Source of the DNA: Pontibacter sp. G13
Lineage (GTDB): Bacteria; Bacteroidota; Bacteroidia; J057
DNA: 64,000 bases
Assembly (NCBI RefSeq): GCF_031851795.1
Contig: NZ_CP134696.1
Span: forward strand, 682,001-746,000
Direction of reading: 5' to 3'
This document shows, one piece after another, positions 1 through 64,000 of the stretch (positions are counted from its first letter, which is position 1; the number at the start of each line of letters is the position of its first letter). A program made the translations under genes and the position numbers. The notes beneath the pieces are model-generated. The model saw only the letters and a program-made list of their open reading frames with translations. It was not told where the DNA came from and did not search any database.

Positions 1-2
1 AT

Positions 3-494
3 GCCATCATGCTCCTCCTTTCCTTTGCCTCGATGATGGGCTTCATTGGAAAGAATTACACGCCAAATCCTCATTTCCGTACCGAGCAACCCTTCCGCTT
101 CTACCTGACCATCGGGATCGTAGGACTATTTATAGGCATCCTCAGTGGACTGGTCGGTGCCGGTGGTGGCGTATTGGCCGTTCCTGTCTTGGTCATCATG
201 ATGGGACTTGAGATGAAAATGGCTGTAGGGACCTCACTGGCCATCATGGCAATCAAATCACTGTTGGGTTTTTTGGGAGATGTATTCATTTCTGGAAGTG
301 CCATCGAGTGGAATTTCCTCCTGATTATTACAGGAATGATGGTGGTCGGAATCTTCTTCGGCTCAGGAATCTCTAACCATATTTCGGGAGTGAGGCTCCG
401 AAAGAGTTTTGCGTGGTTCATCCTTTTTATGGTCGTATACATCCTGTCAAAGGAAACCGGCCTAATTCCCAATGACCTCATTGCCAGCAACTAG
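3..494 (+). CDS. TauE/SafE family permease (5' end outside window)
   Basis: C-terminal part of a sulfite/sulfonate exporter-type membrane protein; the reading frame is open to the window edge, so the true start lies upstream. The 163 visible residues contain the second half-repeat of the family: a hydrophobic helix with a Gly-rich 'GLVGAGGG' turn near residue 52, followed by at least three more helices. It is a paralogue of the next gene: both share 'IEWNFL' and 'SNH' motifs at the same positions. Family members move small organosulfur or sulfite anions across the inner membrane; the substrate here cannot be read from the sequence. A gap of about 110 bp separates it from the second copy, so co-transcription is likely. 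Confidence 0.85.
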   Translation, partial: AIMLLLSFASMMGFIGKNYTPNPHFRTEQPFRFYLTIGIVGLFIGILSGLVGAGGGVLAVPVLVIMMGLEMKMAVGTSLAIMAIKSLLGFLGDVFISGSAIEWNFLLIITGMMVVGIFFGSGISNHISGVRLRKSFAWFILFMVVYILSKETGLIPNDLIASN

Positions 495-605
495 GCATTT
501 TGGGTATTGAAAAATCGCCAATGCCCAACATCCAAGCCCACCAAAGGGAAACCAAAAATGCTTCTTTCAATCGTTTCTTCTGCAAAAAACGCCTAGATTC
601 GCGCC

Positions 606-1418
606 ATGGAATGGATAGGATATCTGTGTGCAGCCTCAATCGGAATCGTCATGGGATTGATGGGCAGTGGGGGCTCCATGATGCTTCCTGTGCTCGCCTA
701 CCTATTTGCGAAGGATGCCAACCTCACTTCTGCCTATTCCATTTTTGTGATTGGCTTGACCTCCATCATCGGGACATTCGGCAAGGTGCGGGAGGACATC
801 ATTCCCTACAAGGTCACCTTCGCCTTTTTGATTCCGGCGCTTCTTTCCACATGGTTTGCCAGATGGGCATTGGTCCCCATGGTACCTGAGCATCTGCTTG
901 AAATCGGGGATTTCGTCCTTGTTAAAAAGCAAGGGCTCCTCATCCTATTTGCGGTCATCTTGGTATTTTCCGGACTGTCCATGATCACGGGATTTGCCGA
1001 CAAACTGAAAGAGCGCAGCCAAGCCCATTTCTCCTGGCCTAGCCTGATCATCTCCGCCATTGTGATCGGTCTGCTTTCGGGCATGCTCGGCACGGGTGGT
1101 GGATTCATGATAGTTCCTGCCTTGATTATGACCGCCGGACTCGAGATCAAGGAAGCCGCAGCAGGAGCGCTAGTCATCGTAGCGGTGAAATCGCTGGTGG
1201 GATTCTTCGCAGGAGATGCCATTACGATGGGCGATCAGATCGAATGGAACTTCCTCGCCAAAGTCGCGGGCGTGATGATCACGGGTATCCTGCTGGGCAA
1301 CTGGCTCTCCAATCACCTTCCTGCCGAGCGCATCAAACGTGGATTTGCCTATATCACCTTGGCACTTGCCGTTTTTGTCCTTGGCAAAGAGATGATCTGG
1401 CCGCTATTGGCCCATTGA
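606..1418 (+). CDS. TauE/SafE family sulfite exporter-like permease
   Basis: Complete 270-residue inner-membrane protein with the internal two-fold repeat of the TauE/SafE family: 'GLMGSGGS' near residue 18 and 'GMLGTGGGF' near residue 160 mark the two Gly-rich re-entrant segments, each followed by several hydrophobic helices. Length is normal for the family. It follows a truncated paralogue on the same strand, so the pair probably forms a two-permease unit; whether they form a heteromer or have different substrates is unknown. No thiosulfate, sulfite or taurine enzyme is adjacent in the visible part, so the substrate remains open. The ATG at 606 gives a normal hydrophobic N-terminus. Confidence 0.9.
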   Translation: MEWIGYLCAASIGIVMGLMGSGGSMMLPVLAYLFAKDANLTSAYSIFVIGLTSIIGTFGKVREDIIPYKVTFAFLIPALLSTWFARWALVPMVPEHLLEIGDFVLVKKQGLLILFAVILVFSGLSMITGFADKLKERSQAHFSWPSLIISAIVIGLLSGMLGTGGGFMIVPALIMTAGLEIKEAAAGALVIVAVKSLVGFFAGDAITMGDQIEWNFLAKVAGVMITGILLGNWLSNHLPAERIKRGFAYITLALAVFVLGKEMIWPLLAH

Positions 1419-1717
1419 TTCCTCCCCATTCCCCCAAATGGGTGAGTAAGGATTCAGGCTGCCCGAGTAGAATTGCCTGTATGACTGCTCATTTTCTCCC
1501 AGATTTGTCAAAGCCCTTCCTTCTCCTTCTTTGCTGAATTCCCTCCTCAACGGAGACATTCTAGGCCCGAATTGTCCCCAACTGGCTTTCTGGAACCATA
1601 TTCCTGACCATTCCCCCCCAATCCCAACCTGTCAAACATCCGAGCGGATTCGCGCATGTAGTTAATTCAATAATATGCAATATTCAATTCAGAAAGTACA
1701 GAGCATACAGACGCATC
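1419..1717. other. Intergenic stretch without recognisable gene
   Basis: About 300 bp between the TauE/SafE pair and the thioredoxin-SPOR gene. I see no convincing ORF. The last 60 bp are AT-rich (around 1665-1700) and probably carry the promoter of the downstream gene, but no clean TTTG/TAnnTTTG pair can be named. Confidence 0.4.
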
Positions 1718-2602
1718 ATGAAAAACAATCGGAAAGCGAATCAACAAGCCAAATCGGCGCTTTCGCTCAAACTTGCCAAGCGGCTATATTCCGTGGTCGG
1801 GACTGCCTTGGCATTTGGGCTCTTATTTGTAGTCACCTATGATGTCGAGCAGGTCAGTGAGCGTAACCTGATGTACGCCACCAGCATGGACGACGCACTG
1901 TCTCAGGCATTCAGCGAGGACAAACAGTGCTTTGTCTTGTTTTATGCTGATTACTGCTATCCCTGCGATCGAATGGAGCGGATGTTTGCAGAGCACCCTC
2001 GGTTGATGGAAGTTCTCAACAGCAATTACACCCTATATAAAATCAATGCGTCCGACAGCTTTACGGGAGGAGATGAATTGGCACAATCCTATCAAGTAGA
2101 TGAGTTTCCGACCTGTATCATCACCGATGCTTCCGGTCGCGAGGTCAAGCGAATCACAGATGAGTTTGATCCTGATATCCTTTCCGAACACCTATTTGCG
2201 GCTCATGAATTGCGGACCATCCCGACCTCCATGGACAACGCCATGACTTTCGAGGCTGCTGATATGGACGCGATGGAATCCCTACTGCCCAATGGAGAAG
2301 GCTTGGAACCAGAATTCGGACTCATTGTGGGGAATTTCTCGACCTACTCCCAAGCCAAGGAAGCAGCTATCTCGGAGCGGAGAAAGTGGAACGGCGCTAT
2401 ATACATTCAGCCGGAAGGGAGCCACGAATTCAAGCTGATCATCGGCCCATTCACAGACAAAGATGAAGCAAAGGCTACCCGGTCCTTCCTCAAAATCTGG
2501 GAACAGGAGAAAACTCAACTCGTGAAGCTGAAGCACGAAAGGATATCCCTAGACGTCATTTTGGGTCAAGAATCACAGGCTAAACTGCCCGAAGAACATT
2601 AA
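1718..2602 (+). CDS. Membrane-anchored thioredoxin-fold protein with C-terminal SPOR domain
   Basis: 294 residues. A single N-terminal membrane segment (about residues 23-43, after a basic cytoplasmic stretch) anchors a thioredoxin-like domain at about 60-165 with the redox motif C-Y-P-C (near residue 83) and a cis-Pro loop 'EFPT' near 132. The last ~75 residues look like a SPOR domain ('GLIVGNFSTYSQAKEAA', then 'IIGPFTDKDEA'), the fold that binds denuded peptidoglycan glycan strands. The expected location is the periplasmic face of the inner membrane, with thiol-disulfide activity directed to cell-wall regions under remodelling. The domain assignments are from motifs; the combination is uncommon. 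No obvious operon partner: the next gene is on the opposite strand. Confidence 0.75.
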   Translation: MKNNRKANQQAKSALSLKLAKRLYSVVGTALAFGLLFVVTYDVEQVSERNLMYATSMDDALSQAFSEDKQCFVLFYADYCYPCDRMERMFAEHPRLMEVLNSNYTLYKINASDSFTGGDELAQSYQVDEFPTCIITDASGREVKRITDEFDPDILSEHLFAAHELRTIPTSMDNAMTFEAADMDAMESLLPNGEGLEPEFGLIVGNFSTYSQAKEAAISERRKWNGAIYIQPEGSHEFKLIIGPFTDKDEAKATRSFLKIWEQEKTQLVKLKHERISLDVILGQESQAKLPEEH

Positions 2603-2626
2603 TCCTTGAAGAAACAGATGACGGGG

Positions 2627-3058
2627 CTAGAAACGAAATAGCTTAAATTGAACCATCGGAGCGGAACCTACAGGGGCTGCTGAAACCGAAGACTTAGGCG
2701 GTACCTTGATCCAGACAGGTACCGTCATTTGATTTTCGGCTTTGAGTTCCAAATGGCAAAGGAAAGAGTATCCGGAAGGATTGCTGCGCGCGTATTGGGG
2801 CAATGTCTGATAACCTTGGGAGAGATTCAATCCAGCTGCGAAGGAATCAGAGGCAATCGGGGCCGGAGACACAGACAGGTTTGAATGAGGGAGGGAGAGC
2901 GAAAGTCTCTGAGAAATCGGCAATGAGGTAGAATCTGCCTGAGCGTGAAGTGCCGAAGTCCCGATCATTGCCCAGACCAAGAAAAAAGCCAGCCTCCTCG
3001 CCACAAGCGTGACAAGGAGGTGGAATATGGTTCGATATGTGATTACATGCCTTCCCAC
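2627..3058 (-). CDS. Small exported hypothetical protein
   Basis: Up to 143 residues, not recognised. A Sec signal is clear: a hydrophobic stretch ending 'GTSALHA' before 'QADS'. The reading frame starts with GTG at 3058, overlapping the end of the DUF2911 gene by 16 bp; a second GTG at 3004 would give a more typical short signal peptide (125 residues). The mature part is Ser/Pro-rich with a possible beta-strand pair near the C-terminus and ends in '..FKLFRF', an aromatic end often seen in outer-membrane or secreted proteins. Translational coupling with the upstream DUF2911 gene is likely. Function unknown. Confidence 0.55.
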   Translation of the reverse strand: MGRHVITYRTIFHLLVTLVARRLAFFLVWAMIGTSALHAQADSTSLPISQRLSLSLPHSNLSVSPAPIASDSFAAGLNLSQGYQTLPQYARSNPSGYSFLCHLELKAENQMTVPVWIKVPPKSSVSAAPVGSAPMVQFKLFRF

Positions 3059-3894
3059 TCAGCGATCAAGTCGGAGTTGATTTTTACGTAATCGGCATTG
3101 CTAGCTTCTTCAGCCAAAGCTTTAGCTTTCTTGGCGGTAGCGATTGCATCAGCAGTGTCACCTTTCTTGCCCAAGATGCGAGCTTTCATGGTCATCACCC
3201 AGAAGCGGTCTCCCTGCTCCAAAGACATGTTGATCCACTCAAGCGCCTTGTCCAAGTCGCGATCAGTGTTGTAGTAGTAAGTTGCAGCCTGGAAGTAAGG
3301 ATAGTATCCAGGACCAGCCATGGTAGACTCGATCTGCTTCATTACTCGGCTATCCACCTCAGTTTCGATGTCGATGGTTACCATGGTGCTTTCCCAAGCC
3401 AAAGTCAGGGTAGCGGAATTGTCAGTCAAATCGTCAAACATGAACATCATGCTCTCGACAGACATAGGCAATTTTTTGGAAGGTACAGTAAAACGTACCA
3501 CCTCGTTGGCCTCTTCGTATTTGGCTACGTTACCGCCCAACTTCAAGTCGCTGTACAACATGAATGTCCATTCGGAAGCTGTTGGGATAGAGTACAAAGC
3601 ATAAGTACCAGCTTTCACGTCTTTTCCGCCGAATTTCACATCGTCGGAGAAAGTGATTTGTGTGGAAGAGTTGGCACCCGTACGCCATACTTTGTCGAAA
3701 GGAACGAGATCACCGAAAACGGTACGTCCCTTCACGCCTGGGCGAGAGTACATTACAGATACGTCAGTCAATCCCACTGTTTGCTCAACCTTGGCTGCTG
3801 GGCTTGGTGCTGGCATGTCGATCTGAGCTTGAACGGAAACCGCCATCAAGGCCATCAAGATCCATGCAGAAAGGCTGGTAATTACTCGTTTCAT
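3043..3894 (-). CDS. DUF2911 family exported protein
   Basis: 283 residues. A Sec signal peptide ending 'SVQA' precedes the DUF2911 domain (about residues 28-170), recognisable by 'PSPAAKVEQTVG', 'YSRPGVKGRTVFG', 'VWRTGANSST' and 'AGTYALYSIP', the signature of this Bacteroidota-rich periplasmic family of unknown biochemical role. The last ~90 residues are helical and TPR-like (alternating Ala/Leu helices with 'DLDKALEWINMSLEQGD'). Codon use favours highly expressed codons, suggesting abundant expression, which is inference. It precedes and slightly overlaps a small exported hypothetical gene on the same strand. Confidence 0.88.
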   Translation of the reverse strand: MKRVITSLSAWILMALMAVSVQAQIDMPAPSPAAKVEQTVGLTDVSVMYSRPGVKGRTVFGDLVPFDKVWRTGANSSTQITFSDDVKFGGKDVKAGTYALYSIPTASEWTFMLYSDLKLGGNVAKYEEANEVVRFTVPSKKLPMSVESMMFMFDDLTDNSATLTLAWESTMVTIDIETEVDSRVMKQIESTMAGPGYYPYFQAATYYYNTDRDLDKALEWINMSLEQGDRFWVMTMKARILGKKGDTADAIATAKKAKALAEEASNADYVKINSDLIAEWEGM

Positions 3895-4091
3895 TGTTTG
3901 GAGGAATTTGTAAGGTCCCTTGTGAAAAGCCGTAAGCTAGGAAATCACCCTCACAACAACAACCCGTCGGACAGGTCTTACGCCCAACGTGGGGATTTGT
4001 ACGCTAAACGGCGCGATGTCACATTCGGAAAGAAAACCCCTTTACTTATTACGAAATTTGGTAGTTATTCCGATACCAAAATTGCCCTTGT

Positions 4092-4958
4092 ATGAAATCA
4101 GGATCTCTGACACTGGCCTGGCTTCTCTGTATCGTTTTGATCCTCCCTACCTACTCCATTGCCCAATCTTCCGGTGAGCCTGCCGAATCTACCGAGGCGC
4201 CTAAAAAGAAAAAGAAGAAAGGGGAATCTGACCTTCCTCCACCCATGCTAGCGGCGCAATACGTCGAGGCACATTTTCCCTATGCCACCCATGTCCGGAA
4301 GCAGGACGATGGAGAATCTGGCATCACCTACACCTTGGTTCAAGACAACCGAGCGACCATTGTATCATTTGACAAGCAAGGTCTCTGGCGAGGTACATCG
4401 AGTATTTTGAATGACTTTCAAATACCCGCCCAAGTCCAGCGCGTAGTAGATGGCATGCAGGTTCCTTTCAAGTGGAAACTCAAAATCGAGCGTCCCGAAT
4501 CCCGACCTGCTTTTGTCATCTTCACCGAAAATCCCCAAGTGATCCAGACAGCTTTCGATGAAAATTCAGAGGAAGAGTGGATTGAGTGCGTTTTCGGAGG
4601 AATGCTCATCAACAATCCCCAAATCCGTGGCAAACTCTATGTGGTTGGCGAGGAAATGGGGATCATTCCGCCGGAGGAATTCACCTGTATCGGTCTCATG
4701 ATTGCGGCCGATGGCTACGCTTTGCCCCAGAAAGAGCTGAAAAGTTTACTGGAGGCTGAACTCATCCACTATCCGGGAGATTTCAAATCCAGTGATTGGC
4801 GTCCCGGTTCCAAATGGTCGCCAAATGACCAATGGATTGCCGGTGCCACTTGGGAGCCCCAAGCCTCTTGGTATCCTAGCGAGGGATGGATCAGACAGGA
4901 TTATGTGGCATCTGCCGAAGATGAAGCTGCTGATGCGGAGGAGGAAGAGGCTCCATAG
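4092..4958 (+). CDS. Exported protein with PepSY-like region and Trp-rich C-terminus
   Basis: 288 residues, not assigned to a family with certainty. The signal peptide ends 'YSIAQS'; a Lys-rich linker (six consecutive Lys-type residues near 37-42) follows. Residues ~55-150 resemble two tandem PepSY-like (BLIP-fold, beta-lactamase-inhibitor-protein-like) repeats by pattern: 'YVEAHFPYATHV..QDDGESGITYTLV..' and a later 'IPAQVQRVVDGM..'. The C-terminal part has a run of Trp spaced every five to seven residues (SSDW, SKW, DQW, ATW, ASW, EGW), which may form a binding surface or strand edge. An acidic tail ends the protein. Downstream acyltransferase is on the same strand. Confidence 0.6.
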   Translation: MKSGSLTLAWLLCIVLILPTYSIAQSSGEPAESTEAPKKKKKKGESDLPPPMLAAQYVEAHFPYATHVRKQDDGESGITYTLVQDNRATIVSFDKQGLWRGTSSILNDFQIPAQVQRVVDGMQVPFKWKLKIERPESRPAFVIFTENPQVIQTAFDENSEEEWIECVFGGMLINNPQIRGKLYVVGEEMGIIPPEEFTCIGLMIAADGYALPQKELKSLLEAELIHYPGDFKSSDWRPGSKWSPNDQWIAGATWEPQASWYPSEGWIRQDYVASAEDEAADAEEEEAP

Positions 4959-5130
4959 CCCAAGCAAGTATAATGGACCGAAAATCCTGAATGCGCCCGA
5001 CAAAGTCCTTACCTTTGATCGGGTTTTTCGTTTAAGGGCCCATCGGTCCCCCTTGCGATTGTCCAAGTGCCGGCTCGAAGGCAGACATGGATCTGCTCGC
5101 CGAGTTCATTCACCAGAAAAACTTCTCTCA

Positions 5131-6105
5131 TTGCGTAAATCCCTCCAAAACCTCGCCTATTATCTTGTTTTGGGACTCACCTTGGCGATCTCGCGATTGC
5201 CATTTTGGGTGCTGTATCGGATTAGTGATGTCGTATTCTTCCTTGCCTACTGGGTCTTCAAATATCGTAGGAAGGTGGTCAGAGACAATATCGACCGATC
5301 CTTCCCCAATCGAAGCGAAGCTGAACGCACACAGATCGAACGCAAGTTTTATCGGCATCTCGCAGACCTCATGGTGGAAGTGGTCAAGGGGGCCACACTT
5401 GGCGATCGCGCCCTCAAACGCCGTGTCAAAGTGCGCAATCCGGAGATGTTCACCGAAATCATGGAACGTGGCGCCAGCTCCATTCTTCTGACTTCCCATC
5501 TGGGAAACTTCGAATTCCTCTGCCAATACATGGATATTCAATTCGGGTCCAAGGTGCCTTCCTATGCGATTTACACGAAGTTATCCAATCCCATATCTGA
5601 GCGGCTTGTCCAATATATCCGCGGTCGCCGAGGCCTTCAGTTGATCCCAATGCAACATGCCATGATCAAGGTCATGCGTGCCCTGAAGGAAGAGACCTGT
5701 GTGGTGGGTTTTTTGGCGGATCAGTCTCCACATCGTGGCCAGCGTAACTACTACACCGATTTTCTCCATCAATTGACCGCCGTACATACCAGTGTGGCCA
5801 AGTTTGCCCTGAAGACCAAATCTCCCATTTACTATGCGGATATGCGGAAAGTGGCTCGGGGCAGGTACGAGGTCGAATTGATCAAAATGGACACCGAATC
5901 ATTCCTCCCTTACAGCGATACCCACATTCGGGATTACACCGATTTTCAGGTAAAAACGCTGGAAAAGGCCATCGAGGAACAGCCTGAGATTTGGTTGTGG
6001 TCGCATCGTAGATGGAAATTGAAGCCCAAGCCGGGCGATTATGTTGCGGGCTCAGGAGTTGTGGCCGAGCCTGTCCCGACAGAGGACAAAAAACCGTCAT
6101 TATAG
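5131..6105 (+). CDS. LpxL/HtrB-type lysophospholipid acyltransferase
   Basis: Lipid A late acyltransferase family. The inner-membrane protein transfers an acyl chain from acyl-ACP to a lipid A precursor. The family's H-x4-E motif is seen in 'SHLGNFE', followed by 'FLADQSP' and C-terminal 'WLWSHRRWK', both typical. A N-terminal hydrophobic helix ('YYLVLGLTLAISRLPFWVLY') aligns with the usual family start, so I chose TTG at 5131 (324 residues). The frame stays open upstream to 4792, but that extension would overlap the previous gene and reads as low-complexity, unrelated sequence. Adjacent YbaB and GT2 genes are on the same strand; the GT2 gene could act on the same envelope glycolipid. Confidence 0.88.
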   Translation: MRKSLQNLAYYLVLGLTLAISRLPFWVLYRISDVVFFLAYWVFKYRRKVVRDNIDRSFPNRSEAERTQIERKFYRHLADLMVEVVKGATLGDRALKRRVKVRNPEMFTEIMERGASSILLTSHLGNFEFLCQYMDIQFGSKVPSYAIYTKLSNPISERLVQYIRGRRGLQLIPMQHAMIKVMRALKEETCVVGFLADQSPHRGQRNYYTDFLHQLTAVHTSVAKFALKTKSPIYYADMRKVARGRYEVELIKMDTESFLPYSDTHIRDYTDFQVKTLEKAIEEQPEIWLWSHRRWKLKPKPGDYVAGSGVVAEPVPTEDKKPSL

Positions 6106-6241
6106 GTCAGATTGGCTTGAGATTTGAAGTCTATGAGGTTGACCCAAAACGCTGGGTTCGCTAATTTCGTTGTTAGTTTGTTCTACGCCGTGCGGCGCGA
6201 TTCGGGCGAGTGCTCGACTTAGGACACAAAGCAAATAATAC

Positions 6242-6580
6242 ATGTTCAATCTATCTGATATGATGGGCAAATTTCAGGAGATGCAAAGTCGCCTGAATGA
6301 AGCCAAGGAAAATTTGGATAACATCATCGTGGAATCCGAAGCTGGTGGGGGAATGGTACGGGTCAAGGCGAATGCCAGCCGGAAAATCCTGAAAATCGAG
6401 GTAGATCCAGATATCATCGACAAGAACGATCCTGAAATCATGACTGACCTCATCACCGCTGCCGTCAACAAGGCGCTTACTCAAGCCGAAGCACGTGGTC
6501 AGGAGGAATTGCAGGGTGCGACCAAGGGCCTTATGCCCAATATTCCCGGGCTGGATTTGGGCAAATTCGGAATTTCCTAA
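6242..6580 (+). CDS. YbaB/EbfC family nucleoid-associated protein
   Basis: 112 residues, the usual size. Small DNA-binding dimer of the YbaB/EbfC family: N-terminal helix 'MMGKFQEMQSRLNEAKENL', then the beta-strand block 'GGGMVRVKANASRKILKIEVDP', then the second helix with 'DLITAAVNKAL'. The 'GGG-V-V-ANA' pattern is diagnostic. In many bacteria this gene sits beside dnaX/recR; here it lies between an acyltransferase and a glycosyltransferase, a position that gives no functional clue. Confidence 0.95.
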   Translation: MFNLSDMMGKFQEMQSRLNEAKENLDNIIVESEAGGGMVRVKANASRKILKIEVDPDIIDKNDPEIMTDLITAAVNKALTQAEARGQEELQGATKGLMPNIPGLDLGKFGIS

Positions 6581-6685
6581 TTCAGGAAATTCAAATTCCT
6601 CCCGCTAGATTGGTCATATAATCGTATGTTTGCGCCTGAATCCGCTTGTGTGGTTTCGGGCGCGTTTCGTTAAATCTGGTCTACT

Positions 6686-7738
6686 ATGCCTCCTGTTACG
6701 GTCGTCATTCTCAATTGGAACGGAAAACATTGGCTTGAGCAATTCTTGCCCTCTGTCATGCAATCCACCTATCCAGACCTCCACGTGCTGGTGATGGACA
6801 ATGCCTCGACAGACGACAGTGTAACGTTCCTCCAAGCCGAGTACCCAGACGTTCAGGTGGAAGTTCTCCCGGAGAATTACGGATTCACTGGCGGCAACAA
6901 CCGCGCACTCCCTTATATCGAAACCCCCTATTTCGTCCTGCTCAACAGCGACGTTGAAGTCACCCCCGGCTGGCTGGAACCTTTGGTAGCATTGGCGGAA
7001 TCTGATCCAAAAATTGCCTCTGTACAGCCCAAGATCAAGGCGCATTTCGACAAAGCCCTATTCGAATATGCCGGCGCATGTGGTGGGTTCATGGATTCAT
7101 TGAGCTATCCATTCTGCCGAGGTCGAATGTTTGACGACTTGGAGGCCGACATGGGCCAATACGACACCTCCATGGACATTTTCTGGGCATCTGGCGCGTG
7201 CTGTCTGCTCAGAACCGATGTCGTGCAGGAAATCGGCTTATTCGAGGAGTCCTTCTTTGCCCACATGGAAGAAATCGACTTTTGCTGGCGCGCCAAGAGT
7301 TTTGGATACCGCGTCATGGTCGAGCCCCAATCGGTCGTGTATCATGTTGGGGGCGGCTCACTGCCAAAATCCAATCCCAAAAAGACCTACCTCAATATCC
7401 GGAACAGCCTCGCTTGCATGCGCAAGAATCTCCCGGACGGTCAAGTATTTTCAAAGATCTTCGCCAGATTGATCCTCGATGGTGTTTGGGCGTTCAAATC
7501 CTTGCTTCGAGGAGATTTCGGAACCATTGGAGCCATCATCAAGGCGCATTGGCACTTCTTCGGAAAACTCGGATTCTGGGCAAAGCGCCGCAAAGAAATC
7601 TACGGCCCCAAAGGTCCACAACCCATCCAGACCGGCGTCTATCCGGGTAGTGTCGTATGGCAATACTTCGGAAAAGGCGTCAAGAAATGGGGAGATCTGA
7701 TGGGACAACCCACCCGAGAAGCTGTCAAGGAATCCTGA
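6686..7738 (+). CDS. Family 2 glycosyltransferase
   Basis: 350-residue GT-A fold transferase. The N-terminal strand 'VVILNWNG' and 'VMDNASTDDS' bind the nucleotide-sugar, 'NYGFTGGNN' is the conserved loop typical of rhamnosyl/WsbD-like GT2 enzymes, and 'LLNSDVEV' is the DxD-like metal site. 'HMEEIDFCWRAKSFGYRV' is the acceptor-side motif carrying the likely catalytic acid residues. Probably adds a sugar to cell-surface polysaccharide or glycolipid at the cytoplasmic membrane; the donor cannot be assigned. A 148-bp tandem repeat array begins about 75 bp after the stop. Confidence 0.93.
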   Translation: MPPVTVVILNWNGKHWLEQFLPSVMQSTYPDLHVLVMDNASTDDSVTFLQAEYPDVQVEVLPENYGFTGGNNRALPYIETPYFVLLNSDVEVTPGWLEPLVALAESDPKIASVQPKIKAHFDKALFEYAGACGGFMDSLSYPFCRGRMFDDLEADMGQYDTSMDIFWASGACCLLRTDVVQEIGLFEESFFAHMEEIDFCWRAKSFGYRVMVEPQSVVYHVGGGSLPKSNPKKTYLNIRNSLACMRKNLPDGQVFSKIFARLILDGVWAFKSLLRGDFGTIGAIIKAHWHFFGKLGFWAKRRKEIYGPKGPQPIQTGVYPGSVVWQYFGKGVKKWGDLMGQPTREAVKES

Positions 7739-7814
7739 TTCCCGGTTAAATTTCAAGCAAAAATCCCCTCCCAAAAGCAAGGTTCTGATCGGACCTTCGA
7801 AGTAGTGTATGCTT

Positions 7815-8588
7815 GAGGTTCCGGATAGGCACAGTTGCAGCCAAAACCAATTTCCCTTGATAATGGATGAATCCTTGTTTTGAAGCGAAAATGGGCAGAT
7901 TTGGGTTCTCCCGAAGCCATTTTTGCAGGACATAGTGGGCTATTTCAGAAAAATGGCGAACTGAGGTTCCGGATAGGCACAGTTGCAGCCAAAACCAATT
8001 TCCCTTGATAATGGATGAATCCTTGTTTTGAAGCGAAAATGGGCAGATTCGGGTTCTCCCGAAGCCATTTTTGCAGGGCATAGTGAGCTATTTCCCAAAA
8101 ATGGCGAACTGAGGTTCCGGATAGGCACAGTTGCAGCCAAAACCAATTTCCCTTGATAATGGATGAATGCTTGTTTTGAAGCGAAAATGGGCAGATTCGG
8201 GTTCTCCCGAAGCCATTTTTGCAGGACATAGTGGGCTATTTCCCAAAAATGGTGAACTGAGGTTCCGGATAGGCACAGTTGCAGCCAAAACCAATTTCCC
8301 TTGAAAATGGATGAATCCTTGTTTTGAAGCGGAAATGGGCAGATTCGGGTTCTCCTGAAGCCATTTTTGCAGGACATAGTGGGCTATTTCCCAAAAATGG
8401 CGAACTGAGGTTCCGGATAGGCACAGTTGCAGCCAAAACCAATTTCCCTTGATAATGGATGAATCCTTGTTTTGAAGCGAAAATGGGCAGATTCGGGTTC
8501 TCCCGAAGCCATTTTTGCAGGACATAGTGGGCTATTTCCGAAAAAATGGCGAGAGGAGGTTCCGGATATGCACATTTGCAGCCAAAAC
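7815..8588 (+). repeat. 148-bp tandem repeat array (5 full units plus a partial sixth)
   Basis: Unit starts at 7815, 7963, 8111, 8259, 8407 and 8556 (last one truncated after about 33 bp); spacing is exactly 148 bp for the first four steps. Units differ at only a few positions. Each contains an outer stem (GCGAAAATGG with CCATTTTTGC), an inner stem (TTCGGG/CCCGAA, loop TTCT), and a downstream AAAAATGGC that could pair with the same GCCATTTTT arm instead. Since 148 is not a multiple of three, the antisense reading frames change from unit to unit, which argues against a coding array. Strand '+' reflects the orientation in which stem substitutions keep G-U pairs. Function unknown. Confidence 0.95.
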
Positions 8589-8592
8589 AAAA

Positions 8593-8617
8593 AACCGTTC
8601 AGTAGAACTGAACGGTT
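8593..8617 (-). terminator. Bidirectional hairpin terminator
   Basis: Perfect 11-bp stem (AACCGTTCAGT / ACTGAACGGTT) with a 3-nt loop, flanked by A-tracts on the left and T-tracts on the right. It ends the minus-strand gene at 8642-8887 and would also stop any transcript leaving the repeat array on the + strand. Confidence 0.85.
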
Positions 8618-8641
8618 AATTTTTTCGAGGACGAGTATTCC

Positions 8642-8887
8642 TTACACGGAAGCCTCGCGCTTGATGCGCTCCAAAGGAATGAACAGGAACATGAATCCCA
8701 AGGCTACATTCAATCCACCGAGGAAAGGTCTCCATGCGCCATTGTAGGCATCGGTATTGAGGACGGTCAATTCCTGGCCGTTGTATTCTTGTGTTACAGT
8801 CTCAGGATCCTGCTTATTAAACCCGGAAACCATGATGAACAAGCCGAGGATAATCAGGACGAAGGCGATAGCGTTTCGAATTTTCAT
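8642..8887 (-). CDS. Small two-helix membrane protein
   Basis: 81 residues, not recognised. Two hydrophobic segments (about 5-22 and 56-73) flank a polar region with 'DPETVTQEYNGQELTVL', so both ends are probably cytoplasmic with an exported loop. A strong terminator follows immediately, and codon use resembles neighbouring genes, which supports a real gene. No partner gene is adjacent. Confidence 0.65.
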   Translation of the reverse strand: MKIRNAIAFVLIILGLFIMVSGFNKQDPETVTQEYNGQELTVLNTDAYNGAWRPFLGGLNVALGFMFLFIPLERIKREASV

Positions 8888-9125
8888 ATTATCGCGGAAT
8901 GATATGTTACGATTTTCCCGTATTTACCAACAATTCCTGTATCCAGCAGTTGAATAGATTGTTGACGGGAAATCGATGCAAAAATAGGAAAAATGCCGAC
9001 AAACTATACCCCAAGACCGATTTTTATTGGAAATGGGAATGGTTTATCGAGTCATGAATCCGGAAACGCACCATCCTTTCCCCTGACGAGACAATCCCCT
9101 CACTTTAGCGTCAATATTCAACTAC

Positions 9126-9635
9126 ATGCACCTCAGAACACTATTCCCCTTGATTGCCCTCCTTTGCCTCTTGGCTCCCCAAGTTCAGGCCCAACTCCCC
9201 CCCGCGCCGGGCACATTCCGAGTCATGATCAATGACCAAGAAGTAGATCCCAGCGGTCTTACCCATATGGTCTTCTGCGGAGATGGAAACGACATCATCG
9301 AGATCTCCTTTCAACCCAAGACTCCTCCTCCTTCAGGACATGCGTATGTCATTGCTTCGCCCGAACTTTGGGGGCAACTACAACTGGCCGATCCCATCAT
9401 GCTGACCAAGGAATCATCCAGTTTGCCTTCCAGCCGTCCTTCGGTGAAATTCCGCCTAAGCGACTTGCTGAGCAATCATCCATTGCCCAGCTCAGCTGGA
9501 ACGATCAGAATGAGCCTACAGATTCCCAAACTCAGCATGGTAAACCGTAAGGAAGAGGTCAAAAAATTTGCCACGCCAAAGGACATAGAAACCATTCCGT
9601 TCATGGTTCTTCCCAAATGCTACAGCACTCCTTAA
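9126..9635 (+). CDS. Exported hypothetical protein
   Basis: 169 residues. Clear Sec signal (hydrophobic core, cleavage after 'QVQA'), then a Pro-rich start and a region of beta strands ('FRVMINDQEVDPSG', 'DIIEISFQPKTPPPSGHAY'). The mature protein has two Cys (in 'VFCGDG' and 'LPKCYS'), one in each half, which could form a disulfide in the periplasm. I do not recognise the family. It is monocistronic: a strong terminator follows. Confidence 0.65.
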   Translation: MHLRTLFPLIALLCLLAPQVQAQLPPAPGTFRVMINDQEVDPSGLTHMVFCGDGNDIIEISFQPKTPPPSGHAYVIASPELWGQLQLADPIMLTKESSSLPSSRPSVKFRLSDLLSNHPLPSSAGTIRMSLQIPKLSMVNRKEEVKKFATPKDIETIPFMVLPKCYSTP

Positions 9636-9659
9636 GAATAGATAGCGCTTACATACCAA

Positions 9660-9689
9660 GGGGCCGGCACTGAATCCAGTGTCGGCCCC
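9660..9689. terminator. Bidirectional hairpin terminator
   Basis: 13-bp stem GGGGCCGGCACTG / CAGTGTCGGCCCC with one G-T wobble and loop AATC, followed by TTTAATATTTT. It separates convergent genes at 9126-9635 (+) and 9714-12434 (-). Confidence 0.85.
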
Positions 9690-9713
9690 ATTTAATATTT
9701 TGGAGATTGACTG

Positions 9714-12434
9714 CTATCCCCTACCCGATCTTTTCACAAGATCTGCGAGATGCGCGTTGAAAGATTCCGCCTCGATCAGATCCTCCAGATTCATGTGGAA
9801 TCGGTACCTCCAGTAGTGCTTGGGATTGGCTGGGACATTGATCTGCTCGAACGTAGGCTGATCATACCTCAGCTCCCCATCGATCCCGACAAAATCCTGA
9901 AGCGGCAAGATGGCCCACATGGCAGGGGATTCGAGGTGCTGATTGACCATTGCCTCTACAATCCACGGCTCGCAAAACATAGGCGGCTCTCCATGCTGGC
10001 CCAACATTTCGTGGTAAAACCGACGCGTCAGTTCACGATCCTCTTCCCACCAGCCTCGAACGGTGGACATGTCATGGGTAGACGTACTCACCACCGATAG
10101 ATATGGCGCATCGATGGGATGGAAAAAGGTCCTGCTGGAATCCTTGGGCATCCGTTGAATCTCAAGGCTCAGAATCCCCAACTCTGCCATAACGCCCGGG
10201 ACGCTATCTGGCACCATGCCCAAATCCTCCCCACACACCAACATATCTGCCGCATCGCGGATCGCAGGCAATTTCACCATCGCCTGATCCCGCCAGAATT
10301 CATTGTGGCGCTTGTAAAAGAAGTGGGTATACAATTCATTCAACGAGTGCTTGACATCGTTTGGCAAGTCTCTGTAGGACTGTGTAAAATGCATCGCCAC
10401 GCGGGGATGATAGCGCTGTGCGTCATCTGGTCCAGAAACCTTCAGGAACAACACTTCATTGATCCAGCCATAGATATGTGGTTTCACATGATCGATCATG
10501 GCCTGATCCGCTGGATGATCCTTGACCCAAGATTCGCAGAAGGTTTCCAGTGACTGCTGGTCAGCGACTTGAGACTTGAGCTCGAAAGTACCATGCCCAC
10601 GATCATGCAGGAATAGATCCACGGCGCGATCCCGATATTCCCCTAGCACATGCAGCATGTGTGCACGGATATAGGGACGGCAATACCGCTCCTCATCCAT
10701 CCAAAGGCCCCACTGGGCCAATTCATCCCGATGGAACGCCAAACTCGGGTAGAAATGCCCCAGAAGTCCTGACAACTGATTGCCGGGAATCTCCCAGATC
10801 CGGAAGAATCCCAAAATGTGATCAATCCGATAAGCATCGAAATAGGCCGACATTTGGGACATGCGTTGTCGCCACCACAGATAGCCGTCCTTGGCCATTT
10901 CCTCCCAGTTGTAGGTCGGAAATCCCCAGTTTTGGCCATCCACTGCGAATGCATCCGGAGGAGCACCCGCTTGAGCATCCATGTGGAACAAGTGCGGATA
11001 CATCCATGCATCCACGCTTTGACGATAAATGCCAATCGGAATATCCCCTTTCAGGACGACATGTTTCTTTCGGGCATAATCAGAAGCTTCCAACAATTGC
11101 GTATGCAGGTGAAATTGCAGGAACATGTGAATGCCTACTTCATCGAAATCGGGAGATTTTGGGGAAGTCCATGTCTCCACGGCAGCCGGATCGAATTCTG
11201 CGTATTCAGGCCATTCGGCAAAATTGGCAGACTGGTATTTGTCTCGCAAGGCGCAGAATACGGCATAGGGCTTCAGCCAATGCCCCTGCTCCTTGAGAAA
11301 TGCCTGCACCTTACGCTTCTTGAAAAACTTCTCTTTTTGTTCCTCATAGAGGGCCCGAAAATATCGCCACTTGAGCGCAATCACAGCCTCGTAATCCACC
11401 TGCGGCAATTCATTGAGCTTGCCTGCCTCAGCTTTTAGCTCCTTCAACAGTGCCTTGTCCTTGAGTTTGCCCATCTGCTCGGGATTGAGGTAAATGGGGT
11501 GCAGGGCATAGACACTGATTCCGGAATACGGGTATGAATCGAGGTAATCAAAGTGCGCAGTGGTATCGTTGATCGGAAGAATCTGCACGAGATCCATCTT
11601 GGTTTTGACTGCCCAATCGACCATGAGGGGAATATCCGTAAATTCCCCAATGCCCCAACTCTTTTTGGAACGCAAAGAAAATACAGGAATCGCAACGCCT
11701 GTCCCGCGCCATTTCAGATGATCCCCGCGGAATCCCTCATCATGCTGGATAGTCAAGACCTTGCGTTTCCGGAATGGATTAAGCTCCAAACGACGGTTTT
11801 CGCCATGCTCCCATTCCACGACTTTCCCATTGCGATCCAACAGGACGTATTTGTATTCGATCCACTTTTGGCTTCCCGACAATCGCACATCCGCTAGGAA
11901 ATCGGGAAACCGCGAATCGCTCAGGACGATGCCTTTCTGAGCGTCCCAATTGCCCAGCTTTGGGTGATTGCCCACCAGTGCCACCTGAAACTCTGGGGGA
12001 ATGTTGGCGGATCTAAGCTGAAACAAGATTCGCTTTCCTGCCTTGCCGATGGGCTCGAGTTCGGAAGATTCCTCCCGATTCATGAGCACCCGCGAAAAAG
12101 CAGATCTGAAAAATGCATTGGAGGGGTCCCATGCACTTCTCCAACTGTCGTTGAGGTGAATTTCCTGATATTCTGAAGCTCCTTGGGGAACGACCAGCGG
12201 TTTTGCAAACGATCGCTCCACGTTGCCGTCGGCTTGTCGGAGTACGTATTGATATTCCAATCCCTCCACATCCGAGGAGGGGATATCGACGGTCAATTCC
12301 CATTGCCCGTCCTGCAAGTATTCCATGGAAATGGCCTGATCATCCTGCCAGGCTCCGAGCAAAGGGTGTGCACCTAGGACCTGAATCTGCTGGCCCCATT
12401 CTGTGCTGAATTGGATTTGAAATCTCAGCCGCAT
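9714..12434 (-). CDS. malQ: 4-alpha-glucanotransferase (amylomaltase, GH77) with two CBM20 domains
   Basis: 906 residues. Disproportionates maltodextrins by transferring glucan segments, in maltose or glycogen metabolism. Two starch-binding CBM20-type domains lie at about 1-110 and 130-240 ('VLGAHPLLGAWQ' and 'LVGNHPKLGNWDAQKG'), followed by the GH77 catalytic barrel. Catalytic residues visible: nucleophile Asp in 'YRIDHILGFFR', acid/base Glu in 'VCGEDLGMVPDS', and the third Asp in 'TSTHDMSTVRGWW'. The N-terminal CBM20 pair is known for Bacteroidota and plant DPE2-type enzymes. No signal peptide is seen, so it is cytoplasmic. No other glycogen gene is adjacent. Confidence 0.96.
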   Translation of the reverse strand: MRLRFQIQFSTEWGQQIQVLGAHPLLGAWQDDQAISMEYLQDGQWELTVDIPSSDVEGLEYQYVLRQADGNVERSFAKPLVVPQGASEYQEIHLNDSWRSAWDPSNAFFRSAFSRVLMNREESSELEPIGKAGKRILFQLRSANIPPEFQVALVGNHPKLGNWDAQKGIVLSDSRFPDFLADVRLSGSQKWIEYKYVLLDRNGKVVEWEHGENRRLELNPFRKRKVLTIQHDEGFRGDHLKWRGTGVAIPVFSLRSKKSWGIGEFTDIPLMVDWAVKTKMDLVQILPINDTTAHFDYLDSYPYSGISVYALHPIYLNPEQMGKLKDKALLKELKAEAGKLNELPQVDYEAVIALKWRYFRALYEEQKEKFFKKRKVQAFLKEQGHWLKPYAVFCALRDKYQSANFAEWPEYAEFDPAAVETWTSPKSPDFDEVGIHMFLQFHLHTQLLEASDYARKKHVVLKGDIPIGIYRQSVDAWMYPHLFHMDAQAGAPPDAFAVDGQNWGFPTYNWEEMAKDGYLWWRQRMSQMSAYFDAYRIDHILGFFRIWEIPGNQLSGLLGHFYPSLAFHRDELAQWGLWMDEERYCRPYIRAHMLHVLGEYRDRAVDLFLHDRGHGTFELKSQVADQQSLETFCESWVKDHPADQAMIDHVKPHIYGWINEVLFLKVSGPDDAQRYHPRVAMHFTQSYRDLPNDVKHSLNELYTHFFYKRHNEFWRDQAMVKLPAIRDAADMLVCGEDLGMVPDSVPGVMAELGILSLEIQRMPKDSSRTFFHPIDAPYLSVVSTSTHDMSTVRGWWEEDRELTRRFYHEMLGQHGEPPMFCEPWIVEAMVNQHLESPAMWAILPLQDFVGIDGELRYDQPTFEQINVPANPKHYWRYRFHMNLEDLIEAESFNAHLADLVKRSGRG

Positions 12435-12638
12435 GCGTGATGTTGGTATGGATGGATACTCCTGGGGATGGCCTATTCACCGACAGACCGATGCCCGAGA
12501 AATGCGCCTTGAGAACACGCACTTCCCCCAGATCGTTTTGCAGTGGATACCAAAACCTTCGGAGAATCACTTGGGCCCGAGCGACCCGATTGCTGATCCG
12601 GGCAAATTCGGAATAATTTTCCGATAGTTTCAAACAAA

Positions 12639-12664
12639 AGCGACCGTAAACGATTACGGTCGCT
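12639..12664 (-). terminator. Hairpin terminator
   Basis: 11-bp perfect stem AGCGACCGTAA / TTACGGTCGCT with a 4-nt loop. Read on the minus strand it is followed by a T-rich tract and ends the PD40 gene at 12699-13640. Confidence 0.75.
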
Positions 12665-12698
12665 AAATTTCATGATTTCGTCAGCCAGGGAAATTTGC

Positions 12699-13640
12699 TC
12701 AAGGTGTGTAATCGTTGGAATCAGTCAACATGGAGTTACAGGAAACCTCATAGATGCTGTCATCTCGGATAAACAAGGCCTTGCTTCCATCTCGGGACAT
12801 CACCCAGTTGTGCTCATCGCCTGAGGTGTTAATTTCTGGGCCCATATTCTGGATGCATGTTACATGACCGTCCTTATCCAATTGTGCACAAAAGAGATCC
12901 AACCCTCCATAGCCTTCATACCCATCAGAGGAAAAGTACAGGAATCTGCCATCAGCAGATAAGAAGGCACTGCGTTCCTCTCCAAAAGTGGAAAGCTCAT
13001 GCTTCTGCCATTGGGTCCAGCCCCATCTGGATTTTTTACAGGAATAGATATCGGCCGTCAAATCAGGGACCAGACCAGCCGTCCAGAAAGCCTGTCGGTC
13101 ATCTGAGGAGATGTACAGATGGCGGGTATTTTGGACATCTCGGATCAAATATTCGGGGATAAGCGCCGAGGAGACGATTGGACTCCATCCTCCCTTCTTG
13201 TTTTTGGAGCGGTAATAAGGTCCAGCAGTTCCTTCCCAGGTGAGATTCCAACTCAGGAAATGGAGTCGGTTTCCGGATTTGGAAAGTACCGGCTCGTCTT
13301 CACTGGCACTACTGTTGATTCCAAAAGGTAAGGGCTTAGGGGTGGTCCAGCTATCTCCCTTCCAGTTGGAGACCCAAAGATCCACATCATAGAGCGTATC
13401 TCGATCAGGAGTGACGAAGGCCGTATTCCAATCATTTCCCCCTCGGTCAGAGGCGATGATCACGGTCTTTCCATCTGGGGAAATCGCCAGATTGAGTTCT
13501 CGATGGGAAGAACTCAGGCATTCATTCAATTGGACCCTATGCGCATCGGGAATCTGGGTACGGGATGAATCTCCCGGAGTATGAGCCCATAAGGCGCCAC
13601 ACATCAGACCCACCCACAATGCCATGCACAACCTCTTCAT
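12699..13640 (-). CDS. Exported PD40/TolB-like beta-propeller protein
   Basis: 313 residues with a Sec signal (cleavage near 'GALWAHT'). The mature protein has WD40-like PD40 blades: 'LAISPDGKTVIIASDRGG', 'EDEPVLSKSGNRLHFLSW', 'RSAFLSADGRFLYFSSDGYEGYGGLDLF' and 'HNWVMSRDGSKALFIRDD'. The 'S-DG--L-F-S---GG-DL' pattern is the same as in Bacteroidota OmpA-associated PD40 proteins, but no OmpA domain is present. Probably a periplasmic or surface binding propeller; ligand unknown. Followed by a terminator, so it is a single-gene unit. Confidence 0.8.
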   Translation of the reverse strand: MKRLCMALWVGLMCGALWAHTPGDSSRTQIPDAHRVQLNECLSSSHRELNLAISPDGKTVIIASDRGGNDWNTAFVTPDRDTLYDVDLWVSNWKGDSWTTPKPLPFGINSSASEDEPVLSKSGNRLHFLSWNLTWEGTAGPYYRSKNKKGGWSPIVSSALIPEYLIRDVQNTRHLYISSDDRQAFWTAGLVPDLTADIYSCKKSRWGWTQWQKHELSTFGEERSAFLSADGRFLYFSSDGYEGYGGLDLFCAQLDKDGHVTCIQNMGPEINTSGDEHNWVMSRDGSKALFIRDDSIYEVSCNSMLTDSNDYTP

Positions 13641-13814
13641 GTTCGGCGGTAGCTAGGTATTGGTAAGGCAAGAAAATATCGGAGAGAGGTAAATTGATTC
13701 CGATCCCGGAGATGGCTGTTAGGACTTGGGCTCCCCTCTCCCCACCTGGTATCCTACGACCTCTCAGATTTAAATGCATCGAAGGGGCCAAATATTCCTA
13801 CAAGCCAAGTACAA

Positions 13815-16664
13815 TTATAAGGGCTGGAAGCGATCATTCCAATAATCATTCTTGGAGAGGCGTAACGCACTCAAGGTAGAACTTCTTGCAGAGATTGAAA
13901 CCGAATAGCTCCGCAGGGTTCCGAATGGCGTCCACTGGAAGGACATCTGCCAGCAGTGCAAATCCCTGAATACCGTCACCTGCGTACTGGTAAGCTCCAA
14001 ATTCTGAATATCGAATCCCGTCCGGAAGCCCACCTTCCATTTCTCGGTGAAATTGAAGTCTCCCGTGGCATTGACTGTCTGGACAATTCTTGCCGCGTCC
14101 AAGGAAGGTTTGCTGTAGTTGAATGAATAGTTCAGATTCACCCTCCAAGGGATGTTGAAATCCACATATTCGTAGGAAGCCACTTGAGATTGGAGGTACT
14201 CATCCTCGTCGAACTCATTGCCCAATTCACGTCTGGCATCGTCGCTGCTCTTGCCTCGTTTCTTACTGTTGGAATCGTAGGACCAAGCCAAGGTCACCTG
14301 CGCCCGTGTCAATCTGCCCAAAGTCCCGTCTTCATTGATCGTGAAACGGTTCTGGCGCCGGGGATTGGGAAGACGCTCTGGAAAACTGACGTCGTCGTAC
14401 CCGAAGACGTATGGATCAAGTGTAGCGCTGGCGTTCAGATTCAACTTTCGGTTCAGCAAGGAAGTACGTGCTCGCAAGGCAATCGGGGCCAATTGGAAAC
14501 TGTCAGCGGCAAAGTTATAGCTGGTACTCACAGACAGGTTATCCAGTAGATTTCGCCGCTCGTACTTGTCTTCCTTCTCATCGAAATCCGGATCGAAACT
14601 CTCCTTCTTGCGGTACTTCATCTCAAGAACAGAGGCCAAACTGAAGCTGATCGCCTGACTTTCGCCCTGAGGAGGGGAACCGTAGATCGAACCTTCGAAA
14701 ATGCTGTACTGGATGGAGTCGCCATCTGAATTGGATTGAACCTTGTCATAAAATCCATAGGACGGCTGGCTGAAATCCGGTCGAATGGAGTACCCCACAG
14801 AAGGCGTAAATCGCTGCCGGAATGCCACCTCACGTTTACTCTTGGTCAATTTATATATCCCAAAGAAGTTGGACGACGCACTCACCGATGCGCTATAATC
14901 ATAGGCTCGGAAGAAACCTTCGACGGGGGTATCCTCGATGCGCTGCGTCTCATCGTTGTAGGATTTGCTGACGGTCTGTGTGTACCAGCGCTCCGTCCAG
15001 TTGAAAGAAGGAGAAACGTTGATAAAATTCAGCACTTTGAAGGAGGTCGCTGCGGAAGCCGTGTGGCGCAATCCGTTTCGGTAAAGGGAGCTTCCGGTAA
15101 CGGCATTGATGACTGTATCTCCATTGACCACTTCACGCACAAAAACAGTGTCCGATGGATTGAAGAGGACACCGGGAAACAGCGTATCCGCGATGGTCGG
15201 AAGTGAATTTTGGCCTTCCAATCGGTAGTTGATACCGAATTGCTTGAGGAAATCCAGATTCTTTCCGCTGATTCTGCGAAATGGGTTCTGCCGTTGCATG
15301 CCCAAGGTGAAAGTCGGCAACTGAAGCGACATGGTTCCTTTGTTCAAATCTTGGCTGTGGCTGGCACTGACCGAGAAGTTGAAGGGCAGGTTGTTGAAAT
15401 TTTTGCTGAAGGCAATGGACGAACGCAGGTTGTTCTGGAAGAAATCGTTCTGGTTGGGGCTGATTTCCCGCTGGTAAGTGCTGGAGCTTGAAATATTCAC
15501 AGAAGCATTGAAGCTCGCAGTCGGATCAATGGGTTGGGTGTGATTCCAGGTCAAACTCCAGGCTGATCTCTTAAGGAAGTCCGGATCTTCGGGCTCATTG
15601 AATCGCTCAACTCCATACGCCAAGTTGAAGCCACCATTGAATTTGTAACGAACCTTGTACCGAGAGCTCGCCTGAAGCCGCCACGAAGCACTGGTATACA
15701 CATCCGCCTTGAGCGTCAGATCCATGTAATCATTCAACCGAAAATACCATCCTAGACCGCGGAGGAAGAACCCTTTATCCTGTGCTTCACCATATTGCGG
15801 AAGGATGAAACCACTCTTTTTCCCCTGATCGAGATTGGGCACAAATCCAAACGGAAGGTAGATCGGCACCGGAAAATCCGCAATCACAAGGTTCATGGGG
15901 CCGGTGATCACTTGCTTGTCGTCCAGCACCTTGAGTTTTCGTGATTGGATATAGAAGTGGGGATGATCGTGATTACAGGTGGTAAATCGACCATTGATGG
16001 TGTGAATGGATTTATCGGGTTGAAGCTTGGCAACATCCGCCAGAATGAACGCTTCCCCTTGCACCAGCCTTCCGCCTTTGATTCGGGCCTTTTCGCTACT
16101 GAAATTGTAGCTCATCGTCCGAGCCTTGTAGGTCTCCCCTCCTTGGGTGAATTCCGGAGTTCCGGCCAATTCCCCTTCCGAATTTTCCACCCCCTCGGCA
16201 TCTACCTGTTGATCATTGATATTGACAGAAATACGTTCAGATTTCAGCCCAAAATCTTCATAATTGACTACGGAGGTGTTGTACAAGTACAACTTTCCGG
16301 TCTTGACATCATAGACGATGGAGTCTTCGGCTTGGTAGGAAACGGTTCCAGTGAGATCGCTGGTCCCTCGGAGAGAATCCTTGACTCGTTGCTGGTACTG
16401 TGCTTGGGGGGAAAGCGCGACAGCAGAATCCCCCAAGGCCGTGGAATCTCCCATGAGACTGTCCATATCCGTGACAAACGGAAGGATCCGAGCTGTATCT
16501 CCCGCAGTAGAGTCCGGATCGACCTGTGCTTGGGCCAATTGACCCGCCAAAAGGAAAGGTATCAGCAGGACAAGGCCTGTGATTTTGGGGAAATTTCCTA
16601 ATATTGTATGAAGATTCGAAATAGCCAAAATTCCAGCGACGTTGTTTTGCGGGGTCTCGTGCAT
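13815..16664 (-). CDS. lptD: LptD-like LPS assembly outer-membrane protein
   Basis: 949 residues from the ATG at 16664. An N-terminal signal segment ends near 'GQLAQA'; then an OstA/LptA-like beta-jellyroll ('EDSIVYDVKTGKLYLYNTSVVNYED', 'SERISVNINDQQVDAEG', 'ARIKGGRLVQGEAFILADVAKLQPD') and a very long beta-barrel ending in an aromatic/Leu-rich C-terminus. In the family this protein, with LptE, inserts lipopolysaccharide into the outer leaflet. The frame is open for 101 codons upstream, but that part overlaps the divergent amidase gene and has no signal peptide. The divergent pairing with an amidase is common in Bacteroidota, which supports the call. In this phylum it is usually annotated 'putative LptD'. 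Confidence 0.85.
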   Translation of the reverse strand: MHETPQNNVAGILAISNLHTILGNFPKITGLVLLIPFLLAGQLAQAQVDPDSTAGDTARILPFVTDMDSLMGDSTALGDSAVALSPQAQYQQRVKDSLRGTSDLTGTVSYQAEDSIVYDVKTGKLYLYNTSVVNYEDFGLKSERISVNINDQQVDAEGVENSEGELAGTPEFTQGGETYKARTMSYNFSSEKARIKGGRLVQGEAFILADVAKLQPDKSIHTINGRFTTCNHDHPHFYIQSRKLKVLDDKQVITGPMNLVIADFPVPIYLPFGFVPNLDQGKKSGFILPQYGEAQDKGFFLRGLGWYFRLNDYMDLTLKADVYTSASWRLQASSRYKVRYKFNGGFNLAYGVERFNEPEDPDFLKRSAWSLTWNHTQPIDPTASFNASVNISSSSTYQREISPNQNDFFQNNLRSSIAFSKNFNNLPFNFSVSASHSQDLNKGTMSLQLPTFTLGMQRQNPFRRISGKNLDFLKQFGINYRLEGQNSLPTIADTLFPGVLFNPSDTVFVREVVNGDTVINAVTGSSLYRNGLRHTASAATSFKVLNFINVSPSFNWTERWYTQTVSKSYNDETQRIEDTPVEGFFRAYDYSASVSASSNFFGIYKLTKSKREVAFRQRFTPSVGYSIRPDFSQPSYGFYDKVQSNSDGDSIQYSIFEGSIYGSPPQGESQAISFSLASVLEMKYRKKESFDPDFDEKEDKYERRNLLDNLSVSTSYNFAADSFQLAPIALRARTSLLNRKLNLNASATLDPYVFGYDDVSFPERLPNPRRQNRFTINEDGTLGRLTRAQVTLAWSYDSNSKKRGKSSDDARRELGNEFDEDEYLQSQVASYEYVDFNIPWRVNLNYSFNYSKPSLDAARIVQTVNATGDFNFTEKWKVGFRTGFDIQNLELTSTQVTVFRDLHCWQMSFQWTPFGTLRSYSVSISARSSTLSALRLSKNDYWNDRFQPL

Positions 16665-16781
16665 CCCTGCTTGCAATTGCAGCTGCGAATATACGGACTC
16701 CCTGTTAACCAACCATACTGTCGGCAAATGAATCAAGGTGCCGACAACCGATAAAATGGTTGGTCCGAGAAAAAATATCTT

Positions 16782-17588
16782 ATGCGCGTACTGAAATTTC
16801 TCCTTCCGTGTCTGCTCTTGGTGGGATGGGTCTCCAGCGGCTTCTGGATGCCCCGTGAAATTGGTTCCGATGGCCCGATCAAAACGCTTGTCATTGATCC
16901 CGGTCATGGAGGAAAGGACCCCGGAGCGGTCGGAAAAGACCATTATGAAAAAGAAATCGCCCTTCAAGTATCCTTGAAGCTACGAGATCTACTCGCCGAA
17001 AGAAATCCCGGTATCAAAGTCGTCATGACCCGTGATGACGATACGTTTATTCCGCTCAACAAACGGGCGGAGATCGCACAGGACCATAGCGGAGACTTCT
17101 TCCTCTCCATCCATTGCAATGGTGCCACCAAATCCGACCGAAATGGAACCGAGACCTTCGTCCTTGGAATCAACAAAGGTCAAGAAAACTACGCCACGAT
17201 CATTCGCGAAAACGAAGCCATCCTATTCGAAGAAAACTACCAGGACATCTACGGAGGATTTGATCCCAGTAGTCCGGAAGGATTCATCTATTTCGCGTTG
17301 CTGAAAAATGCATTCCGCATGGAAAGCACCCGGATGGCCGACAAGATCCAGACCAAATACCGCGAGGATCTTGAACGCGTAGACCGTGGAGTCAAGCAAG
17401 CACCTTTTGTGGTTCTGTATCTTTCGGGGATGCCTTCGGTTTTGACAGAATTGGGGTTCATCACCAACCCCAAGGAAGAAGCCTGGATGGCCTCCGAAGC
17501 CGGTACCGATTCCCTCGCAGAATCCCTCTATCAGTCTATCGTCGAGTACAACCTCGAATTTCAGGCGAGCGCGGCAACGTCCGAGTGA
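16782..17588 (+). CDS. N-acetylmuramoyl-L-alanine amidase (Amidase_3, AmiC-like)
   Basis: 268 residues. Zinc amidase that cleaves the bond between MurNAc and L-Ala in peptidoglycan, used in daughter-cell separation. The N-terminus has a hydrophobic export segment; the catalytic domain starts at 'KTLVIDPGHGGKDPGA' (first zinc His), then the zinc-binding Glu in 'YEKEIALQVSLKL', 'SIHCNGA' (second zinc His), and 'VLTELGFITNPKEE' with the catalytic Glu. No LysM or AMIN domain is seen. It is divergently transcribed from lptD with a shared 117-bp promoter region, which may co-regulate envelope biogenesis. Confidence 0.95.
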   Translation: MRVLKFLLPCLLLVGWVSSGFWMPREIGSDGPIKTLVIDPGHGGKDPGAVGKDHYEKEIALQVSLKLRDLLAERNPGIKVVMTRDDDTFIPLNKRAEIAQDHSGDFFLSIHCNGATKSDRNGTETFVLGINKGQENYATIIRENEAILFEENYQDIYGGFDPSSPEGFIYFALLKNAFRMESTRMADKIQTKYREDLERVDRGVKQAPFVVLYLSGMPSVLTELGFITNPKEEAWMASEAGTDSLAESLYQSIVEYNLEFQASAATSE

Positions 17589-17859
17589 TACCCAGCGCCC
17601 CTCATTTTGGAAGAGACATCGTGCCAAGCATGTGTAGGATTCGTCCGCCACATCCTTGGCATTTTTCTTTTTAGGGGGAATAAACCCTGCGTGTCATTCA
17701 CTACTTATCCAAACTTACTCGGTACACCTTTCAGGTTCCGATAATTTGCAATCATGCAACATATATACGTCCCAGAAAGTCCAGCCACTTTTTGGGGAAC
17801 ACCGTACTATGTCATTATCTTTCAGAATTCAGTCATTTTTGTGAAAAATATTTTTGGTT

Positions 17860-18912
17860 ATGAATATTCATTCAAGCATTCGGGAATTAATCATTGAAGG
17901 TAAGATCCAAGAAGCGCTTGAAAAATTGACAGCCTACCTTCAAGATATTCAGTCTAATTCCTTCGATGAGGCGGTAATACTCAATGGCCGCTGGAACGAG
18001 CTCCGCAGCATGGAAGTGAAAGGAACGGTGGATACCGAGCAGGCTTCCTTGATGAAGAATCAGGTAGCCGATTCCATTCTTTATCTGTTGAGACTGGAGC
18101 AAGAATCCCAGAAGTCTGATGGTGAAATTCAGGTTCTGATCCAGCGAAGTAAACGCAATCGAATCTGGAGCATAGTATTTCTGGGCCTGAATCTACTGAT
18201 CTCCGGAGTGCTGGTATGGAAAAATGTCCAATATTCCGAATCGGAAAAAGAGATCATCAACACCATTGCAGAACATGGAAGGCCATCTGAAGCCCTTTAT
18301 ATTTTGCGGGGCATCTCCCAGAAGGATTTGGTTCATAATAAAAAAGCATTGGAAAAGGCTCTCCGTCAGTTGGAGAGTCGCCAGATAGATGACTTTGCGG
18401 AGGATGCCTATTTCATCCAAGGAGTGAAGCAGTTTGATTTAGCGAAAGCTTCCAAAGACTATGACTCCATCACCAATGCATACCAAGAAGCCATCTACCA
18501 CCTGAAACTTGCCTTGGATCGTGAACCGGAAAACAAGGATGCCATCAGGCATTTGGGATGGTCATACCACAACCTTGGGGAAATCATGAACCTCAACTCC
18601 TACTATGAAAAGGCCATCCGCCAGTATCTTAGGTATATAGAACTTGACCCTACCTTTCCCCATATTTATCTGGACATTTCCCAGACCTACATCAACCAAG
18701 GGGACGAAGTCATAGCCTATGAATACTTCCTTCAAGCACAGCAAGTAGGAAATCTGGACAGCGTCACGCTAGCTGATTGGCAACAATACTTCGATGAACG
18801 GCAAGCATCGGAAATGAAAACTCAAGTCCAGCCTTCAGACTCCCACGATTCCGCTAACTACCCCCCACAGATCTGCCCGCCACTCCGGAACTCCTTGATG
18901 GTCATCCCATAG
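17860..18912 (+). CDS. EAD11-like domain, membrane helix and TPR protein
   Basis: 350 residues from ATG 17860. The first ~85 residues closely fit the effector-associated domain 11 pattern: '[17 protein letters not shown]', then '[18 protein letters not shown]' and '[15 protein letters not shown]'. EADs are small helical adaptor domains known from Bacteroidota conflict and immune-like systems, where they bring a matching effector together with a sensor. A single membrane helix follows (about 102-121), then a TPR-like region ('[29 protein letters not shown]', '[31 protein letters not shown]'). No nuclease, protease or second EAD protein is next to it. Its 3' end overlaps the convergent AraC gene by 55 bp. 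Confidence 0.7.
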
Positions 18913-19721
18913 GCTTTCTTGAAGGATCGGGCCAAGTGGCTGCTATCGGTGAAATTCAACTGGTAGGCGATTTCCTTGAGGGTGAGGTCGGTATGCTTCA
19001 CTTTGGTTTCCACGATCCGGAGCTTGGACTGTAGGATATAATCACGCAGACTCAATCCAGCCTGTTTGCTGAAATATTCCGAAAAGTAGGTTTTGGCGAT
19101 GCCAAACTTGGCTGCCAGCTCCGGAAGTCGCAGGCGCTCGTGGTCTGAGATGTTGGTGTTGATGTACCGAAGAATCTCCCCGAAGCGATTGTCGATTTCA
19201 TTGGCTTGCTGGACGTATTGCTTCTCGATACTTCGTGCCAATATGTTGAGAATGGCCGCTACAGCTCCCGTGATGATCGAATCCGAAAAATGATCCGCCG
19301 CCAAATATTCGCGGTGGATCGTTTTGATATTCTGAATAATGTATTGCCGCTCGCGCTCGGAAGCAATGATGTCTCCGGGCACCTTGTTGTAATTGGCGAG
19401 GATATACGATATCCGATCAAACCAAGCATGATAGTCAGTCAGTCCATCGTGTTTGAGGAAATAGTGGTCCGTGAATCGAATGAAATAAAATCTGGACGGA
19501 GCCTCAATTCGGAAGGAATGGCAATCCAGCGGCGGAAGCAGAAAGACATTTCCCTCCTGATACTCAAACTCATGCTGATTGATACACTGGTGGCCACGCC
19601 CTTGTTCCACATAGACGATTTCGAAGAAGTTGTGCTTGTGGGGGCGCTTTTGCCAATGTGCCAATTCCTCGATGTGGATCTCAAACATATTGGAGGCAGA
19701 CTCCGTGATCATGGTATTCAT
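18858..19721 (-). CDS. AraC-family transcriptional regulator
   Basis: 287 residues. N-terminal cupin-like sensor domain ('[22 protein letters not shown]', '[14 protein letters not shown]') and C-terminal double HTH of the AraC/XylS type ('[31 protein letters not shown]' and '[31 protein letters not shown]'). It is divergently placed, with a 321-bp gap, from the redox operon beginning at 20043, and most likely controls it; the inducer is unknown. Its 3' end overlaps the convergent EAD11 gene. Confidence 0.93.
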
Positions 19722-20042
19722 ATAGGCTTCCTTGAATCAATACATGCCTAAATAACTAAAATCCACCCAATAATTCCCTTATCAACTACCAACAGTAGCC
19801 GAATCTCCAATATACATACCACAATTACCTATTTACATACACCTTCCATGTAGTTGTTCATCCTGATATTTGTGAATAGTTGGGAGAAAAATGACTACAG
19901 AACTTAACCGATCCATCTCCGGGAAGTTTCGGATTCAACATTTTCCCCACTGAAAGGTCAGGCAAAAGGGGAATCAGGAATCGGAAGATGATCCCACACA
20001 TTCCTCACCTAACCCAAAAGTGATCACATAGCCAACAGATAC
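19722..20042. promoter_or_regulatory. Divergent promoter region (AraC gene / redox operon)
   Basis: 321 bp without a coding sequence between the AraC-type regulator and the MDR reductase gene. AT-rich between about 19750 and 19880. I cannot point to a clear operator repeat or -33/-7 pair, so only the location and the likely regulatory role are claimed. Confidence 0.45.
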
Positions 20043-21065
20043 ATGGACAAAATGAAAGCCATCGGATATGAGCAAGCGGGCCCCATTTCAGCCCCTAATG
20101 CGCTGATTGAGATTGAAACGCCTACCCCCGAACTCAACCCGCACGACCTACTCGTGGAAGTCATGGGCGTTTCTGTGAATCCAGCAGATGTAAAAATCAG
20201 GGCCAATCGATCACCTGAAAACGGCGCCAAGATCATCGGATTTGACGGTGCAGGAATCGTGAAAGCCGTGGGTAGCGAGGTGAGCCTCTTCCAAGTTGGG
20301 GATGAGGTGTACTATGCAGGCGATATTACCCGGCCCGGCACCAATGCTCAATACCACGCCGTAGATGAACGAATTGTGGGCCGAAAACCTCTCTCGATGG
20401 ATTTTCCGGAAGCGGCAGGTATGGCTTTGACCTCTATCACGGCTTGGGAACTGCTGTTCGAAAGTCTCGGCGTTCAGGAAGGTACAGGCCACGGAGAACA
20501 CCTCCTGATCATCGGTGGAGCTGGTGGGGTCGGTTCGATCTTGATTCAGCTGGCGAAGAAATTGACAGGCCTCACGGTAATTGCCACGGCTTCAAGGCCA
20601 GAGACTCAAGCATGGGTCCAGAAAATGGGAGCGGATCACACCATCAACCATCACGAATCCTTGGTGGATCAATTGCAAGCGTTAGAGATCCAGCCCAAGT
20701 ATGTAGCCTCATTGAATGCCACAGATCGTCATTTCCCCGCAATCTTAGAGTTGATCAAGCCACGCGGACATGTGGCAATGATTGATGATCCTAAAGAATT
20801 AAACATCACCCCAGCCAAACTCAAAGCACTGACATTCAGCTGGGAGCTCATGTTTACAAGGCCCATGTTCCAAACCCCTGACATGATCGCGCAGCATCGG
20901 TTACTTACCCGAGTAGCGGGATTGCTCGATGCCGGAATCCTACAGTCCACCGTTACCAGCAAATTCGACCAACTGACTCCTGAAAGCCTGATGGAAGCCC
21001 ATAAGATTCAGGAGACAGGCAAAGTCATCGGCAAGCAAGTTCTCGGAGGAATGCATCACAAATAA
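20043..21065 (+). CDS. Zinc-independent MDR quinone/enoyl reductase
   Basis: 340 residues of the medium-chain dehydrogenase/reductase superfamily. GroES-like N-terminal domain ('[22 protein letters not shown]', '[15 protein letters not shown]') and a Rossmann domain with '[19 protein letters not shown]'. The four structural-zinc Cys and the catalytic-zinc ligands are absent, so it belongs to the quinone-oxidoreductase/YhdH-like subgroup that uses NADPH to reduce quinones or activated alkenes. It is the first gene of a tight operon (next gene 11 bp downstream). Confidence 0.93.
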
Positions 21066-21076
21066 CTACCCAAAAC

Positions 21077-21385
21077 ATGGCAAATCTCACGATTGTAGCT
21101 CATATCAGAGCCAGAAAGGATCAGATAGACTTTGTAAAATCAGAGCTTGAAAAGCTGATCCCCATTACACGCGCAGAACCAGGTTGCATCAACTACGACC
21201 TCCATCAGGACAATGAAGACCCAGCCCATTTTGTCTTCTACGAAAACTGGGAGAGTCGTGATCTGTGGCAAACCCACATGAACAATCAACACCTGAAGGA
21301 CTACATGGCCAATACTGAAGGAGCTGTGGAAGAATTCACCCTGTATGAAATGACCCATACTGAGCAGCAAAGAGCCACTCAGTAA
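21077..21385 (+). CDS. Antibiotic biosynthesis monooxygenase (ABM) family protein
   Basis: 102 residues, the classical single ABM dimeric alpha+beta barrel half. Typical pattern: 'TIVAHIRARKDQIDFVKSEL', 'RAEPGCINYDLHQDNEDPAHFVFYENWES' and 'FTLYEM'. Relatives include quinol monooxygenase YgiN and haem-degrading or putative small-molecule monooxygenases that need no cofactor. Its position between the MDR reductase and another ABM gene suggests work on the same quinone-like or aromatic substrate. Confidence 0.93.
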   Translation: MANLTIVAHIRARKDQIDFVKSELEKLIPITRAEPGCINYDLHQDNEDPAHFVFYENWESRDLWQTHMNNQHLKDYMANTEGAVEEFTLYEMTHTEQQRATQ

Positions 21386-21412
21386 TCCCATTATCCCCAA
21401 ACAATCAACCTC

Positions 21413-21790
21413 ATGAGCGATAACATCATTTGGACGGTAGCAGGCAGAATCAAAGATGGTCAACGCCCTGCATTCGACGCCCTCATGGAGGAGATGGTCG
21501 AAACCGTCCGCAAAGAGCCCGGCACCATCAACTATGAATGGACCATCGGACAGGACAACAGGACCCTACAAGTGTACGAGCGCTACAAAGATGCTCAAGC
21601 CGCAGAAACACATCTACCGACTTGGGGATCATTTTCCGGCAGATTCACGGAGGTGGTAGATATCACGGGATTCGTCGTGTACTGCGATCTTCCAGACAAT
21701 CTACGGGAAGCAGTCGCTGGACTGAATCCGGTCTACATGACTCCGATTGGCGGATTTGCCAAAAACGGTACAGGAGCCACAGGTAACTAA
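21413..21790 (+). CDS. Second ABM-family monooxygenase-like protein
   Basis: 125 residues, a single ABM domain ('IIWTVAGRIKDGQRPAFDALMEEMVETVRKEPGTINYEW', 'YKDAQAAETHL') with a C-terminal extension ('LNPVYMTPIGGFAKNG'). It is distinct from the preceding ABM protein rather than a fresh duplicate. Located 27 bp after it in the same operon, so the two could form a heteromer, but each ABM protein usually homodimerises. Confidence 0.88.
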   Translation: MSDNIIWTVAGRIKDGQRPAFDALMEEMVETVRKEPGTINYEWTIGQDNRTLQVYERYKDAQAAETHLPTWGSFSGRFTEVVDITGFVVYCDLPDNLREAVAGLNPVYMTPIGGFAKNGTGATGN

Positions 21791-21866
21791 TCCATTTTGG
21801 CGCGGCTAACGCTACAAGTTGGCCGTGCCTTTCTATACCCAACCAATCCCTGTAATCCCATCTACC

Positions 21867-22292
21867 ATGAGCAATCAAGCGAGCAGACATATTGACGAGA
21901 ACGAGCAGATAATCCGCGCCTTTTTCGAGCGATTTACAGCTGCAGATGTAGCGGGAGCCTTGTCGTATCTAGCGGACGATGTAGTCTGGAAAGCCATGGG
22001 TAATGAGGGCGGCCCTCCGATGTCCAACGAAATGGACAAACAAGCCATCGGTCAACTCATCGAATTGGTAGCCAAGACTTTCCCGCGGGGCATGAGACTT
22101 ACCCCCACAGGGTGGACCGCTCAGGAAGATCGGGTCGCTGTAGAAATGGAATCTTATGGGGAAAAGGCCAATGGCACGATTTACAACAATTTCTACCACT
22201 TCCTCTTCATCGTCTCTAGAGGCAAGATTTTTCGGATTCGGGAATACAATGATACCCTCTTAGTCAAGACCGTATTTCTCGATGACCATTAA
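21867..22292 (+). CDS. NTF2-like / SnoaL-like domain protein
   Basis: 141 residues from ATG 21867 (the frame opens at 21819, but a typical family N-terminus starts here). SnoaL-like cone fold: 'NEQIIRAFFERFTAADVAGALSYLADDVVWKAMG' is the diagnostic start, and 'HFLFIVSRGKIFRIREYNDT' the strand-turn-strand end. Members act as small-molecule isomerases, cyclases or ketosteroid-like proteins, or simply bind substrates. Fourth gene of the redox operon. Confidence 0.88.
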   Translation: MSNQASRHIDENEQIIRAFFERFTAADVAGALSYLADDVVWKAMGNEGGPPMSNEMDKQAIGQLIELVAKTFPRGMRLTPTGWTAQEDRVAVEMESYGEKANGTIYNNFYHFLFIVSRGKIFRIREYNDTLLVKTVFLDDH

Positions 22293-22301
22293 TATACATC
22301 C

Positions 22302-23270
22302 ATGGATGCTTCAATCGAACAAACCCAATTCCAGACCATCAACCGAGGTTATAATTCCATTTTCCAACCCAACAAGATGAGTGTGGGCCTCGTCGTGCCG
22401 ATCGAGAATTACGCCCAAGGACCAATTCCGAGTATGAATCGCCAGATCGAACGTATTCAGCTCGCCGAACAATTGGGGTTTTCCGCGGTGTGGCTGAGGG
22501 ATGTGCCCTTCAATGTGCCCTCATTTGGAGATGCGGGCCAGACCTTTGATCCGTGGGTGTATCTGGGGATGCTGGCGGGTTTGACCGAAGATATTGCCTT
22601 GGGGGTTGCGAGCATCATTTTGCCGCTTAGACACCCTGCTCATGTTGCCAAGGCTGCTGCGAGTGTAGATGTTCTTTCAGGCGGAAGGCTGATCCTGGGA
22701 GTGGCATCTGGCGATCGACCGGATGAATACCCCGCTATGAATCTTCCCTTTCAAAATCGGGGAGAGCGGTTTCGGGAGAGCTTTGAATACATTCGCCAAG
22801 TCGCAGAGGACGTTCCTTCATTTGAAAATGCCTACGGAAATCCTTATTCTGGCATGGACTTACTGCCCAAACCTGTCGGCGGAAAATTACCGATGCTGAT
22901 CACAGGAGGAAGCCAACAAGGGGTGGACTGGATTGCTGGGCATGGAGACGGCTGGATCATTTATCCCAGAAATCCGGGCGTACAACTCAAACTCTACCAC
23001 GATTGGAACGAGAAATTGGCTGAAATTGGAAGGCCGACCCAACCACTCATGCAGCCCTTGTATGTGGATTTGACTGAAGACTCGCATGCGGACCCAGTGC
23101 CTATCCATTTGGGATTTAGGTTAGGCGCTACACACCTCAAGAATTACCTCAAGTTGTTGCGCGAAGTGGGGATCAATCACATTGCCCTGAACCTGCGTTT
23201 CAACCAAGCACCTATTGAAGACACGATCAAAAGATTGGCAGACGAAATCCTGCCTGAATTCACCGAATAA
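22302..23270 (+). CDS. Luciferase-like (LLM class) flavin oxidoreductase
   Basis: 322 residues. TIM-barrel flavin-dependent monooxygenase superfamily, with 'AEQLGFSAVWLRDVP', 'DPWVYLGMLAGLTEDIALGVASIILPLRHPAHVAKAAASVDVLSGGRLILGVASGD' and 'GDGWIIYPRN'. Bacterial members oxidise small organic substrates with FMNH2 and O2, or use F420. FMN is more likely because no F420 biosynthesis gene is visible, but that is only inference. Nine bp after the SnoaL-like gene and ten bp before the SDR gene. Confidence 0.92.
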   Translation: MDASIEQTQFQTINRGYNSIFQPNKMSVGLVVPIENYAQGPIPSMNRQIERIQLAEQLGFSAVWLRDVPFNVPSFGDAGQTFDPWVYLGMLAGLTEDIALGVASIILPLRHPAHVAKAAASVDVLSGGRLILGVASGDRPDEYPAMNLPFQNRGERFRESFEYIRQVAEDVPSFENAYGNPYSGMDLLPKPVGGKLPMLITGGSQQGVDWIAGHGDGWIIYPRNPGVQLKLYHDWNEKLAEIGRPTQPLMQPLYVDLTEDSHADPVPIHLGFRLGATHLKNYLKLLREVGINHIALNLRFNQAPIEDTIKRLADEILPEFTE

Positions 23271-23280
23271 AGCTTGCACG

Positions 23281-24102
23281 ATGAAAAAAACGATCCTGAT
23301 CACAGGTTCTACAGATGGAATCGGTCTAGTAGCCGCCCAAATGCTGGCTTCGAAAGGACACCAAATTCTGCTACACGGCCGAAGTTCTGCCAAGCTAGAG
23401 AAAGTCAAACGATCCATCGGCCAGATCGCTGAAGCCCCTGAACCTGAAGGATATATTGCAGACCTATCTCAAATGGCAGATGTGGAGCATTTGGCCCAAG
23501 AAGTCAGCGCCAATCACAACCATTTGGATGTCCTCATCAACAATGCCGGTGTTTACCGATCGTCTCATGCCATCACATCGGACGGGTTGGACATCCGATT
23601 TGTGGTGAATACCATTGCTCCCTATTTGCTTACACAGCGTCTCTTGCCGATTCTGGACGGAAACAGCCGGGTAGTGAATTTGTCCTCCGCTGCCCAAGCT
23701 CCAGTCAATATCGCATCCCTCTTTGGACAAGCCCCGATTTCGGAAGGGGCAGCCTATGCGCAGAGTAAGTTGGCCCTGACGATGTGGACACGACATCTGG
23801 CGGAACAATTGGGAACGAGTGGGCCTATGGTAGTCTCCGTAAATCCCGGTTCCCTACTCGGCACCAACATGGTCAAGGAGGCTTATGGCATGCAAGGCAA
23901 GGATGTCCGGATTGGCGGCAATATCTTGGTGACGGCAGCTATCGGGCCCGAATTTGCACAGGCTTCTGGGCAGTATTTCGACAATGATATCGGCCAATTT
24001 TCCCCGCCACATCCGGACGGGCTGAATGATGCCAAATGCGCGGAAGTGACCGAGGCGATTGAATTGATCCTCAAAAAAATTGCGCCGGCGAGTCAGCGAT
24101 AG
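23281..24102 (+). CDS. Short-chain dehydrogenase/reductase
   Basis: 273 residues from the ATG at 23281. Classical SDR: cofactor motif 'TGSTDGIG', 'NNAG' at strand 4, catalytic Ser in 'VVNLSSAAQ' and Tyr-Lys in 'YAQSK'. The size and the C-terminal part fit the retinol-dehydrogenase-like/extended subgroup. It ends the AraC-linked operon, followed by a hairpin terminator. The substrate is probably an intermediate of the same pathway as the MDR and LLM enzymes. Confidence 0.92.
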   Translation: MKKTILITGSTDGIGLVAAQMLASKGHQILLHGRSSAKLEKVKRSIGQIAEAPEPEGYIADLSQMADVEHLAQEVSANHNHLDVLINNAGVYRSSHAITSDGLDIRFVVNTIAPYLLTQRLLPILDGNSRVVNLSSAAQAPVNIASLFGQAPISEGAAYAQSKLALTMWTRHLAEQLGTSGPMVVSVNPGSLLGTNMVKEAYGMQGKDVRIGGNILVTAAIGPEFAQASGQYFDNDIGQFSPPHPDGLNDAKCAEVTEAIELILKKIAPASQR

Positions 24103-24138
24103 GCTCATTCGTACAGCGGAATCATGAATGAGGTAAAA

Positions 24139-24178
24139 TGGGCAAATAGATTTTCCGAGAAGATTGACTATTTGCCCA
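24139..24178 (+). terminator. Hairpin terminator of the redox operon
   Basis: 11-bp stem TGGGCAAATAG / CTATTTGCCCA with an 18-nt loop, followed by CTTTT. It separates the operon from the T9SS cargo gene. Confidence 0.65.
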
Positions 24179-24203
24179 CTTTTCACCTACCAACTTCCAT
24201 CAA

Positions 24204-25556
24204 GTGAAACATTCTTGGACCCTGATTCTGCTGGCGCTTGCCTTGAGCGCACGACCATCTTTCGCTCAAATAGGGCCTGTGCAATGGATTGACTCAACCA
24301 CCCTGACAGCCGGGCTTACACAATTCGAAATGATTGACCTGGACCTCGATGGTCAGGAGGAAATCCTCGTCTCTATCAGCGGCGTGAATGGCAAAGTCGG
24401 TTTTTTCCCGCCTGTGGCAAATGGTCTCTTTGGCGAATTTCAGCCAATCGGCGATATCCCGATTGCTTCAGGCGTGGCCAGTGGCTATTTCAATCAAGAT
24501 GAATGGCCAGATTTAGTCGCTATCGGCGGCCTCACCCACAGCGCATGGATCTATCTCCAGGATTCCTCAGGCTTCCCATCGCCTATCCTTTTGGATGATC
24601 AAATCTCCATTTTGGTCAATGATGTCGTAGTGGCTGATTTTGACTCCACTCAGGGAGATGACCTCGTGATCATCGGCCAACATTCCATTGATTTTTATCG
24701 AAACGACGGTTCAGGGAACTTCACGAAGGAGCCCATCTTGACTACTTCGACTTCTCCTAAAGTGCTGGAATGTATCGATGTAGCCAAGGCGGACATGGAT
24801 GGAGATGGCGACATGGATCTCATTACCGGAGAGACCGCCGGATTGGTGGTATACCTCAACGATGGCTGGGGTCAGTTTTCACCCGATTACTTCTCGTTGA
24901 TTGAAGAAGTGGTGGAATGGGTTCAGCCTGTCGATCTTGACCAAGACTTGGACATAGATGTCATCATCAAAGGCAATTCTGGGGATATCAAATGGTTTTC
25001 CAATGACGGGACTGGCGCATTAACCTACGAAGCGACCTGGTCACATTTGCCCAATTTAACGTCGGTGGCAACTGCGGATTTTGACCTGGATGGCGACATG
25101 GATCTACTCGCTTCTCACCCCAATGCCATTTCTATGTTCCTCAATGACAGCCTACAATCCTTTCAAAGCGAAATCCCCTTGTACCAAAACCCTGCACTGA
25201 TTATGGGGCAGGTACAGGTCATAGATCTTCCTGCGACTAGCGGAATGGACATAGTTTGGTCTGGTGCCAATAGCTCCGTTGGCTACCACCTCAACCTGTT
25301 TTCCCCATCGACCTCTACCGAGCTTATCAGGAACTCCCTCTCCGCATTTCCGAATCCGACGGAAGGAATCATCCTGTGCGATCTATGCGCTGATATGGAA
25401 TCCATTGAGGTGTATGCTTCTGACGGACGGGTAGTTCATACCACATTGGGTGATTCAAAGATCGATCTTTCGCACCTGCAGGACGGGGTGTATTTGATCC
25501 GAGGCTTGTCCCATGAAGGCATTGCAACCTCCTTTTTCAAGGTAATCAAGCAGTAG
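24204..25556 (+). CDS. Secreted FG-GAP/VCBS repeat protein with T9SS type A sorting domain
   Basis: 450 residues (GTG start). Signal peptide ending 'ARPSFA', then repeated FG-GAP/VCBS motifs with calcium-type Asp clusters: 'DLDLDGQEEILV', 'KADMDGDGDMDLITG', 'VDLDQDLDIDVII', 'ADFDLDGDMDLLA'. These build a beta-propeller. The last ~80 residues are a type IX secretion C-terminal sorting domain ('AFPNPTEGIILCDL', 'DGRVVHTT', 'LSHLQDGVYLIRG'). Hence it is exported across the outer membrane by T9SS and anchored or released at the surface. Ligand or adhesion target unknown. Confidence 0.92.
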   Translation: MKHSWTLILLALALSARPSFAQIGPVQWIDSTTLTAGLTQFEMIDLDLDGQEEILVSISGVNGKVGFFPPVANGLFGEFQPIGDIPIASGVASGYFNQDEWPDLVAIGGLTHSAWIYLQDSSGFPSPILLDDQISILVNDVVVADFDSTQGDDLVIIGQHSIDFYRNDGSGNFTKEPILTTSTSPKVLECIDVAKADMDGDGDMDLITGETAGLVVYLNDGWGQFSPDYFSLIEEVVEWVQPVDLDQDLDIDVIIKGNSGDIKWFSNDGTGALTYEATWSHLPNLTSVATADFDLDGDMDLLASHPNAISMFLNDSLQSFQSEIPLYQNPALIMGQVQVIDLPATSGMDIVWSGANSSVGYHLNLFSPSTSTELIRNSLSAFPNPTEGIILCDLCADMESIEVYASDGRVVHTTLGDSKIDLSHLQDGVYLIRGLSHEGIATSFFKVIKQ

Positions 25557-25718
25557 CATCCGATTGATTATCGGATACTGAGAATTGGAGGGTATCCGGG
25601 AAGGGGTTTGCGCAACTAAATGATAGGGAAAAGTTGACTGGGGCTGAATCAAACAATTCATGCCGAAATAACTTATGCTTTTCGTACAACCACCCATACA
25701 ATCAATTCTCAAACATAC

Positions 25719-26519
25719 ATGTCAACTTCGCAAGCCCCAGGGAATAGCCCTAAACTTCAAAACGCCAAGAATCTCTATCTAGAGGGAATACGTGACGGTC
25801 GTGCCCGCGAGGCGGTGACCCAATACACCGGAGATCGCTACACGCAGCACAGCACCGGTGTTCGGGATGGTGTCGAAGGATTTGTGGAATTCTTTGAACC
25901 ATTCATCCAGCGCAATCCCGACCGTGATATCCAGATCATCCGTGGTTTTGTAGATGGTCAATATGTCTTCATTCACGCCTACCAGAGCCTCAATGGCGGG
26001 AAGGCCAAGTGGGTGACGACAGACTTTTTCGATACAGACGAAAACGACAAAATCATCGAGCATTGGGATGTCATCGCCGGATTTTTCACATCCCCATCAG
26101 GGAATACCTCAGTGGATGGAGTGACCGAAATTACGGATCTGGACAAGACGGAAGAGAATAAGGAAATCGTTCGAAATCTACTCCGTGACGCTTTGATGGA
26201 AGGTGGAAATCCTGCCAATATCCCAAACTACGTCGCTGAAGATATCATCGAGCACAACAAGGACATGCCAGATGGGATTCAAGCCCTGATCGACATGGCC
26301 AGCAAACCCAACCGTGCGCTGAATTATCGGAGAATCGTCCTCTGTGTTGGCCAGGGCAATTTCGTGGCGACCCTTTCCGAAGCCAATTTCAACGATGGGA
26401 CCACCGATCAAGATTACGCGCAGGTGGATGTGTTCCGCCTAGAAAACGGCAAGGTCGTTGAGCATTGGGACAATATGGAGCCCGTGCCCGAGGAAAACGT
26501 CAACGGCGGAAAGTTCTAG
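25719..26519 (+). CDS. Double NTF2-like (SnoaL) domain protein
   Basis: 266 residues made of two homologous SnoaL-like halves: residues ~10-130 ('YTQHSTGVRDGVEGFVEFFEPF', 'VTTDFFDTDENDKIIEHWDVI') and ~145-260 ('IEHNKDMPDGIQALIDM', 'VDVFRLENGKVVEHWDNMEPVPE'). The 'DxFR..-.G..vEHWD' motif is typical of predicted SnoaL-like aldol condensation-catalysing enzymes. No signal peptide. Single gene with its own terminator downstream. The duplicated arrangement occurs in other Bacteroidota. Confidence 0.88.
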   Translation: MSTSQAPGNSPKLQNAKNLYLEGIRDGRAREAVTQYTGDRYTQHSTGVRDGVEGFVEFFEPFIQRNPDRDIQIIRGFVDGQYVFIHAYQSLNGGKAKWVTTDFFDTDENDKIIEHWDVIAGFFTSPSGNTSVDGVTEITDLDKTEENKEIVRNLLRDALMEGGNPANIPNYVAEDIIEHNKDMPDGIQALIDMASKPNRALNYRRIVLCVGQGNFVATLSEANFNDGTTDQDYAQVDVFRLENGKVVEHWDNMEPVPEENVNGGKF

Positions 26520-26563
26520 GCTAAATCTCACGATCTCTGCATAGCATTCGGAGAAGTCCGCCC

Positions 26564-26596
26564 CAAAGCCGCAGTCAGGACATGGCTGTGGCTTTG
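26564..26596 (+). terminator. Hairpin terminator
   Basis: 11-bp stem CAAAGCCGCAG / CTGTGGCTTTG (one G-T wobble) followed directly by TTTTT. Ends the double SnoaL gene. Confidence 0.75.
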
Positions 26597-26615
26597 TTTT
26601 TGCCTAATTTTGAAC

Positions 26616-27170
26616 ATGAGTCACATTGATTCCTTTCGCCACGAGTTGGTAGGGCTGTTTGGGTATTTGCCCGTGTATCATCCACTTGAGGTTATCCAAG
26701 GCGATTTCCACTGCACCCCAAATCAAATCCTGATTGGAGGAGGAAGCGGTGAACATCCTGCCCTCGTCATAGAGCATCCCACCTGTGCTGTAGCCCGATT
26801 TTTGGAGCAGGAGGCCCAATCCCGTAAGGAGCTCAAAGCTTGGAAATCCATATACACTCCATATCTGAATCCAAGCACGGATGAGATCTTGACTTTCTAC
26901 GAATGGAGCGAGGATACCCATCAGAACTTTCGGGCCATCTGTACCTCCCCTTCCCTACCGAATGCCTTGACCACCCAAAATCTCAAAGAATGGTTGATCT
27001 TGGGAGTCGGAGAATTCATCTTCTTTGCCATGCCTGATCTTGCTCCTGCCATCATGGAATCGTTGGATGATCCGTATAAGGGGTTTTTCCACATGAGCTA
27101 CAACAACATCATGGTGGTTCCGCCCAACTTTCCCGTTTATTCGAATGGTGGAAATCGGTTTTTCAAATGA
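26616..27170 (+). CDS. Hypothetical protein
   Basis: 184 residues from ATG 26616. Not recognised. No signal peptide; composition is that of a cytoplasmic alpha+beta protein. Visible features: 'GGGSGEHPALVIEHPTCAV' and 'LKEWLILGVGEFIFFAMPDLAP', and an aromatic C-terminus 'NGGNRFFK'. No operon partner; flanked by terminator upstream and a 212-bp gap downstream. Confidence 0.6.
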   Translation: MSHIDSFRHELVGLFGYLPVYHPLEVIQGDFHCTPNQILIGGGSGEHPALVIEHPTCAVARFLEQEAQSRKELKAWKSIYTPYLNPSTDEILTFYEWSEDTHQNFRAICTSPSLPNALTTQNLKEWLILGVGEFIFFAMPDLAPAIMESLDDPYKGFFHMSYNNIMVVPPNFPVYSNGGNRFFK

Positions 27171-27382
27171 TATAGATTTCAAATCACCCCCTTTCCGTAG
27201 GTCCCATCCAAGGTTTGGCCTTGAGACATTCCCTCAGGATCTCAATATTCAATCATTCGCGTAATAGGACCTGTGTGGGCCCAGTCATTCAATTCATCCA
27301 ACAATGAATTGACAAGAGCCATCACGATCATTTTACTATCTTAGCCCTCCTTTTCCAGTATCCATCCCCATAAGTCTTTTCG

Positions 27383-28240
27383 ATGAATTCCCTGACTGCC
27401 AAAGAAATCGATCACCTTGTTTCGCAGTTTCAGAATCGGACCTTACCCAAAGCTGTATGGACCCATGAAGCGCATCTCGTGGTAGCCATTTGGCATCATT
27501 TCCAATATGAATTCGATGAGGCATTGGACGAAATCAAGGATCAGATCAAGGCCTATAACCTAGCTGTCGGCACGCCCAACACCGACACCTCGGGCTATCA
27601 TGAGACTTTGACCACCTTTTGGATGGTCGTGACCAAAAGGTTCCTGTTAACTGATCCGGATTTGGAATGGATAGAAGCCTGTCAGCAATTTTTGGGGAGT
27701 GAATTTGCCGACAATCGATTGCCTGAGACTTACTACACTTCAGAACGACTCTTCTCCGTTTCTGCCAGAAAATCTTGGCGAAATGGGGACCTACAACCCA
27801 TTTCCCTGAAGTCTGATGCCTATTCTCTGGGGAATCATTTCGATCTATCCGATGCGCAATTTCTACAGGAATTTACTGCCTGCACACTTCCTCCGAGCCA
27901 GTTCAGTCATGAGGCGCATTTGAGACTAGCGTGGCTGCGTATTCGTGAACTCGGACTTGATGATGCCATTACTAATGTCTGTGAAGGGATTATCCAGTAC
28001 GTCGAGCATTTGGGCGCAAAAGCCAAATATCACCATACCTTGACCGTAGCGGCAGTGCGGATCGTGCATCATTTCCAGCAGAAATCCGTGGGAGCAACCT
28101 TCGAAGATTTCATGTGGGAATATCCCCAACTCAAAACCAATTTCAGGCGACTGTTGCATACGCATTACAGTCCTGACTTGATCGGTCAGCCAGAAGCGCG
28201 AGAAGTGGTGATGGAGCCAGATTTACTGGCATTTGGATAG
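27383..28240 (+). CDS. Uncharacterised protein with internally duplicated His-rich domain
   Basis: 285 residues. I do not recognise a named family, but the protein is a clear internal duplication of about 145 residues. Each half contains an 'F-xx-LPxxxW/FxHEAHL' motif (near 28 and 176) and a 'YHxTLT' motif (near 72 and 216). The spacing matches in both halves. Conserved His-Glu-Ala-His is reminiscent of metal binding, which is inference. No signal peptide is seen, so it is likely cytoplasmic. No operon partner (gaps over 200 bp both sides). Confidence 0.75.
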   Translation: MNSLTAKEIDHLVSQFQNRTLPKAVWTHEAHLVVAIWHHFQYEFDEALDEIKDQIKAYNLAVGTPNTDTSGYHETLTTFWMVVTKRFLLTDPDLEWIEACQQFLGSEFADNRLPETYYTSERLFSVSARKSWRNGDLQPISLKSDAYSLGNHFDLSDAQFLQEFTACTLPPSQFSHEAHLRLAWLRIRELGLDDAITNVCEGIIQYVEHLGAKAKYHHTLTVAAVRIVHHFQQKSVGATFEDFMWEYPQLKTNFRRLLHTHYSPDLIGQPEAREVVMEPDLLAFG

Positions 28241-28526
28241 CGGACCATTCCGAAAGAATTCTTCTCCTCCTTCCTCCACGGTCCATTTTTTAAGGATCGA
28301 AAAGCAATCAAATTACCCATACCCAGCAGTTGGGCAAGTTTTTTTATCCAGTCGCTCGACTACTTTTTGAGCGAATCCGAAATCCGATTACTTTCAGGAA
28401 TCCGTGTTGCTGAATCCGGAATACGTGATGAAAAAGTTGTCCAAAAGCCCATTCCTTTGTATCAATAAAGGTTCCCAAACATTCATCGAAGAATATGGGT
28501 GAGATTGGGCCAATAACGAACGAATT

Positions 28527-29192
28527 ATGAAGGTGATCATCACAGGGTCCTCCGGTATGGTAGGCAAGGGCGTTTTGCTGGAATGTCTCGACAACGATCT
28601 GATAACTCAGGTCTTGGTCGTCAACCGAAACACCATCGGCATGGACCATCCCAAACTCAAGGAAGTACTCTTGACCGATTTCACTGAGGCAAGGTCCATC
28701 AAGAGCCATTTGGCGGGATACGACGCGTGTTTCTATTGTGCAGGAATTTCTGTATTGGGCTTGAATGAGGAGCAATACACCCGGATTACCTATGAGATGA
28801 CTAAGGCTTTTGCGGATGTGTTGTACGAGCTCAATCCCAACTTGGTATTCAATTATGTTTCCGGGACGGGCACCGATGAGACCGAAAAAGGTGGGACCAT
28901 GTGGGCCCGTGTCAAAGGCAAAACCGAGAATATGGTCCTCCAAAAAGGATTCAAGGATGCCTATGCTTTTCGTCCGGGTGCGATCATTCCAGAGCGAGGC
29001 ATCAAATCCAGAACAGGTTGGTACAATGCATTTTATGTGGTACTCAGGCCATTCTTCTCTATCATGAAGAAATCCCGTAACATCACCACCACCACCAAAA
29101 TCGGAGATGCCATGATCAATTCCTTGCGATTTCCCATGACCCTCAAGCATCTCGAAAATCCCCAGATCAACGAGTTGGCGACCAAGTCCTAG
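28527..29192 (+). CDS. NAD(P)-binding Rossmann protein (SDR/NmrA-like)
   Basis: 221 residues. Short atypical SDR: nucleotide motif 'ITGSSGMVGKGV', 'VNRNTIG' for cofactor 2'-phosphate discrimination, 'YCAGISVLGLNEEQYTRITYEM' and 'AFRPGAIIPERGIKSRTGWY'. Such proteins act as oxidoreductases or as redox-sensing regulators; the absence of a clear YxxxK dyad makes a catalytic role uncertain. Ends with a terminator. Confidence 0.88.
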   Translation: MKVIITGSSGMVGKGVLLECLDNDLITQVLVVNRNTIGMDHPKLKEVLLTDFTEARSIKSHLAGYDACFYCAGISVLGLNEEQYTRITYEMTKAFADVLYELNPNLVFNYVSGTGTDETEKGGTMWARVKGKTENMVLQKGFKDAYAFRPGAIIPERGIKSRTGWYNAFYVVLRPFFSIMKKSRNITTTTKIGDAMINSLRFPMTLKHLENPQINELATKS

Positions 29193-29223
29193 CGAATTCT
29201 AACCCTTCACATATTACCCCAAA

Positions 29224-29253
29224 AACAGCCGAGGCCCTCCAGTCTCGGCTGTT
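29224..29253 (+). terminator. Hairpin terminator
   Basis: 10-bp stem AACAGCCGAG / CTCGGCTGTT with a 10-nt loop, followed by CATGTTTTCC. Follows the Rossmann protein gene. Confidence 0.7.
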
Positions 29254-29467
29254 CATGTTTTCCATTTATAATTTCGAAGAAATTCACATAAACAATTGAT
29301 AAACAAAACTTATCAGAATACATATATTCTAAGATTGGAAAAATATCATGCTAGACGGTATGTTCCTTTACTAATTTCAAAGAAACATGAAGCCGTGGAT
29401 AGTTATTTGTTCCAATTTTACTAATTTCGATTTTCGGTAATTACGCAAATACAAACCCAACCATCAC

Positions 29468-30097
29468 ATGGAAAGCAATATTTACTCACTCATTGGCAAA
29501 ATGTGGAAGTCAGTGACTGTTCACAATGGTGAATTGTGGGTCAGTAACTCAAAACGGCGCAGTATCGAAAAGTTTTCTGAGGCAGTCCAGAAAACCGGCA
29601 TGATGAAATCGGCCTATGCGTGGCCGTATGACCGCATCACCGCTGTTTCCTTCAATACAGCTTCTAGCGATGTCGAGGTCTCCTATCTCAATGAAAAGGA
29701 CAAAGAAAAATCCTACCAACTTGAATTTCTAGATGAGGAGGAGGCCAATCAGTTCGGAAACTTCCTAGGCAAAGACTTGGGGTATGGAGTGATGGAAAAC
29801 AAGGAACCTGCGTGGAAACCCTTGGGAAAAAGTCTTCTCTACATCGCCAGCATCTTGTTTCTCACCATCATGGGAGCCACAGTTGAAGACCCCAGCGAGC
29901 TAGGAGAGAATAGCAGAAATGGTCGCGCAATCGGCAAAATCTTGGCGCTCATCACCGATGTGATCGGACAGACGGGGCTGATCATTGTCGGGGTGTTGGC
30001 GAGTTTGGTGATCGGATTCTTTGCTTTCAAGCGGTTCAAAAATCCCGCACAAGACGTTACCTACAGCCAATCACTCACTCCTGCCCAGGCAGAATAG
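29468..30097 (+). CDS. Hypothetical two-helix membrane protein
   Basis: 209 residues. The first ~110 residues are hydrophilic with alternating strands ('WKSVTVHNGELWVSNSKRRSI', 'RITAVSFNTASSDVEVSYLNEKDKEKSYQLEFLDEEEANQFGNFL') that resemble a PH-like beta-barrel ending in a helix; this is a pattern guess. Two membrane helices follow (about 122-138 and 160-182). Topology would place the N-domain in the cytoplasm. Not assigned to a family; no operon partner. Confidence 0.65.
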   Translation: MESNIYSLIGKMWKSVTVHNGELWVSNSKRRSIEKFSEAVQKTGMMKSAYAWPYDRITAVSFNTASSDVEVSYLNEKDKEKSYQLEFLDEEEANQFGNFLGKDLGYGVMENKEPAWKPLGKSLLYIASILFLTIMGATVEDPSELGENSRNGRAIGKILALITDVIGQTGLIIVGVLASLVIGFFAFKRFKNPAQDVTYSQSLTPAQAE

Positions 30098-30120
30098 GCA
30101 CATTTAGCTGACATGACACA

Positions 30121-30152
30121 TCAGGCGATGCTCCGAATGGGGGGATCGCCTG
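30121..30152. terminator. Possible hairpin terminator
   Basis: 9-bp perfect stem TCAGGCGAT / ATCGCCTGA with a 14-nt loop, 24 bp after the stop of the membrane-protein gene. No T-tract, so termination is uncertain. Confidence 0.4.
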
Positions 30153-30237
30153 ATGGCTTTCAAGGCCCATTTTTCCAGTTCCACGACGCGAGATAGGCAA
30201 TATTCGAAGGGAATGGCCATCTTGGAGAAAAAGTCAA

Positions 30238-31332
30238 ATGCCTCTCTACCCACTCCCTGGAAAAGGAATCGTCGTCCTCGTTTTCAATTTGATTTGCCTG
30301 CATTCCTGCTCACAAGCCCAACAGGCATTTGTGGGCTATGCTACGGCCACAGTTGATTCGGCGCACATTCAAACCCAAACCTTTGGATATGCCGATCAAG
30401 CGGCTGGGATTTCCTATTCAGACCTCACGGTACAACCTGTAGGCTCTGTCAGCAAAACCCTCATCGGGATGTCCCTCATGATCGCCAAGGATCAGGGCTT
30501 GATCGACCTAGACGCTGACATCAATGATTATCTAGACTTCCCCGTCCAGAATCCCCGACTGAAGGATGGTGCTCCCATCACGCTCCGGCATTTGGCGACA
30601 CATACCTCCGGAATCATCGATACCGACAAAAACTACGAACAGGCATACTCAAAAGGGAAGGTGCCAGAGAAGGATTTGGGAACATACCTGAAAGACTATC
30701 TATTGCCCGGAGGGACCCTCTACAGCAAAAAGCAGTGGAGCAAACACACTCCGGGGACATACTACGAATATTCCAATGTAGGTGCCGCACTCGCCGCCCA
30801 CGTGCTGGAACGTGCCAGTGGAATACCCTTTGATCAATTTACCCAGAGACATATCCTGACGCCGTTGGGGATGACCCATTCGGGCTGGTCCTATGCCTCG
30901 ATTGATGAATCCCAACATGCCGTCCTCTATGACGCTGCGAGAGAACCCATCGGTCCATACACCCTCATCACCTATCCGGATGGAGGATTTCGGACGTGCA
31001 TTCAAGACTTGGCGATCTACCTCCAAACGCTGATTCAAGGATATGCCCATCAATCCGACCTACTCACCCCTGCGGCCTGGGATGAATGGTTCAGTATGCA
31101 ATTTACAGAAGCGAAACCTGTCCAAAACATCGACCCTCGCGAACCCAATTCCGGCATATTCATGATGCACGCCAAATCCGGAAAAATCGGCCATACAGGC
31201 TCCGATCCGGGAGTTTCTGCCTTCATGTTTTTCAATCCAGAGACGCTTCGCGGTCAGCTGTTCATGACCAATCTAGACATCACTGAAGAAAACGTGGAGC
31301 AATTCAAGGAAATCTGGGATCGCTTGGAATAG
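30238..31332 (+). CDS. Serine hydrolase of the class C beta-lactamase fold
   Basis: 364 residues. Exported: a hydrophobic segment ends in a possible lipobox 'LHSC'. Active-site motifs: S-x-x-K in 'GSVSKTLIG', Y-x-N in 'YYEYSNVGAAL' and the K/H-T-G element as 'GHTGSDPG'. The family includes AmpC-type beta-lactamases, D-Ala-D-Ala carboxypeptidases and esterases; 'HLATHTSGI' is typical of the non-lactamase members. The true substrate is not predictable from sequence. No ampR-like regulator is adjacent. Confidence 0.9.
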   Translation: MPLYPLPGKGIVVLVFNLICLHSCSQAQQAFVGYATATVDSAHIQTQTFGYADQAAGISYSDLTVQPVGSVSKTLIGMSLMIAKDQGLIDLDADINDYLDFPVQNPRLKDGAPITLRHLATHTSGIIDTDKNYEQAYSKGKVPEKDLGTYLKDYLLPGGTLYSKKQWSKHTPGTYYEYSNVGAALAAHVLERASGIPFDQFTQRHILTPLGMTHSGWSYASIDESQHAVLYDAAREPIGPYTLITYPDGGFRTCIQDLAIYLQTLIQGYAHQSDLLTPAAWDEWFSMQFTEAKPVQNIDPREPNSGIFMMHAKSGKIGHTGSDPGVSAFMFFNPETLRGQLFMTNLDITEENVEQFKEIWDRLE

Positions 31333-31459
31333 AAGAGGATCACCTCCTTGATGCACAACTTATGCGCTTTGAACGTCGGCTCCATACCGAGGTCTCAAGG
31401 CGCATTTTGATAACGGGGCCAAACAATCCTCCTGCGTTCCTGTTGTCACTTGAAAATCT

Positions 31460-31480
31460 ACCGAATGAACGTTCATACTG
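31460..31480. promoter_or_regulatory. TetR operator candidate overlapping its own start codon
   Basis: A perfect 12-bp palindrome ATGAACGTTCAT (31465-31476) sits on the start codon of the TetR gene in the context ACCGAATGAACGTTCA. The same ACCGAATGAAC-x-TTCA context recurs at 32061-32078 upstream of the next gene, which makes both good operator candidates for TetR autorepression and target control. Confidence 0.6.
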
Positions 31481-32046
31481 CCTCGCAACCAGACAAAAAG
31501 ATCCAAATCTTGGAGACTGCCTTGGCGCTATTTAGCACGCAGGGATTGCAGCAGACTTCCATGTCTCAGGTTTCCAAGGAATCGGGTGTGGCGGTAGGAA
31601 CGATGTACCATCATTTCAAAAGTAAAGGGGAATTGATCGAGGGAATTTTCCTGCATATCAATCAGGCATTGGGAGAAGCTGTAGAATTCACTCCTGAAGA
31701 GCAACAACTGTCGGTCAAGGAGCGATTCTCGCTGATTTTGAAGAAGGGGTATCAATTTTATGTCAGTCATCCCAATCATTTCCTGTTTCACGATACCCAC
31801 AACTATTCCCCGCTCATTTCACAAGACGTGAGAGATCAATCCCGGAGTTATTACCCATCCTTTTTTGATCTATTGCTAGAAGGGATCGACCAAGGCATCA
31901 TCGTCAACATGCATCCCATCTTACTGATTCGGTGGATTTATAATGCCATGGTTTCGATTGTACAGATCAAACTCAACCACGAAATCGAGGTAACGGAAGA
32001 CATGCTAGACAAGACCATCGAAATGACATGGAAGGGACTTACTTAA
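31465..32046 (+). CDS. TetR/AcrR-family transcriptional regulator
   Basis: 193 residues from ATG 31465. N-terminal HTH: 'KIQILETALALFSTQGLQQTSMSQVSKESGVAVGTMYHHFKSKGELIEGIF' is the classical TetR DNA-binding domain. The C-terminal ligand domain is divergent ('YQFYVSHPNHFLFHDTHNYSPLIS'). The start codon lies in a candidate operator, and a second matching site precedes the aldehyde dehydrogenase gene, so self- and target repression is likely. The inducer is possibly an aldehyde or related lipid product, by context only. Confidence 0.93.
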   Translation: MNVHTASQPDKKIQILETALALFSTQGLQQTSMSQVSKESGVAVGTMYHHFKSKGELIEGIFLHINQALGEAVEFTPEEQQLSVKERFSLILKKGYQFYVSHPNHFLFHDTHNYSPLISQDVRDQSRSYYPSFFDLLLEGIDQGIIVNMHPILLIRWIYNAMVSIVQIKLNHEIEVTEDMLDKTIEMTWKGLT

Positions 32047-32060
32047 ATTTTGGCTTAACC

Positions 32061-32078
32061 ACCGAATGAACATTCAGT
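32061..32078. promoter_or_regulatory. TetR operator candidate upstream of aldehyde dehydrogenase
   Basis: ACCGAATGAACATTCAGT, a near copy of the site over the tetR start (TGAA-2-TTCA arms, identical 5' flank ACCGA). It lies 29 bp before the aldehyde dehydrogenase start. Confidence 0.6.
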
Positions 32079-32106
32079 CTAACGTTCCAACCAAATTCGA
32101 TGAATT

Positions 32107-33708
32107 ATGAATGCCCAACAAGGATTCGACATGCTTGCGCCTGAACAATGGGCCGAAACGCCCGCGCACGTCAGGCTACATCTTTTGGAGGAAGTGAGAG
32201 AGAGGTTGAAAACCTACGGAAGAGAATTGGCGGAATCTGACACCAAGATGAAGAATGACCTCATGGGAGAGGAGCTGTATTCCGTCGAAACTTCCATGAT
32301 GAGTACGGTCGTTCCAGTTGCCAACACCCTGACAGCTTGTATTCATCTGTATGAGCATCTTCTCAAAGGTCACATGCCCAAAGCCGAGAAGATCGTGAAA
32401 GTCAAGGAAGGCGTATACGACGTTGAAGTCAAGCCCCTAGACAGCAAGGACCGACTGCTTGCTGGCACTCAAAAGTTCCATTTGCGCGTCAAAGGACAGC
32501 CTCACCAGACCAATCCATTTGACAAACCCGCAGGGATCATCGCGGTGTCAGGCGCTGGAAACTATAGCTCTTCTCTGGAAATGGTCAAGGCGATTTTCCT
32601 CGAAAACAAAGCGGTCATCCACAAGCCCCATCAACTCAATGAAGAGACCGACCGGGTATGGGAGAAAATCTTCCAACCGTTGGTGGATGCCAAGGCCATC
32701 GCCTTTATCGACGCAGACCAAGGGCGGGCCATGACCCAATTGGAAGGATTGGACAAGATCTATTTTACGGGATCTACCGCTGTCGCCAAAGCCATCGACC
32801 GGGCAGCCAAAGTTCCCTTGATCTCCGAATGCGGAGGTAACAATCCCTGTATCATTGTTCCGGGTGATAAACCTTGGACAGCCAAGCAGATGGAGCATCA
32901 GGCCATCCAGATCGCCACAATCTCCAAATTGAATGGAGGGGCAGTCTGCGGACGTATCCAAACCTTGGTGACCTCCAGAAACTGGTCACAACGCGAGGAA
33001 TTTCTGGCAGCGCTTGAAAAAGCCATTGTCGAACAGACTCCAGCTATGGGTACCTACTATCCCAAATCTGAAAAAGTCGCCGAAGCATTTATCGAGCATT
33101 ACCCCAATGCCAAGATCCTCAAGCCTGAAAATGGGAAATACAATCATGGATCTTTTGTATTGATCTCGGATGTTGATCCGGAGAGCTATGCCACTCAAAA
33201 CGAGGCTTTCTGTCAGATCATCGACGAAGTTGCGCTAGATGTCCCAACCAGTCCGGAGGCATTTTTGCCAGCGGCGGTCTCATTCTGCAATGAGAAGCTG
33301 CTGGGCACACTGGGTAGTAGTATCATTGTCGATGAAGGCACCAAGAAGGCTCATAAAGATGCTGTCAACCAAGCGATCACAGACCTCGAGTACGGTGCCG
33401 TCACACTCAACACCATGCCTCCGCTGGTTTTCCTGAGTCCCTATCTCACGTGGGGAGGCAACGAAGAAGGGAAAGAATTTGTGTCTGGAGTCGGGAATTT
33501 CGGTAATGCATACTGCTTCGAGAATGTCCAGAAATCCATTCTGGAGGATCAATTCACCTCACCGGGACACATGATGGTCACCAACAAAAAGGCCTTTGAT
33601 CATCTCGCCAGCAACATGGCAGAATTTGCAGTAGCCCCGACCTGGATGAATCTCACCAAAATGATGGGTACGACGGTCGTAGATCAAATGCGACACAAGG
33701 ACTTTTAG
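32107..33708 (+). CDS. Aldehyde dehydrogenase family protein
   Basis: 533 residues of the ALDH superfamily. Recognisable elements: 'GIIAVSGAGNYSSSLEMVKAIFLENKAVIHKPHQ' (cofactor pocket), 'YFTGSTAVAKAID' (Rossmann Gly motif), catalytic Glu in 'ISECGGNNPCIIV', and the catalytic Cys in 'NGGAVCGR'. It is longer than a typical ALDH and has an unusual N-terminus, which fits the atypical group used for long-chain or CoA-linked aldehydes, but this is inference. It is under the TetR gene with the matching operator in front; the next gene is an SDR, so together they may process an alcohol/aldehyde pair. Confidence 0.9.
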   Translation: MNAQQGFDMLAPEQWAETPAHVRLHLLEEVRERLKTYGRELAESDTKMKNDLMGEELYSVETSMMSTVVPVANTLTACIHLYEHLLKGHMPKAEKIVKVKEGVYDVEVKPLDSKDRLLAGTQKFHLRVKGQPHQTNPFDKPAGIIAVSGAGNYSSSLEMVKAIFLENKAVIHKPHQLNEETDRVWEKIFQPLVDAKAIAFIDADQGRAMTQLEGLDKIYFTGSTAVAKAIDRAAKVPLISECGGNNPCIIVPGDKPWTAKQMEHQAIQIATISKLNGGAVCGRIQTLVTSRNWSQREEFLAALEKAIVEQTPAMGTYYPKSEKVAEAFIEHYPNAKILKPENGKYNHGSFVLISDVDPESYATQNEAFCQIIDEVALDVPTSPEAFLPAAVSFCNEKLLGTLGSSIIVDEGTKKAHKDAVNQAITDLEYGAVTLNTMPPLVFLSPYLTWGGNEEGKEFVSGVGNFGNAYCFENVQKSILEDQFTSPGHMMVTNKKAFDHLASNMAEFAVAPTWMNLTKMMGTTVVDQMRHKDF

Positions 33709-33792
33709 GGAATTGTCCAAGATTTCCTGCCTAGCACCCCTTCATCCTGAATTCTGCCAGCGAGTATTTGTATGATCGATTAACCTCTGAAC

Positions 33793-34626
33793 ATGAATCA
33801 GACCATTCTCATCACGGGCTGTAGCACAGGCATCGGCCGGATGACCGCCAAATATTTTCAGCAGAAGGGATGGAACGTATCCGCTACTGTCCGCAAAGAT
33901 CCCGAAGCTGACACAGAATTGAATGCACTGGACCGGGTCTTGGTCACCGCACTGGATGTGACGAAAAATGACACCATCGAGGCCGCCGTTCAGGCTACCA
34001 TTGATCGTTTTGGACAGATCGACGTGTTACTCAACAATGCGGGATATGGATCTTATGGCATCTTGGAAGCCACTACGGAGCAAGCAATCCGAATGCAATT
34101 CGATGTCAATGTGATCGGTGCCCTCATGGTGACCAAAGCCGTGATCCCCCACATGCGAAAACGCCATTCGGGAACGATCATCAACATTTCCTCGATGGGA
34201 GGAAAAATTACGTTTCCTTTGGGGACCCTTTATCACGGTTCCAAATTCGCCGTGGAAGGAATGTCCGAAGCGTTATCATTCGAATTATCCGCTATTGGGA
34301 TCAAGGTCAAAATGATCGAACCGGGGATGATCAAAACCAATTTTGAGTCCACGACCATGCAGAATATGGCGATAGACCCCAGTCAGACCGAGTATGCGCC
34401 ATTTCTCCAACAGGTGATGGATGGGATGAAACAAACAGCGGGCAGTGCCTCTGAACCTATTCTGGTCGCCGAAACCATCTACCGAGCAGCCACAGATGGT
34501 ACTGATCAGCTCCGGTACATCGCCGGACCTGATGCGGAACAAATCATTGCTGCGAGAAAGCAACTGGATGATCCTGCGTATATGAATTTGATTCGATCCA
34601 ATATGGGCCTTTTGCGTCCACAATGA
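33793..34626 (+). CDS. Short-chain dehydrogenase/reductase
   Basis: 277 residues. Classical SDR with 'TGCSTGIG' for NAD(P), 'NNAGYG', catalytic Ser in 'INISSMGG' and Y-x-x-x-K in 'YHGSK'. The 17-beta-HSD/retinol-dehydrogenase-like pattern 'VKMIEPGMIKTNF' is typical. It lies 84 bp after the aldehyde dehydrogenase and ends with a terminator at 34637-34664. Confidence 0.93.
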   Translation: MNQTILITGCSTGIGRMTAKYFQQKGWNVSATVRKDPEADTELNALDRVLVTALDVTKNDTIEAAVQATIDRFGQIDVLLNNAGYGSYGILEATTEQAIRMQFDVNVIGALMVTKAVIPHMRKRHSGTIINISSMGGKITFPLGTLYHGSKFAVEGMSEALSFELSAIGIKVKMIEPGMIKTNFESTTMQNMAIDPSQTEYAPFLQQVMDGMKQTAGSASEPILVAETIYRAATDGTDQLRYIAGPDAEQIIAARKQLDDPAYMNLIRSNMGLLRPQ

Positions 34627-34636
34627 CCATCGGGAA

Positions 34637-34664
34637 CCGAGTGTTTGCTCATGCATGCACTCGG
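34637..34664 (+). terminator. Hairpin terminator
   Basis: 7-bp stem CCGAGTG / CACTCGG with 14-nt loop followed by CCATATTTTT, downstream of the SDR gene. Confidence 0.65.
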
Positions 34665-34742
34665 CCATATTTTTCGTCGGATAAGTGCCTCCACTCCTCC
34701 CCGACCTTGCCATGATCCTACTCCCTTCAACTTCATCCACTC

Positions 34743-35135
34743 ATGAATTTCCATTCCTCCGTACCCATTTTCAATGTGCAGGACCTGAAAGCCAGCCGCA
34801 AATATTACATCGAAAGGTTGGGATTCCGCCAAGATTGGGACTACGAGGATATCGTGTGTTCCATCTCTCGCGGCAATTGTAGCATTATGCTCGTCCAGCA
34901 GGATCAGGGGCGAGGAGGTGCTTGGGTATGGATAGGCGTTGGCGATACCGAGCATTTACATGAAGAACTGGCTACCAGCGGGGCCAACATCAGGCAAGGC
35001 CCCACAAACTTTCCTTGGGCGCTCGAGATGCAGGTCGAAGACTTGGATGGTAATGTCATCAGATTTGGATCTGACAGTCTGGCGGGAAAACCCTATGGTC
35101 CGTGGAAGGATATGCATGGTCGATTAAGTACTTGA
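34743..35135 (+). CDS. VOC (glyoxalase/bleomycin-resistance) family protein
   Basis: 130 residues, single-unit VOC fold with the usual 'VPIFNVQDLKASRKYYIERLGF' start, 'GAWVWIGVGDTEHLHEEL' centre and 'PWALEMQVEDLDGNVIRFG' end. The His and Glu metal ligands are only partly evident, so enzyme versus binding protein (for example bleomycin-resistance like) is open. The next membrane gene follows after 32 bp. Confidence 0.9.
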   Translation: MNFHSSVPIFNVQDLKASRKYYIERLGFRQDWDYEDIVCSISRGNCSIMLVQQDQGRGGAWVWIGVGDTEHLHEELATSGANIRQGPTNFPWALEMQVEDLDGNVIRFGSDSLAGKPYGPWKDMHGRLST

Positions 35136-35167
35136 GGAAATTGGTTATCTTTCCTCAACTCATCGAT

Positions 35168-35566
35168 ATGAATCTCACTTCCTCCCCCAAACGGTTGTTC
35201 CTCATCGACGGCCTCGGCGCATCCTTGACGACGTTTTGTGTAGGGGTACTCATGGTCATTTGGCAAGCCTACATCGGGCTGCCCACGCATCTTTTGCAGA
35301 TTCTTGGAGGAATCGCCTTGATTTTTGCGATCTATTCCCTCGCTTGCTACCGCTGGCTCACTCGTGGCTGGGGGCCCTTCCTTCGAATCATTGCTCTCGC
35401 CAACGTGTCTTATCTCCTCCTCACTTGGTCGCTGGTATTCATTCACCGGACCACCCTACAGCCTTTTGCATGGGTTTATTTCACGGGGGAAACACTCATC
35501 GTACTGGGACTGATCTGGATGGAATGGAAAGTCAGCCATTCAAGCGATGCCCAAAAAGCAGGTTGA
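35168..35566 (+). CDS. Small four-helix membrane protein
   Basis: 132 residues from ATG 35168 (the frame opens at 35102 but earlier residues are not typical of a membrane-protein start). Four predicted membrane helices with short loops, a charged 'WLTRGWGPFLR' turn between the second and third. Family not recognised. It lies 32 bp after the VOC gene, suggesting co-transcription. Confidence 0.7.
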   Translation: MNLTSSPKRLFLIDGLGASLTTFCVGVLMVIWQAYIGLPTHLLQILGGIALIFAIYSLACYRWLTRGWGPFLRIIALANVSYLLLTWSLVFIHRTTLQPFAWVYFTGETLIVLGLIWMEWKVSHSSDAQKAG

Positions 35567-35637
35567 TGTTTTATGAGAAATGCTTCCTGATTGCAGAATT
35601 TTTGCCAGATTAAGGGAATCAAACACCGCGATTATTC

Positions 35638-36180
35638 ATGCACATTTCTCGACTCCTATTGGCACTTGCCATCCTGAGCTTCAATGGCCTCTTTTCATCT
35701 ACGCAGGCACAACAATTTCCGCAAAGCTGGCAGGGGATCTGGTCCGGCACCGTACATATTTGGAGCCCCAACCATCAGGTGGACTCCTTCCCGATGTCCC
35801 TCGAAATCACCCCTACCGACAGCTTGTGGAATTTCATCGTCAGATACCAAAGAAACCCCAGCCAGCCAGATATCCGAGGCTATTCGCTCGTGATCTTGGA
35901 TGATAGCTTGGGGCATTTTGCCATCGACGAGCACAATGACATCTTGCTGGATGCCTATCGATTCGACGATTGCCTGATGGTAGGCTTCGGGGGAATGGGC
36001 AGCGAATTACTGATGCGAATCTGCAAGGAAGGGGAATCCCTGCAATACGAGATCACTTCGGGGTTTTCGGAACCTACCCGAGTGAGTGGAGATACGATTC
36101 TAGGCACAGATACCATCCCTGAGATTCGGAGCTACGAGTTGTATAATATGATGAAAGCGCGATTGGATCTTCAACCTTAG
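35638..36180 (+). CDS. Exported hypothetical protein
   Basis: 180 residues. Sec signal cleaved near 'STQA'. Mature part has a lipocalin-like strand pattern: 'WQGIWSGTVHIWSPNHQVDSFPMSLEITPTDSLWNFIVRYQ', then 'DIRGYSLVILDDSLGHFAIDEHNDILLDAYRFDDCLMVGF', resembling a small beta-barrel that binds a hydrophobic ligand; this is pattern-based. Sixteen bp separate it from the phosphoesterase gene, so they are probably co-transcribed. Confidence 0.65.
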   Translation: MHISRLLLALAILSFNGLFSSTQAQQFPQSWQGIWSGTVHIWSPNHQVDSFPMSLEITPTDSLWNFIVRYQRNPSQPDIRGYSLVILDDSLGHFAIDEHNDILLDAYRFDDCLMVGFGGMGSELLMRICKEGESLQYEITSGFSEPTRVSGDTILGTDTIPEIRSYELYNMMKARLDLQP

Positions 36181-36196
36181 CCTCAAGCCTGACCCT

Positions 36197-36862
36197 ATGA
36201 ACAGAACGCCTATCCCTAAACCTGTCGGGAGGAGGTTTGCCATTCCCGACATTCATGGTTGCCTAAAAACCTTCCAGACTGTCCTCTACGATCGGCTTCA
36301 GGTTACCCGAGATGATCAAATCTTCTTGCTGGGGGATTATGTACATCGAGGACCAGATTCTGCTGGGGTACTGGATGAGCTGGTACATCTGATCGAGCAC
36401 GGCTATCAGATATTTCCTATTCGCGGCAATCACGATGATGATTACATCGAGGAAATGGGCGCTAGTCTTCCCTCGGCACATCTCGCCTTGTATGAATCTA
36501 TGCCGTATTTCAGGCTTACGGAAGAGTTCATCTTTGTCCATGCAAACCTGAATTACGATGCGCAAGATCCCTTCTCCGACACAGCGACCATGAAGTGGGG
36601 CACTAGATTTGAGGAAGAACCAGACTTGGAGTTTCTCGAAGGAAGACGTGTTATTCACGGGCATGTCATACACCCGATTGGCGAAATTTTTGATGCGATC
36701 CATGACGGTGCGACCATTCTACCGCTAGACAATGGATGCTACAAAGGCCTGAAATCCAGCAATGAGGCATACGGAACGCTCCTCGCGCTGAATCTCGACA
36801 CGATGGAATTGATGGTACAGCCTTGTGTAGATGAAAAAGTCGTGGCCAATTCTGAATCGTGA
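36197..36862 (+). CDS. Serine/threonine-type metallophosphoesterase
   Basis: 221 residues. PPP-like calcineurin fold: metal motif 1 'IPDIHGC' (Asp, His), motif 2 'GDYVHRGPDSAGVLD' (Asp), motif 3 'IRGNHDDDYI' (Asn, His), then 'FVHANLNY' and 'VIHGHVIHP' for the last His ligands. In standard PP1/PrpA-type enzymes motif 2 reads G-D-x-V-D-R-G; here the second Asp is His. Family members dephosphorylate proteins, diadenosine polyphosphates or other small phosphoesters. Confidence 0.9.
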   Translation: MNRTPIPKPVGRRFAIPDIHGCLKTFQTVLYDRLQVTRDDQIFLLGDYVHRGPDSAGVLDELVHLIEHGYQIFPIRGNHDDDYIEEMGASLPSAHLALYESMPYFRLTEEFIFVHANLNYDAQDPFSDTATMKWGTRFEEEPDLEFLEGRRVIHGHVIHPIGEIFDAIHDGATILPLDNGCYKGLKSSNEAYGTLLALNLDTMELMVQPCVDEKVVANSES

Positions 36863-36886
36863 AATTCGACCGGAGCAGGTTGGAAA

Positions 36887-36924
36887 CGACAGGGCCATTC
36901 CCATACCCGGAAATGGCCCTGTCG
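36887..36924. terminator. Bidirectional hairpin terminator
   Basis: 13-bp stem CGACAGGGCCATT / AATGGCCCTGTCG, then ATTTTGGG on the + side. Lies between the convergent phosphoesterase and CotH-like genes. Confidence 0.8.
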
Positions 36925-36949
36925 ATTTTGGGATATAGCAGAAAATCCG

Positions 36950-38017
36950 TTAGCGATCTTTCCGACAACCTTCGGTAATCAATCGCTTACTGAGCTTTGG
37001 GGAATCAAGGATCTCGAAAAATTCCTCCAAATACTCGACAGCGCGCTTTTTCACTTTTTCATCCAGCCAATCTGCCTCTTGGTAGAGCGCAATCAGATCC
37101 TCTTTTTGGCGCTTGAATTCCTCAAATTCCCGCTGGAAGACCTCATCCGACTGACAGAATCCACGATACACTCGCTCCCGAACGTCGGTGATCCCGAGTG
37201 TGGGATTGGGCTTGGCATAGGGCGCATCTACGATCCCGCACCAATCAAAATCATAAGGAATCGGAATGGGCAATCCTCCCTGTTCCGTTTGGATCAATCG
37301 CACATTGTGGAGCGCCGCAACAGACCAATCGGTATTGCCGACCATGAATTGGTACAGAGCCATCTTGGTACCCAGCGATACAGCCACGCTGTTGGGATGC
37401 ACGCCCCGTTCAATTTCCTGACCACCCAATCGAGCCGCCATCATCCGAGTCGGCTCGATCATGAAGCCAAATTTTTCCACAGGGTCCATGTCTCCACTAG
37501 AATCGATGTAGCGAATTTTGGCCAATCGAACGCCATAGGACCTATCCGTCATCAAATTGTAGCCACGATAGACGAGATATTCATTGAGCAGCTGCTGCTC
37601 GTATCGTTCTGATTTGGTATTGCAATGGGTAACAAGCTTGAGGTTATTGATTCCCTCAAACTGGGTATTCGCCACGGAAGCAGAGTCAAATTTGATCCGA
37701 ATGGGCGGAAAGCGGCAAGCATCTCTGCGGAAATGTCCACGGGTTCTGAGCCTCACCGCTTGCTTCAGCGTGTCTCCATTTTCGACATACTTCAGGGTGA
37801 ATGTATGGTAGGAGCGATCATCCTCCTTGTCCTTGAGCAATTCCTTGAGGTCCCCCGTCAGGGTCATGTACATGAGTTCGTGAGATTCGAACACGGGGGC
37901 ATGGGGAATATTTCGCACTTCAATCTGTGCGTGGGCTCCAGACTGGAACCCCAAAATACAGAGCAATGTAGCTGCAAACAGCCGAAAATCGCGCAAATGA
38001 TGGAATAGATGATTCAT
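36950..38017 (-). CDS. CotH-kinase-like exported protein
   Basis: 355 residues with a Sec signal ending 'SGAHA'. The rest resembles the CotH (spore-coat protein H) atypical kinase family: a phosphate-binding 'RTRGHFRRDACRFPPIRIKF', a catalytic-like block 'GNTDWSVAALHNVRLI' and a metal-site-like 'PIPYDFDWCGIVDAPYA'. Bacteroidota carry many exported relatives of unknown substrate. A paralogue at 54668-55711 shares all three blocks. Convergent with the phosphoesterase gene. Kinase activity is inference. Confidence 0.7.
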   Translation of the reverse strand: MNHLFHHLRDFRLFAATLLCILGFQSGAHAQIEVRNIPHAPVFESHELMYMTLTGDLKELLKDKEDDRSYHTFTLKYVENGDTLKQAVRLRTRGHFRRDACRFPPIRIKFDSASVANTQFEGINNLKLVTHCNTKSERYEQQLLNEYLVYRGYNLMTDRSYGVRLAKIRYIDSSGDMDPVEKFGFMIEPTRMMAARLGGQEIERGVHPNSVAVSLGTKMALYQFMVGNTDWSVAALHNVRLIQTEQGGLPIPIPYDFDWCGIVDAPYAKPNPTLGITDVRERVYRGFCQSDEVFQREFEEFKRQKEDLIALYQEADWLDEKVKKRAVEYLEEFFEILDSPKLSKRLITEGCRKDR

Positions 38018-38024
38018 AGCAGGT

Positions 38025-38807
38025 TTAGGAATCCAATTGAGCGCTTACCTCCAACCGGAAGGATTTGGGTTCGCCAGCAGGCACATAGGCCCGCTCCTCG
38101 ACAAACCAATTTCCCGAGCGATCTACCCAACACACAGTAGATACCCGGGTCCCATAGCCCGAGTCGGGATAAGCGATATACATGGCAGAAAGTTTGCGTT
38201 CCCATTCAAGCGGGACGCCTGTCTGGGGTAGATCGGAATCTGGCGCAATGGTTGGATCTTTGAGCATGGAAAACAGCGGTTCTGGGGAAATTTTTCCGGA
38301 TTGCCCAACGATCTCCGCCAATGCAGCCTTCCCCCGTAAGACTTTTGGCCAAGGTGTGTCCAATATGGCATTGCTCAAGCCATAGATACCGGGCGAAAGT
38401 TGCTGTTTTCCCTGATCGGCCTCATTTGATACCCACCAGAGCTCATGTTGGTCACCCACTAGCAAATTGAAGCCGTTGAATGCCTTCATATTTGTTTCTA
38501 CCTCGGCGAGGTATTCAGCTGGGGATTGATGGCCTTTGAGAAAATCACTCACGAGATCTCCACGACTTGGGGCGTCCTCCTTGATGTTGCTCGGGTCCCG
38601 GAAATTGGTCAATGCCGAGAACCGACCAGATCTGGATAGGCCCATCCAAGTGCCGCCAGCCTTCAAATCTCTTCCCGCAAGTACTTCGGGATGATCCTTC
38701 CACCAATCGAGGCGGGCCGTAGGTCGAGCGTAAAATTCATCCCGATTGGCAGCCAAAATCAGCGGATAGTCGGGATGCACGTCCTTTGCAAACAAAATCA
38801 AACACAT
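38025..38807 (-). CDS. NRDE/TANGO2 family protein
   Basis: 260 residues from ATG 38807 (the frame opens at 38822). The N-terminal Met-Cys start ('MCLILFAKDVHPDYPLILAANRDEFYARP') carries the diagnostic N-R-D-E motif and the Cys2 nucleophile typical of the Ntn-hydrolase fold. Animal TANGO2 relatives are linked to haem and lipid transport; the role in bacteria is unknown. It lies seven bp upstream of the CotH-like gene, so the two are likely co-transcribed on the minus strand. Confidence 0.9.
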   Translation of the reverse strand: MCLILFAKDVHPDYPLILAANRDEFYARPTARLDWWKDHPEVLAGRDLKAGGTWMGLSRSGRFSALTNFRDPSNIKEDAPSRGDLVSDFLKGHQSPAEYLAEVETNMKAFNGFNLLVGDQHELWWVSNEADQGKQQLSPGIYGLSNAILDTPWPKVLRGKAALAEIVGQSGKISPEPLFSMLKDPTIAPDSDLPQTGVPLEWERKLSAMYIAYPDSGYGTRVSTVCWVDRSGNWFVEERAYVPAGEPKSFRLEVSAQLDS

Positions 38808-39444
38808 GTACAATGATAACAAGATCTGCCCGATTCCGGATGGAGGGATCTCGATTTGTAGGAGGGGATCTGTCAGAAAGGGGAATGGAATACCGCAGGA
38901 GGGAATCAGCTCAGACTCAACGGGAGTCCTGAAGGCATTCAGTTCTCGCCGTGTGAATCTGCAAGCTACAAAACGGTAATCTAGTAAAAAAAGCTAAGGG
39001 GTTAGCGTTGACTCCCAGTATGCAACTGGGGCTAAGCTACGGAAACACAAATAATCCCATGACAGGACATTTGTATCTCACTCCGACAAAACTATGGATT
39101 TCTAGAGAACATTCGACAGATCGGGTTCTTTTTTTAACGCGTTGTATCGGCGTTTTTTAGGGGAATCCTAACATCTTCCATCAGCTTCCCCAATAGAGGA
39201 CTGACATTCGAAGGAGTCAGGTCAATCAAGCTGTGTTTCCAAAGAGAATGGGGATAGGGCAATCTAGGCCGTTTTTTTGCCATTTGCGCGCCCAATTAAA
39301 TAGACCGGGTGCTTGTAGAATACTTAGTCCGAAAACAGGAAATGAATCACCGCCTCAAGATTCTATCATCTTCGAATGGTTTTTTTGAATCTCGCCATCG
39401 CAATTTGCAGACAATTCTAACATCGACCCCTGCATTCCTGATGG
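38808..39444. other. Intergenic stretch with a possible structured element
   Basis: About 640 bp with no supportable gene. The only structure I can point to lies at 39002-39035: an outer stem TTAGC/GCTAA enclosing an inner stem CCCAGT/ACTGGG. A short stem AACGC/GCGTT followed by TTTTTT at 39136-39158 resembles a weak + strand terminator. A short + strand frame (39309-39563) runs into the antisense of the PBP gene and looks random. Confidence 0.35.
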
Positions 39445-41931
39445 TTAATCTTCCTTCAAAACTAGGAATTCACGGCTCAAGGAGTGGCCGTTTTCATCCA
39501 TCCAAGTTAAGGTATGAAGGCCCGGTTCAGGAGAAAGGGTCATTTCGTGGATCTCTCGGGTAAAGCCCAGATACTGCTCATCTAAATGCCAAAAGACCTG
39601 TGCCCGTTTGTCCAAATGCACAATTTCTGCCACCATCGCCCCCTGATCCCCAGCAAGTCCATCGGCCAACAATACTTGCGTTTCAGGCTTTGGATAAATG
39701 ATCTGCATGGGATTGGCTTGATCGCCGGAAGAAAGGCAATCAGGGCGATAGGGAGGAATTTTGGCGAAATTGGGGTGCGACTGCCGATAATATTGCGCCT
39801 GGGTAGGAGGCAGGATGAAATAGGGAACTCTTCGCATGTTCAAAGGGGATTCGCAGTCGCCATGCACCCGCAACTCCTCCACAGGATCGAGAAATACCTC
39901 CTGATGGTATGGGCAAGGAAGCGTTTGAAGTCCCGGTTCGGGGATCCACGCAGAATCGAGGTACAGACAATGATCGCTCGCGCGGTGACCGCTTTGTCGA
40001 CAGATCGGAACCATCACCTGTCCATCAAAAGGCATATCAAACCACCCTCTATTCCCCCTGACCAAATCAAACAAGTCAAACATCACGGGAGCCGCAGCCA
40101 TTGCCCCGACAAGTCCTTGACGACCTTCTCCATCGGCATTTCCGACCCAAACCGCTACTACATGATCTGGCGTAACGCCAATCGACCACGCATCCCGATA
40201 TCCAAAGCTCGTGCCGGTCTTCCAGGCAATTTTTCGGGTAGTGGCAAATCGCTCCCAGTACCGCTCCACATCAGGTCTTGTCACCTTCACCATCGATTCG
40301 AAGGTATGCCAAATTGCGGGAGCCGACAGGTTGGATTGGGCACTGAGCACGTGATGATCTTCAGGGGATACACTGCCTAGCGAGTGATCCATCAAGACAT
40401 TGAGCGGGCGGAAATCTCGTGGATCGTATTTTCCATTGTAATCGACATAGTTCAACAAAGTCCTACCCATACTCGCGTACATGCCGCCCAAATCCCAAAG
40501 CGATGCTTCCGCTCCTCCTAGCACCAGACTCAGCCCATATTCAGAGGCGGGGCGATTGAGCGTGGTCATGCCCAAATCCTTTAGTTTGAGCTGAAATCGA
40601 TCCACCCCAAAACCGCTCAACATCCTGACCGAGGGCACATTCAGCGACCTTGCGAGCGCCAGCCCAGCCGGTACTGCCCCTTGATATTGGTGATTGTAAT
40701 TGAGCGGCCGATAGCCTGAATAATAGGAAGGGATATCTGGCACGAGCATGTCGGGCAACAATTCTCCCGCATCCACCATAGATGCATACAGAAAAGGTTT
40801 GAGAATAGAACCCGTGCTGCGCCTTGCGGAAACGACATCTACCCAATATCCATGATTTTCAGGCGGACAGGGCGTATTACCGACATAGGCGAGTACATCT
40901 CCAGTCCGTGTGTCGATCACCATGGCTCCCGCATTGTGGATGCCGTTTTGTCGTAGGTGTCGATAATGTCTTTCGACTACTTCATTGGCGCGTGCCTGTA
41001 AGTCTTTGGAAATGGTGGTCTGGACCACTGCCTGAGGTTGGTTTTGACGAATCTTGGCAATCCGGTCCATCAGGTGGGGGGAATACATCGGCATGGGAAC
41101 CGGACGCTCAGGAAGCGGCTCCAACAAAGCCAATTCCCAAGTGAGTGAATCTATCGTCTCCTGTTCCAGCAACATGCCCAATAGCCGATCCCGCTTATTC
41201 CGAAGGGCATCTCGATTTCTGCCGGGGTGAATCAAGCTCGGGGCATTTGGCAGCACTGCCAGGGTAGCAGATTCAGACCAAGATAGTTGATCAGCACGCC
41301 TGCCAAAATATTTCCAAGCTGCTGCATCCAATCCCACTACATTTCCTCCAAATGGAGCATGAGCCGCATACATACCCAGAATCTCCGCCTTCGAATAGCC
41401 TACTTCCAATCGCGTGGCCCAAAAGACCTCCACCAGCTTTTCCCAAATGGTCCGGGATTGGCCCATTCTGGCTAGACGAATTACCTGCATGGTAATGGTA
41501 GAACCACCGCTGACCACCTTTCCCGCAGACACATTTAACCGAATCGCTCGCATCATGGCCAATGGATCTACGCCCAGATGGCCATAGAAGCGCTTGTCTT
41601 CAAAGGTCAATATGCACCGCTCAAACTTCTGAGGGACGGAATCATTGGGAGGAAAACGCCACTGTCCATCCTCTGCAATTCGGGCGCCCAACAGTTTTTC
41701 TGAACGATCGGTCAAGACATGGCAATAGGGACGCTCGAACAACGGATCAGGAAGCAAATTAGCGTACCAGATCAGCAGCAGCACTCCGATGCTCAGTTTG
41801 ATCTTGTGGCGATAAGTCCACGCCCCCATTTTCCCAGATGATTTCCAGCGATTTCCCAAACCTATGGCTTGTTTGCTCAGGGGATGCTCGGAATCCTGAA
41901 GGGTTATTTTCTGAAGGAAAGATTTGATCAT
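39445..41931 (-). CDS. pbpC: Penicillin-binding protein 1C
   Basis: 828 residues. Bifunctional class A PBP. N-terminal membrane helix near residues 45-63, then a GT51 transglycosylase domain with 'EDKRFYGHLGVDPLAMMRA' (catalytic Glu) and 'GGSTITMQVIRLAR', and a transpeptidase domain with 'STGSILKPFLYA' (SxxK Ser) and 'KTGTSFGYRDAW' (KTG). The PBP1C C-terminal extension ('BiPBP_C'-like Ig module) occupies the last ~90 residues. In Enterobacteria pbpC is paired with an alpha-2-macroglobulin gene (yfhM); none is adjacent here, where the neighbour is a divergent exported protein. Confidence 0.95.
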   Translation of the reverse strand: MIKSFLQKITLQDSEHPLSKQAIGLGNRWKSSGKMGAWTYRHKIKLSIGVLLLIWYANLLPDPLFERPYCHVLTDRSEKLLGARIAEDGQWRFPPNDSVPQKFERCILTFEDKRFYGHLGVDPLAMMRAIRLNVSAGKVVSGGSTITMQVIRLARMGQSRTIWEKLVEVFWATRLEVGYSKAEILGMYAAHAPFGGNVVGLDAAAWKYFGRRADQLSWSESATLAVLPNAPSLIHPGRNRDALRNKRDRLLGMLLEQETIDSLTWELALLEPLPERPVPMPMYSPHLMDRIAKIRQNQPQAVVQTTISKDLQARANEVVERHYRHLRQNGIHNAGAMVIDTRTGDVLAYVGNTPCPPENHGYWVDVVSARRSTGSILKPFLYASMVDAGELLPDMLVPDIPSYYSGYRPLNYNHQYQGAVPAGLALARSLNVPSVRMLSGFGVDRFQLKLKDLGMTTLNRPASEYGLSLVLGGAEASLWDLGGMYASMGRTLLNYVDYNGKYDPRDFRPLNVLMDHSLGSVSPEDHHVLSAQSNLSAPAIWHTFESMVKVTRPDVERYWERFATTRKIAWKTGTSFGYRDAWSIGVTPDHVVAVWVGNADGEGRQGLVGAMAAAPVMFDLFDLVRGNRGWFDMPFDGQVMVPICRQSGHRASDHCLYLDSAWIPEPGLQTLPCPYHQEVFLDPVEELRVHGDCESPLNMRRVPYFILPPTQAQYYRQSHPNFAKIPPYRPDCLSSGDQANPMQIIYPKPETQVLLADGLAGDQGAMVAEIVHLDKRAQVFWHLDEQYLGFTREIHEMTLSPEPGLHTLTWMDENGHSLSREFLVLKED

Positions 41932-42080
41932 GCTGAGGAATTGAGCGGAGATAAATGAATAACAAAATGCGGGAGAATATTGCCTGACGAGCGGGTATGT
42001 CGGAATGCATCCTATTGCGAATGTACAGAAAGTACAGGAATCCCTATTTTCATTGTGAAGCTAAATCAATTGCATCAACC

Positions 42081-43004
42081 ATGAACTTGCGCTTGTTTTC
42101 GGGAGTCATATTTCTCCTTCCACTCTCTCTATGGGCCCAACCTGAGACGCTCGAAGCCGACCTGGATCAAGATGGCCAAATGGAACAAATCACCTTCTCT
42201 GGGATCGATCCCTCCGATCCAGGAAAGTTCCTATTCCAACAAGTCGAGATCCTCCACGCCTCTGGGGCTGCTGATCGAATCTCCCTCCCGAGCCATTCCT
42301 ATTGGATGCGGACGCAATCTCTCCAAACGGTGGCAGATCGATCTTTCGGACAAAAACTGTTTCTGATACATCATGAAGATCAGGTCTTCTTATGGCTGAT
42401 CCGATCTGGGGTGCAAACGCCCTCACACCTCGGTCCCATCTCGGACATCTATCGATACGAGCCCGGCAATATCCAACGCGTGTATCAAGGTTTTCTCAGA
42501 TCGCCAAAATTCACCCTATACAAAGGTAGAAGGCTTCTGACGGGAATAGCTGCGGTTTCTCCGTGGACAACAGCCCTACCTCAGGACATAACTGCATCCG
42601 TATTTTTTCCCGGTGTGGCACTGGATCTCTCGCAAAGTTGCCAGTTGGATTCGCAATGGGTGAGCAGGCAGACAAATGAATTCCATGTCATCTCGCCTCA
42701 GACAGATCCTTATGCTGCTAAGGTTGTGCGGTTTCCGGCAGAAATTTCGCCTGCTGGCTGGCTGGTGTCGGTAAGTACGATCGAATATTGGCAATCGAAT
42801 CCTTGGGCATGGGCAGCGGATTTACCCATTTCGGCTCGCTATTGGGAATCCTTATCTGATGAAGAACTCAGATCGGCACAAAAGGCACTAGCAAGATTGA
42901 ATCGTGCAAGGCATCCTCGTCTAGATCCATTGCTTCAAACGATCGACCGAACACTTTCTCACCGTACTTGGAAATCGGGAATTTGGCACCTTCAGGCAGA
43001 TTAA
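42081..43004 (+). CDS. Exported hypothetical protein
   Basis: 307 residues from ATG 42081, where a Sec signal begins ('LFSGVIFLLPLSLWAQPE'); the frame is open to 41997. Starts with an EF-hand/FG-GAP-like 'EADLDQDGQMEQITFSG'. The rest has alternating strands with no family I recognise; Trp/Tyr-rich in the C-terminal part. Divergent from PBP1C, with a 149-bp gap between the two starts. Confidence 0.65.
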   Translation: MNLRLFSGVIFLLPLSLWAQPETLEADLDQDGQMEQITFSGIDPSDPGKFLFQQVEILHASGAADRISLPSHSYWMRTQSLQTVADRSFGQKLFLIHHEDQVFLWLIRSGVQTPSHLGPISDIYRYEPGNIQRVYQGFLRSPKFTLYKGRRLLTGIAAVSPWTTALPQDITASVFFPGVALDLSQSCQLDSQWVSRQTNEFHVISPQTDPYAAKVVRFPAEISPAGWLVSVSTIEYWQSNPWAWAADLPISARYWESLSDEELRSAQKALARLNRARHPRLDPLLQTIDRTLSHRTWKSGIWHLQAD

Positions 43005-43283
43005 CAAATTGACTGAATTACCTGAAATATATCGCCCATTCCGACAAATTCGCATAATTCACCCCCTTATGTGAAGAAATTGAAGGTTTCAGACATTTCT
43101 CCCCAAAGGACCCAAACCCTAAATTGAGCCAAAATGCCCGAGATAAAGGGGTAATTTATTTGAGGGTATCATTTTTTTTTTCGGCCTTAGACAACTCTAT
43201 GAGGCATATTTTACGATTTGCGATCAGCTTTCACTGCAAATACAGATAGAGCGAAGGTAAGCTACGACTATCGAATTAAACAT

Positions 43284-43316
43284 TTTTGCATACTAAACGA
43301 TTATTAACAATATTTG
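43284..43316 (+). promoter_or_regulatory. Bacteroidota-type promoter candidate
   Basis: TTTTG at 43284-43288 and AATATTTG at 43309-43316, with a 20-bp spacer, approximate the phylum's TTTG / TAnnTTTG consensus (first T of the -7 box replaced by A). Expected start site near 43322. Confidence 0.45.
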
Positions 43317-43321
43317 AATAT

Positions 43322-43620
43322 CAATTTAGCACAGCGGTTACACGCGATTGAAAGGCTACCCGCAAATTTATTGTCACTCCGGCAACAGATGTACACAAGA
43401 GCTTGCAAAAGTTCTGCCGGCAGGACCTGAAAACACAAGACCTTATTTCGCTGAAGGCAACTTGCCTTTCGGCACCTCCTAGCGGAGGCCCATGAGTAAT
43501 TTCCTATCAACCGAGACTAAATATCAAGGGAGTCTCAGGATTCCCATCGGTGCTTAGTCGTACCTATTCTATTTTTTCCTGACTTTGCGCAAGGAGACAC
43601 CCGTCCCCTTGCGTTTTTCT
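43322..43620 (+). ncRNA. Candidate non-coding structured RNA
   Basis: A putative transcript of about 300 nt from the promoter-like element to a strong terminator. Stems: CCGGCA/TGCCGG (43379-43420) with inner AGAGCTT/AAGTTCT and loop GCAA; GCTGAAGGCA/TGCCTTTCGGC (43450-43473); CCTCC/GGAGG with loop TAGC (43475-43488); GAGACT/AGTCTC (43513-43536); then the terminator. No coding frame with protein-like composition overlaps it. Not matched to RNase P, tmRNA, SRP or a riboswitch that I know; a 6S-type RNA is possible but unproven. Confidence 0.45.
43588..43620 (+). terminator. Hairpin terminator of the candidate RNA
   Basis: Stem CGCAAGGAGAC / GTCCCCTTGCG with one A-C mismatch and loop ACCC, followed by TTTTTCTTTTTC. 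Confidence 0.8.
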
Positions 43621-43865
43621 TTTTCGCCCCTTCTCAACGGCCTCCTTGGCAAGAATCCTACCCATCTACGCCATTCGCCCTAGCGTTCCAAAATCCCTGC
43701 AATCCCGAGCGAATTCTCACCTTATTTTGGGGGATCTACCTCCTGTCGGAAAATCTAGCAAAGACAAAAACTTTTTACCTTCGCACTAGTTTTCATCCCT
43801 AGCTGCGCAAAGGATTGTGCAGGCTATTTCGTACCAAACTTCACCCCGCAAACGCATTACCACGC

Positions 43866-44846
43866 ATGGAATACAGATATTTGGGAAAATCAGGGCTGCA
43901 GGTCAGCACTTTGTCCTTTGGCTCCTGGCTCACATTCGGCAAGCAAATTGGTGACAATATCGCCGAGGACTGCATGAAACTGGCCTATGACAATGGCGTG
44001 AACTTCTTTGACAACGCCGAGGTGTACTCCAAGGGTCAGTCCGAGATCGTCATGGGCGAGATCCTCAACAAGATGCAATGGCCGCGGGATACCTTCTTGG
44101 TTTCTTCCAAGGTCTTTTGGGGAGGTGATCTTCCCAACCAAAAGGGACTAAGCCGCAAACACATTTTCGATGCTTGCCATGCTGCCCTCAAACGGCTACA
44201 GGTGGATTATCTGGATATGTTCTTCTGCCACCGACCGGACTATAACACCCCTGTAGAAGAGACGGTATTCGCCATGAATCACCTCATCCAGCAGGGAAAG
44301 GTCCTCTATTGGGGAACCTCCGAATGGCCAGCGGATCGCATCATGGAAGCCCATCTCGTCGCTCGGGAAAACAACCTCATTCCCCCGACGATGGAGCAAC
44401 CTCAATACAATATGCTCCATCGTGCTCGGGTCGAAATCGAATACAAAGATCTCTACCAAAGAGGGCTGGGCACCACTATTTGGTCTCCATTGGCTTCTGG
44501 CCTACTAACTGGAAAGTACAACGACGGTATTCCAGAAGGTAAAGGAACGCGATTCGATATCGACGGGCTAGAGTGGTTGAAGGATACGGTATTCGAAGGC
44601 GATCGCCTCGACAAAGTACGGGCAATTGGAGCACTCGCAGGAGACATCGGCATCTCTATGGTGCATCTAGCCCTCGGTTGGTGCGTGAAGAATCCCAACG
44701 TATCCACAGTCATCCTTGGAGCTTCTAAGGTCAGTCAGCTGGAAGAGAACCTGAAACTCTTCGATTCCATGCCCAAAATCACTCAGGAGGTGATGGACAA
44801 AGTCGATGAAATTCTTGGGAATAAGCCTTCCAGACCGGAGTTCTAA
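43866..44846 (+). CDS. Aldo/keto reductase (voltage-gated channel beta-subunit type)
   Basis: 326 residues from ATG 43866. TIM-barrel NADPH reductase with 'YRYLGKSGLQVSTLSFGSWLTFG', catalytic tetrad Asp in 'FFDNAEVYSKG' and Tyr in the same element, Lys in 'VSSKVFWGG' and His in 'MFFCHRPD'. The 'GLSRKHIFDACHAALKRLQVDYLDM' and 'GTTIWSPLASGLLTGKYN' blocks are typical of the AKR6/Kv-beta subgroup. Substrate unknown. Ends at a strong convergent terminator. Confidence 0.95.
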   Translation: MEYRYLGKSGLQVSTLSFGSWLTFGKQIGDNIAEDCMKLAYDNGVNFFDNAEVYSKGQSEIVMGEILNKMQWPRDTFLVSSKVFWGGDLPNQKGLSRKHIFDACHAALKRLQVDYLDMFFCHRPDYNTPVEETVFAMNHLIQQGKVLYWGTSEWPADRIMEAHLVARENNLIPPTMEQPQYNMLHRARVEIEYKDLYQRGLGTTIWSPLASGLLTGKYNDGIPEGKGTRFDIDGLEWLKDTVFEGDRLDKVRAIGALAGDIGISMVHLALGWCVKNPNVSTVILGASKVSQLEENLKLFDSMPKITQEVMDKVDEILGNKPSRPEF

Positions 44847-44866
44847 GCATTTTGACCAAAGCCACG

Positions 44867-44902
44867 CATCCCCCAGACAGACTCCATGCTGCCTGGGGGA
44901 TG
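44867..44902. terminator. Bidirectional hairpin terminator
   Basis: 10-bp stem CATCCCCCAG / CTGGGGGATG with a 16-nt loop and CACGTTTTGG downstream. Between convergent genes. Confidence 0.75.
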
Positions 44903-44922
44903 TCACGTTTTGGGAGGCAGGA

Positions 44923-45579
44923 TCATGTCTTTCGAAGCTTCACCATGGAATATGATCGATTGCCCGTTACGCCTAGCTTGTCCTCCATCTGGTCTTGCCC
45001 CGATTCGAATCCCTGAATGACCAAATCACAGCTGGCTACCAATTGCTTGATTTCTTCCGCTCCGAATAACTTGAACTTAGTCCCCACAAAGGGAAGATCT
45101 TTCATGAAATCCTTCTCGGCATACGTCAATACACACAATCCGCCCGGCTTGAGCACCCGCTCGATTTCCTTCATCAAAACGTCCGGTTGCTCCCAGAAAT
45201 AAATGGAATTGACGCTCATGAGTCGGTCAAATGCTTCATCCTCGTGAGGAATCGAGACTCCATCATACAACCGAAAATCGGCTGAAAACGAGTGGTTGAT
45301 GGTCTTCGCCGCCTCAAACATGGTCTCGGATATTTCCAGTCCAGCGTAGGAAACTCCTTCCGCTAGTCCGAGCAGTTGAGGCAAATGGGCGCAATTGCCA
45401 TGTCCCAACTCCAACACAGATTGGTGATTCCCGATATCCAGATAATCCATCGTACTCAGAGTCATCCCGATATTGGTTTCGTTCATCCGTTCAGCGACTT
45501 CGATGCCGAACTCACCGCTTGGACAGCTGAGCTGACGCTCCAACTCCTGTAGTTCTTCTGCGGAAAATTGTTCTTCCAT
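44923..45579 (-). CDS. Class I SAM-dependent methyltransferase
   Basis: 218 residues. SAM pocket 'VLELGHGNCAHLPQLLG' (motif I, with Gly-rich loop), 'YAGLEISETMFEAA' (acidic end of strand 2), and 'FDRLMSVNSIYFW' plus 'VLKPGGLCVLTYAEKDF' (motif II/III region) are the UbiE/Methyltransf_11 pattern. The substrate cannot be predicted. The gene runs on the same strand as the porin, 99 bp downstream. Confidence 0.92.
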   Translation of the reverse strand: MEEQFSAEELQELERQLSCPSGEFGIEVAERMNETNIGMTLSTMDYLDIGNHQSVLELGHGNCAHLPQLLGLAEGVSYAGLEISETMFEAAKTINHSFSADFRLYDGVSIPHEDEAFDRLMSVNSIYFWEQPDVLMKEIERVLKPGGLCVLTYAEKDFMKDLPFVGTKFKLFGAEEIKQLVASCDLVIQGFESGQDQMEDKLGVTGNRSYSMVKLRKT

Positions 45580-45678
45580 ATTTGGAGAATGAGTATTGAG
45601 GAAATGTACACTCCATTGAAAATGAAAGGTAGAAAAGATTAGCGAATCGGACGGACGTTTTGAGACTATTTGATCGAC

Positions 45679-46815
45679 TTACCACTTCACATCGAGGTCC
45701 AGTCGCCAGCGATTTCCGGTTTCGGTGAATGCTTCTAGCGGGACAAGTTGTTCGACCATGTAGCATTTCAGCGTCAAGGCCACACGTCGAGCAAGCTGGT
45801 ATTTTGCGACCAATTCCATGCCCTGAAAATTGGTGAGTCTGCCATCGGGGGAATTGAAGCCACTGTAGTCCCATCTAGCCCAGTCATTTTGAGCCAAAAA
45901 ATCCACAGCCGAATACCGTTGCATATTCGCATAGGTCGCCTTGAACAGCCAATCTCGCGGTTGCTCAAGTGCCCCATACTGAAATCCGAGGACCCAGCCA
46001 CGACGCTGATCCCGAAAATTCGCAGCGATCGAATCGTGTCGAGCATAGTTGGCCACGTTCTGATATAGATCCACCTCCAATCTGACGGGCGCATCCCAAC
46101 GCCAATTGAACCGCGTACCAAGGTGAAATACAGGATAGTCGAGGCGATAAGTCTCGGCCCCATCCGGAATATTGGGCATGTTCCTGAAACGGTAGTAGGC
46201 TGGAAACATCTCCCATGCCCCGTCCATGCCGCGCAGGTACATCTGGGCGCCTTGGACATAGGCATCTTGTCCAAGAGTCTTGCCCGCCGAAGAAAGGATG
46301 AAGTGACCGATTCGAAGATCCAAGGAGTCCAGCCAGTCAGTTTCCAGCGAAAAGCCCTTCCCGGCGAATACACCTTCGGGATACACATTGTCGCTCCAAA
46401 ACACCTCGTGGTTCTTTTCGAAAGGGAAGGCAAACTTGCCCAGTTTCAGTTGAAAATGCCGCCATTTTGCCTGAAAGAAGGCCTTCTCCAAGCCGATGGG
46501 GAGCGTCCCGAATTCTTCGAATCCAGTGCCCAAGGTCAATTGTGGGTCTTGCTGCTTCCGCTGATCACCTGTACGTGCCTGCACACCGAAGCTGTACCAA
46601 CTTTCCGAATACGAAAATCCTGCCCGAACCCGGTACCGCATTCGGGTGCGATTGTCCCGGAAAAGGCCGTCTGATTTGCGACCAAACCAGTCTTGTTCCA
46701 CACGGAAACGCACATCCGTATGGAACGAAAGCTTACTTGCGATAGAATCTAATTGAGCTGCTAGGGGATTTGAGAGGAGCAGGAGGAAGAACACTCCCAA
46801 AATCGAATTTCCCAA
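45679..46815 (-). CDS. Outer-membrane porin / alginate-export-type beta-barrel
   Basis: 378 residues (TTG start; the signal peptide 'FFLLLLSNPLAAQ' needs it). Beta-barrel pattern of alternating aromatic strands: 'DVRFRVEQDWFGRKSDGLFRDNRTRMRYRVRAGFSYSESWYSFGVQART', 'FQLKLGKFAFPFEKNHEVFWSDNVYPEG', and C-terminal 'WRLDLDVKW' ending in Trp, typical of outer-membrane insertion. Resembles the alginate export/Porin families. The selectivity is unknown. A T9/G9 tract lies about 67 bp upstream of the start and may affect expression. Confidence 0.85.
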   Translation of the reverse strand: MGNSILGVFFLLLLSNPLAAQLDSIASKLSFHTDVRFRVEQDWFGRKSDGLFRDNRTRMRYRVRAGFSYSESWYSFGVQARTGDQRKQQDPQLTLGTGFEEFGTLPIGLEKAFFQAKWRHFQLKLGKFAFPFEKNHEVFWSDNVYPEGVFAGKGFSLETDWLDSLDLRIGHFILSSAGKTLGQDAYVQGAQMYLRGMDGAWEMFPAYYRFRNMPNIPDGAETYRLDYPVFHLGTRFNWRWDAPVRLEVDLYQNVANYARHDSIAANFRDQRRGWVLGFQYGALEQPRDWLFKATYANMQRYSAVDFLAQNDWARWDYSGFNSPDGRLTNFQGMELVAKYQLARRVALTLKCYMVEQLVPLEAFTETGNRWRLDLDVKW

Positions 46816-46882
46816 TTTTATGTCAAATTGATTTAAGCGCTCAATTTAAGGAAATACCTGAAGGTTTGGGGAGGGTGGATGT

Positions 46883-46900
46883 TTTTTTTTGGGGGGGGGA
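46883..46900. repeat. Adjacent T9 and G9 homopolymer tracts
   Basis: Nine T (46883-46891) directly followed by nine G (46892-46900), in the promoter region of the minus-strand porin gene. Tracts of this kind change length by slippage and can switch expression on and off in other bacteria. Confidence 0.7.
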
Positions 46901-47018
46901 ATGAAAGGGGAATGGAGGCAATTGGTAACGATTACCTGAAACACCAACAAAAAAACAGTATTACCATTTACCAAAGTTTCCAAACACTTTATAATTTACA
47001 TCAATTTATGATACTTTT

Positions 47019-48602
47019 CTAACTACTAATTACAGTTATACTGACACTCCTTAAGGATGATTCCTCTGGTTTTGATTTTGGCCGCCAGCTAAAACTAATA
47101 GAACTATTTTTCTTAATTAATAGATGGAAATTATATTTATGCCAAACTTCTGCAATACACATTACTATTTTTTGAAGGAATGAAATAGAGTAATTGCTTA
47201 TTTCCCTATCATCCAAGACCGAATACAGTATGGTTTTTTCTTTGTGGCTTAGCCTAAGGCCATTTACCAATTTCAAAAGTATCGACCTAAAGATTCCGAA
47301 ATAATGGCGTTCATTTAACTCGCCATTTTTCCAGAGAACCATTACTTGGTGGTAGTCAACAACATTACTCTTGAACCTATCTGACAGAATGACATCATTC
47401 CAATTAGTATGATATCTATAGAATCCAACTCCGTTTATATACCAAATAAGATCTTTTTCATAACATAGAACTATTTTATCAGATTTATATTCCATTTTCG
47501 ATGACTTCTCAACAAACTCTCTTGCCTGTTCAAGCGACTTCAAATATCTATTGTATGAGGTAGAATAGTAATTAGGCGAAACATCATAATCATTCAACAA
47601 TCTTACTCGAAAAGGCATAAAGGCCCAACAATAGTAATCAATAGAGTTTTTTCCGTGCCGTATATGAAAGTACTGATAACCAAAAAATAACCAAATCAAA
47701 ACACCTCCAAAAACTGAAATAAATTTCACAACAAAAGACAGTGTATCTCCTGTAAAATAGAATTCAACAAATAACGCATTATTAAAATTTAAATTAATAA
47801 ATCTTGATGAAATGAACCATATTTGAATTAAAAAGAAAAAGGAAACAATAATAAAAATATGCCTCGGGTATCTCCAGGAAACTATCTTGAATTCTTTGCT
47901 ATATCTCCATCTACTAAGGGAAAAAGGTTGTGTAAACGAGTTTAAAAAGCCCCAAATAATTATCCTGACAAAAGATAATTGCATATCTTTTTTCTTGATA
48001 GGATTTACCACCTTACCTTCCCCTGAAACTTCATATAAATAACCATTATATTCCTTCTCTCGCTTCCCTGATGGCCATAATCCAAAATCTAAAGACTTTA
48101 ATTGCGCATAAGGAAAATCTTTAGGTTCCCGCCTATTACCCCATCTTGACTTAATATACTCCCAAGAAAAAATATCTGAAAAATTGGTACTCCACGATGA
48201 AGTATCATTATCCTTATCATTATCCTTTTTCCAAAAAATCTCAGAGGATGACTTAATTCTCGAATGCCATATTTCCTGAGATAGGAGTTGTAGGTATCCC
48301 ACATATTGGTTGTGAGCGATGAACCTGTAGTTAATTACCCAATATATTGCAAGAATATAAACAAGCTCAATGCTAAGGATGAAATCAGGATTCTCGAAAA
48401 TCTGAAGCAGTTCAGAGACAGGCCCTTCAGGGTGAGTACTTTCAGCGGAAGCATTCTTTGCTCCTCTCCTAAGAAATCCAAAAATCAGAAACGCTACGCT
48501 ATTACTTCCGATGATATGTCCAAAATATCTAGTAATGCTGTCCCTTATTGATTTTACTTCATTCTTAAGAAGTTCATACTCCTTTACCGATTGCTTAAGC
48601 AT
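47019..48602 (-). CDS. AT-rich membrane protein of unknown function
   Basis: 527 residues, not recognised. Several hydrophobic segments: about 33-44, 76-92, 206-222, 250-270, 291-310. The N-terminal start has a coiled helical 'ELLKNEVKSIRDSITRYFGHIIGSNSVAFLIFGF' that resembles SLATT-type or pore-forming effector-linked membrane proteins, which is only an impression. A long cytoplasmic C-terminal part follows. The gene is much richer in A/T (Lys, Ile, Asn, Ser, Tyr codons) than all neighbours, so recent horizontal acquisition is likely. No partner gene is visible. Confidence 0.6.
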   Translation of the reverse strand: MLKQSVKEYELLKNEVKSIRDSITRYFGHIIGSNSVAFLIFGFLRRGAKNASAESTHPEGPVSELLQIFENPDFILSIELVYILAIYWVINYRFIAHNQYVGYLQLLSQEIWHSRIKSSSEIFWKKDNDKDNDTSSWSTNFSDIFSWEYIKSRWGNRREPKDFPYAQLKSLDFGLWPSGKREKEYNGYLYEVSGEGKVVNPIKKKDMQLSFVRIIIWGFLNSFTQPFSLSRWRYSKEFKIVSWRYPRHIFIIVSFFFLIQIWFISSRFINLNFNNALFVEFYFTGDTLSFVVKFISVFGGVLIWLFFGYQYFHIRHGKNSIDYYCWAFMPFRVRLLNDYDVSPNYYSTSYNRYLKSLEQAREFVEKSSKMEYKSDKIVLCYEKDLIWYINGVGFYRYHTNWNDVILSDRFKSNVVDYHQVMVLWKNGELNERHYFGIFRSILLKLVNGLRLSHKEKTILYSVLDDREISNYSISFLQKIVMCIAEVWHKYNFHLLIKKNSSISFSWRPKSKPEESSLRSVSITVISS

Positions 48603-48760
48603 TGAACAATTAATTATAGCAAAATAATTTAATACAATTAATTAAATTATAATCATTTAAAAAACAAAACCTTCCTATCTACTGAGTTTTCTGTTTTGAT
48701 TTCACAATAGCTTAGTGGTCCATCCATTCCCTATATTTGCCCCAACAAATTCACAATATC

Positions 48761-49108
48761 ATGCCCATCATTCCAGACTCCCCTACCCTCTCCGACCTGC
48801 AAAAATACCAAGACGACCTCTGCAAGGAACGTGGTTGGGACACAGCCTCTGATCTTGAAACCTGGCTGCTTTTTTCCGAAGAAATCGGGGAACTCGCCAA
48901 GGCCATCCGCAATCACCGCAAGCTCTACCAAGAGGCAGGGAAATCTCAAAAACCCTCAGAGCTCGCTGGAGAATTTGCAGACGTCCTCAGCTATCTGATG
49001 GAACTCGCCAATCGCATGGACATCAATTTGGAACAAGCCTATCGCGACAAGGAAGCCAAAAACGCTGCCCGTGAGTGGAACAATGGCTCAGACGCCCCAA
49101 ACGACTGA
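48761..49108 (+). CDS. MazG-family nucleotide pyrophosphohydrolase
   Basis: 115 residues from ATG 48761. All-alpha NTP-PPase: 'LLFSEEIGELAKAIRNH' (ExxE metal pair) and 'LAGEFADVLSYLMELANRMDINLEQAYRDKEAKN' (ExxD pair). The short single-domain form hydrolyses nucleoside triphosphates to the monophosphate and PPi, for housecleaning of non-canonical nucleotides. Its 3' end overlaps the convergent transporter gene by 21 bp. Confidence 0.93.
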   Translation: MPIIPDSPTLSDLQKYQDDLCKERGWDTASDLETWLLFSEEIGELAKAIRNHRKLYQEAGKSQKPSELAGEFADVLSYLMELANRMDINLEQAYRDKEAKNAAREWNNGSDAPND

Positions 49109-50533
49109 CATTCCCCAGTAACAAATCGCTACGATCACCCCAGCTGAGATCAGGTTTAGCCAAAATCCCGCTCGGATCATATCCCGCATTTCGAATTGGC
49201 CAGTACCGAACACGATGGCATTGGGCGCAGTCGCAACTGGCAGCATGAATGCCGCAGAGCTGGCAAAAGCTACAGGGATCATCAGTGCATAGGGATCGAC
49301 CCCCAAATTCGGAGCCAAGGCGGCCATGACAGGCATCATGAGTGTACAGGTCGCCATATTTTGGGTGATCTCTGTCAGGAATACCACCGATAGGACGATC
49401 ACCATGAGAATCACGATGTACGGAGCGCCAGCCAGTCCCGAAAATTGACCTGCCAGCCAAGCAGCCAATCCGGATTGCTCAAAGGCAAAGGCAATCGCAA
49501 ATGCCCCCCCAAATAGCAACAGAATCCCCCAAGGAAGCTTCACCGCCGTATCCCAATCTAAGATCCGTTTGCCAGGGCCGTGGCCGCTCGGCACGGAAAA
49601 CAGAATCAGCGCTCCTACCAATCCGATCATCGCATCATGGATGCCGGGGATGAAATGCTTGAGTACGTAGGAACGAATGATCCAACAAATCGCAACCGTC
49701 ACAAATACCGCCAAGACCACGCCTTCCTGATACTTCATGGGACCCAAATCCTTCAATTGCCTGCGAATCTCCGCACGAGCGCCCGGGACCTTGATACTCC
49801 CCAAAGGAAACACCCAATGCGTCAGAGAATACCAAGCCACGGTCAACAGAATGACCGACACGGGAATTCCCATCATCATCCACTGACCAAATGGCACATC
49901 CAGTCCATAGGCCTCCTTGACATATCCAGTGAAAATCAGATTGGTGGGCGTCCCCACGAGTGTAGCCATTCCGCCAATCGAGGCGGCGTATGCGATACTG
50001 ATCATGAGGGCGGCACCGAGCTTCATCTTGCCGGAATCTTGCGCGCCTGTGAATCCCAGATGGTCAAATTGGTCGATGACGGCTCCCGCAATCGGCACCA
50101 TCATGAGCGTGGTGGCGGTATTGGAAATCCACATGGACAGAAAAGCAGTGGCCAGCATGAACCCCAGGACGAGGCGATTGGCGTCGGCACCGACCAGCGA
50201 AATGATGCCCAGGGCGATCCGTTTGTGGAGATTCCACTTGGCCATCGCCAGTGCCAGCATAAATCCTCCAATAAACAAAAACAGGATGGGGCTGATGTAG
50301 GTTTTGGATAAAGGGGAGAGTTCGACCGCACCAGATAGGGGAAACAAGATCAATGGCAACAAGGCAGTCGCAGCAATCGGGACCGCTTCGGTCATCCACC
50401 AGATGGCCATCCAGCAGGTTCCTGCAAGGACTGCCACGCCTTCTTGGGAAAGCCCTTCCGGGGATACTCCCAGCCAAATTACGAGCGCTACAAGCGGGCC
50501 CAGCCAAAAACCTAGGGTGCGTTTATTAACCAT
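49088..50533 (-). CDS. SLC13/DASS family sodium-coupled anion transporter
   Basis: 481 residues from ATG 50533 (the frame opens at 50647 but earlier residues are not a membrane-protein start). Divalent anion:Na+ symporter pattern: 'WWMTEAVPIAATALLPLILFPLSG', 'FIGGFMLALAMAKWNLHKRIAL', 'WISNTATTLMMVPIA' (first SNT motif), 'VFLTEITQNMATCTLMMPVMAAL' (second, SQT/NxT-like motif) and 11-12 helices. Members import dicarboxylates, citrate or sulfate. Substrate not decided by sequence. Convergent with MazG. Confidence 0.93.
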   Translation of the reverse strand: MVNKRTLGFWLGPLVALVIWLGVSPEGLSQEGVAVLAGTCWMAIWWMTEAVPIAATALLPLILFPLSGAVELSPLSKTYISPILFLFIGGFMLALAMAKWNLHKRIALGIISLVGADANRLVLGFMLATAFLSMWISNTATTLMMVPIAGAVIDQFDHLGFTGAQDSGKMKLGAALMISIAYAASIGGMATLVGTPTNLIFTGYVKEAYGLDVPFGQWMMMGIPVSVILLTVAWYSLTHWVFPLGSIKVPGARAEIRRQLKDLGPMKYQEGVVLAVFVTVAICWIIRSYVLKHFIPGIHDAMIGLVGALILFSVPSGHGPGKRILDWDTAVKLPWGILLLFGGAFAIAFAFEQSGLAAWLAGQFSGLAGAPYIVILMVIVLSVVFLTEITQNMATCTLMMPVMAALAPNLGVDPYALMIPVAFASSAAFMLPVATAPNAIVFGTGQFEMRDMIRAGFWLNLISAGVIVAICYWGMSVVWGV

Positions 50534-50747
50534 TGTAATGCAGAATTGGAGGTTGCGAGTTTCAATCGCTATTTTTGCCGAAAATAAGTAACTCGCATTC
50601 ATTAATGCCAAACTTTGACGAAGTATCCCACCCAAGGATCCAATCAAAGGTAGGCCAAGAAGAATTGGGTTGATTCAGTTCTGGAATACGGTTTTTGTAT
50701 GTTGGTCAAAAGGCCAGCAACCACTCAACTGGGAATTTTAGAGGAAT

Positions 50748-52175
50748 ATGAAGCTGCAGGAAGCCTTGGATGAAGAGGTGTTTGACATATTGGCACAAGC
50801 CAGCAAATCACTGGGAATCAGATCGTACGTCATAGGAGGATATGTCCGGGATTACCTGATGCGAGATCTCTATGATCGGCACGAATCCCGCAAGGACATT
50901 GACATTGTCGTAGAGGGCAGAGGGATTGATCTTGCCAGGAAATTTGGGGAATTGGTCGGTGCCAAAGACGTTGTCGTTTACGAAAATTTCGGAACGGCCA
51001 TGGTTCCTTTTCAGGACTATTCTGTGGAATTCGTCGGGGCTCGCAAAGAGAGCTACCAACGAAATTCTCGCAAGCCCATCGTGGAAGAAGGCACCTTGGA
51101 GGACGACCAGCTCCGCAGGGACTTCACCATCAATGCGTTGTCCATTTCATTGAATGAAGAAGATTTTGCCCATCTTCACGACCCATTCGAAGGGGTTCAG
51201 GACCTCAAGGACGGCATTATTCGAACCCCAACCGATCCGGACATCACCTTTTCAGATGATCCTCTCCGGATGATTCGCGCAATCCGATTTGCCACTCGAT
51301 TTGGTTTTCATATCGAGGAGCGGACCTATAAGGCCATTATCAAAAATCGCCAGCGCATCACGATCGTGTCCAAGGAACGCATCAATGACGAGCTCAACAA
51401 GATCATCATGACCGAGAAACCCTCTAGGGGATTTGATCTCTTGTTCCGTACGGGCCTTCTCAAGCTGGTTTTCCCGGAGCTGCACAATATGCATGGAATC
51501 GACTATGTGAATGGTCGGGGCCACAAAGACAATTTCTACCATACCCTACAGGTATTGGACAACATCTCCATCAAAAGCGACAACCTCTGGCTGCGATGGG
51601 TAGCGATTCTTCACGACATCGCCAAACCGTTGACCAAGCGCTACCATCCTCAGCACGGCTGGACCTTCCACGGGCATGAAGATCGGGGCGGACGACTCGT
51701 TCCCAAGATCTTTCGCAACATGAAGCTCCCGCTCAATGAGCACATGAAGTATGTCCAGAAGCTCGTATTCCTCCACCAGCGCCCGATCGCCTTGGTGAAT
51801 GAGGAGGTTTCCGATAGCGCCATCAGAAGGTTGGTGGTAGATGCGGGCGAGGATCTGAATGACTTGCTGGAGTTTTGCCGTGCGGATATCACGTCCAAAA
51901 ACGAGAAGAAAGTTACGCGATTCTTGCGAAATTACGAGGTGTTGGAAAAGCGAATCCACGAGGTTGAGCAACGCGACAACCTACGGAATTGGCAGCCCCC
52001 CATCACCGGGAATGAAATCATGGAGACTTTCAAATTGCCGCCAAGCAGAGCGGTTGGTCAGATCAAAACCGAGATCCGCGAAGCGATTCTCGATGGGGTC
52101 ATCCCCAATGAAGTCGATGCTGCAAGGGCATTTATGATGGAAATCGCACCCAAATATCTAGAGCCAAAACCCTGA
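50748..52175 (+). CDS. cca: CCA tRNA nucleotidyltransferase with HD domain
   Basis: 475 residues. Adds CCA to tRNA 3' ends. The polymerase-beta head is seen in 'YVIGGYVRDYLMRD' and 'KDIDIVVEG' (catalytic DxD), then 'LEDDQLRRDFTINALSI', 'DPLRMIRAIRFATRFGF' and 'ERINDELNKIIMTEKPSRGFDLLFRTGLL'. The C-terminal HD phosphohydrolase domain has 'GRGHKDNFYHTLQVLDNIS' and 'WVAILHDIAKPLTKRYH', so this is the longer HD-containing form common in this phylum. Confidence 0.97.
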   Translation: MKLQEALDEEVFDILAQASKSLGIRSYVIGGYVRDYLMRDLYDRHESRKDIDIVVEGRGIDLARKFGELVGAKDVVVYENFGTAMVPFQDYSVEFVGARKESYQRNSRKPIVEEGTLEDDQLRRDFTINALSISLNEEDFAHLHDPFEGVQDLKDGIIRTPTDPDITFSDDPLRMIRAIRFATRFGFHIEERTYKAIIKNRQRITIVSKERINDELNKIIMTEKPSRGFDLLFRTGLLKLVFPELHNMHGIDYVNGRGHKDNFYHTLQVLDNISIKSDNLWLRWVAILHDIAKPLTKRYHPQHGWTFHGHEDRGGRLVPKIFRNMKLPLNEHMKYVQKLVFLHQRPIALVNEEVSDSAIRRLVVDAGEDLNDLLEFCRADITSKNEKKVTRFLRNYEVLEKRIHEVEQRDNLRNWQPPITGNEIMETFKLPPSRAVGQIKTEIREAILDGVIPNEVDAARAFMMEIAPKYLEPKP

Positions 52176-52351
52176 TAGGAAAGTTATTGGAGCCTTCACT
52201 AAGAAAGCTCGCTAAAATTTCCGATTTTGAAAGGGCCGAAATTCCATGATAAATGGAATCCTATTCAAACCTAGATTCTGATGAGGTGATTCCAAACTCC
52301 TGTTGTCAACAGAGTTATAGGAATCTCTTCAAATTCACAACCGATTTTTTC

Positions 52352-52969
52352 ATGCGTACCCTCTTCCTATTTTGCAGCATCATGTTGCTGATCCATTTCG
52401 GAAAGGCCCAAGAATACGAGGCCTTCGGGATGCGATTTGCCACGGATATCCAATATTTCCCCAGGGCTGACGAATCCGGACTGGTTACCGGAACCTTCAC
52501 GACAGGGGTATTGGGCGTGTATTACTCCAACTACAAGGAGTTCTCCGGCTTTCAAGCGGGCCTCAACGTGAATCACAAGGGTGGTGGTTTCAACCTGCCA
52601 GTGATCATGGAAGATTATGGCAATGATGAGCAGAACACCAAGCATACTTCCTTGGAGATGGATTTCAAGGTTGGGCCTCGATACAAAGGCCTGTATGCTC
52701 AGATCGGATATGTCCTCGGCTATCGATTCGTACAAGAGGGATTTTTGCAGGAAGGGGTAGATGCCGAGATCAACCCTTGGTATTTAATGCTTCCTTTTGG
52801 ATTGTCCACACACTTGCCTACCAACTGGGGAAATGTCGGTTTTGGTGCCTACTACAATGTCGGCGTCCTCAATATGGTCAAATCCCCCGATCAGGCCATC
52901 AATCCAGACGGTGGCCGCCAACGCTATTTCTCCATCGAAATCACGGTAGACTACGAGACCTCCCGCTAA
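52352..52969 (+). CDS. Outer-membrane beta-barrel protein (small)
   Basis: 205 residues from ATG 52352. Sec signal ends 'IHFGKAQ'. The mature part has barrel-like strands: 'GTFTTGVLGVYYSNYKEFSGFQAGLNVNHKGGGFNLP', 'SLEMDFKVGPRYKGLYAQIGYVLGYRF', 'WGNVGFGAYYNVGVLNMV' and 'FSIEITVDYETSR', the shape of small PorT/OmpW-like proteins. Ligand unknown. Terminated by a hairpin. Confidence 0.8.
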   Translation: MRTLFLFCSIMLLIHFGKAQEYEAFGMRFATDIQYFPRADESGLVTGTFTTGVLGVYYSNYKEFSGFQAGLNVNHKGGGFNLPVIMEDYGNDEQNTKHTSLEMDFKVGPRYKGLYAQIGYVLGYRFVQEGFLQEGVDAEINPWYLMLPFGLSTHLPTNWGNVGFGAYYNVGVLNMVKSPDQAINPDGGRQRYFSIEITVDYETSR

Positions 52970-52990
52970 TCGCTGGAACCAAAGAAATTG

Positions 52991-53025
52991 AATCCCCCTA
53001 TGCCGTATTTGGGCACAGGGGGATT
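52991..53025 (+). terminator. Hairpin terminator
   Basis: 14-bp stem AATCCCCCTATGCC / GGCACAGGGGGATT with one A-C mismatch, followed by TCTCTTTTC. Follows the barrel gene. Confidence 0.75.
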
Positions 53026-53144
53026 TCTCTTTTCAAGATGCATCAACTTCGGAAGAATGGGAGATTTGAGTTATTTTCAAATAAAGTGAAGCAGGGGGGA
53101 ATAAATCCAACACTTCGATTGTCCAATGGTAAAATCATCACTTG

Positions 53145-53711
53145 GTGATCACAAACCCACATACAGATTTGGTCCTGATTCAGGCTGCCCAGCAAGGAGA
53201 TCAACAGGCTTTTCGCCAGTTGATCAGTCGCTATGAGCAGCAGGTGGCCGCTACCGTGGTGGGGATGTTGGGCAATGGACAGGATGCAGAAGATGTCGGC
53301 CAAGAGGTATTCATCCGATTCTATCGGACTTTGGATCAATTCAGAGGGGAAAGCTCATTGGGCACCTATTTGACACGAATCGCCATCAACCTCTCGCTAA
53401 ATCAACTGAAGAAACGCAAACGCAATCAGCGCTTTCGGTTCTTCGGTAAGCAAAGTGAAGAGGGTCCAGAACTACAGGTTCCGGATCAAGGACTCTCGCA
53501 AGAGCAGCGGGAAACCCAGGCATTTGTACAGACCGGTCTTCAACAACTGGCACCAGAATTCAGGAGTGTGGTGGTTCTGAGACTTTTGGAAGGATATTCC
53601 ACCCAAGAAACCGCCGAGATATTGGACATTAAACCCGGCACAGTTTTGTCAAGGCTTTCAAGAGCTCAAGCGAAGTTGCGGGAGATTTTGAAGTCCCTCG
53701 ACACAGCATGA
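53145..53711 (+). CDS. ECF-family RNA polymerase sigma factor
   Basis: 188 residues (GTG 53145; a TTG one codon earlier is also possible). Region 2: 'RYEQQVAATVVGMLGNGQDAEDVGQEVFIRFYRTLDQFRGESSLGTYLTRIAINLSLNQLKKRKR'; region 4: 'LAPEFRSVVVLRLLEGYSTQETAEILDIKPGTVLSRLSRAQAKLREIL'. Its stop overlaps the start of the next gene by four bp (ATGA), so it is translationally coupled to the likely anti-sigma factor. The group controls an envelope-stress set in combination with the following Spy-like gene. Confidence 0.96.
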   Translation: MITNPHTDLVLIQAAQQGDQQAFRQLISRYEQQVAATVVGMLGNGQDAEDVGQEVFIRFYRTLDQFRGESSLGTYLTRIAINLSLNQLKKRKRNQRFRFFGKQSEEGPELQVPDQGLSQEQRETQAFVQTGLQQLAPEFRSVVVLRLLEGYSTQETAEILDIKPGTVLSRLSRAQAKLREILKSLDTA

Positions 53712-54166
53712 ACAAACAACTAAGCGCGAAGATCATGAGTCATCCAACCAGCGATTCCTTTTCCAGACTTACTCCCGAGCATCAGGAGTGGGTCCTCAAG
53801 GCCGTACAACAGCGTTTGGCTGGTTCCGACCAAGCCAAGGTAGACGAGCTGATGCAGCTGGAAGATTTCCGGCTAGCCTTTGAAGATATGCAGGGGCTGC
53901 ATCGGAAGTTGAGCGAATTCCCATTTTCCTTTGAGCCTTTCTTCACGGAGAAGGTTATGCGTGGGATCGAGCTACCTGAGAAACAAGAGTGGGTCAATGG
54001 CCTGAACTGGGCTTTTGCGAGATTGGCAGTGCCGGCCTTTGGCGTGCTGTGCATGATGTTGCTTTTTCTCCTATGGCAGGATAGCGGACTGACCCTGGAA
54101 TCCATCCATGGGATCGCAGATCTGGGAGCAGACGACTGGATGATCGAGTATGTAGCAACGCTTTAA
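53708..54166 (+). CDS. Likely anti-sigma factor (single membrane helix)
   Basis: 152 residues. The N-terminal cytoplasmic part is helical ('PEHQEWVLKAVQQRLAGSDQAKVDELMQLEDFRLAFEDMQGLHRKLSEFPF') and a single membrane helix lies at about 106-122, with a short periplasmic tail. No zinc-binding HxxxCxxC motif is visible, so it is not a ZAS-type. Four-bp overlap with the ECF sigma gene and the membrane topology are the basis for the call. Confidence 0.75.
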   Translation: MNKQLSAKIMSHPTSDSFSRLTPEHQEWVLKAVQQRLAGSDQAKVDELMQLEDFRLAFEDMQGLHRKLSEFPFSFEPFFTEKVMRGIELPEKQEWVNGLNWAFARLAVPAFGVLCMMLLFLLWQDSGLTLESIHGIADLGADDWMIEYVATL

Positions 54167-54178
54167 TTCGAAGAATCA

Positions 54179-54631
54179 ATGAACAATAAGATACAAGCCG
54201 TAATCATCATCTTCATGACCCTGATCATCGGATTTGGGGCGGGATTTGTGGCGAGTGGAAATTTTTTCAGGGATAAGGTCAGAAAGTACCAAGGGGCCAT
54301 GAATCATGAGGAGCAGTTTATGGATATGCTGATCAATGTCGCAGATCTTTCTGACGAACAAATTGAGCAGATCAAGCCTGTGGTTGGAGAACATCATCAG
54401 CGAATGCGAGGATACAATCGTACGTTCCGGGATAGCATGATGCACGAGCGAAAAATATTTCATGAAGAGCTTGGCCAATATCTCGATGAGGCGCAATTGC
54501 GAGAAGTAAAAGAGCATTTGCGAATTCACAGAAAAAAGCGCAAGATGCGACACAAACCAAAAGGAGGTCCACAAGGGGCGGATGGAGCACCCCCCTTTCC
54601 TCCAGATCCTCATCAGCAAGGAGGTCGGTGA
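54179..54631 (+). CDS. Membrane-anchored Spy/CpxP-like sensor protein
   Basis: 150 residues. Membrane helix at about 6-27, then helical periplasmic part 'FMDMLINVADLSDEQIEQIKPVVGEHHQRMRGYNRTFRDSMM' and 'YLDEAQLREVKEHL', the pattern of Spy/CpxP-type heavy-metal sensor or chaperone proteins (LTxxQ-like 'LSDEQIEQI'). A Lys/Arg-Pro/Gly-rich tail with His follows. Thirteen bp after the anti-sigma gene, completing an envelope-stress operon. Confidence 0.85.
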   Translation: MNNKIQAVIIIFMTLIIGFGAGFVASGNFFRDKVRKYQGAMNHEEQFMDMLINVADLSDEQIEQIKPVVGEHHQRMRGYNRTFRDSMMHERKIFHEELGQYLDEAQLREVKEHLRIHRKKRKMRHKPKGGPQGADGAPPFPPDPHQQGGR

Positions 54632-54667
54632 TCATCCCAACCGACCTACTTGCCTATTGGATTTTTT

Positions 54668-55711
54668 ATGAGCAGCAGTATACTGTCGAGCCTTCCAACA
54701 TGGGTTGTGCTTGTAACCTTGGCACTTTTCAGCAGCGCCCCTTCCCCCAGCTCAAGGATCGATCAAGGACTTTTTGATCAAGACACCCCCCTTGACGCTG
54801 AACTCACCTTTGATTTTCGGGAATTCTCCAAGGAGAAATATGAGGAGGAATATCATCCAGCCTATTTGAAGGTGGCCTCCAAAGACGGCAATTGGACAGC
54901 CGATTCCATCCGCATTCGCAGTCGTGGCAACTTCCGCAAGCAATATTGCCATCTCCCACCCATCAAGCTGAATCTCAAGGGTTCTGTTTTTCAATCTCAA
55001 GAAACCAAGACCCTCTCCAAAATCAAGATGGTCACTTCCTGCAAAAATCAGGACCAATTCCAGCAATTTGTCCTCCGAGAATATCTGGCCTATCGCATTT
55101 ATCAGATTCTCACGCCTTGGAGTTTTCGGGTACGACTGATTCGCCTAAAACTGATTGACTCCACTGGAAAACGGAAAGATCGGCAGCAATACGGATTTGT
55201 CATTGAACCCATCAAGCACCTCGCAGAGCGCATGGATTGTCTCGAAATCGAACCCCCACGGCTCAGAGATGGGGACCTAGACCGTCAACAGGCGACCTTG
55301 ATGTACCTTTTCGAATATCTCGTCGGAAATACAGATTACTCCATCGGCAACCTCCACAATCTGAAGGTCATCCGGCCTGATGATGTCAAGGATGATCGGA
55401 TCATGCCCATTCCCTATGACTTTGACTACACGGGACTAGCCAATACCAACTATGCCATTCCGCACGAAAAGCTCGGGACCGATGATGTCAAAATCCGAAT
55501 ATACCTAGGGGCTTGCCGAGGAGAGGCAGAATGGAATCAAGCATGGGAATTGATTGAATCCCACCAGGCTGAAATCCTTGCTTTGCCTGACCAGATCGAG
55601 GGATTGGACCCATATTCTCGAAATTTTTGCAAGGAATATCTGGAGGATTGCTTTCGGGAATTCAGCAAGGAATCCCGGAGGAATCGCACCTTGGCGGCGA
55701 CTTGTCATTGA
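54668..55711 (+). CDS. CotH-kinase-like exported protein (second copy)
   Basis: 347 residues from ATG 54668. Sec signal then 'IRSRGNFRKQYCHLPPIKLNL', 'REYLAYRIYQILTPWSFRVRL', 'VGNTDYSIGNLHNLKVI' and 'PIPYDFDYTGLANTNYA'. The same blocks occur in the gene at 36950-38017, so both belong to one family; they are separate in location and diverged, so the duplication is old. A predicted atypical kinase by resemblance to CotH; substrate not known. It lies 36 bp after the Spy-like gene, so the stress operon may extend to it. Confidence 0.7.
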   Translation: MSSSILSSLPTWVVLVTLALFSSAPSPSSRIDQGLFDQDTPLDAELTFDFREFSKEKYEEEYHPAYLKVASKDGNWTADSIRIRSRGNFRKQYCHLPPIKLNLKGSVFQSQETKTLSKIKMVTSCKNQDQFQQFVLREYLAYRIYQILTPWSFRVRLIRLKLIDSTGKRKDRQQYGFVIEPIKHLAERMDCLEIEPPRLRDGDLDRQQATLMYLFEYLVGNTDYSIGNLHNLKVIRPDDVKDDRIMPIPYDFDYTGLANTNYAIPHEKLGTDDVKIRIYLGACRGEAEWNQAWELIESHQAEILALPDQIEGLDPYSRNFCKEYLEDCFREFSKESRRNRTLAATCH

Positions 55712-55727
55712 TTACCCCTAAAGGCAA

Positions 55728-55765
55728 AAAACCGAATTCCTCCGCGCTTGGAAGAATTCGGTTTT
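55728..55765. terminator. Bidirectional hairpin terminator
   Basis: 12-bp stem AAAACCGAATTC / GAATTCGGTTTT with a 14-nt loop. Between the CotH-like gene and the convergent HEAT-like gene. Confidence 0.85.
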
Positions 55766-55785
55766 GAAGTTCAGGGAATCCTCAT

Positions 55786-56439
55786 CTAGAATTTTTGGAA
55801 TTGGGCTTCACTCTGTAGCTCTTCCAACAACTCTAGGGCAGTCCTTCTCACCTTGGCATCTTGATCATTCAAGGTGATGAATTGGATGGTGGCCAGATCT
55901 GTCAGTTTATGGAGTGCGGCCAATCTGACCTTCACGACCCGATCATTCTTAGCTACAAAAGCCAATCCCTTTTGATCGGTCAACAACTCCACTGCACGAA
56001 GGCGAACGCTCACGATACGGTCGTTATGAGCGATGAATCGGATGGTACCTTGATCTGATATCCGGTTGAGTGCCAACATTCGAAGATCAGTTCTCGAATC
56101 GTTTTTCGCGACAAATCCCAAGGCAGATTCATCGGTCAATTTCAAGATGGCCTGACGGCGAATATCGGCGATTCGATCATTGCAGGCGACAAATTTCAAT
56201 GCTCCTTGATGGGTCAGCATGTCTACTGCCAAAGATCGGATGTCAGTATGGGAGTCATTTTGAGCAACGAAGGCAATCGTACTTTGATCCTCTAGGCGTT
56301 GAAGCGCGTATGTTCGGATCTTGGGATCAGGGTCGTTGATGGCTTGGTGCTTGAAGGTTTCCTGCATGGAGTGCTGAGCTTGGATAGACAGCGCAAACAA
56401 GCACAGAAATAGCGTGTGGAAGAGGTAGGAGGTTTTCAT
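55786..56439 (-). CDS. Exported HEAT-like repeat protein
   Basis: 217 residues. Sec signal ends 'LSIQAQ'. The mature protein is built of seven to eight near-identical repeats of about 24 residues, pattern '(A/R)FVAxNDxxxxIRxxAxxxLTDQ'. Examples: 'AFVAQNDSHTDIRSLAV', 'GFVAKNDSRTDLRMLAL', 'RFIAHNDRIVSVRLRAV'. It is a helical solenoid, probably HEAT-like, of unusually short and uniform repeat length. Function unknown; exported scaffold or binding protein. It is transcribed alone and convergent with the CotH-like gene. Confidence 0.85.
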   Translation of the reverse strand: MKTSYLFHTLFLCLFALSIQAQHSMQETFKHQAINDPDPKIRTYALQRLEDQSTIAFVAQNDSHTDIRSLAVDMLTHQGALKFVACNDRIADIRRQAILKLTDESALGFVAKNDSRTDLRMLALNRISDQGTIRFIAHNDRIVSVRLRAVELLTDQKGLAFVAKNDRVVKVRLAALHKLTDLATIQFITLNDQDAKVRRTALELLEELQSEAQFQKF

Positions 56440-56569
56440 GCTAGGAGGACCATGATGCAGTAGAATGAGTTGCTTTCATCTGGATCAAAGGCAGATTTTT
56501 ATTCAGCAAGGGAGAATGTTCGCAGGAGCATTGCAAATCACTTTCGACAGGGCCCCATTTCCGCCTTTC

Positions 56570-57532
56570 TTATCGAAACTTGCCGACCCATCTTCGATAC
56601 CGAGTGACCACTCCCACATGCAAACCCGTAATTAGTGCAACCTGAGCATTATCCATCTCTATGTTCAGACAATTGTCAAGGGTTCGTTTGAGCCTTTTGT
56701 GATCGCCTCGTTTGAGACCGATCTCCTTTCCCTCGGCTTTGCCCTCGATTTTGCCCTCGATTTTGCCTTCGATCTTTCCTTCGGCTTTGCCCTTTCTTTG
56801 GGCAGCCTCGGCGTTTTCATCCATCAGAAAATCCCAGTCCCATTGTTCCTTGAGACTGTCCAAATAGGCATGAAATTCATGCTGACTCAGTTTGGAAATT
56901 TCAGATTGCTTCATCAGTTCCTCATAAATGGTGCCTTTCATCATGGGCGGAACTTCCTTCATCTCGTGAAGGTGCCGAAATAGATACACCCAATGGTCGT
57001 AGGGTGTTTTCAGTTCGTTGAGCCCCTTGATGAATTTGGGCGTTTCGATGAATATCAAGTTGATCTTTTCATAAGATACGGATTTGTCGGTGATATCCGT
57101 CAACTGATAATGATGATATTCAGGCCTATCCCGCTTTTTTCGTTCGTCAAACCTATACCCCAACATTCCGATGAAATAGGTGGCATGGATTCTATATTTC
57201 CAGATTTTCCCCCGTTTGGCTTGATGCTGAATCATCGCAGCTACATAGAAAATCCCTCGGTCCATAAAATGGGTCTGGCGCATCCGTTGAATTTCCACAA
57301 TGATATGTTCCCCATTACTGCTGATGCATCGGAGATCCACAATGGCTTTTCGGCTATCAGCATGCTCCCCCGGAAATTCCTGGGGTTGGAGTTCGAGATC
57401 TACAATTTCGATTGAGCCCACAAGCATGGCATTCAGAAAGTGAATCAACAGGGGCTTGTCCTCGGGTCGACCAAACAAGTACTTGAACCCGAAATCACTC
57501 ATGAGGTTGAGGTAGCGGTCTTTGAGTTCCAT
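56570..57532 (-). CDS. Rpn/PD-(D/E)XK nuclease-family protein
   Basis: 320 residues. The family (recombination-promoting nuclease/PDDEXK transposase-like) opens with 'MSDFGFKYLFGRPEDKPLLIHFLNAML'. The nuclease core has Asp in 'KAIVDLRC' and Glu-Ile-Gln in 'HIIVEIQRM', the D..ExQ version of the fold. Near the C-terminus is a repetitive Gly-Lys-Ile-Glu stretch ('EGKIEGKIEGKIEGK'), encoded by 12-bp DNA repeats. Members are thought to nick DNA and promote recombination, and are often mobile. No inverted repeats or target-site duplication are visible. Confidence 0.9.
   Translation of the reverse strand: MELKDRYLNLMSDFGFKYLFGRPEDKPLLIHFLNAMLVGSIEIVDLELQPQEFPGEHADSRKAIVDLRCISSNGEHIIVEIQRMRQTHFMDRGIFYVAAMIQHQAKRGKIWKYRIHATYFIGMLGYRFDERKKRDRPEYHHYQLTDITDKSVSYEKINLIFIETPKFIKGLNELKTPYDHWVYLFRHLHEMKEVPPMMKGTIYEELMKQSEISKLSQHEFHAYLDSLKEQWDWDFLMDENAEAAQRKGKAEGKIEGKIEGKIEGKAEGKEIGLKRGDHKRLKRTLDNCLNIEMDNAQVALITGLHVGVVTRYRRWVGKFR
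56726..56794 (-). repeat. 12-bp repeats coding for Gly-Lys-(Ile/Ala)-Glu
   Basis: Five to six in-frame 12-bp units (core TTTGCCCTCGAT) within the C-terminal part of the Rpn nuclease gene. Slippage here adds or removes four residues without changing the frame. Confidence 0.75.
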
Positions 57533-57754
57533 AGATGAGGTTTTGGCTGCAATTACCTAGACCGCAGATAGGTTGGCAAACACAGATTTTTGCATTTGCT
57601 CGAATTTTGGAGCCATATTTTCCGGGAAATATTCCGAGAATGCCTACGTTTTTGATCGCTTTTCAGACTGGAAATGCCTCTGGGGAATGGAATCCCACAC
57701 TTCCCTCCGACCCGATTAATACATCCTGAAAGGCATTTGCTCAACTAGGACCAA

Positions 57755-58828
57755 TCAAAACATCCCCCAGGCTGGAACTGCATTACCCTCAAAATCAAAC
57801 AAAGCTGTATTTTCGCAGCAAGAACCCTCTGTACCTTGTTCCCCATCAAATGGAACCGCAGCCGCTCCCCAATAGCTCAAACCTCCGGATTCATCCAACG
57901 AAGCCAACCGCATCATTTCCTCAACAAAATCCGCCTGTCCCTCAAAGGTCGCCGGATATGCTGGCAAGATAAGCTGCTCCTCCTCCCCGACCAGATTGTG
58001 CGTCCAATCCCCCCAATCCAGCGTAAATGGATAGGCTGTCTCCGCTATCCAGATGGGAAGTCCAGACAAGTCATGTGCTTGCTTCAATTTCTGCTCCCAA
58101 TCAGACAGGTCTTTCCCGTGCCATTGAGGATAAAGCGAAACTCCGATCAGATCAATTTCTTCCAGATCTGTATCCGCCAGCCAAGCATCTATTCGATCCA
58201 ATCCAGCAAAGTGAAGCATGATTTGAGCGCGAGGACTCGCAGCTCGGATGGAATGGGTTGCAGCAGCAATGAGTTGTTGGTATTGCCAAGGATGGTCAAA
58301 TCGATGTCCATAGGGCAATAGAAAGCCTGAATTGATTTCATTGCCGATCTGGATAACTTCGGGCTGCCATTCCGAAGCGATCTTGTAGAAATATGCAGAA
58401 ACCGAATCACGAAGCTCTTCAAACGTCAATCCCTGCCAGCTGGGAGGAATCGACTGGTGGCCGGGATCAGCCCATGTATCGGAAAGATGCACAGTGAGCC
58501 ATATCCCCATTCCTTCACCTCGAATTTCACCGATCGTCTTCCCCACCGAATCCCAACCATGATCCGGATTCTGGGCTTCCTTCCACAATCTCAGCCGCAT
58601 CAGGTCTACCCCTTTCTCCCGGCAAAATGACAACAACTCCACGGGAGTTCCTTCCGCATCTCGAAAAATAAACCCAGATCTCGCCAAGGCTTGATATTCG
58701 GAAAGGTCCAAGGATAGAATCGCTGGAGGAGATGGATTAGGCTCTACAGGAGGCTCTGGAGCTTGACAACCCCATATCCAGACACTCATCAGAACAGCAG
58801 AAAACCAACACAGGCGAGAATAAACCAT
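57755..58828 (-). CDS. Lipoprotein GH53 arabinogalactan endo-beta-1,4-galactanase
   Basis: 357 residues from ATG 58828 (frame opens at 58843). Lipobox 'IWGC' near residue 20 predicts an anchored lipoprotein. GH53 pattern: 'LSEYQALARSGFIFRDAEG', 'GVDLMRLRLWKEAQNPDHG', the acid/base Glu in 'IQIGNEINSGFLLPYG', and the nucleophile Glu in 'IWIAETAYPFT'. Cleaves beta-1,4-galactan in pectin-type polysaccharides. No susCD pair or other carbohydrate gene is next to it, so it is outside a typical utilisation locus. Confidence 0.95.
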   Translation of the reverse strand: MVYSRLCWFSAVLMSVWIWGCQAPEPPVEPNPSPPAILSLDLSEYQALARSGFIFRDAEGTPVELLSFCREKGVDLMRLRLWKEAQNPDHGWDSVGKTIGEIRGEGMGIWLTVHLSDTWADPGHQSIPPSWQGLTFEELRDSVSAYFYKIASEWQPEVIQIGNEINSGFLLPYGHRFDHPWQYQQLIAAATHSIRAASPRAQIMLHFAGLDRIDAWLADTDLEEIDLIGVSLYPQWHGKDLSDWEQKLKQAHDLSGLPIWIAETAYPFTLDWGDWTHNLVGEEEQLILPAYPATFEGQADFVEEMMRLASLDESGGLSYWGAAAVPFDGEQGTEGSCCENTALFDFEGNAVPAWGMF

Positions 58829-58881
58829 TCCCGAAATTGGCAAAAAATCCTGAAAATCATCCCCATCCGGGCCAATATCGA

Positions 58882-59349
58882 TTATCCACCGAATCCAGTC
58901 AGCCAGATTCCAGCGAGGATGACTCCGGCAGCCAAGGCAAGCGTCAGCCTTTGGTGGGCAGGAAATTTGGTTTCCAATACCGATTCTTGGGGTTGGTCAG
59001 GATGAAAACGAACCGGTACCTCATCGCCGGATCGATAGGCTTCAATCAGCATTTGGACAGGCTTGCTGGAAGGAAAGAAGGGTTCCAGATCGGCAAAACG
59101 CCCCGTTGAGAAATACGTCTCCCCCTCCCAGTGAAACTCATAGGAGATATCGAGCGCATACATCGGCGCGCCATCCTCATCGGGGACCTCGGCAATTTCA
59201 GATTTGAGAATGGTTGCAGATGCCGTCTCCCATTTACCGGAAATCATCGAAATAAAGAGCGCACGAAGCGGATTGGAAGCGATCAAGCATCCGAGGCACA
59301 GGAGGCCCCAGCCCATCCATTCGGCAGAAAAATCAAGAAGTACATTCAT
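58882..59349 (-). CDS. DUF3592 membrane protein
   Basis: 155 residues from ATG 59349. Two membrane helices (about 12-30 and 132-150) bracket a beta-rich domain with 'WETASATILKSEIAEV', 'YALDISYEFHWEGETYFSTGRFADLEPFF' and 'EVPVRFHPDQPQESVLE', the DUF3592 pattern. Extracytoplasmic domain of unknown role. Lies upstream of the GH53 lipoprotein gene on the same strand (53 bp gap). Confidence 0.85.
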   Translation of the reverse strand: MNVLLDFSAEWMGWGLLCLGCLIASNPLRALFISMISGKWETASATILKSEIAEVPDEDGAPMYALDISYEFHWEGETYFSTGRFADLEPFFPSSKPVQMLIEAYRSGDEVPVRFHPDQPQESVLETKFPAHQRLTLALAAGVILAGIWLTGFGG

Positions 59350-59726
59350 CAACAATGGGGGTAGAAGGGTCGAACATATGAACTGAACGCCGCATTTGCG
59401 ACCCGCATTGCACGCTTACGCCCAAAATGCATCGACTTATGGAATATCTAAGGCCCGAAGGGATGAATGGTCTGGAATCGGGGCTGAGTGGCTGGGTTCT
59501 CAGATGGAGATGATTTTGGGGGTGCCCCACCTCGGGGACGAGCCCTTTCGGTGGGTCGTGCCCTTCCAGGCTCGCTGACGCTCGGTCCCGCCATATCAGA
59601 AACTGCTTGACATTCTTCCAAGTGTGGCGCGACTGCTCCCAAGGTCGCCCCTTTCAGGCCACTCACCCCTCCACAAGCCATCCCGACGGGGGTCTAGAGA
59701 CCTTTTGGGAAGCGCAGAAAAAAAAC
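59350..59726. other. Intergenic stretch with a GC-rich repeat-like island
   Basis: 377 bp. No convincing gene. From about 59518 to 59600 the DNA becomes GC-rich with short self-complementary groups ('GGGGGTGCCCC', 'CTCGCTGACGCTCGG'), like a dispersed intergenic repeat. The end from 59666 is the 3' flank of the duplicated FGE-fold gene and matches 61217 onwards. Confidence 0.5.
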
Positions 59727-60978
59727 TCATCGAGATTCACGAACCAATCTGAAACCTGACCCCGAGTAGTCGCCAAATAGCCAAATAGAAGCTCGGTACC
59801 AAAAATTACATTCCTCTGATCCGGAATCGGCATTACCGCCTCGCTCAATACGATATTCTGGATGATATGCACTCCTCAACACACTGTCTGACTCTATACC
59901 AAGACTATGAAGCCTGGCAACAGAGGCAGCTGAATCATCCACCCACTCGGCAGCATTTCCCAGCATATCATACAAGCCAATCTCGTTAGGGAGTTTCTGC
60001 ATGACGGGATGGAACAATCCTCCTGAATTGCCGCCATGCCAAGCATACATATCCAACAGGGAATCCGGCAATTGCTCGTCAACATATTTCATGTCTCTAC
60101 CCCTTGCAGCAAACTCCCATTCCTGCTCGGTTGGCAGCCGATAGGTGATAAGAGAAACCGCATTTAGGCGATTGATGAACTCCCTCACTTGCCAAAAAGG
60201 TCTTGATACCGGACAATCCCAACAAGCTTGTTCGTACTCCAAAGCAGTGAAGCGGTTCCCCATGATGGCCGCCCATTGCGCTTGGGTCACCTCGGATTCA
60301 CTGATCCAAAAATCTGACACAGAAACCTCCGCTGAACCTTCTTTTTGAGTTCGCTGTTCAAAATCCCCTCCTTCCACGAAGATCATATCGGGTAAGGACA
60401 GTTCCCCTCCTTGTTTTGATAGGAGATCTCGAAGTCCCCAAATGACAGCTGGCCGGTATTGGCCATCGGGAAACTCCGATAAATAGGTCTGGAACAATTC
60501 GATTTGAGGAGAATCGGCAATCTGAGTCCAAAGCTCATCTTCCCGCACCCGATACGCCTTTGCTTCATATTGTCGGCACAAATCACAATCCAGTGCACGA
60601 CACCACCTCCGGAAATCTTTGATTTTCAGGCCGCCAACCCAATCCCAACCAAGTGCCGTCCCAGTACGCCGAGACTCAATCCCGGTGCGTTCTACTAATT
60701 GATCAGCCAGACAGTTATGTGCATATGCCGCCCTCCAATCTCCTCGCAACACCCGCTCGATCTTCTGACAATCACTCAAGCTATTGTCAAGAACTAACCG
60801 ATAAGATGTGAGATAATCCCCTTCAGAAAAATAATTCTCACATTGGGCACGGACAGCATTCGCCAGACCTCCCAACACCATGAGTAAAACTAGGCCTGGT
60901 AGGAATCCTCTGAGTTGATCGATAAATCGCATTCTATAAAGATTATTTGGCACGCACTCTTGCGTCCATTCAGCTAAA
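59666..60978 (-). repeat. Tandem duplication, copy 1 (gene plus flanks)
   Basis: About 1.31 kb repeated at 61217-62531. Both ends match outside the coding region: CCCCTCCACAAGCC at the 3' side and TGCGTCCATTCAGCTAAA at the 5' side. The 5' flank identity of roughly 45 bp means the promoter region was also duplicated. The mid-gene part is almost identical; the ends of the coding region are diverged. Confidence 0.9.
59727..60932 (-). CDS. Exported formylglycine-generating-enzyme-fold (FGE/SUMF1) protein, copy 1
   Basis: 401 residues from ATG 60932 (an earlier GTG seven codons upstream is possible). Sec signal 'GLVLLMVLGGLANAVRAQ'. Residues ~180-400 are the FGE-sulfatase fold: 'DMIFVEGGDFEQRTQ', 'SDFWISESEVTQAQWAAIMGNRF', 'YRLPTEQEWEFAARGRD', 'GLYDMLGNAAEWVDD', 'RGGNADSGSEECNFWYRAS' and terminal 'SGSGFRLVRESR'. 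The catalytic Cys pair of true FGE is not conserved, so it is probably a C-type-lectin-like binding protein rather than an oxidase. The middle of the protein is extracytoplasmic. A near-identical paralogue follows 347 bp upstream. Confidence 0.9.
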   Translation of the reverse strand: MRFIDQLRGFLPGLVLLMVLGGLANAVRAQCENYFSEGDYLTSYRLVLDNSLSDCQKIERVLRGDWRAAYAHNCLADQLVERTGIESRRTGTALGWDWVGGLKIKDFRRWCRALDCDLCRQYEAKAYRVREDELWTQIADSPQIELFQTYLSEFPDGQYRPAVIWGLRDLLSKQGGELSLPDMIFVEGGDFEQRTQKEGSAEVSVSDFWISESEVTQAQWAAIMGNRFTALEYEQACWDCPVSRPFWQVREFINRLNAVSLITYRLPTEQEWEFAARGRDMKYVDEQLPDSLLDMYAWHGGNSGGLFHPVMQKLPNEIGLYDMLGNAAEWVDDSAASVARLHSLGIESDSVLRSAYHPEYRIERGGNADSGSEECNFWYRASIWLFGDYSGSGFRLVRESR

Positions 60979-61279
60979 GAGACTTATACAACTTGCGGTA
61001 TCCTCCTTATTAAGGGAGGGAAGATACTTTGTGCAGCAGTACTAGTATCTCTAGAAAGTTGAAGGCAAAAAGCTACTACAGGCAATCAACATGCAGCGGA
61101 GTGTACTGTTGAAAACCGCATTTTACCTTATTAAGCAAGATGAGGTTTCCACCAAAGAAAAGTTCTTCAGAAACCGAAAATCGTGGGTTACAAATTTGGA
61201 GTTAGCATAATCTCCTCCCCTCCACAAGCCATCCCGACGGGGGGCTAGAGACCTTTTGGGAAGCGCAGAAGAAGAAAAC
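60933..61279. other. Spacer between the two FGE-fold copies
   Basis: 347 bp. The first 46 bp belong to the repeated 5' flank of copy 1, and 61217-61279 to the 3' flank of copy 2. The unique part (60979-61216) has no ORF I can support and no sequence resembling a template repeat for either variable loop. Confidence 0.5.
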
Positions 61280-62531
61280 TCATCGAGATTCACAGACCAA
61301 TCGGAAACCCGCCCCCGAATAATCAACAATTTGGAGAACAGAAGCTCGGTACCAAAAATTACATTCCTCTGGTCCAGAATCGGCATTACCGCCTCGCGCA
61401 ATACTTTGATCTGGATAATCAACGAAACTCGACTCTTCGTCTGACTCAGAATTGGGGTCATGAAGCTTGACAACAGAGGCAGCTGAATCATCTACCCACT
61501 CGGCAGCATTTCCCAGCATATCATACAAGCCAATCTCGTTAGGGAGTTTCTGCATGACGGGATGGAACAATCCTCCTGAATTGCTGCTGTGCCAAGCATA
61601 CATATCCAACAGGGAATCCGGCAATTGCTCGTCAACATATTTCATGTCTCTACCCCTTGCAGCAAACTCCCATTCCTGCTCGGTTGGCAGCCGATAGGTG
61701 ATAGGAGAAACCGCATTTAGGCGATTGATGAACTCCCTCACTTGCCAAAAAGGTCTTGATACCGGACAATCCCAACAAGCTTGTTCGTACTCCAAAGCAG
61801 TGAAGCGGTTCCCCATGATGGCCGCCCATTGCGCTTGGGTCACCTCGGATTCACTGATCCAAAAATCTGACACAGAAACCTCCGCTGAACCTTCTTTTTG
61901 AGTTCGCTGTTCAAAATCCCCTCCTTCCACGAAGATCATATCGGGCAAGGACAGTTCCCCTCCTTGTATAGACAAGAGATTACGAAGTCCCCAAATGACA
62001 GCTGGTCGGTATTGGCCATCGGGAAACTCTGATAAATACGTCTGGAACAATTCGACTTGAGGAGAATCGGCAATCTGAATCCAAAGCTCATCTTCCCGCG
62101 CCCGATACGCCTTTGCTTCATATTGTCGGCACAAATCACAATCAAGTGCACGACACCATCTCTGGAAATCTTTGACTCTTTGGTCCCCAACCCAAACCAA
62201 CCCAATTTCCATTCCTCTACGACTAGACCCAATCCCAGTGCGTTTTACTAATTGATTAGCCAGACAGTGATATCCATAGTACTCTATCCAGTCTCCTCGC
62301 AAGATTCGCTCGATCTTCTGACAATCGCTCAAGTTATCGTCAAGGGCAAATCGATAAGATTTGAGATATTCTCCTACAATGAAACCATCCTCACATTGGG
62401 CACGGACAGCATTCACCTGACCTCCCAACACCATGAGTAAAACTAGGCCTTGGAGGAATCCTCTGAGTTGATCGATAAATCGCATTCTATAAAGATTATT
62501 TGGCACGCACTCTTGCGTCCATTCAGCTAAA
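61217..62531 (-). repeat. Tandem duplication, copy 2 (gene plus flanks)
   Basis: Second copy of the unit at 59666-60978, offset about 1551-1553 bp. The core coding region (about 61484-61953) differs from copy 1 (59931-60400) at only about half a dozen positions. Confidence 0.9.
61280..62485 (-). CDS. Exported formylglycine-generating-enzyme-fold (FGE/SUMF1) protein, copy 2
   Basis: 401 residues from ATG 62485, same length as copy 1. Signal peptide and FGE-fold core are essentially identical to copy 1. Differences concentrate in the N-terminal domain (residues ~35-100) and in two C-terminal segments: 'HDPNSESDEESSFVDYPDQS' in place of 'HSLGIESDSVLRSAYHPEYR', and 'ASVLQIVDYSGAG' in place of 'ASIWLFGDYSGSG'. 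No indels occur in either segment. As in copy 1, the active-site Cys pair is absent. Probably a binding protein with a variable ligand face. Confidence 0.9.
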   Translation of the reverse strand: MRFIDQLRGFLQGLVLLMVLGGQVNAVRAQCEDGFIVGEYLKSYRFALDDNLSDCQKIERILRGDWIEYYGYHCLANQLVKRTGIGSSRRGMEIGLVWVGDQRVKDFQRWCRALDCDLCRQYEAKAYRAREDELWIQIADSPQVELFQTYLSEFPDGQYRPAVIWGLRNLLSIQGGELSLPDMIFVEGGDFEQRTQKEGSAEVSVSDFWISESEVTQAQWAAIMGNRFTALEYEQACWDCPVSRPFWQVREFINRLNAVSPITYRLPTEQEWEFAARGRDMKYVDEQLPDSLLDMYAWHSSNSGGLFHPVMQKLPNEIGLYDMLGNAAEWVDDSAASVVKLHDPNSESDEESSFVDYPDQSIARGGNADSGPEECNFWYRASVLQIVDYSGAGFRLVCESR

Positions 62532-62696
62532 TCAAGGAATATATTTTAACTAATCGTAAAATACATTTTACAATTATACACATTCTCATTTCACAAAAAA
62601 AGGGATAAAATGGATCCTACGAATACTCAGGGGGAGCATCGACCTGTTGGGTAGAACAGTATGCTAGGCGGGAAAATTTGGTCATGTACCTCTCCC

Positions 62697-63716
62697 CTAC
62701 TCCTCCTTTTCGGGGACGATTCCATGAAGGTTTTGCCCAACAAAATCATGGGGATATTCCTCCACGCCGGGAAAGCCAAGCTTGATATCGCGACCGTCAT
62801 GGGGCAGGTAGTCGGTTTTCCAGAGGTAGTCCCAGATGGCCAACGTGATTGCGAAATTCACGCCGCGCTGTCGATCAGCTGGCAGCTCATAGGCATGGTG
62901 CCAGATATGCAAATCCGGACTATTGAAGATTCGTTTCATGTACGGCCCGATCAACCATGCACCTACTCCTGCGCCTCCAAGGGTCAAGATCACTGTCAGC
63001 CACCAAGCGTATCCAGAAGACACTCCTACAAACAAGAGCGCCCCTCCGAACACGATCCCGCCCGTGATTCGGCCATGGACATGGAAGTTCGCATGGTTGT
63101 AATGTCCCCAGGCAAGGGTGAAAATGTGAATGAGGAAGAAATCATGCAATCCGATGCCCAGCAATGCAAGGGGGACGTATTCGAGCGTCCGGTAGACTAC
63201 ATTCTCCATCCAGTGATACCGCATGTGGGCGGCAAATCCCATCTGCTGGACGCTATGGTGAACTTTGTGAAATTCCCACAGCCAAGCAGAAGCATGCAGA
63301 AGTCGATGCACCCACCACTGGATGAAATCCCGGACCACAAACCCCGTGAGCAATATCGCCCAAATCGGCCATTTCCGCATCGGATTGGAAGCCTGCAGGT
63401 CGAAGCCTGTCAGGGATTTGATACCATCATTGAAGAGATTGACCACTACCTCAGAGGAGGCTTGGTAGATCAGCAAGGAGAACAGGAAGAAGTTGAAAAA
63501 CAGGTAGAAGAAATCCAGCCAAAAATCCTGACGAAATTTGGGCTGCGCTTTTCGCCAAGGTCTGATCCATTCTAGTGCGAGGAAAAAGCCTGATACCAGC
63601 ACCAACATCCAGAAATAGTTGTGCCAGAGCGGCCTCGTCTGAAAGGTGATTTCCTGCCAGAGATACCTCCCGTAGTTTTGGTAGGCCTGAACAAAAATAT
63701 CCAAGTATTTCTCCAT
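62697..63716 (-). CDS. Sterol desaturase / fatty-acid hydroxylase superfamily protein
   Basis: 339 residues. Di-iron membrane hydroxylase pattern with the eight-His motif: 'HRLLH', 'FHKVHHS', 'HYNH', and 'HIWHH'. Multi-helix integral membrane protein (at least four helices in the N-terminal half and two after 'RITGGIVFGGALLFVG'). Members hydroxylate or desaturate fatty acids, sterols or carotenoids using O2. Substrate not determinable. It is followed downstream on the minus strand by nothing visible, and preceded by the HupE/UreJ gene. Confidence 0.94.
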   Translation of the reverse strand: MEKYLDIFVQAYQNYGRYLWQEITFQTRPLWHNYFWMLVLVSGFFLALEWIRPWRKAQPKFRQDFWLDFFYLFFNFFLFSLLIYQASSEVVVNLFNDGIKSLTGFDLQASNPMRKWPIWAILLTGFVVRDFIQWWVHRLLHASAWLWEFHKVHHSVQQMGFAAHMRYHWMENVVYRTLEYVPLALLGIGLHDFFLIHIFTLAWGHYNHANFHVHGRITGGIVFGGALLFVGVSSGYAWWLTVILTLGGAGVGAWLIGPYMKRIFNSPDLHIWHHAYELPADRQRGVNFAITLAIWDYLWKTDYLPHDGRDIKLGFPGVEEYPHDFVGQNLHGIVPEKEE

Positions 63717-63832
63717 CTACCTGTTTGCAGTGTTTGGTACAATCCTTTAAGATCGGCCATAAATTGCAGATTTCTCCCAAGAAGCTCGGTCACTTAGGTT
63801 ACAGAACGCCTGAAGCGGGAAATCTGGCTCCT

Positions 63833-64000
63833 TTAAACCAGCTTCATCACCAGCAAATAGATGGACAGGAAGGTCACCAGCCCAGAGACGGCGAAGTTCC
63901 ACATTTTCCGAGGGACCCCCCGGACGGTCAATACCACCCATGAAAGGAGAAGCACTGCGGCCACGATGATCAGTTGCCCCAACTCTAGTCCGATATTGAA
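63833..64000 (-). CDS. HupE/UreJ family membrane protein (3' end, cut by window)
   Basis: The last 55 codons of a minus-strand gene whose start lies beyond the window. Translation ends '..FNIGLELGQLIIVAAVLL', a helix, then 'RGVPRKMW' and a last helix ending 'YLLVMKLV'. 'FNIGLELGQ' is the diagnostic C-terminal motif of HupE/UreJ proteins, nickel or cobalt transport-related permeases. It was found by direct translation of the window edge. Confidence 0.8.
   Translation of the reverse strand, partial: FNIGLELGQLIIVAAVLLLSWVVLTVRGVPRKMWNFAVSGLVTFLSIYLLVMKLV

Follow-up and report, generated by a model that had tools for sequence, protein, structure and literature searches.

Introduction

MITEs are widespread, and for several of them an RNA fold has been predicted. 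In the portions available to us, a 2024 review of prokaryotic MITEs describes their transcripts as stable stem-loops with possible roles as terminators or riboswitches (PMC10969869). From similarly partial sources, one copy of the BrickBuilt family, BrickBuilt_5, is positioned behind a Rho-independent terminator (PMC4596501); BOX elements contain a tandem boxB array, and SPRITE elements are enriched at the 3' ends of genes (PMC3049150). ERIC and NEMIS hairpins are reported to affect mRNA as RNA, ERIC in an orientation-dependent manner, in the sections of the report at hand (PMC2229807). As far as these accounts extend, hairpins of the BOX/SPRITE (PMC3049150) and ERIC/NEMIS (PMC2229807) kinds can act in or on transcripts. 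REP/BIME elements, in the descriptions available to us, are palindromes of 20-40 bp linked to a Y1 transposase.

Here we describe a family of long imperfect hairpins, or rods, in the 7.67-Mb genome of Pontibacter sp. G13 (G000). The starting point is a tandem array in the window, by which we mean the whole 64,000-nucleotide stretch analysed (C1:682001-746000). An earlier note, made from the letters alone, had drawn two competing hairpins in each unit and raised the possibility that the array is a repeated small RNA or switch. A mobile-element origin accounts for the dispersal of the family better than that proposal. Among the matches listed in our literature searches, in the text they returned, none describes the rod family.

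Results

A tandem array beside a terminator

The array spans 7814-8588 with a period of 148, 5.2 copies, 96% matches and a score of 1429 (TRF), and alignment recovers the five full units and partial sixth that had been reported. The unit as it had been cut, 7815-7962, is out of phase. In the corrected phase the array consists of one right-half fragment followed by five complete rod cores (Table 1), and its true unit is a long rod hairpin. A protein-coding array was considered and rejected: although the minus strand has ORFs of up to 145 aa running across it, the period of 148 is not divisible by 3, and a codon-based gene caller written for this analysis called zero genes inside the array. An Rfam search of the window gave 0 matches at or above the gathering score, and a tRNA search of the window found none. 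TRF also reports tandem repeats elsewhere in the window, at 48203-48660 and 56726-56793: short AT-rich ones and one of 12/24 bp.

A terminator does follow the array, as the earlier note had it, with an A-run at 8589-8594, a hairpin that folds at about 8593-8617 and a T-run at 8620-8625. That description needs one correction: A- and T-runs flank the hairpin on both sides, and the terminator also faces the opposite-strand 81-aa ORF, a layout seen again at other loci. This ORF has no Pfam match at E 1e-5. The 350-aa ORF on the other side of the array, which we take to be glycosyltransferase-like, has relatives in many Bacteroidota.

Table 1. Features of the array and its surroundings, in positions of the window
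Feature	Position	Strand	Basis
350-aa ORF upstream, same strand as rods	6686..7738	+	Codon-based gene call; stop 76 bases before array
Upstream right-half rod fragment, array start	7814..7851	+	Core positions 88-125; 38/38 identical to right half of core 1
Rod core 1	7875..7999	+	R1 match, 103.4 bits
Rod core 2	8023..8147	+	R1 match, 106.5 bits
Rod core 3	8171..8295	+	R1 match, 103.5 bits
Rod core 4	8319..8443	+	R1 match, 105.8 bits
Rod core 5, terminator-proximal	8467..8592	+	R1 match, 135.6 bits; copy part of R1 model
Intrinsic terminator abutting last rod	8589..8625	not assigned	Read from sequence, folded, docking test
81-aa ORF, 'host' gene of terminator, 3' end towards array	8642..8887	-	Codon-based gene call

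The unit is one long hairpin kept by compensatory change

Iterated profile search and alignment led to a covariance model, R1, for which 30 loci each supplied one copy, either their only one or the one next to the terminator. The unit that it describes is a single long imperfect hairpin with a 127-nt core, or about 161 nt with its outer arms. The outer arm reads GAAGCTGTTT..GGGG/CCCC..AAACAGCTTC and is missing from a second, armless type, to which the window array belongs. Inward of the arm, TTTTGAAGCGAAA...CAGGTTCTCAA pairs with TTGAGGTTCTG...TTTGCAGCCAAAA, and the centre is formed by GCCATTTTT and AAAAATGGC below an apex of CATAG..CTATG. The central pairing had been drawn as a separate downstream hairpin; it is the middle of one long rod.

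Across the 30 loci, standard pairs occupy 94.1% of 1247 cells, against 82.3% in shuffled rows and 36.4-52.6% in slid versions of the structure. Changes on both sides occur at 29 of the 43 rod pairs, and the rod covariation score is 0.352 versus 0.128. Compensatory changes reach into the outer arm (GAAGTTGATTCATGG/CCATGAATCAACTTC, GAAACTGGTTATGG/CCATAACCAGTTTC and GAAGGGGGTGAGGG/CCCTCACCCCCTTC), and two G-U pairs of the rod are nearly fixed. These two make up about half of the 76 G-U cells counted in proximal copies, which have 10 A-C cells among 898; the other array copies have 167 G-U and 71 A-C cells among 1990. Pairing stands at 95.2% for proximal copies and 85.1% for the remaining array copies; single copies pair at 93.3% when high-scoring and at 80.1% when low-scoring. 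The contrast between proximal and other copies is partly built in, because R1 was trained on proximal copies. At one docked locus with two tandem copies (L214:2365-2659), the inner hairpin looks replaced and the outer stems are retained.

The two mutually exclusive hairpins proposed for each unit can both be drawn in every window copy, and the stem substitutions on which that proposal drew are present (copy 1: TTTGGG; copy 3: AAAAATGGT; copy 4: CCTGAA and GCGGAAATGG). The rod is nevertheless the minimum free energy fold in all five window cores, at -36.8, -42.6, -41.9, -43.3 and -52.4 kcal/mol for cores 1 to 5, core 5 being the most stable (the others range from -36.8 to -43.3). Forcing the alternative gives -36.8, -39.1, -37.0, -36.3 and -38.8 kcal/mol, so that for copies 1 to 5 the cost is 0.0, 3.5, 4.9, 7.0 and 13.6 kcal/mol and the alternative is a real competitor in copy 1 only. 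Nor is the upstream hairpin a conserved feature: over 30 loci its pairs are standard in 64.0% of cells compared with a shuffled mean of 65.7%, and an excess of double changes or covariation is absent. A switch could in principle be built differently, with a right half lying upstream of the rod competing for its left strand, and that partner too is weak, since among 20 loci the best partner of the left strand is the upstream right half in 5 and the downstream one in 16. A tandem small RNA or switch with two exclusive states per unit thus seems to us most improbable.

Dispersal, inverted ends and an IS5-family partner

Further copies, for which the earlier note had proposed a search, occur both in this genome and in relatives. 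Blastn gives 62 matches in the own genome and R1 gives 108, both strands counted, far beyond chance. They resolve into at least 95 distinct copies at 47 loci. Of these loci, 26 hold a single copy and 21 a tandem array of 2 to 7; since scoring covered only some of the candidates, the numbers are minimum values. By eye, the matches show no pattern of chromosomal strand bias.

Counting the own genome, R1 matches 3 of 60 relatives and, at E 1e-4 under strict filters with few candidates scored, 7 of 395 genomes of the class. A second model, R2, made from the copies of G006 and G044, matches 3 of 13 family genomes; blastn with a consensus among the 60 genomes gives a match in the own genome only. 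G006 holds 26 distinct copies, no two of them adjacent. The relatives' elements are single copies with inverted ends, 157-163 bp from end to end in four other genomes, and in 10 of the 14 relative copies with recognisable ends (23 tried) they lie between identical 3-bp flanks (TTA, TCA, TAT, ATA). G325, from another family of the class, has five 161-bp copies (L289-L293) that are pairwise 96-99% identical, four of them with identical 3-bp flanks, and these copies were probably mobile recently. Among own single copies with recognisable ends, the 3-bp duplication is found in 1 of 3 that are undocked and 1 of 9 that are docked, that is, abut a terminator (see below). The undocked copy L045 has TTA on both sides, and its sequence is nearly that of the docked L038.

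The ends of the element, GAAGCTGTTTAAG...CTTAAACAGCTTC, are held in common with an IS5-family insertion sequence. In the 26 of 49 single copies where ends were recognised, these match at 10-12 of 12 positions; in the armless type, window array included, inverted ends are absent. The insertion sequence (L232:1398-2329, 932 bp) encodes an IS5-family transposase (NF033580, 132.1 bits, cut-off 110), ends in GAATCTGTTTAATG and GAAGCTGTTTAAGG, and has GCT flanking each end. Over 18 bp, its right end, GAAGCTGTTTAAGGTTTT, is identical to the ends of L234, L235 and L212, the last of which is matched by R1. It sits between look-alike ORFs at 619-1392 and 2386-3048.

Together, the inverted ends and 3-bp duplications of the relatives and the own IS5 element with its matching 18-bp end make a MITE the best reading of the family, and we regard this origin as fairly secure. 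The rods are short (about 161 bp), multi-copy (95 own copies) and non-coding (no gene in the window array), and the insertion sequence supplies an autonomous partner whose transposase would mobilise them in trans. Several observations fit a MITE less well. Only one insertion sequence with rod-like ends was found in the own genome, its left and right ends differing at 2 of 14 bases; in G006, with its 26 copies, no PF01609 transposase passed E 0.001; and the armless type lacks the inverted ends altogether. The scarcity of duplications in docked singles also counts against it, yet array formation would destroy the left one.

One strand folds better

The earlier note had argued from G-U pairs that the + strand is the one that folds, and the direction is borne out. 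The + strand has the more stable fold in 87 of the 95 copies of the own genome (mean -46.2 vs -36.0), as it does in 7/7 of the first relatives, 24/26 copies of G006 (six of which overlap the first set) and 9/9 copies of G325, G244 and G160 (the five of G325 being near-identical). With DNA folding parameters the + strand is favoured in 91 of the 95. Because G-T pairs stabilise single-stranded DNA too, the G-U excess tells which strand folds and not that the folded molecule is RNA.

The rod might instead work as DNA, a hairpin or cruciform that binds a gyrase- or IHF-like protein behind expressed genes, as has been proposed for the BIMEs of E. coli. The palindromic form, the 3' location of the copies and the DNA-parameter result would suit such a site. 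The two nearly fixed G-T (G-U) pairs and the compensation in the arms point to folding of one strand rather than to a duplex site, and we consider this explanation very unlikely. A MITE has a difficulty of its own here, in that a DNA transposon with symmetric ends predicts by itself neither that one strand folds better nor a single orientation, and the compensatory change in the outer arm is likewise not something it alone predicts.

Most rods lie behind terminators in one orientation

An abutting terminator is found on the 3' side of the rod at 37 of 47 loci and on the 5' side at 3, compared with 45 of 1000 random intergenic points drawn from the same genome stretches as the loci. The rule used (T at 6 of 8 positions, dG no higher than -7 kcal/mol, 14 nt of core overlap) is a widened version of a stricter one that had missed the armless type, and also admits one weak case (L205, -7.7); under the stricter form the counts are 27/47, 1/47 and 19/400. 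Docking extends to all 21 tandem loci, and the ten loci that lack it are single ones. Among these ten are the seven high-divergence copies with the lowest scores as well as the top-scoring L045.

The gene beyond the 3' end of the rod lies on the opposite strand at 40 of 47 loci, and read along that gene the order at many loci is GC hairpin, T-run, element. The rod is not itself an intrinsic terminator, in which a T-run would come after the hairpin on the same strand: an A-run follows its + strand, and the neighbouring terminator is read from the side of the convergent gene. Terminator stems vary from locus to locus, which bears on whether terminators travel with the element; one stem pattern of several loci has three occurrences in the genome, two of them beside the arrays L046 and L054, and is not decisive. 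Of 40 opposite-strand host genes, 30 proteins were scanned and 21 have a Pfam match; hosts include GyrB, ribosomal L20, SecDF, YidC, GAPDH and S-adenosylhomocysteine hydrolase, and no pathway common to the Pfam-matched proteins among those scanned is apparent. In relatives, 3 of 37 copies are docked (2/26 in G006 and 1/11 in G325, G244, G160, G044 and G003). Docking and arrays are best read as peculiar to the Pontibacter sp. G13 genome among the genomes examined.

One-sided docking beside such hosts would be expected if a former MITE had been domesticated as a 3'-end RNA, the rod stopping, marking for cleavage or protecting transcripts that enter the terminator from the opposite direction. The greater stability of the + strand and the best pairing in the proximal copy would also be in keeping with this, the latter with the reservation that R1 was trained on proximal copies. 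The + strand would have to come from transcription antisense to the host gene or be part of a convergent neighbour's 3'UTR. At 26 of 47 loci the gene upstream lies on the opposite strand, so no neighbour obviously produces it. The + polarity is also seen in G006, where docking is rare, which means that docking is not the cause of the polarity. We view domestication as a tentative alternative.

Anatomy of the tandem arrays

The arrays repeat the whole hairpin unit, with unit lengths of 129-169 bp. In the 14 arrays whose last copy carries the right outer arm, inner units are without it: a few bases of right arm give way to a spacer, locus-specific and about 10-24 nt long, and then to the next left arm. 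The spacer is not a decayed right arm, its identity to its own arm being 5.9/18 against 5.1 (sd 0.46) for mismatched pairs, with the excess confined to the first bases and 7 armless arrays included in the mean. Two arrays 1.56 Mb apart (L046:2944-3536 and L055:3012-3758) have an identical inter-unit spacer and different outer flanks, so that an entire array must have been either copied or moved. Of the 21 arrays, 17 have their most stable copy next to the terminator, 2 show a tie and 2 have it elsewhere; two of the 17 were decided by 0.3 kcal/mol or less (L209, L056), and such comparisons of stability, like those of pairing, lean to proximal copies through the training set of R1.

In nine of the 21 arrays a 5'-truncated unit lies upstream, starting at unit position 83-111, and seven of these start at 83-95, the base of the inner hairpin. 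In the other 12, three start in the spacer, one has a further whole unit, one an odd match and seven nothing. An upstream right half is also present at 12 of 16 docked single loci compared with 1 of 10 undocked ones.

Truncated starts are what a SINE-like process would leave, in which an A-tailed + strand rod RNA is reverse transcribed by priming on the T-runs of terminators. Were this the case, docking, orientation, the A-run junction, the lack of duplication and 5'-truncated multimers would all follow, and the 37 loci docked in the predicted orientation, the clustered starts and the right halves of docked singles are consistent with it. Against it stand the 12 arrays that begin otherwise, the spacers, which are locus-specific except at L046/L055 and point to local duplication, and the relatives, whose elements behave like DNA MITEs with duplications; the sole RVT_1 gene found is an orphan reverse transcriptase (L252:943-2334). 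We think a SINE-like origin very unlikely.

Discussion

Our results lead us to think it probable, with some reserve, that the rods are non-coding IS5-related MITEs, mostly selfish and lodged at a site made safe by terminators, with at most a secondary use at transcript ends. Their function is one that we infer: chiefly they would serve their own persistence, and a role for the host at transcript ends is putative, something we hold possible rather than likely.

We envision a scenario in which a hairpin MITE spreads through the genome and does least harm where it inserts directly behind the T-run of a terminator. Copies in this position would be tolerated, or might be targeted since T-runs are A/T-rich, and those that are retained would keep the fold of one strand intact. 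Right halves flanking a rod form a direct repeat that could expand by unequal recombination or slippage, and with such a repeat upstream arrays would grow and shrink through recombination, the proximal copy staying intact as the others decay. The prevailing orientation is the main unexplained point; perhaps selection favours a better-folding strand that opposes the host gene, or perhaps the insertion reaction itself sets the direction.

A fold of one strand is kept in this family by compensatory change across several genera and families, and one genome has dozens of terminators with the element behind them in a single orientation. Whether the hairpin is kept for the element or for the host is a testable question, and how a mobile element comes to terminators is a second. 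The order of parts in the arrays (right half, spacer, left arm, inner hairpin, right half) makes them a natural system for the study of arrays seeded by a hairpin.

Group IIC introns also insert directly behind intrinsic terminators in a single orientation. They share this habit with the rod, which differs in being about 161 nt long, in having no ORF and in that its better-folding strand lies opposite the host gene. REP/BIME elements with a RAYT were considered and set aside on the size of the rod and on linkage, the two Y1_Tnp genes of the genome (C1:1435526 and C1:5488564) both lying more than 10 kb from any R1-match locus. ERIC/IRU and NEMIS/Correia are, like the rods, small palindromic MITE-like elements; compared by description only, the available portions of the report describe neither docking at terminators nor tandem arrays for them (PMC2229807). 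BOX and SPRITE of Streptococcus pneumoniae resemble the rods as interspersed folded repeats, and SPRITE, in the sections at hand, is itself terminator-like (PMC3049150), whereas at a rod the terminator is the gene's own and the element lies behind it. Nearest in kind, as far as the accessible text allows, is BrickBuilt of Porphyromonas gingivalis (PMC4596501), which like the rods is a Bacteroidota MITE with IS5-like inverted ends, tandem repeats and long predicted stem loops in intergenic regions. In BrickBuilt, by the same partial account (PMC4596501), the tandem part is a 23-nt minisatellite between leader and tail, while in the rods an entire hairpin of 129-169 bp is repeated; and, unlike BrickBuilt as there described, the rods show covariation and strand polarity and are docked in an oriented way at many loci.
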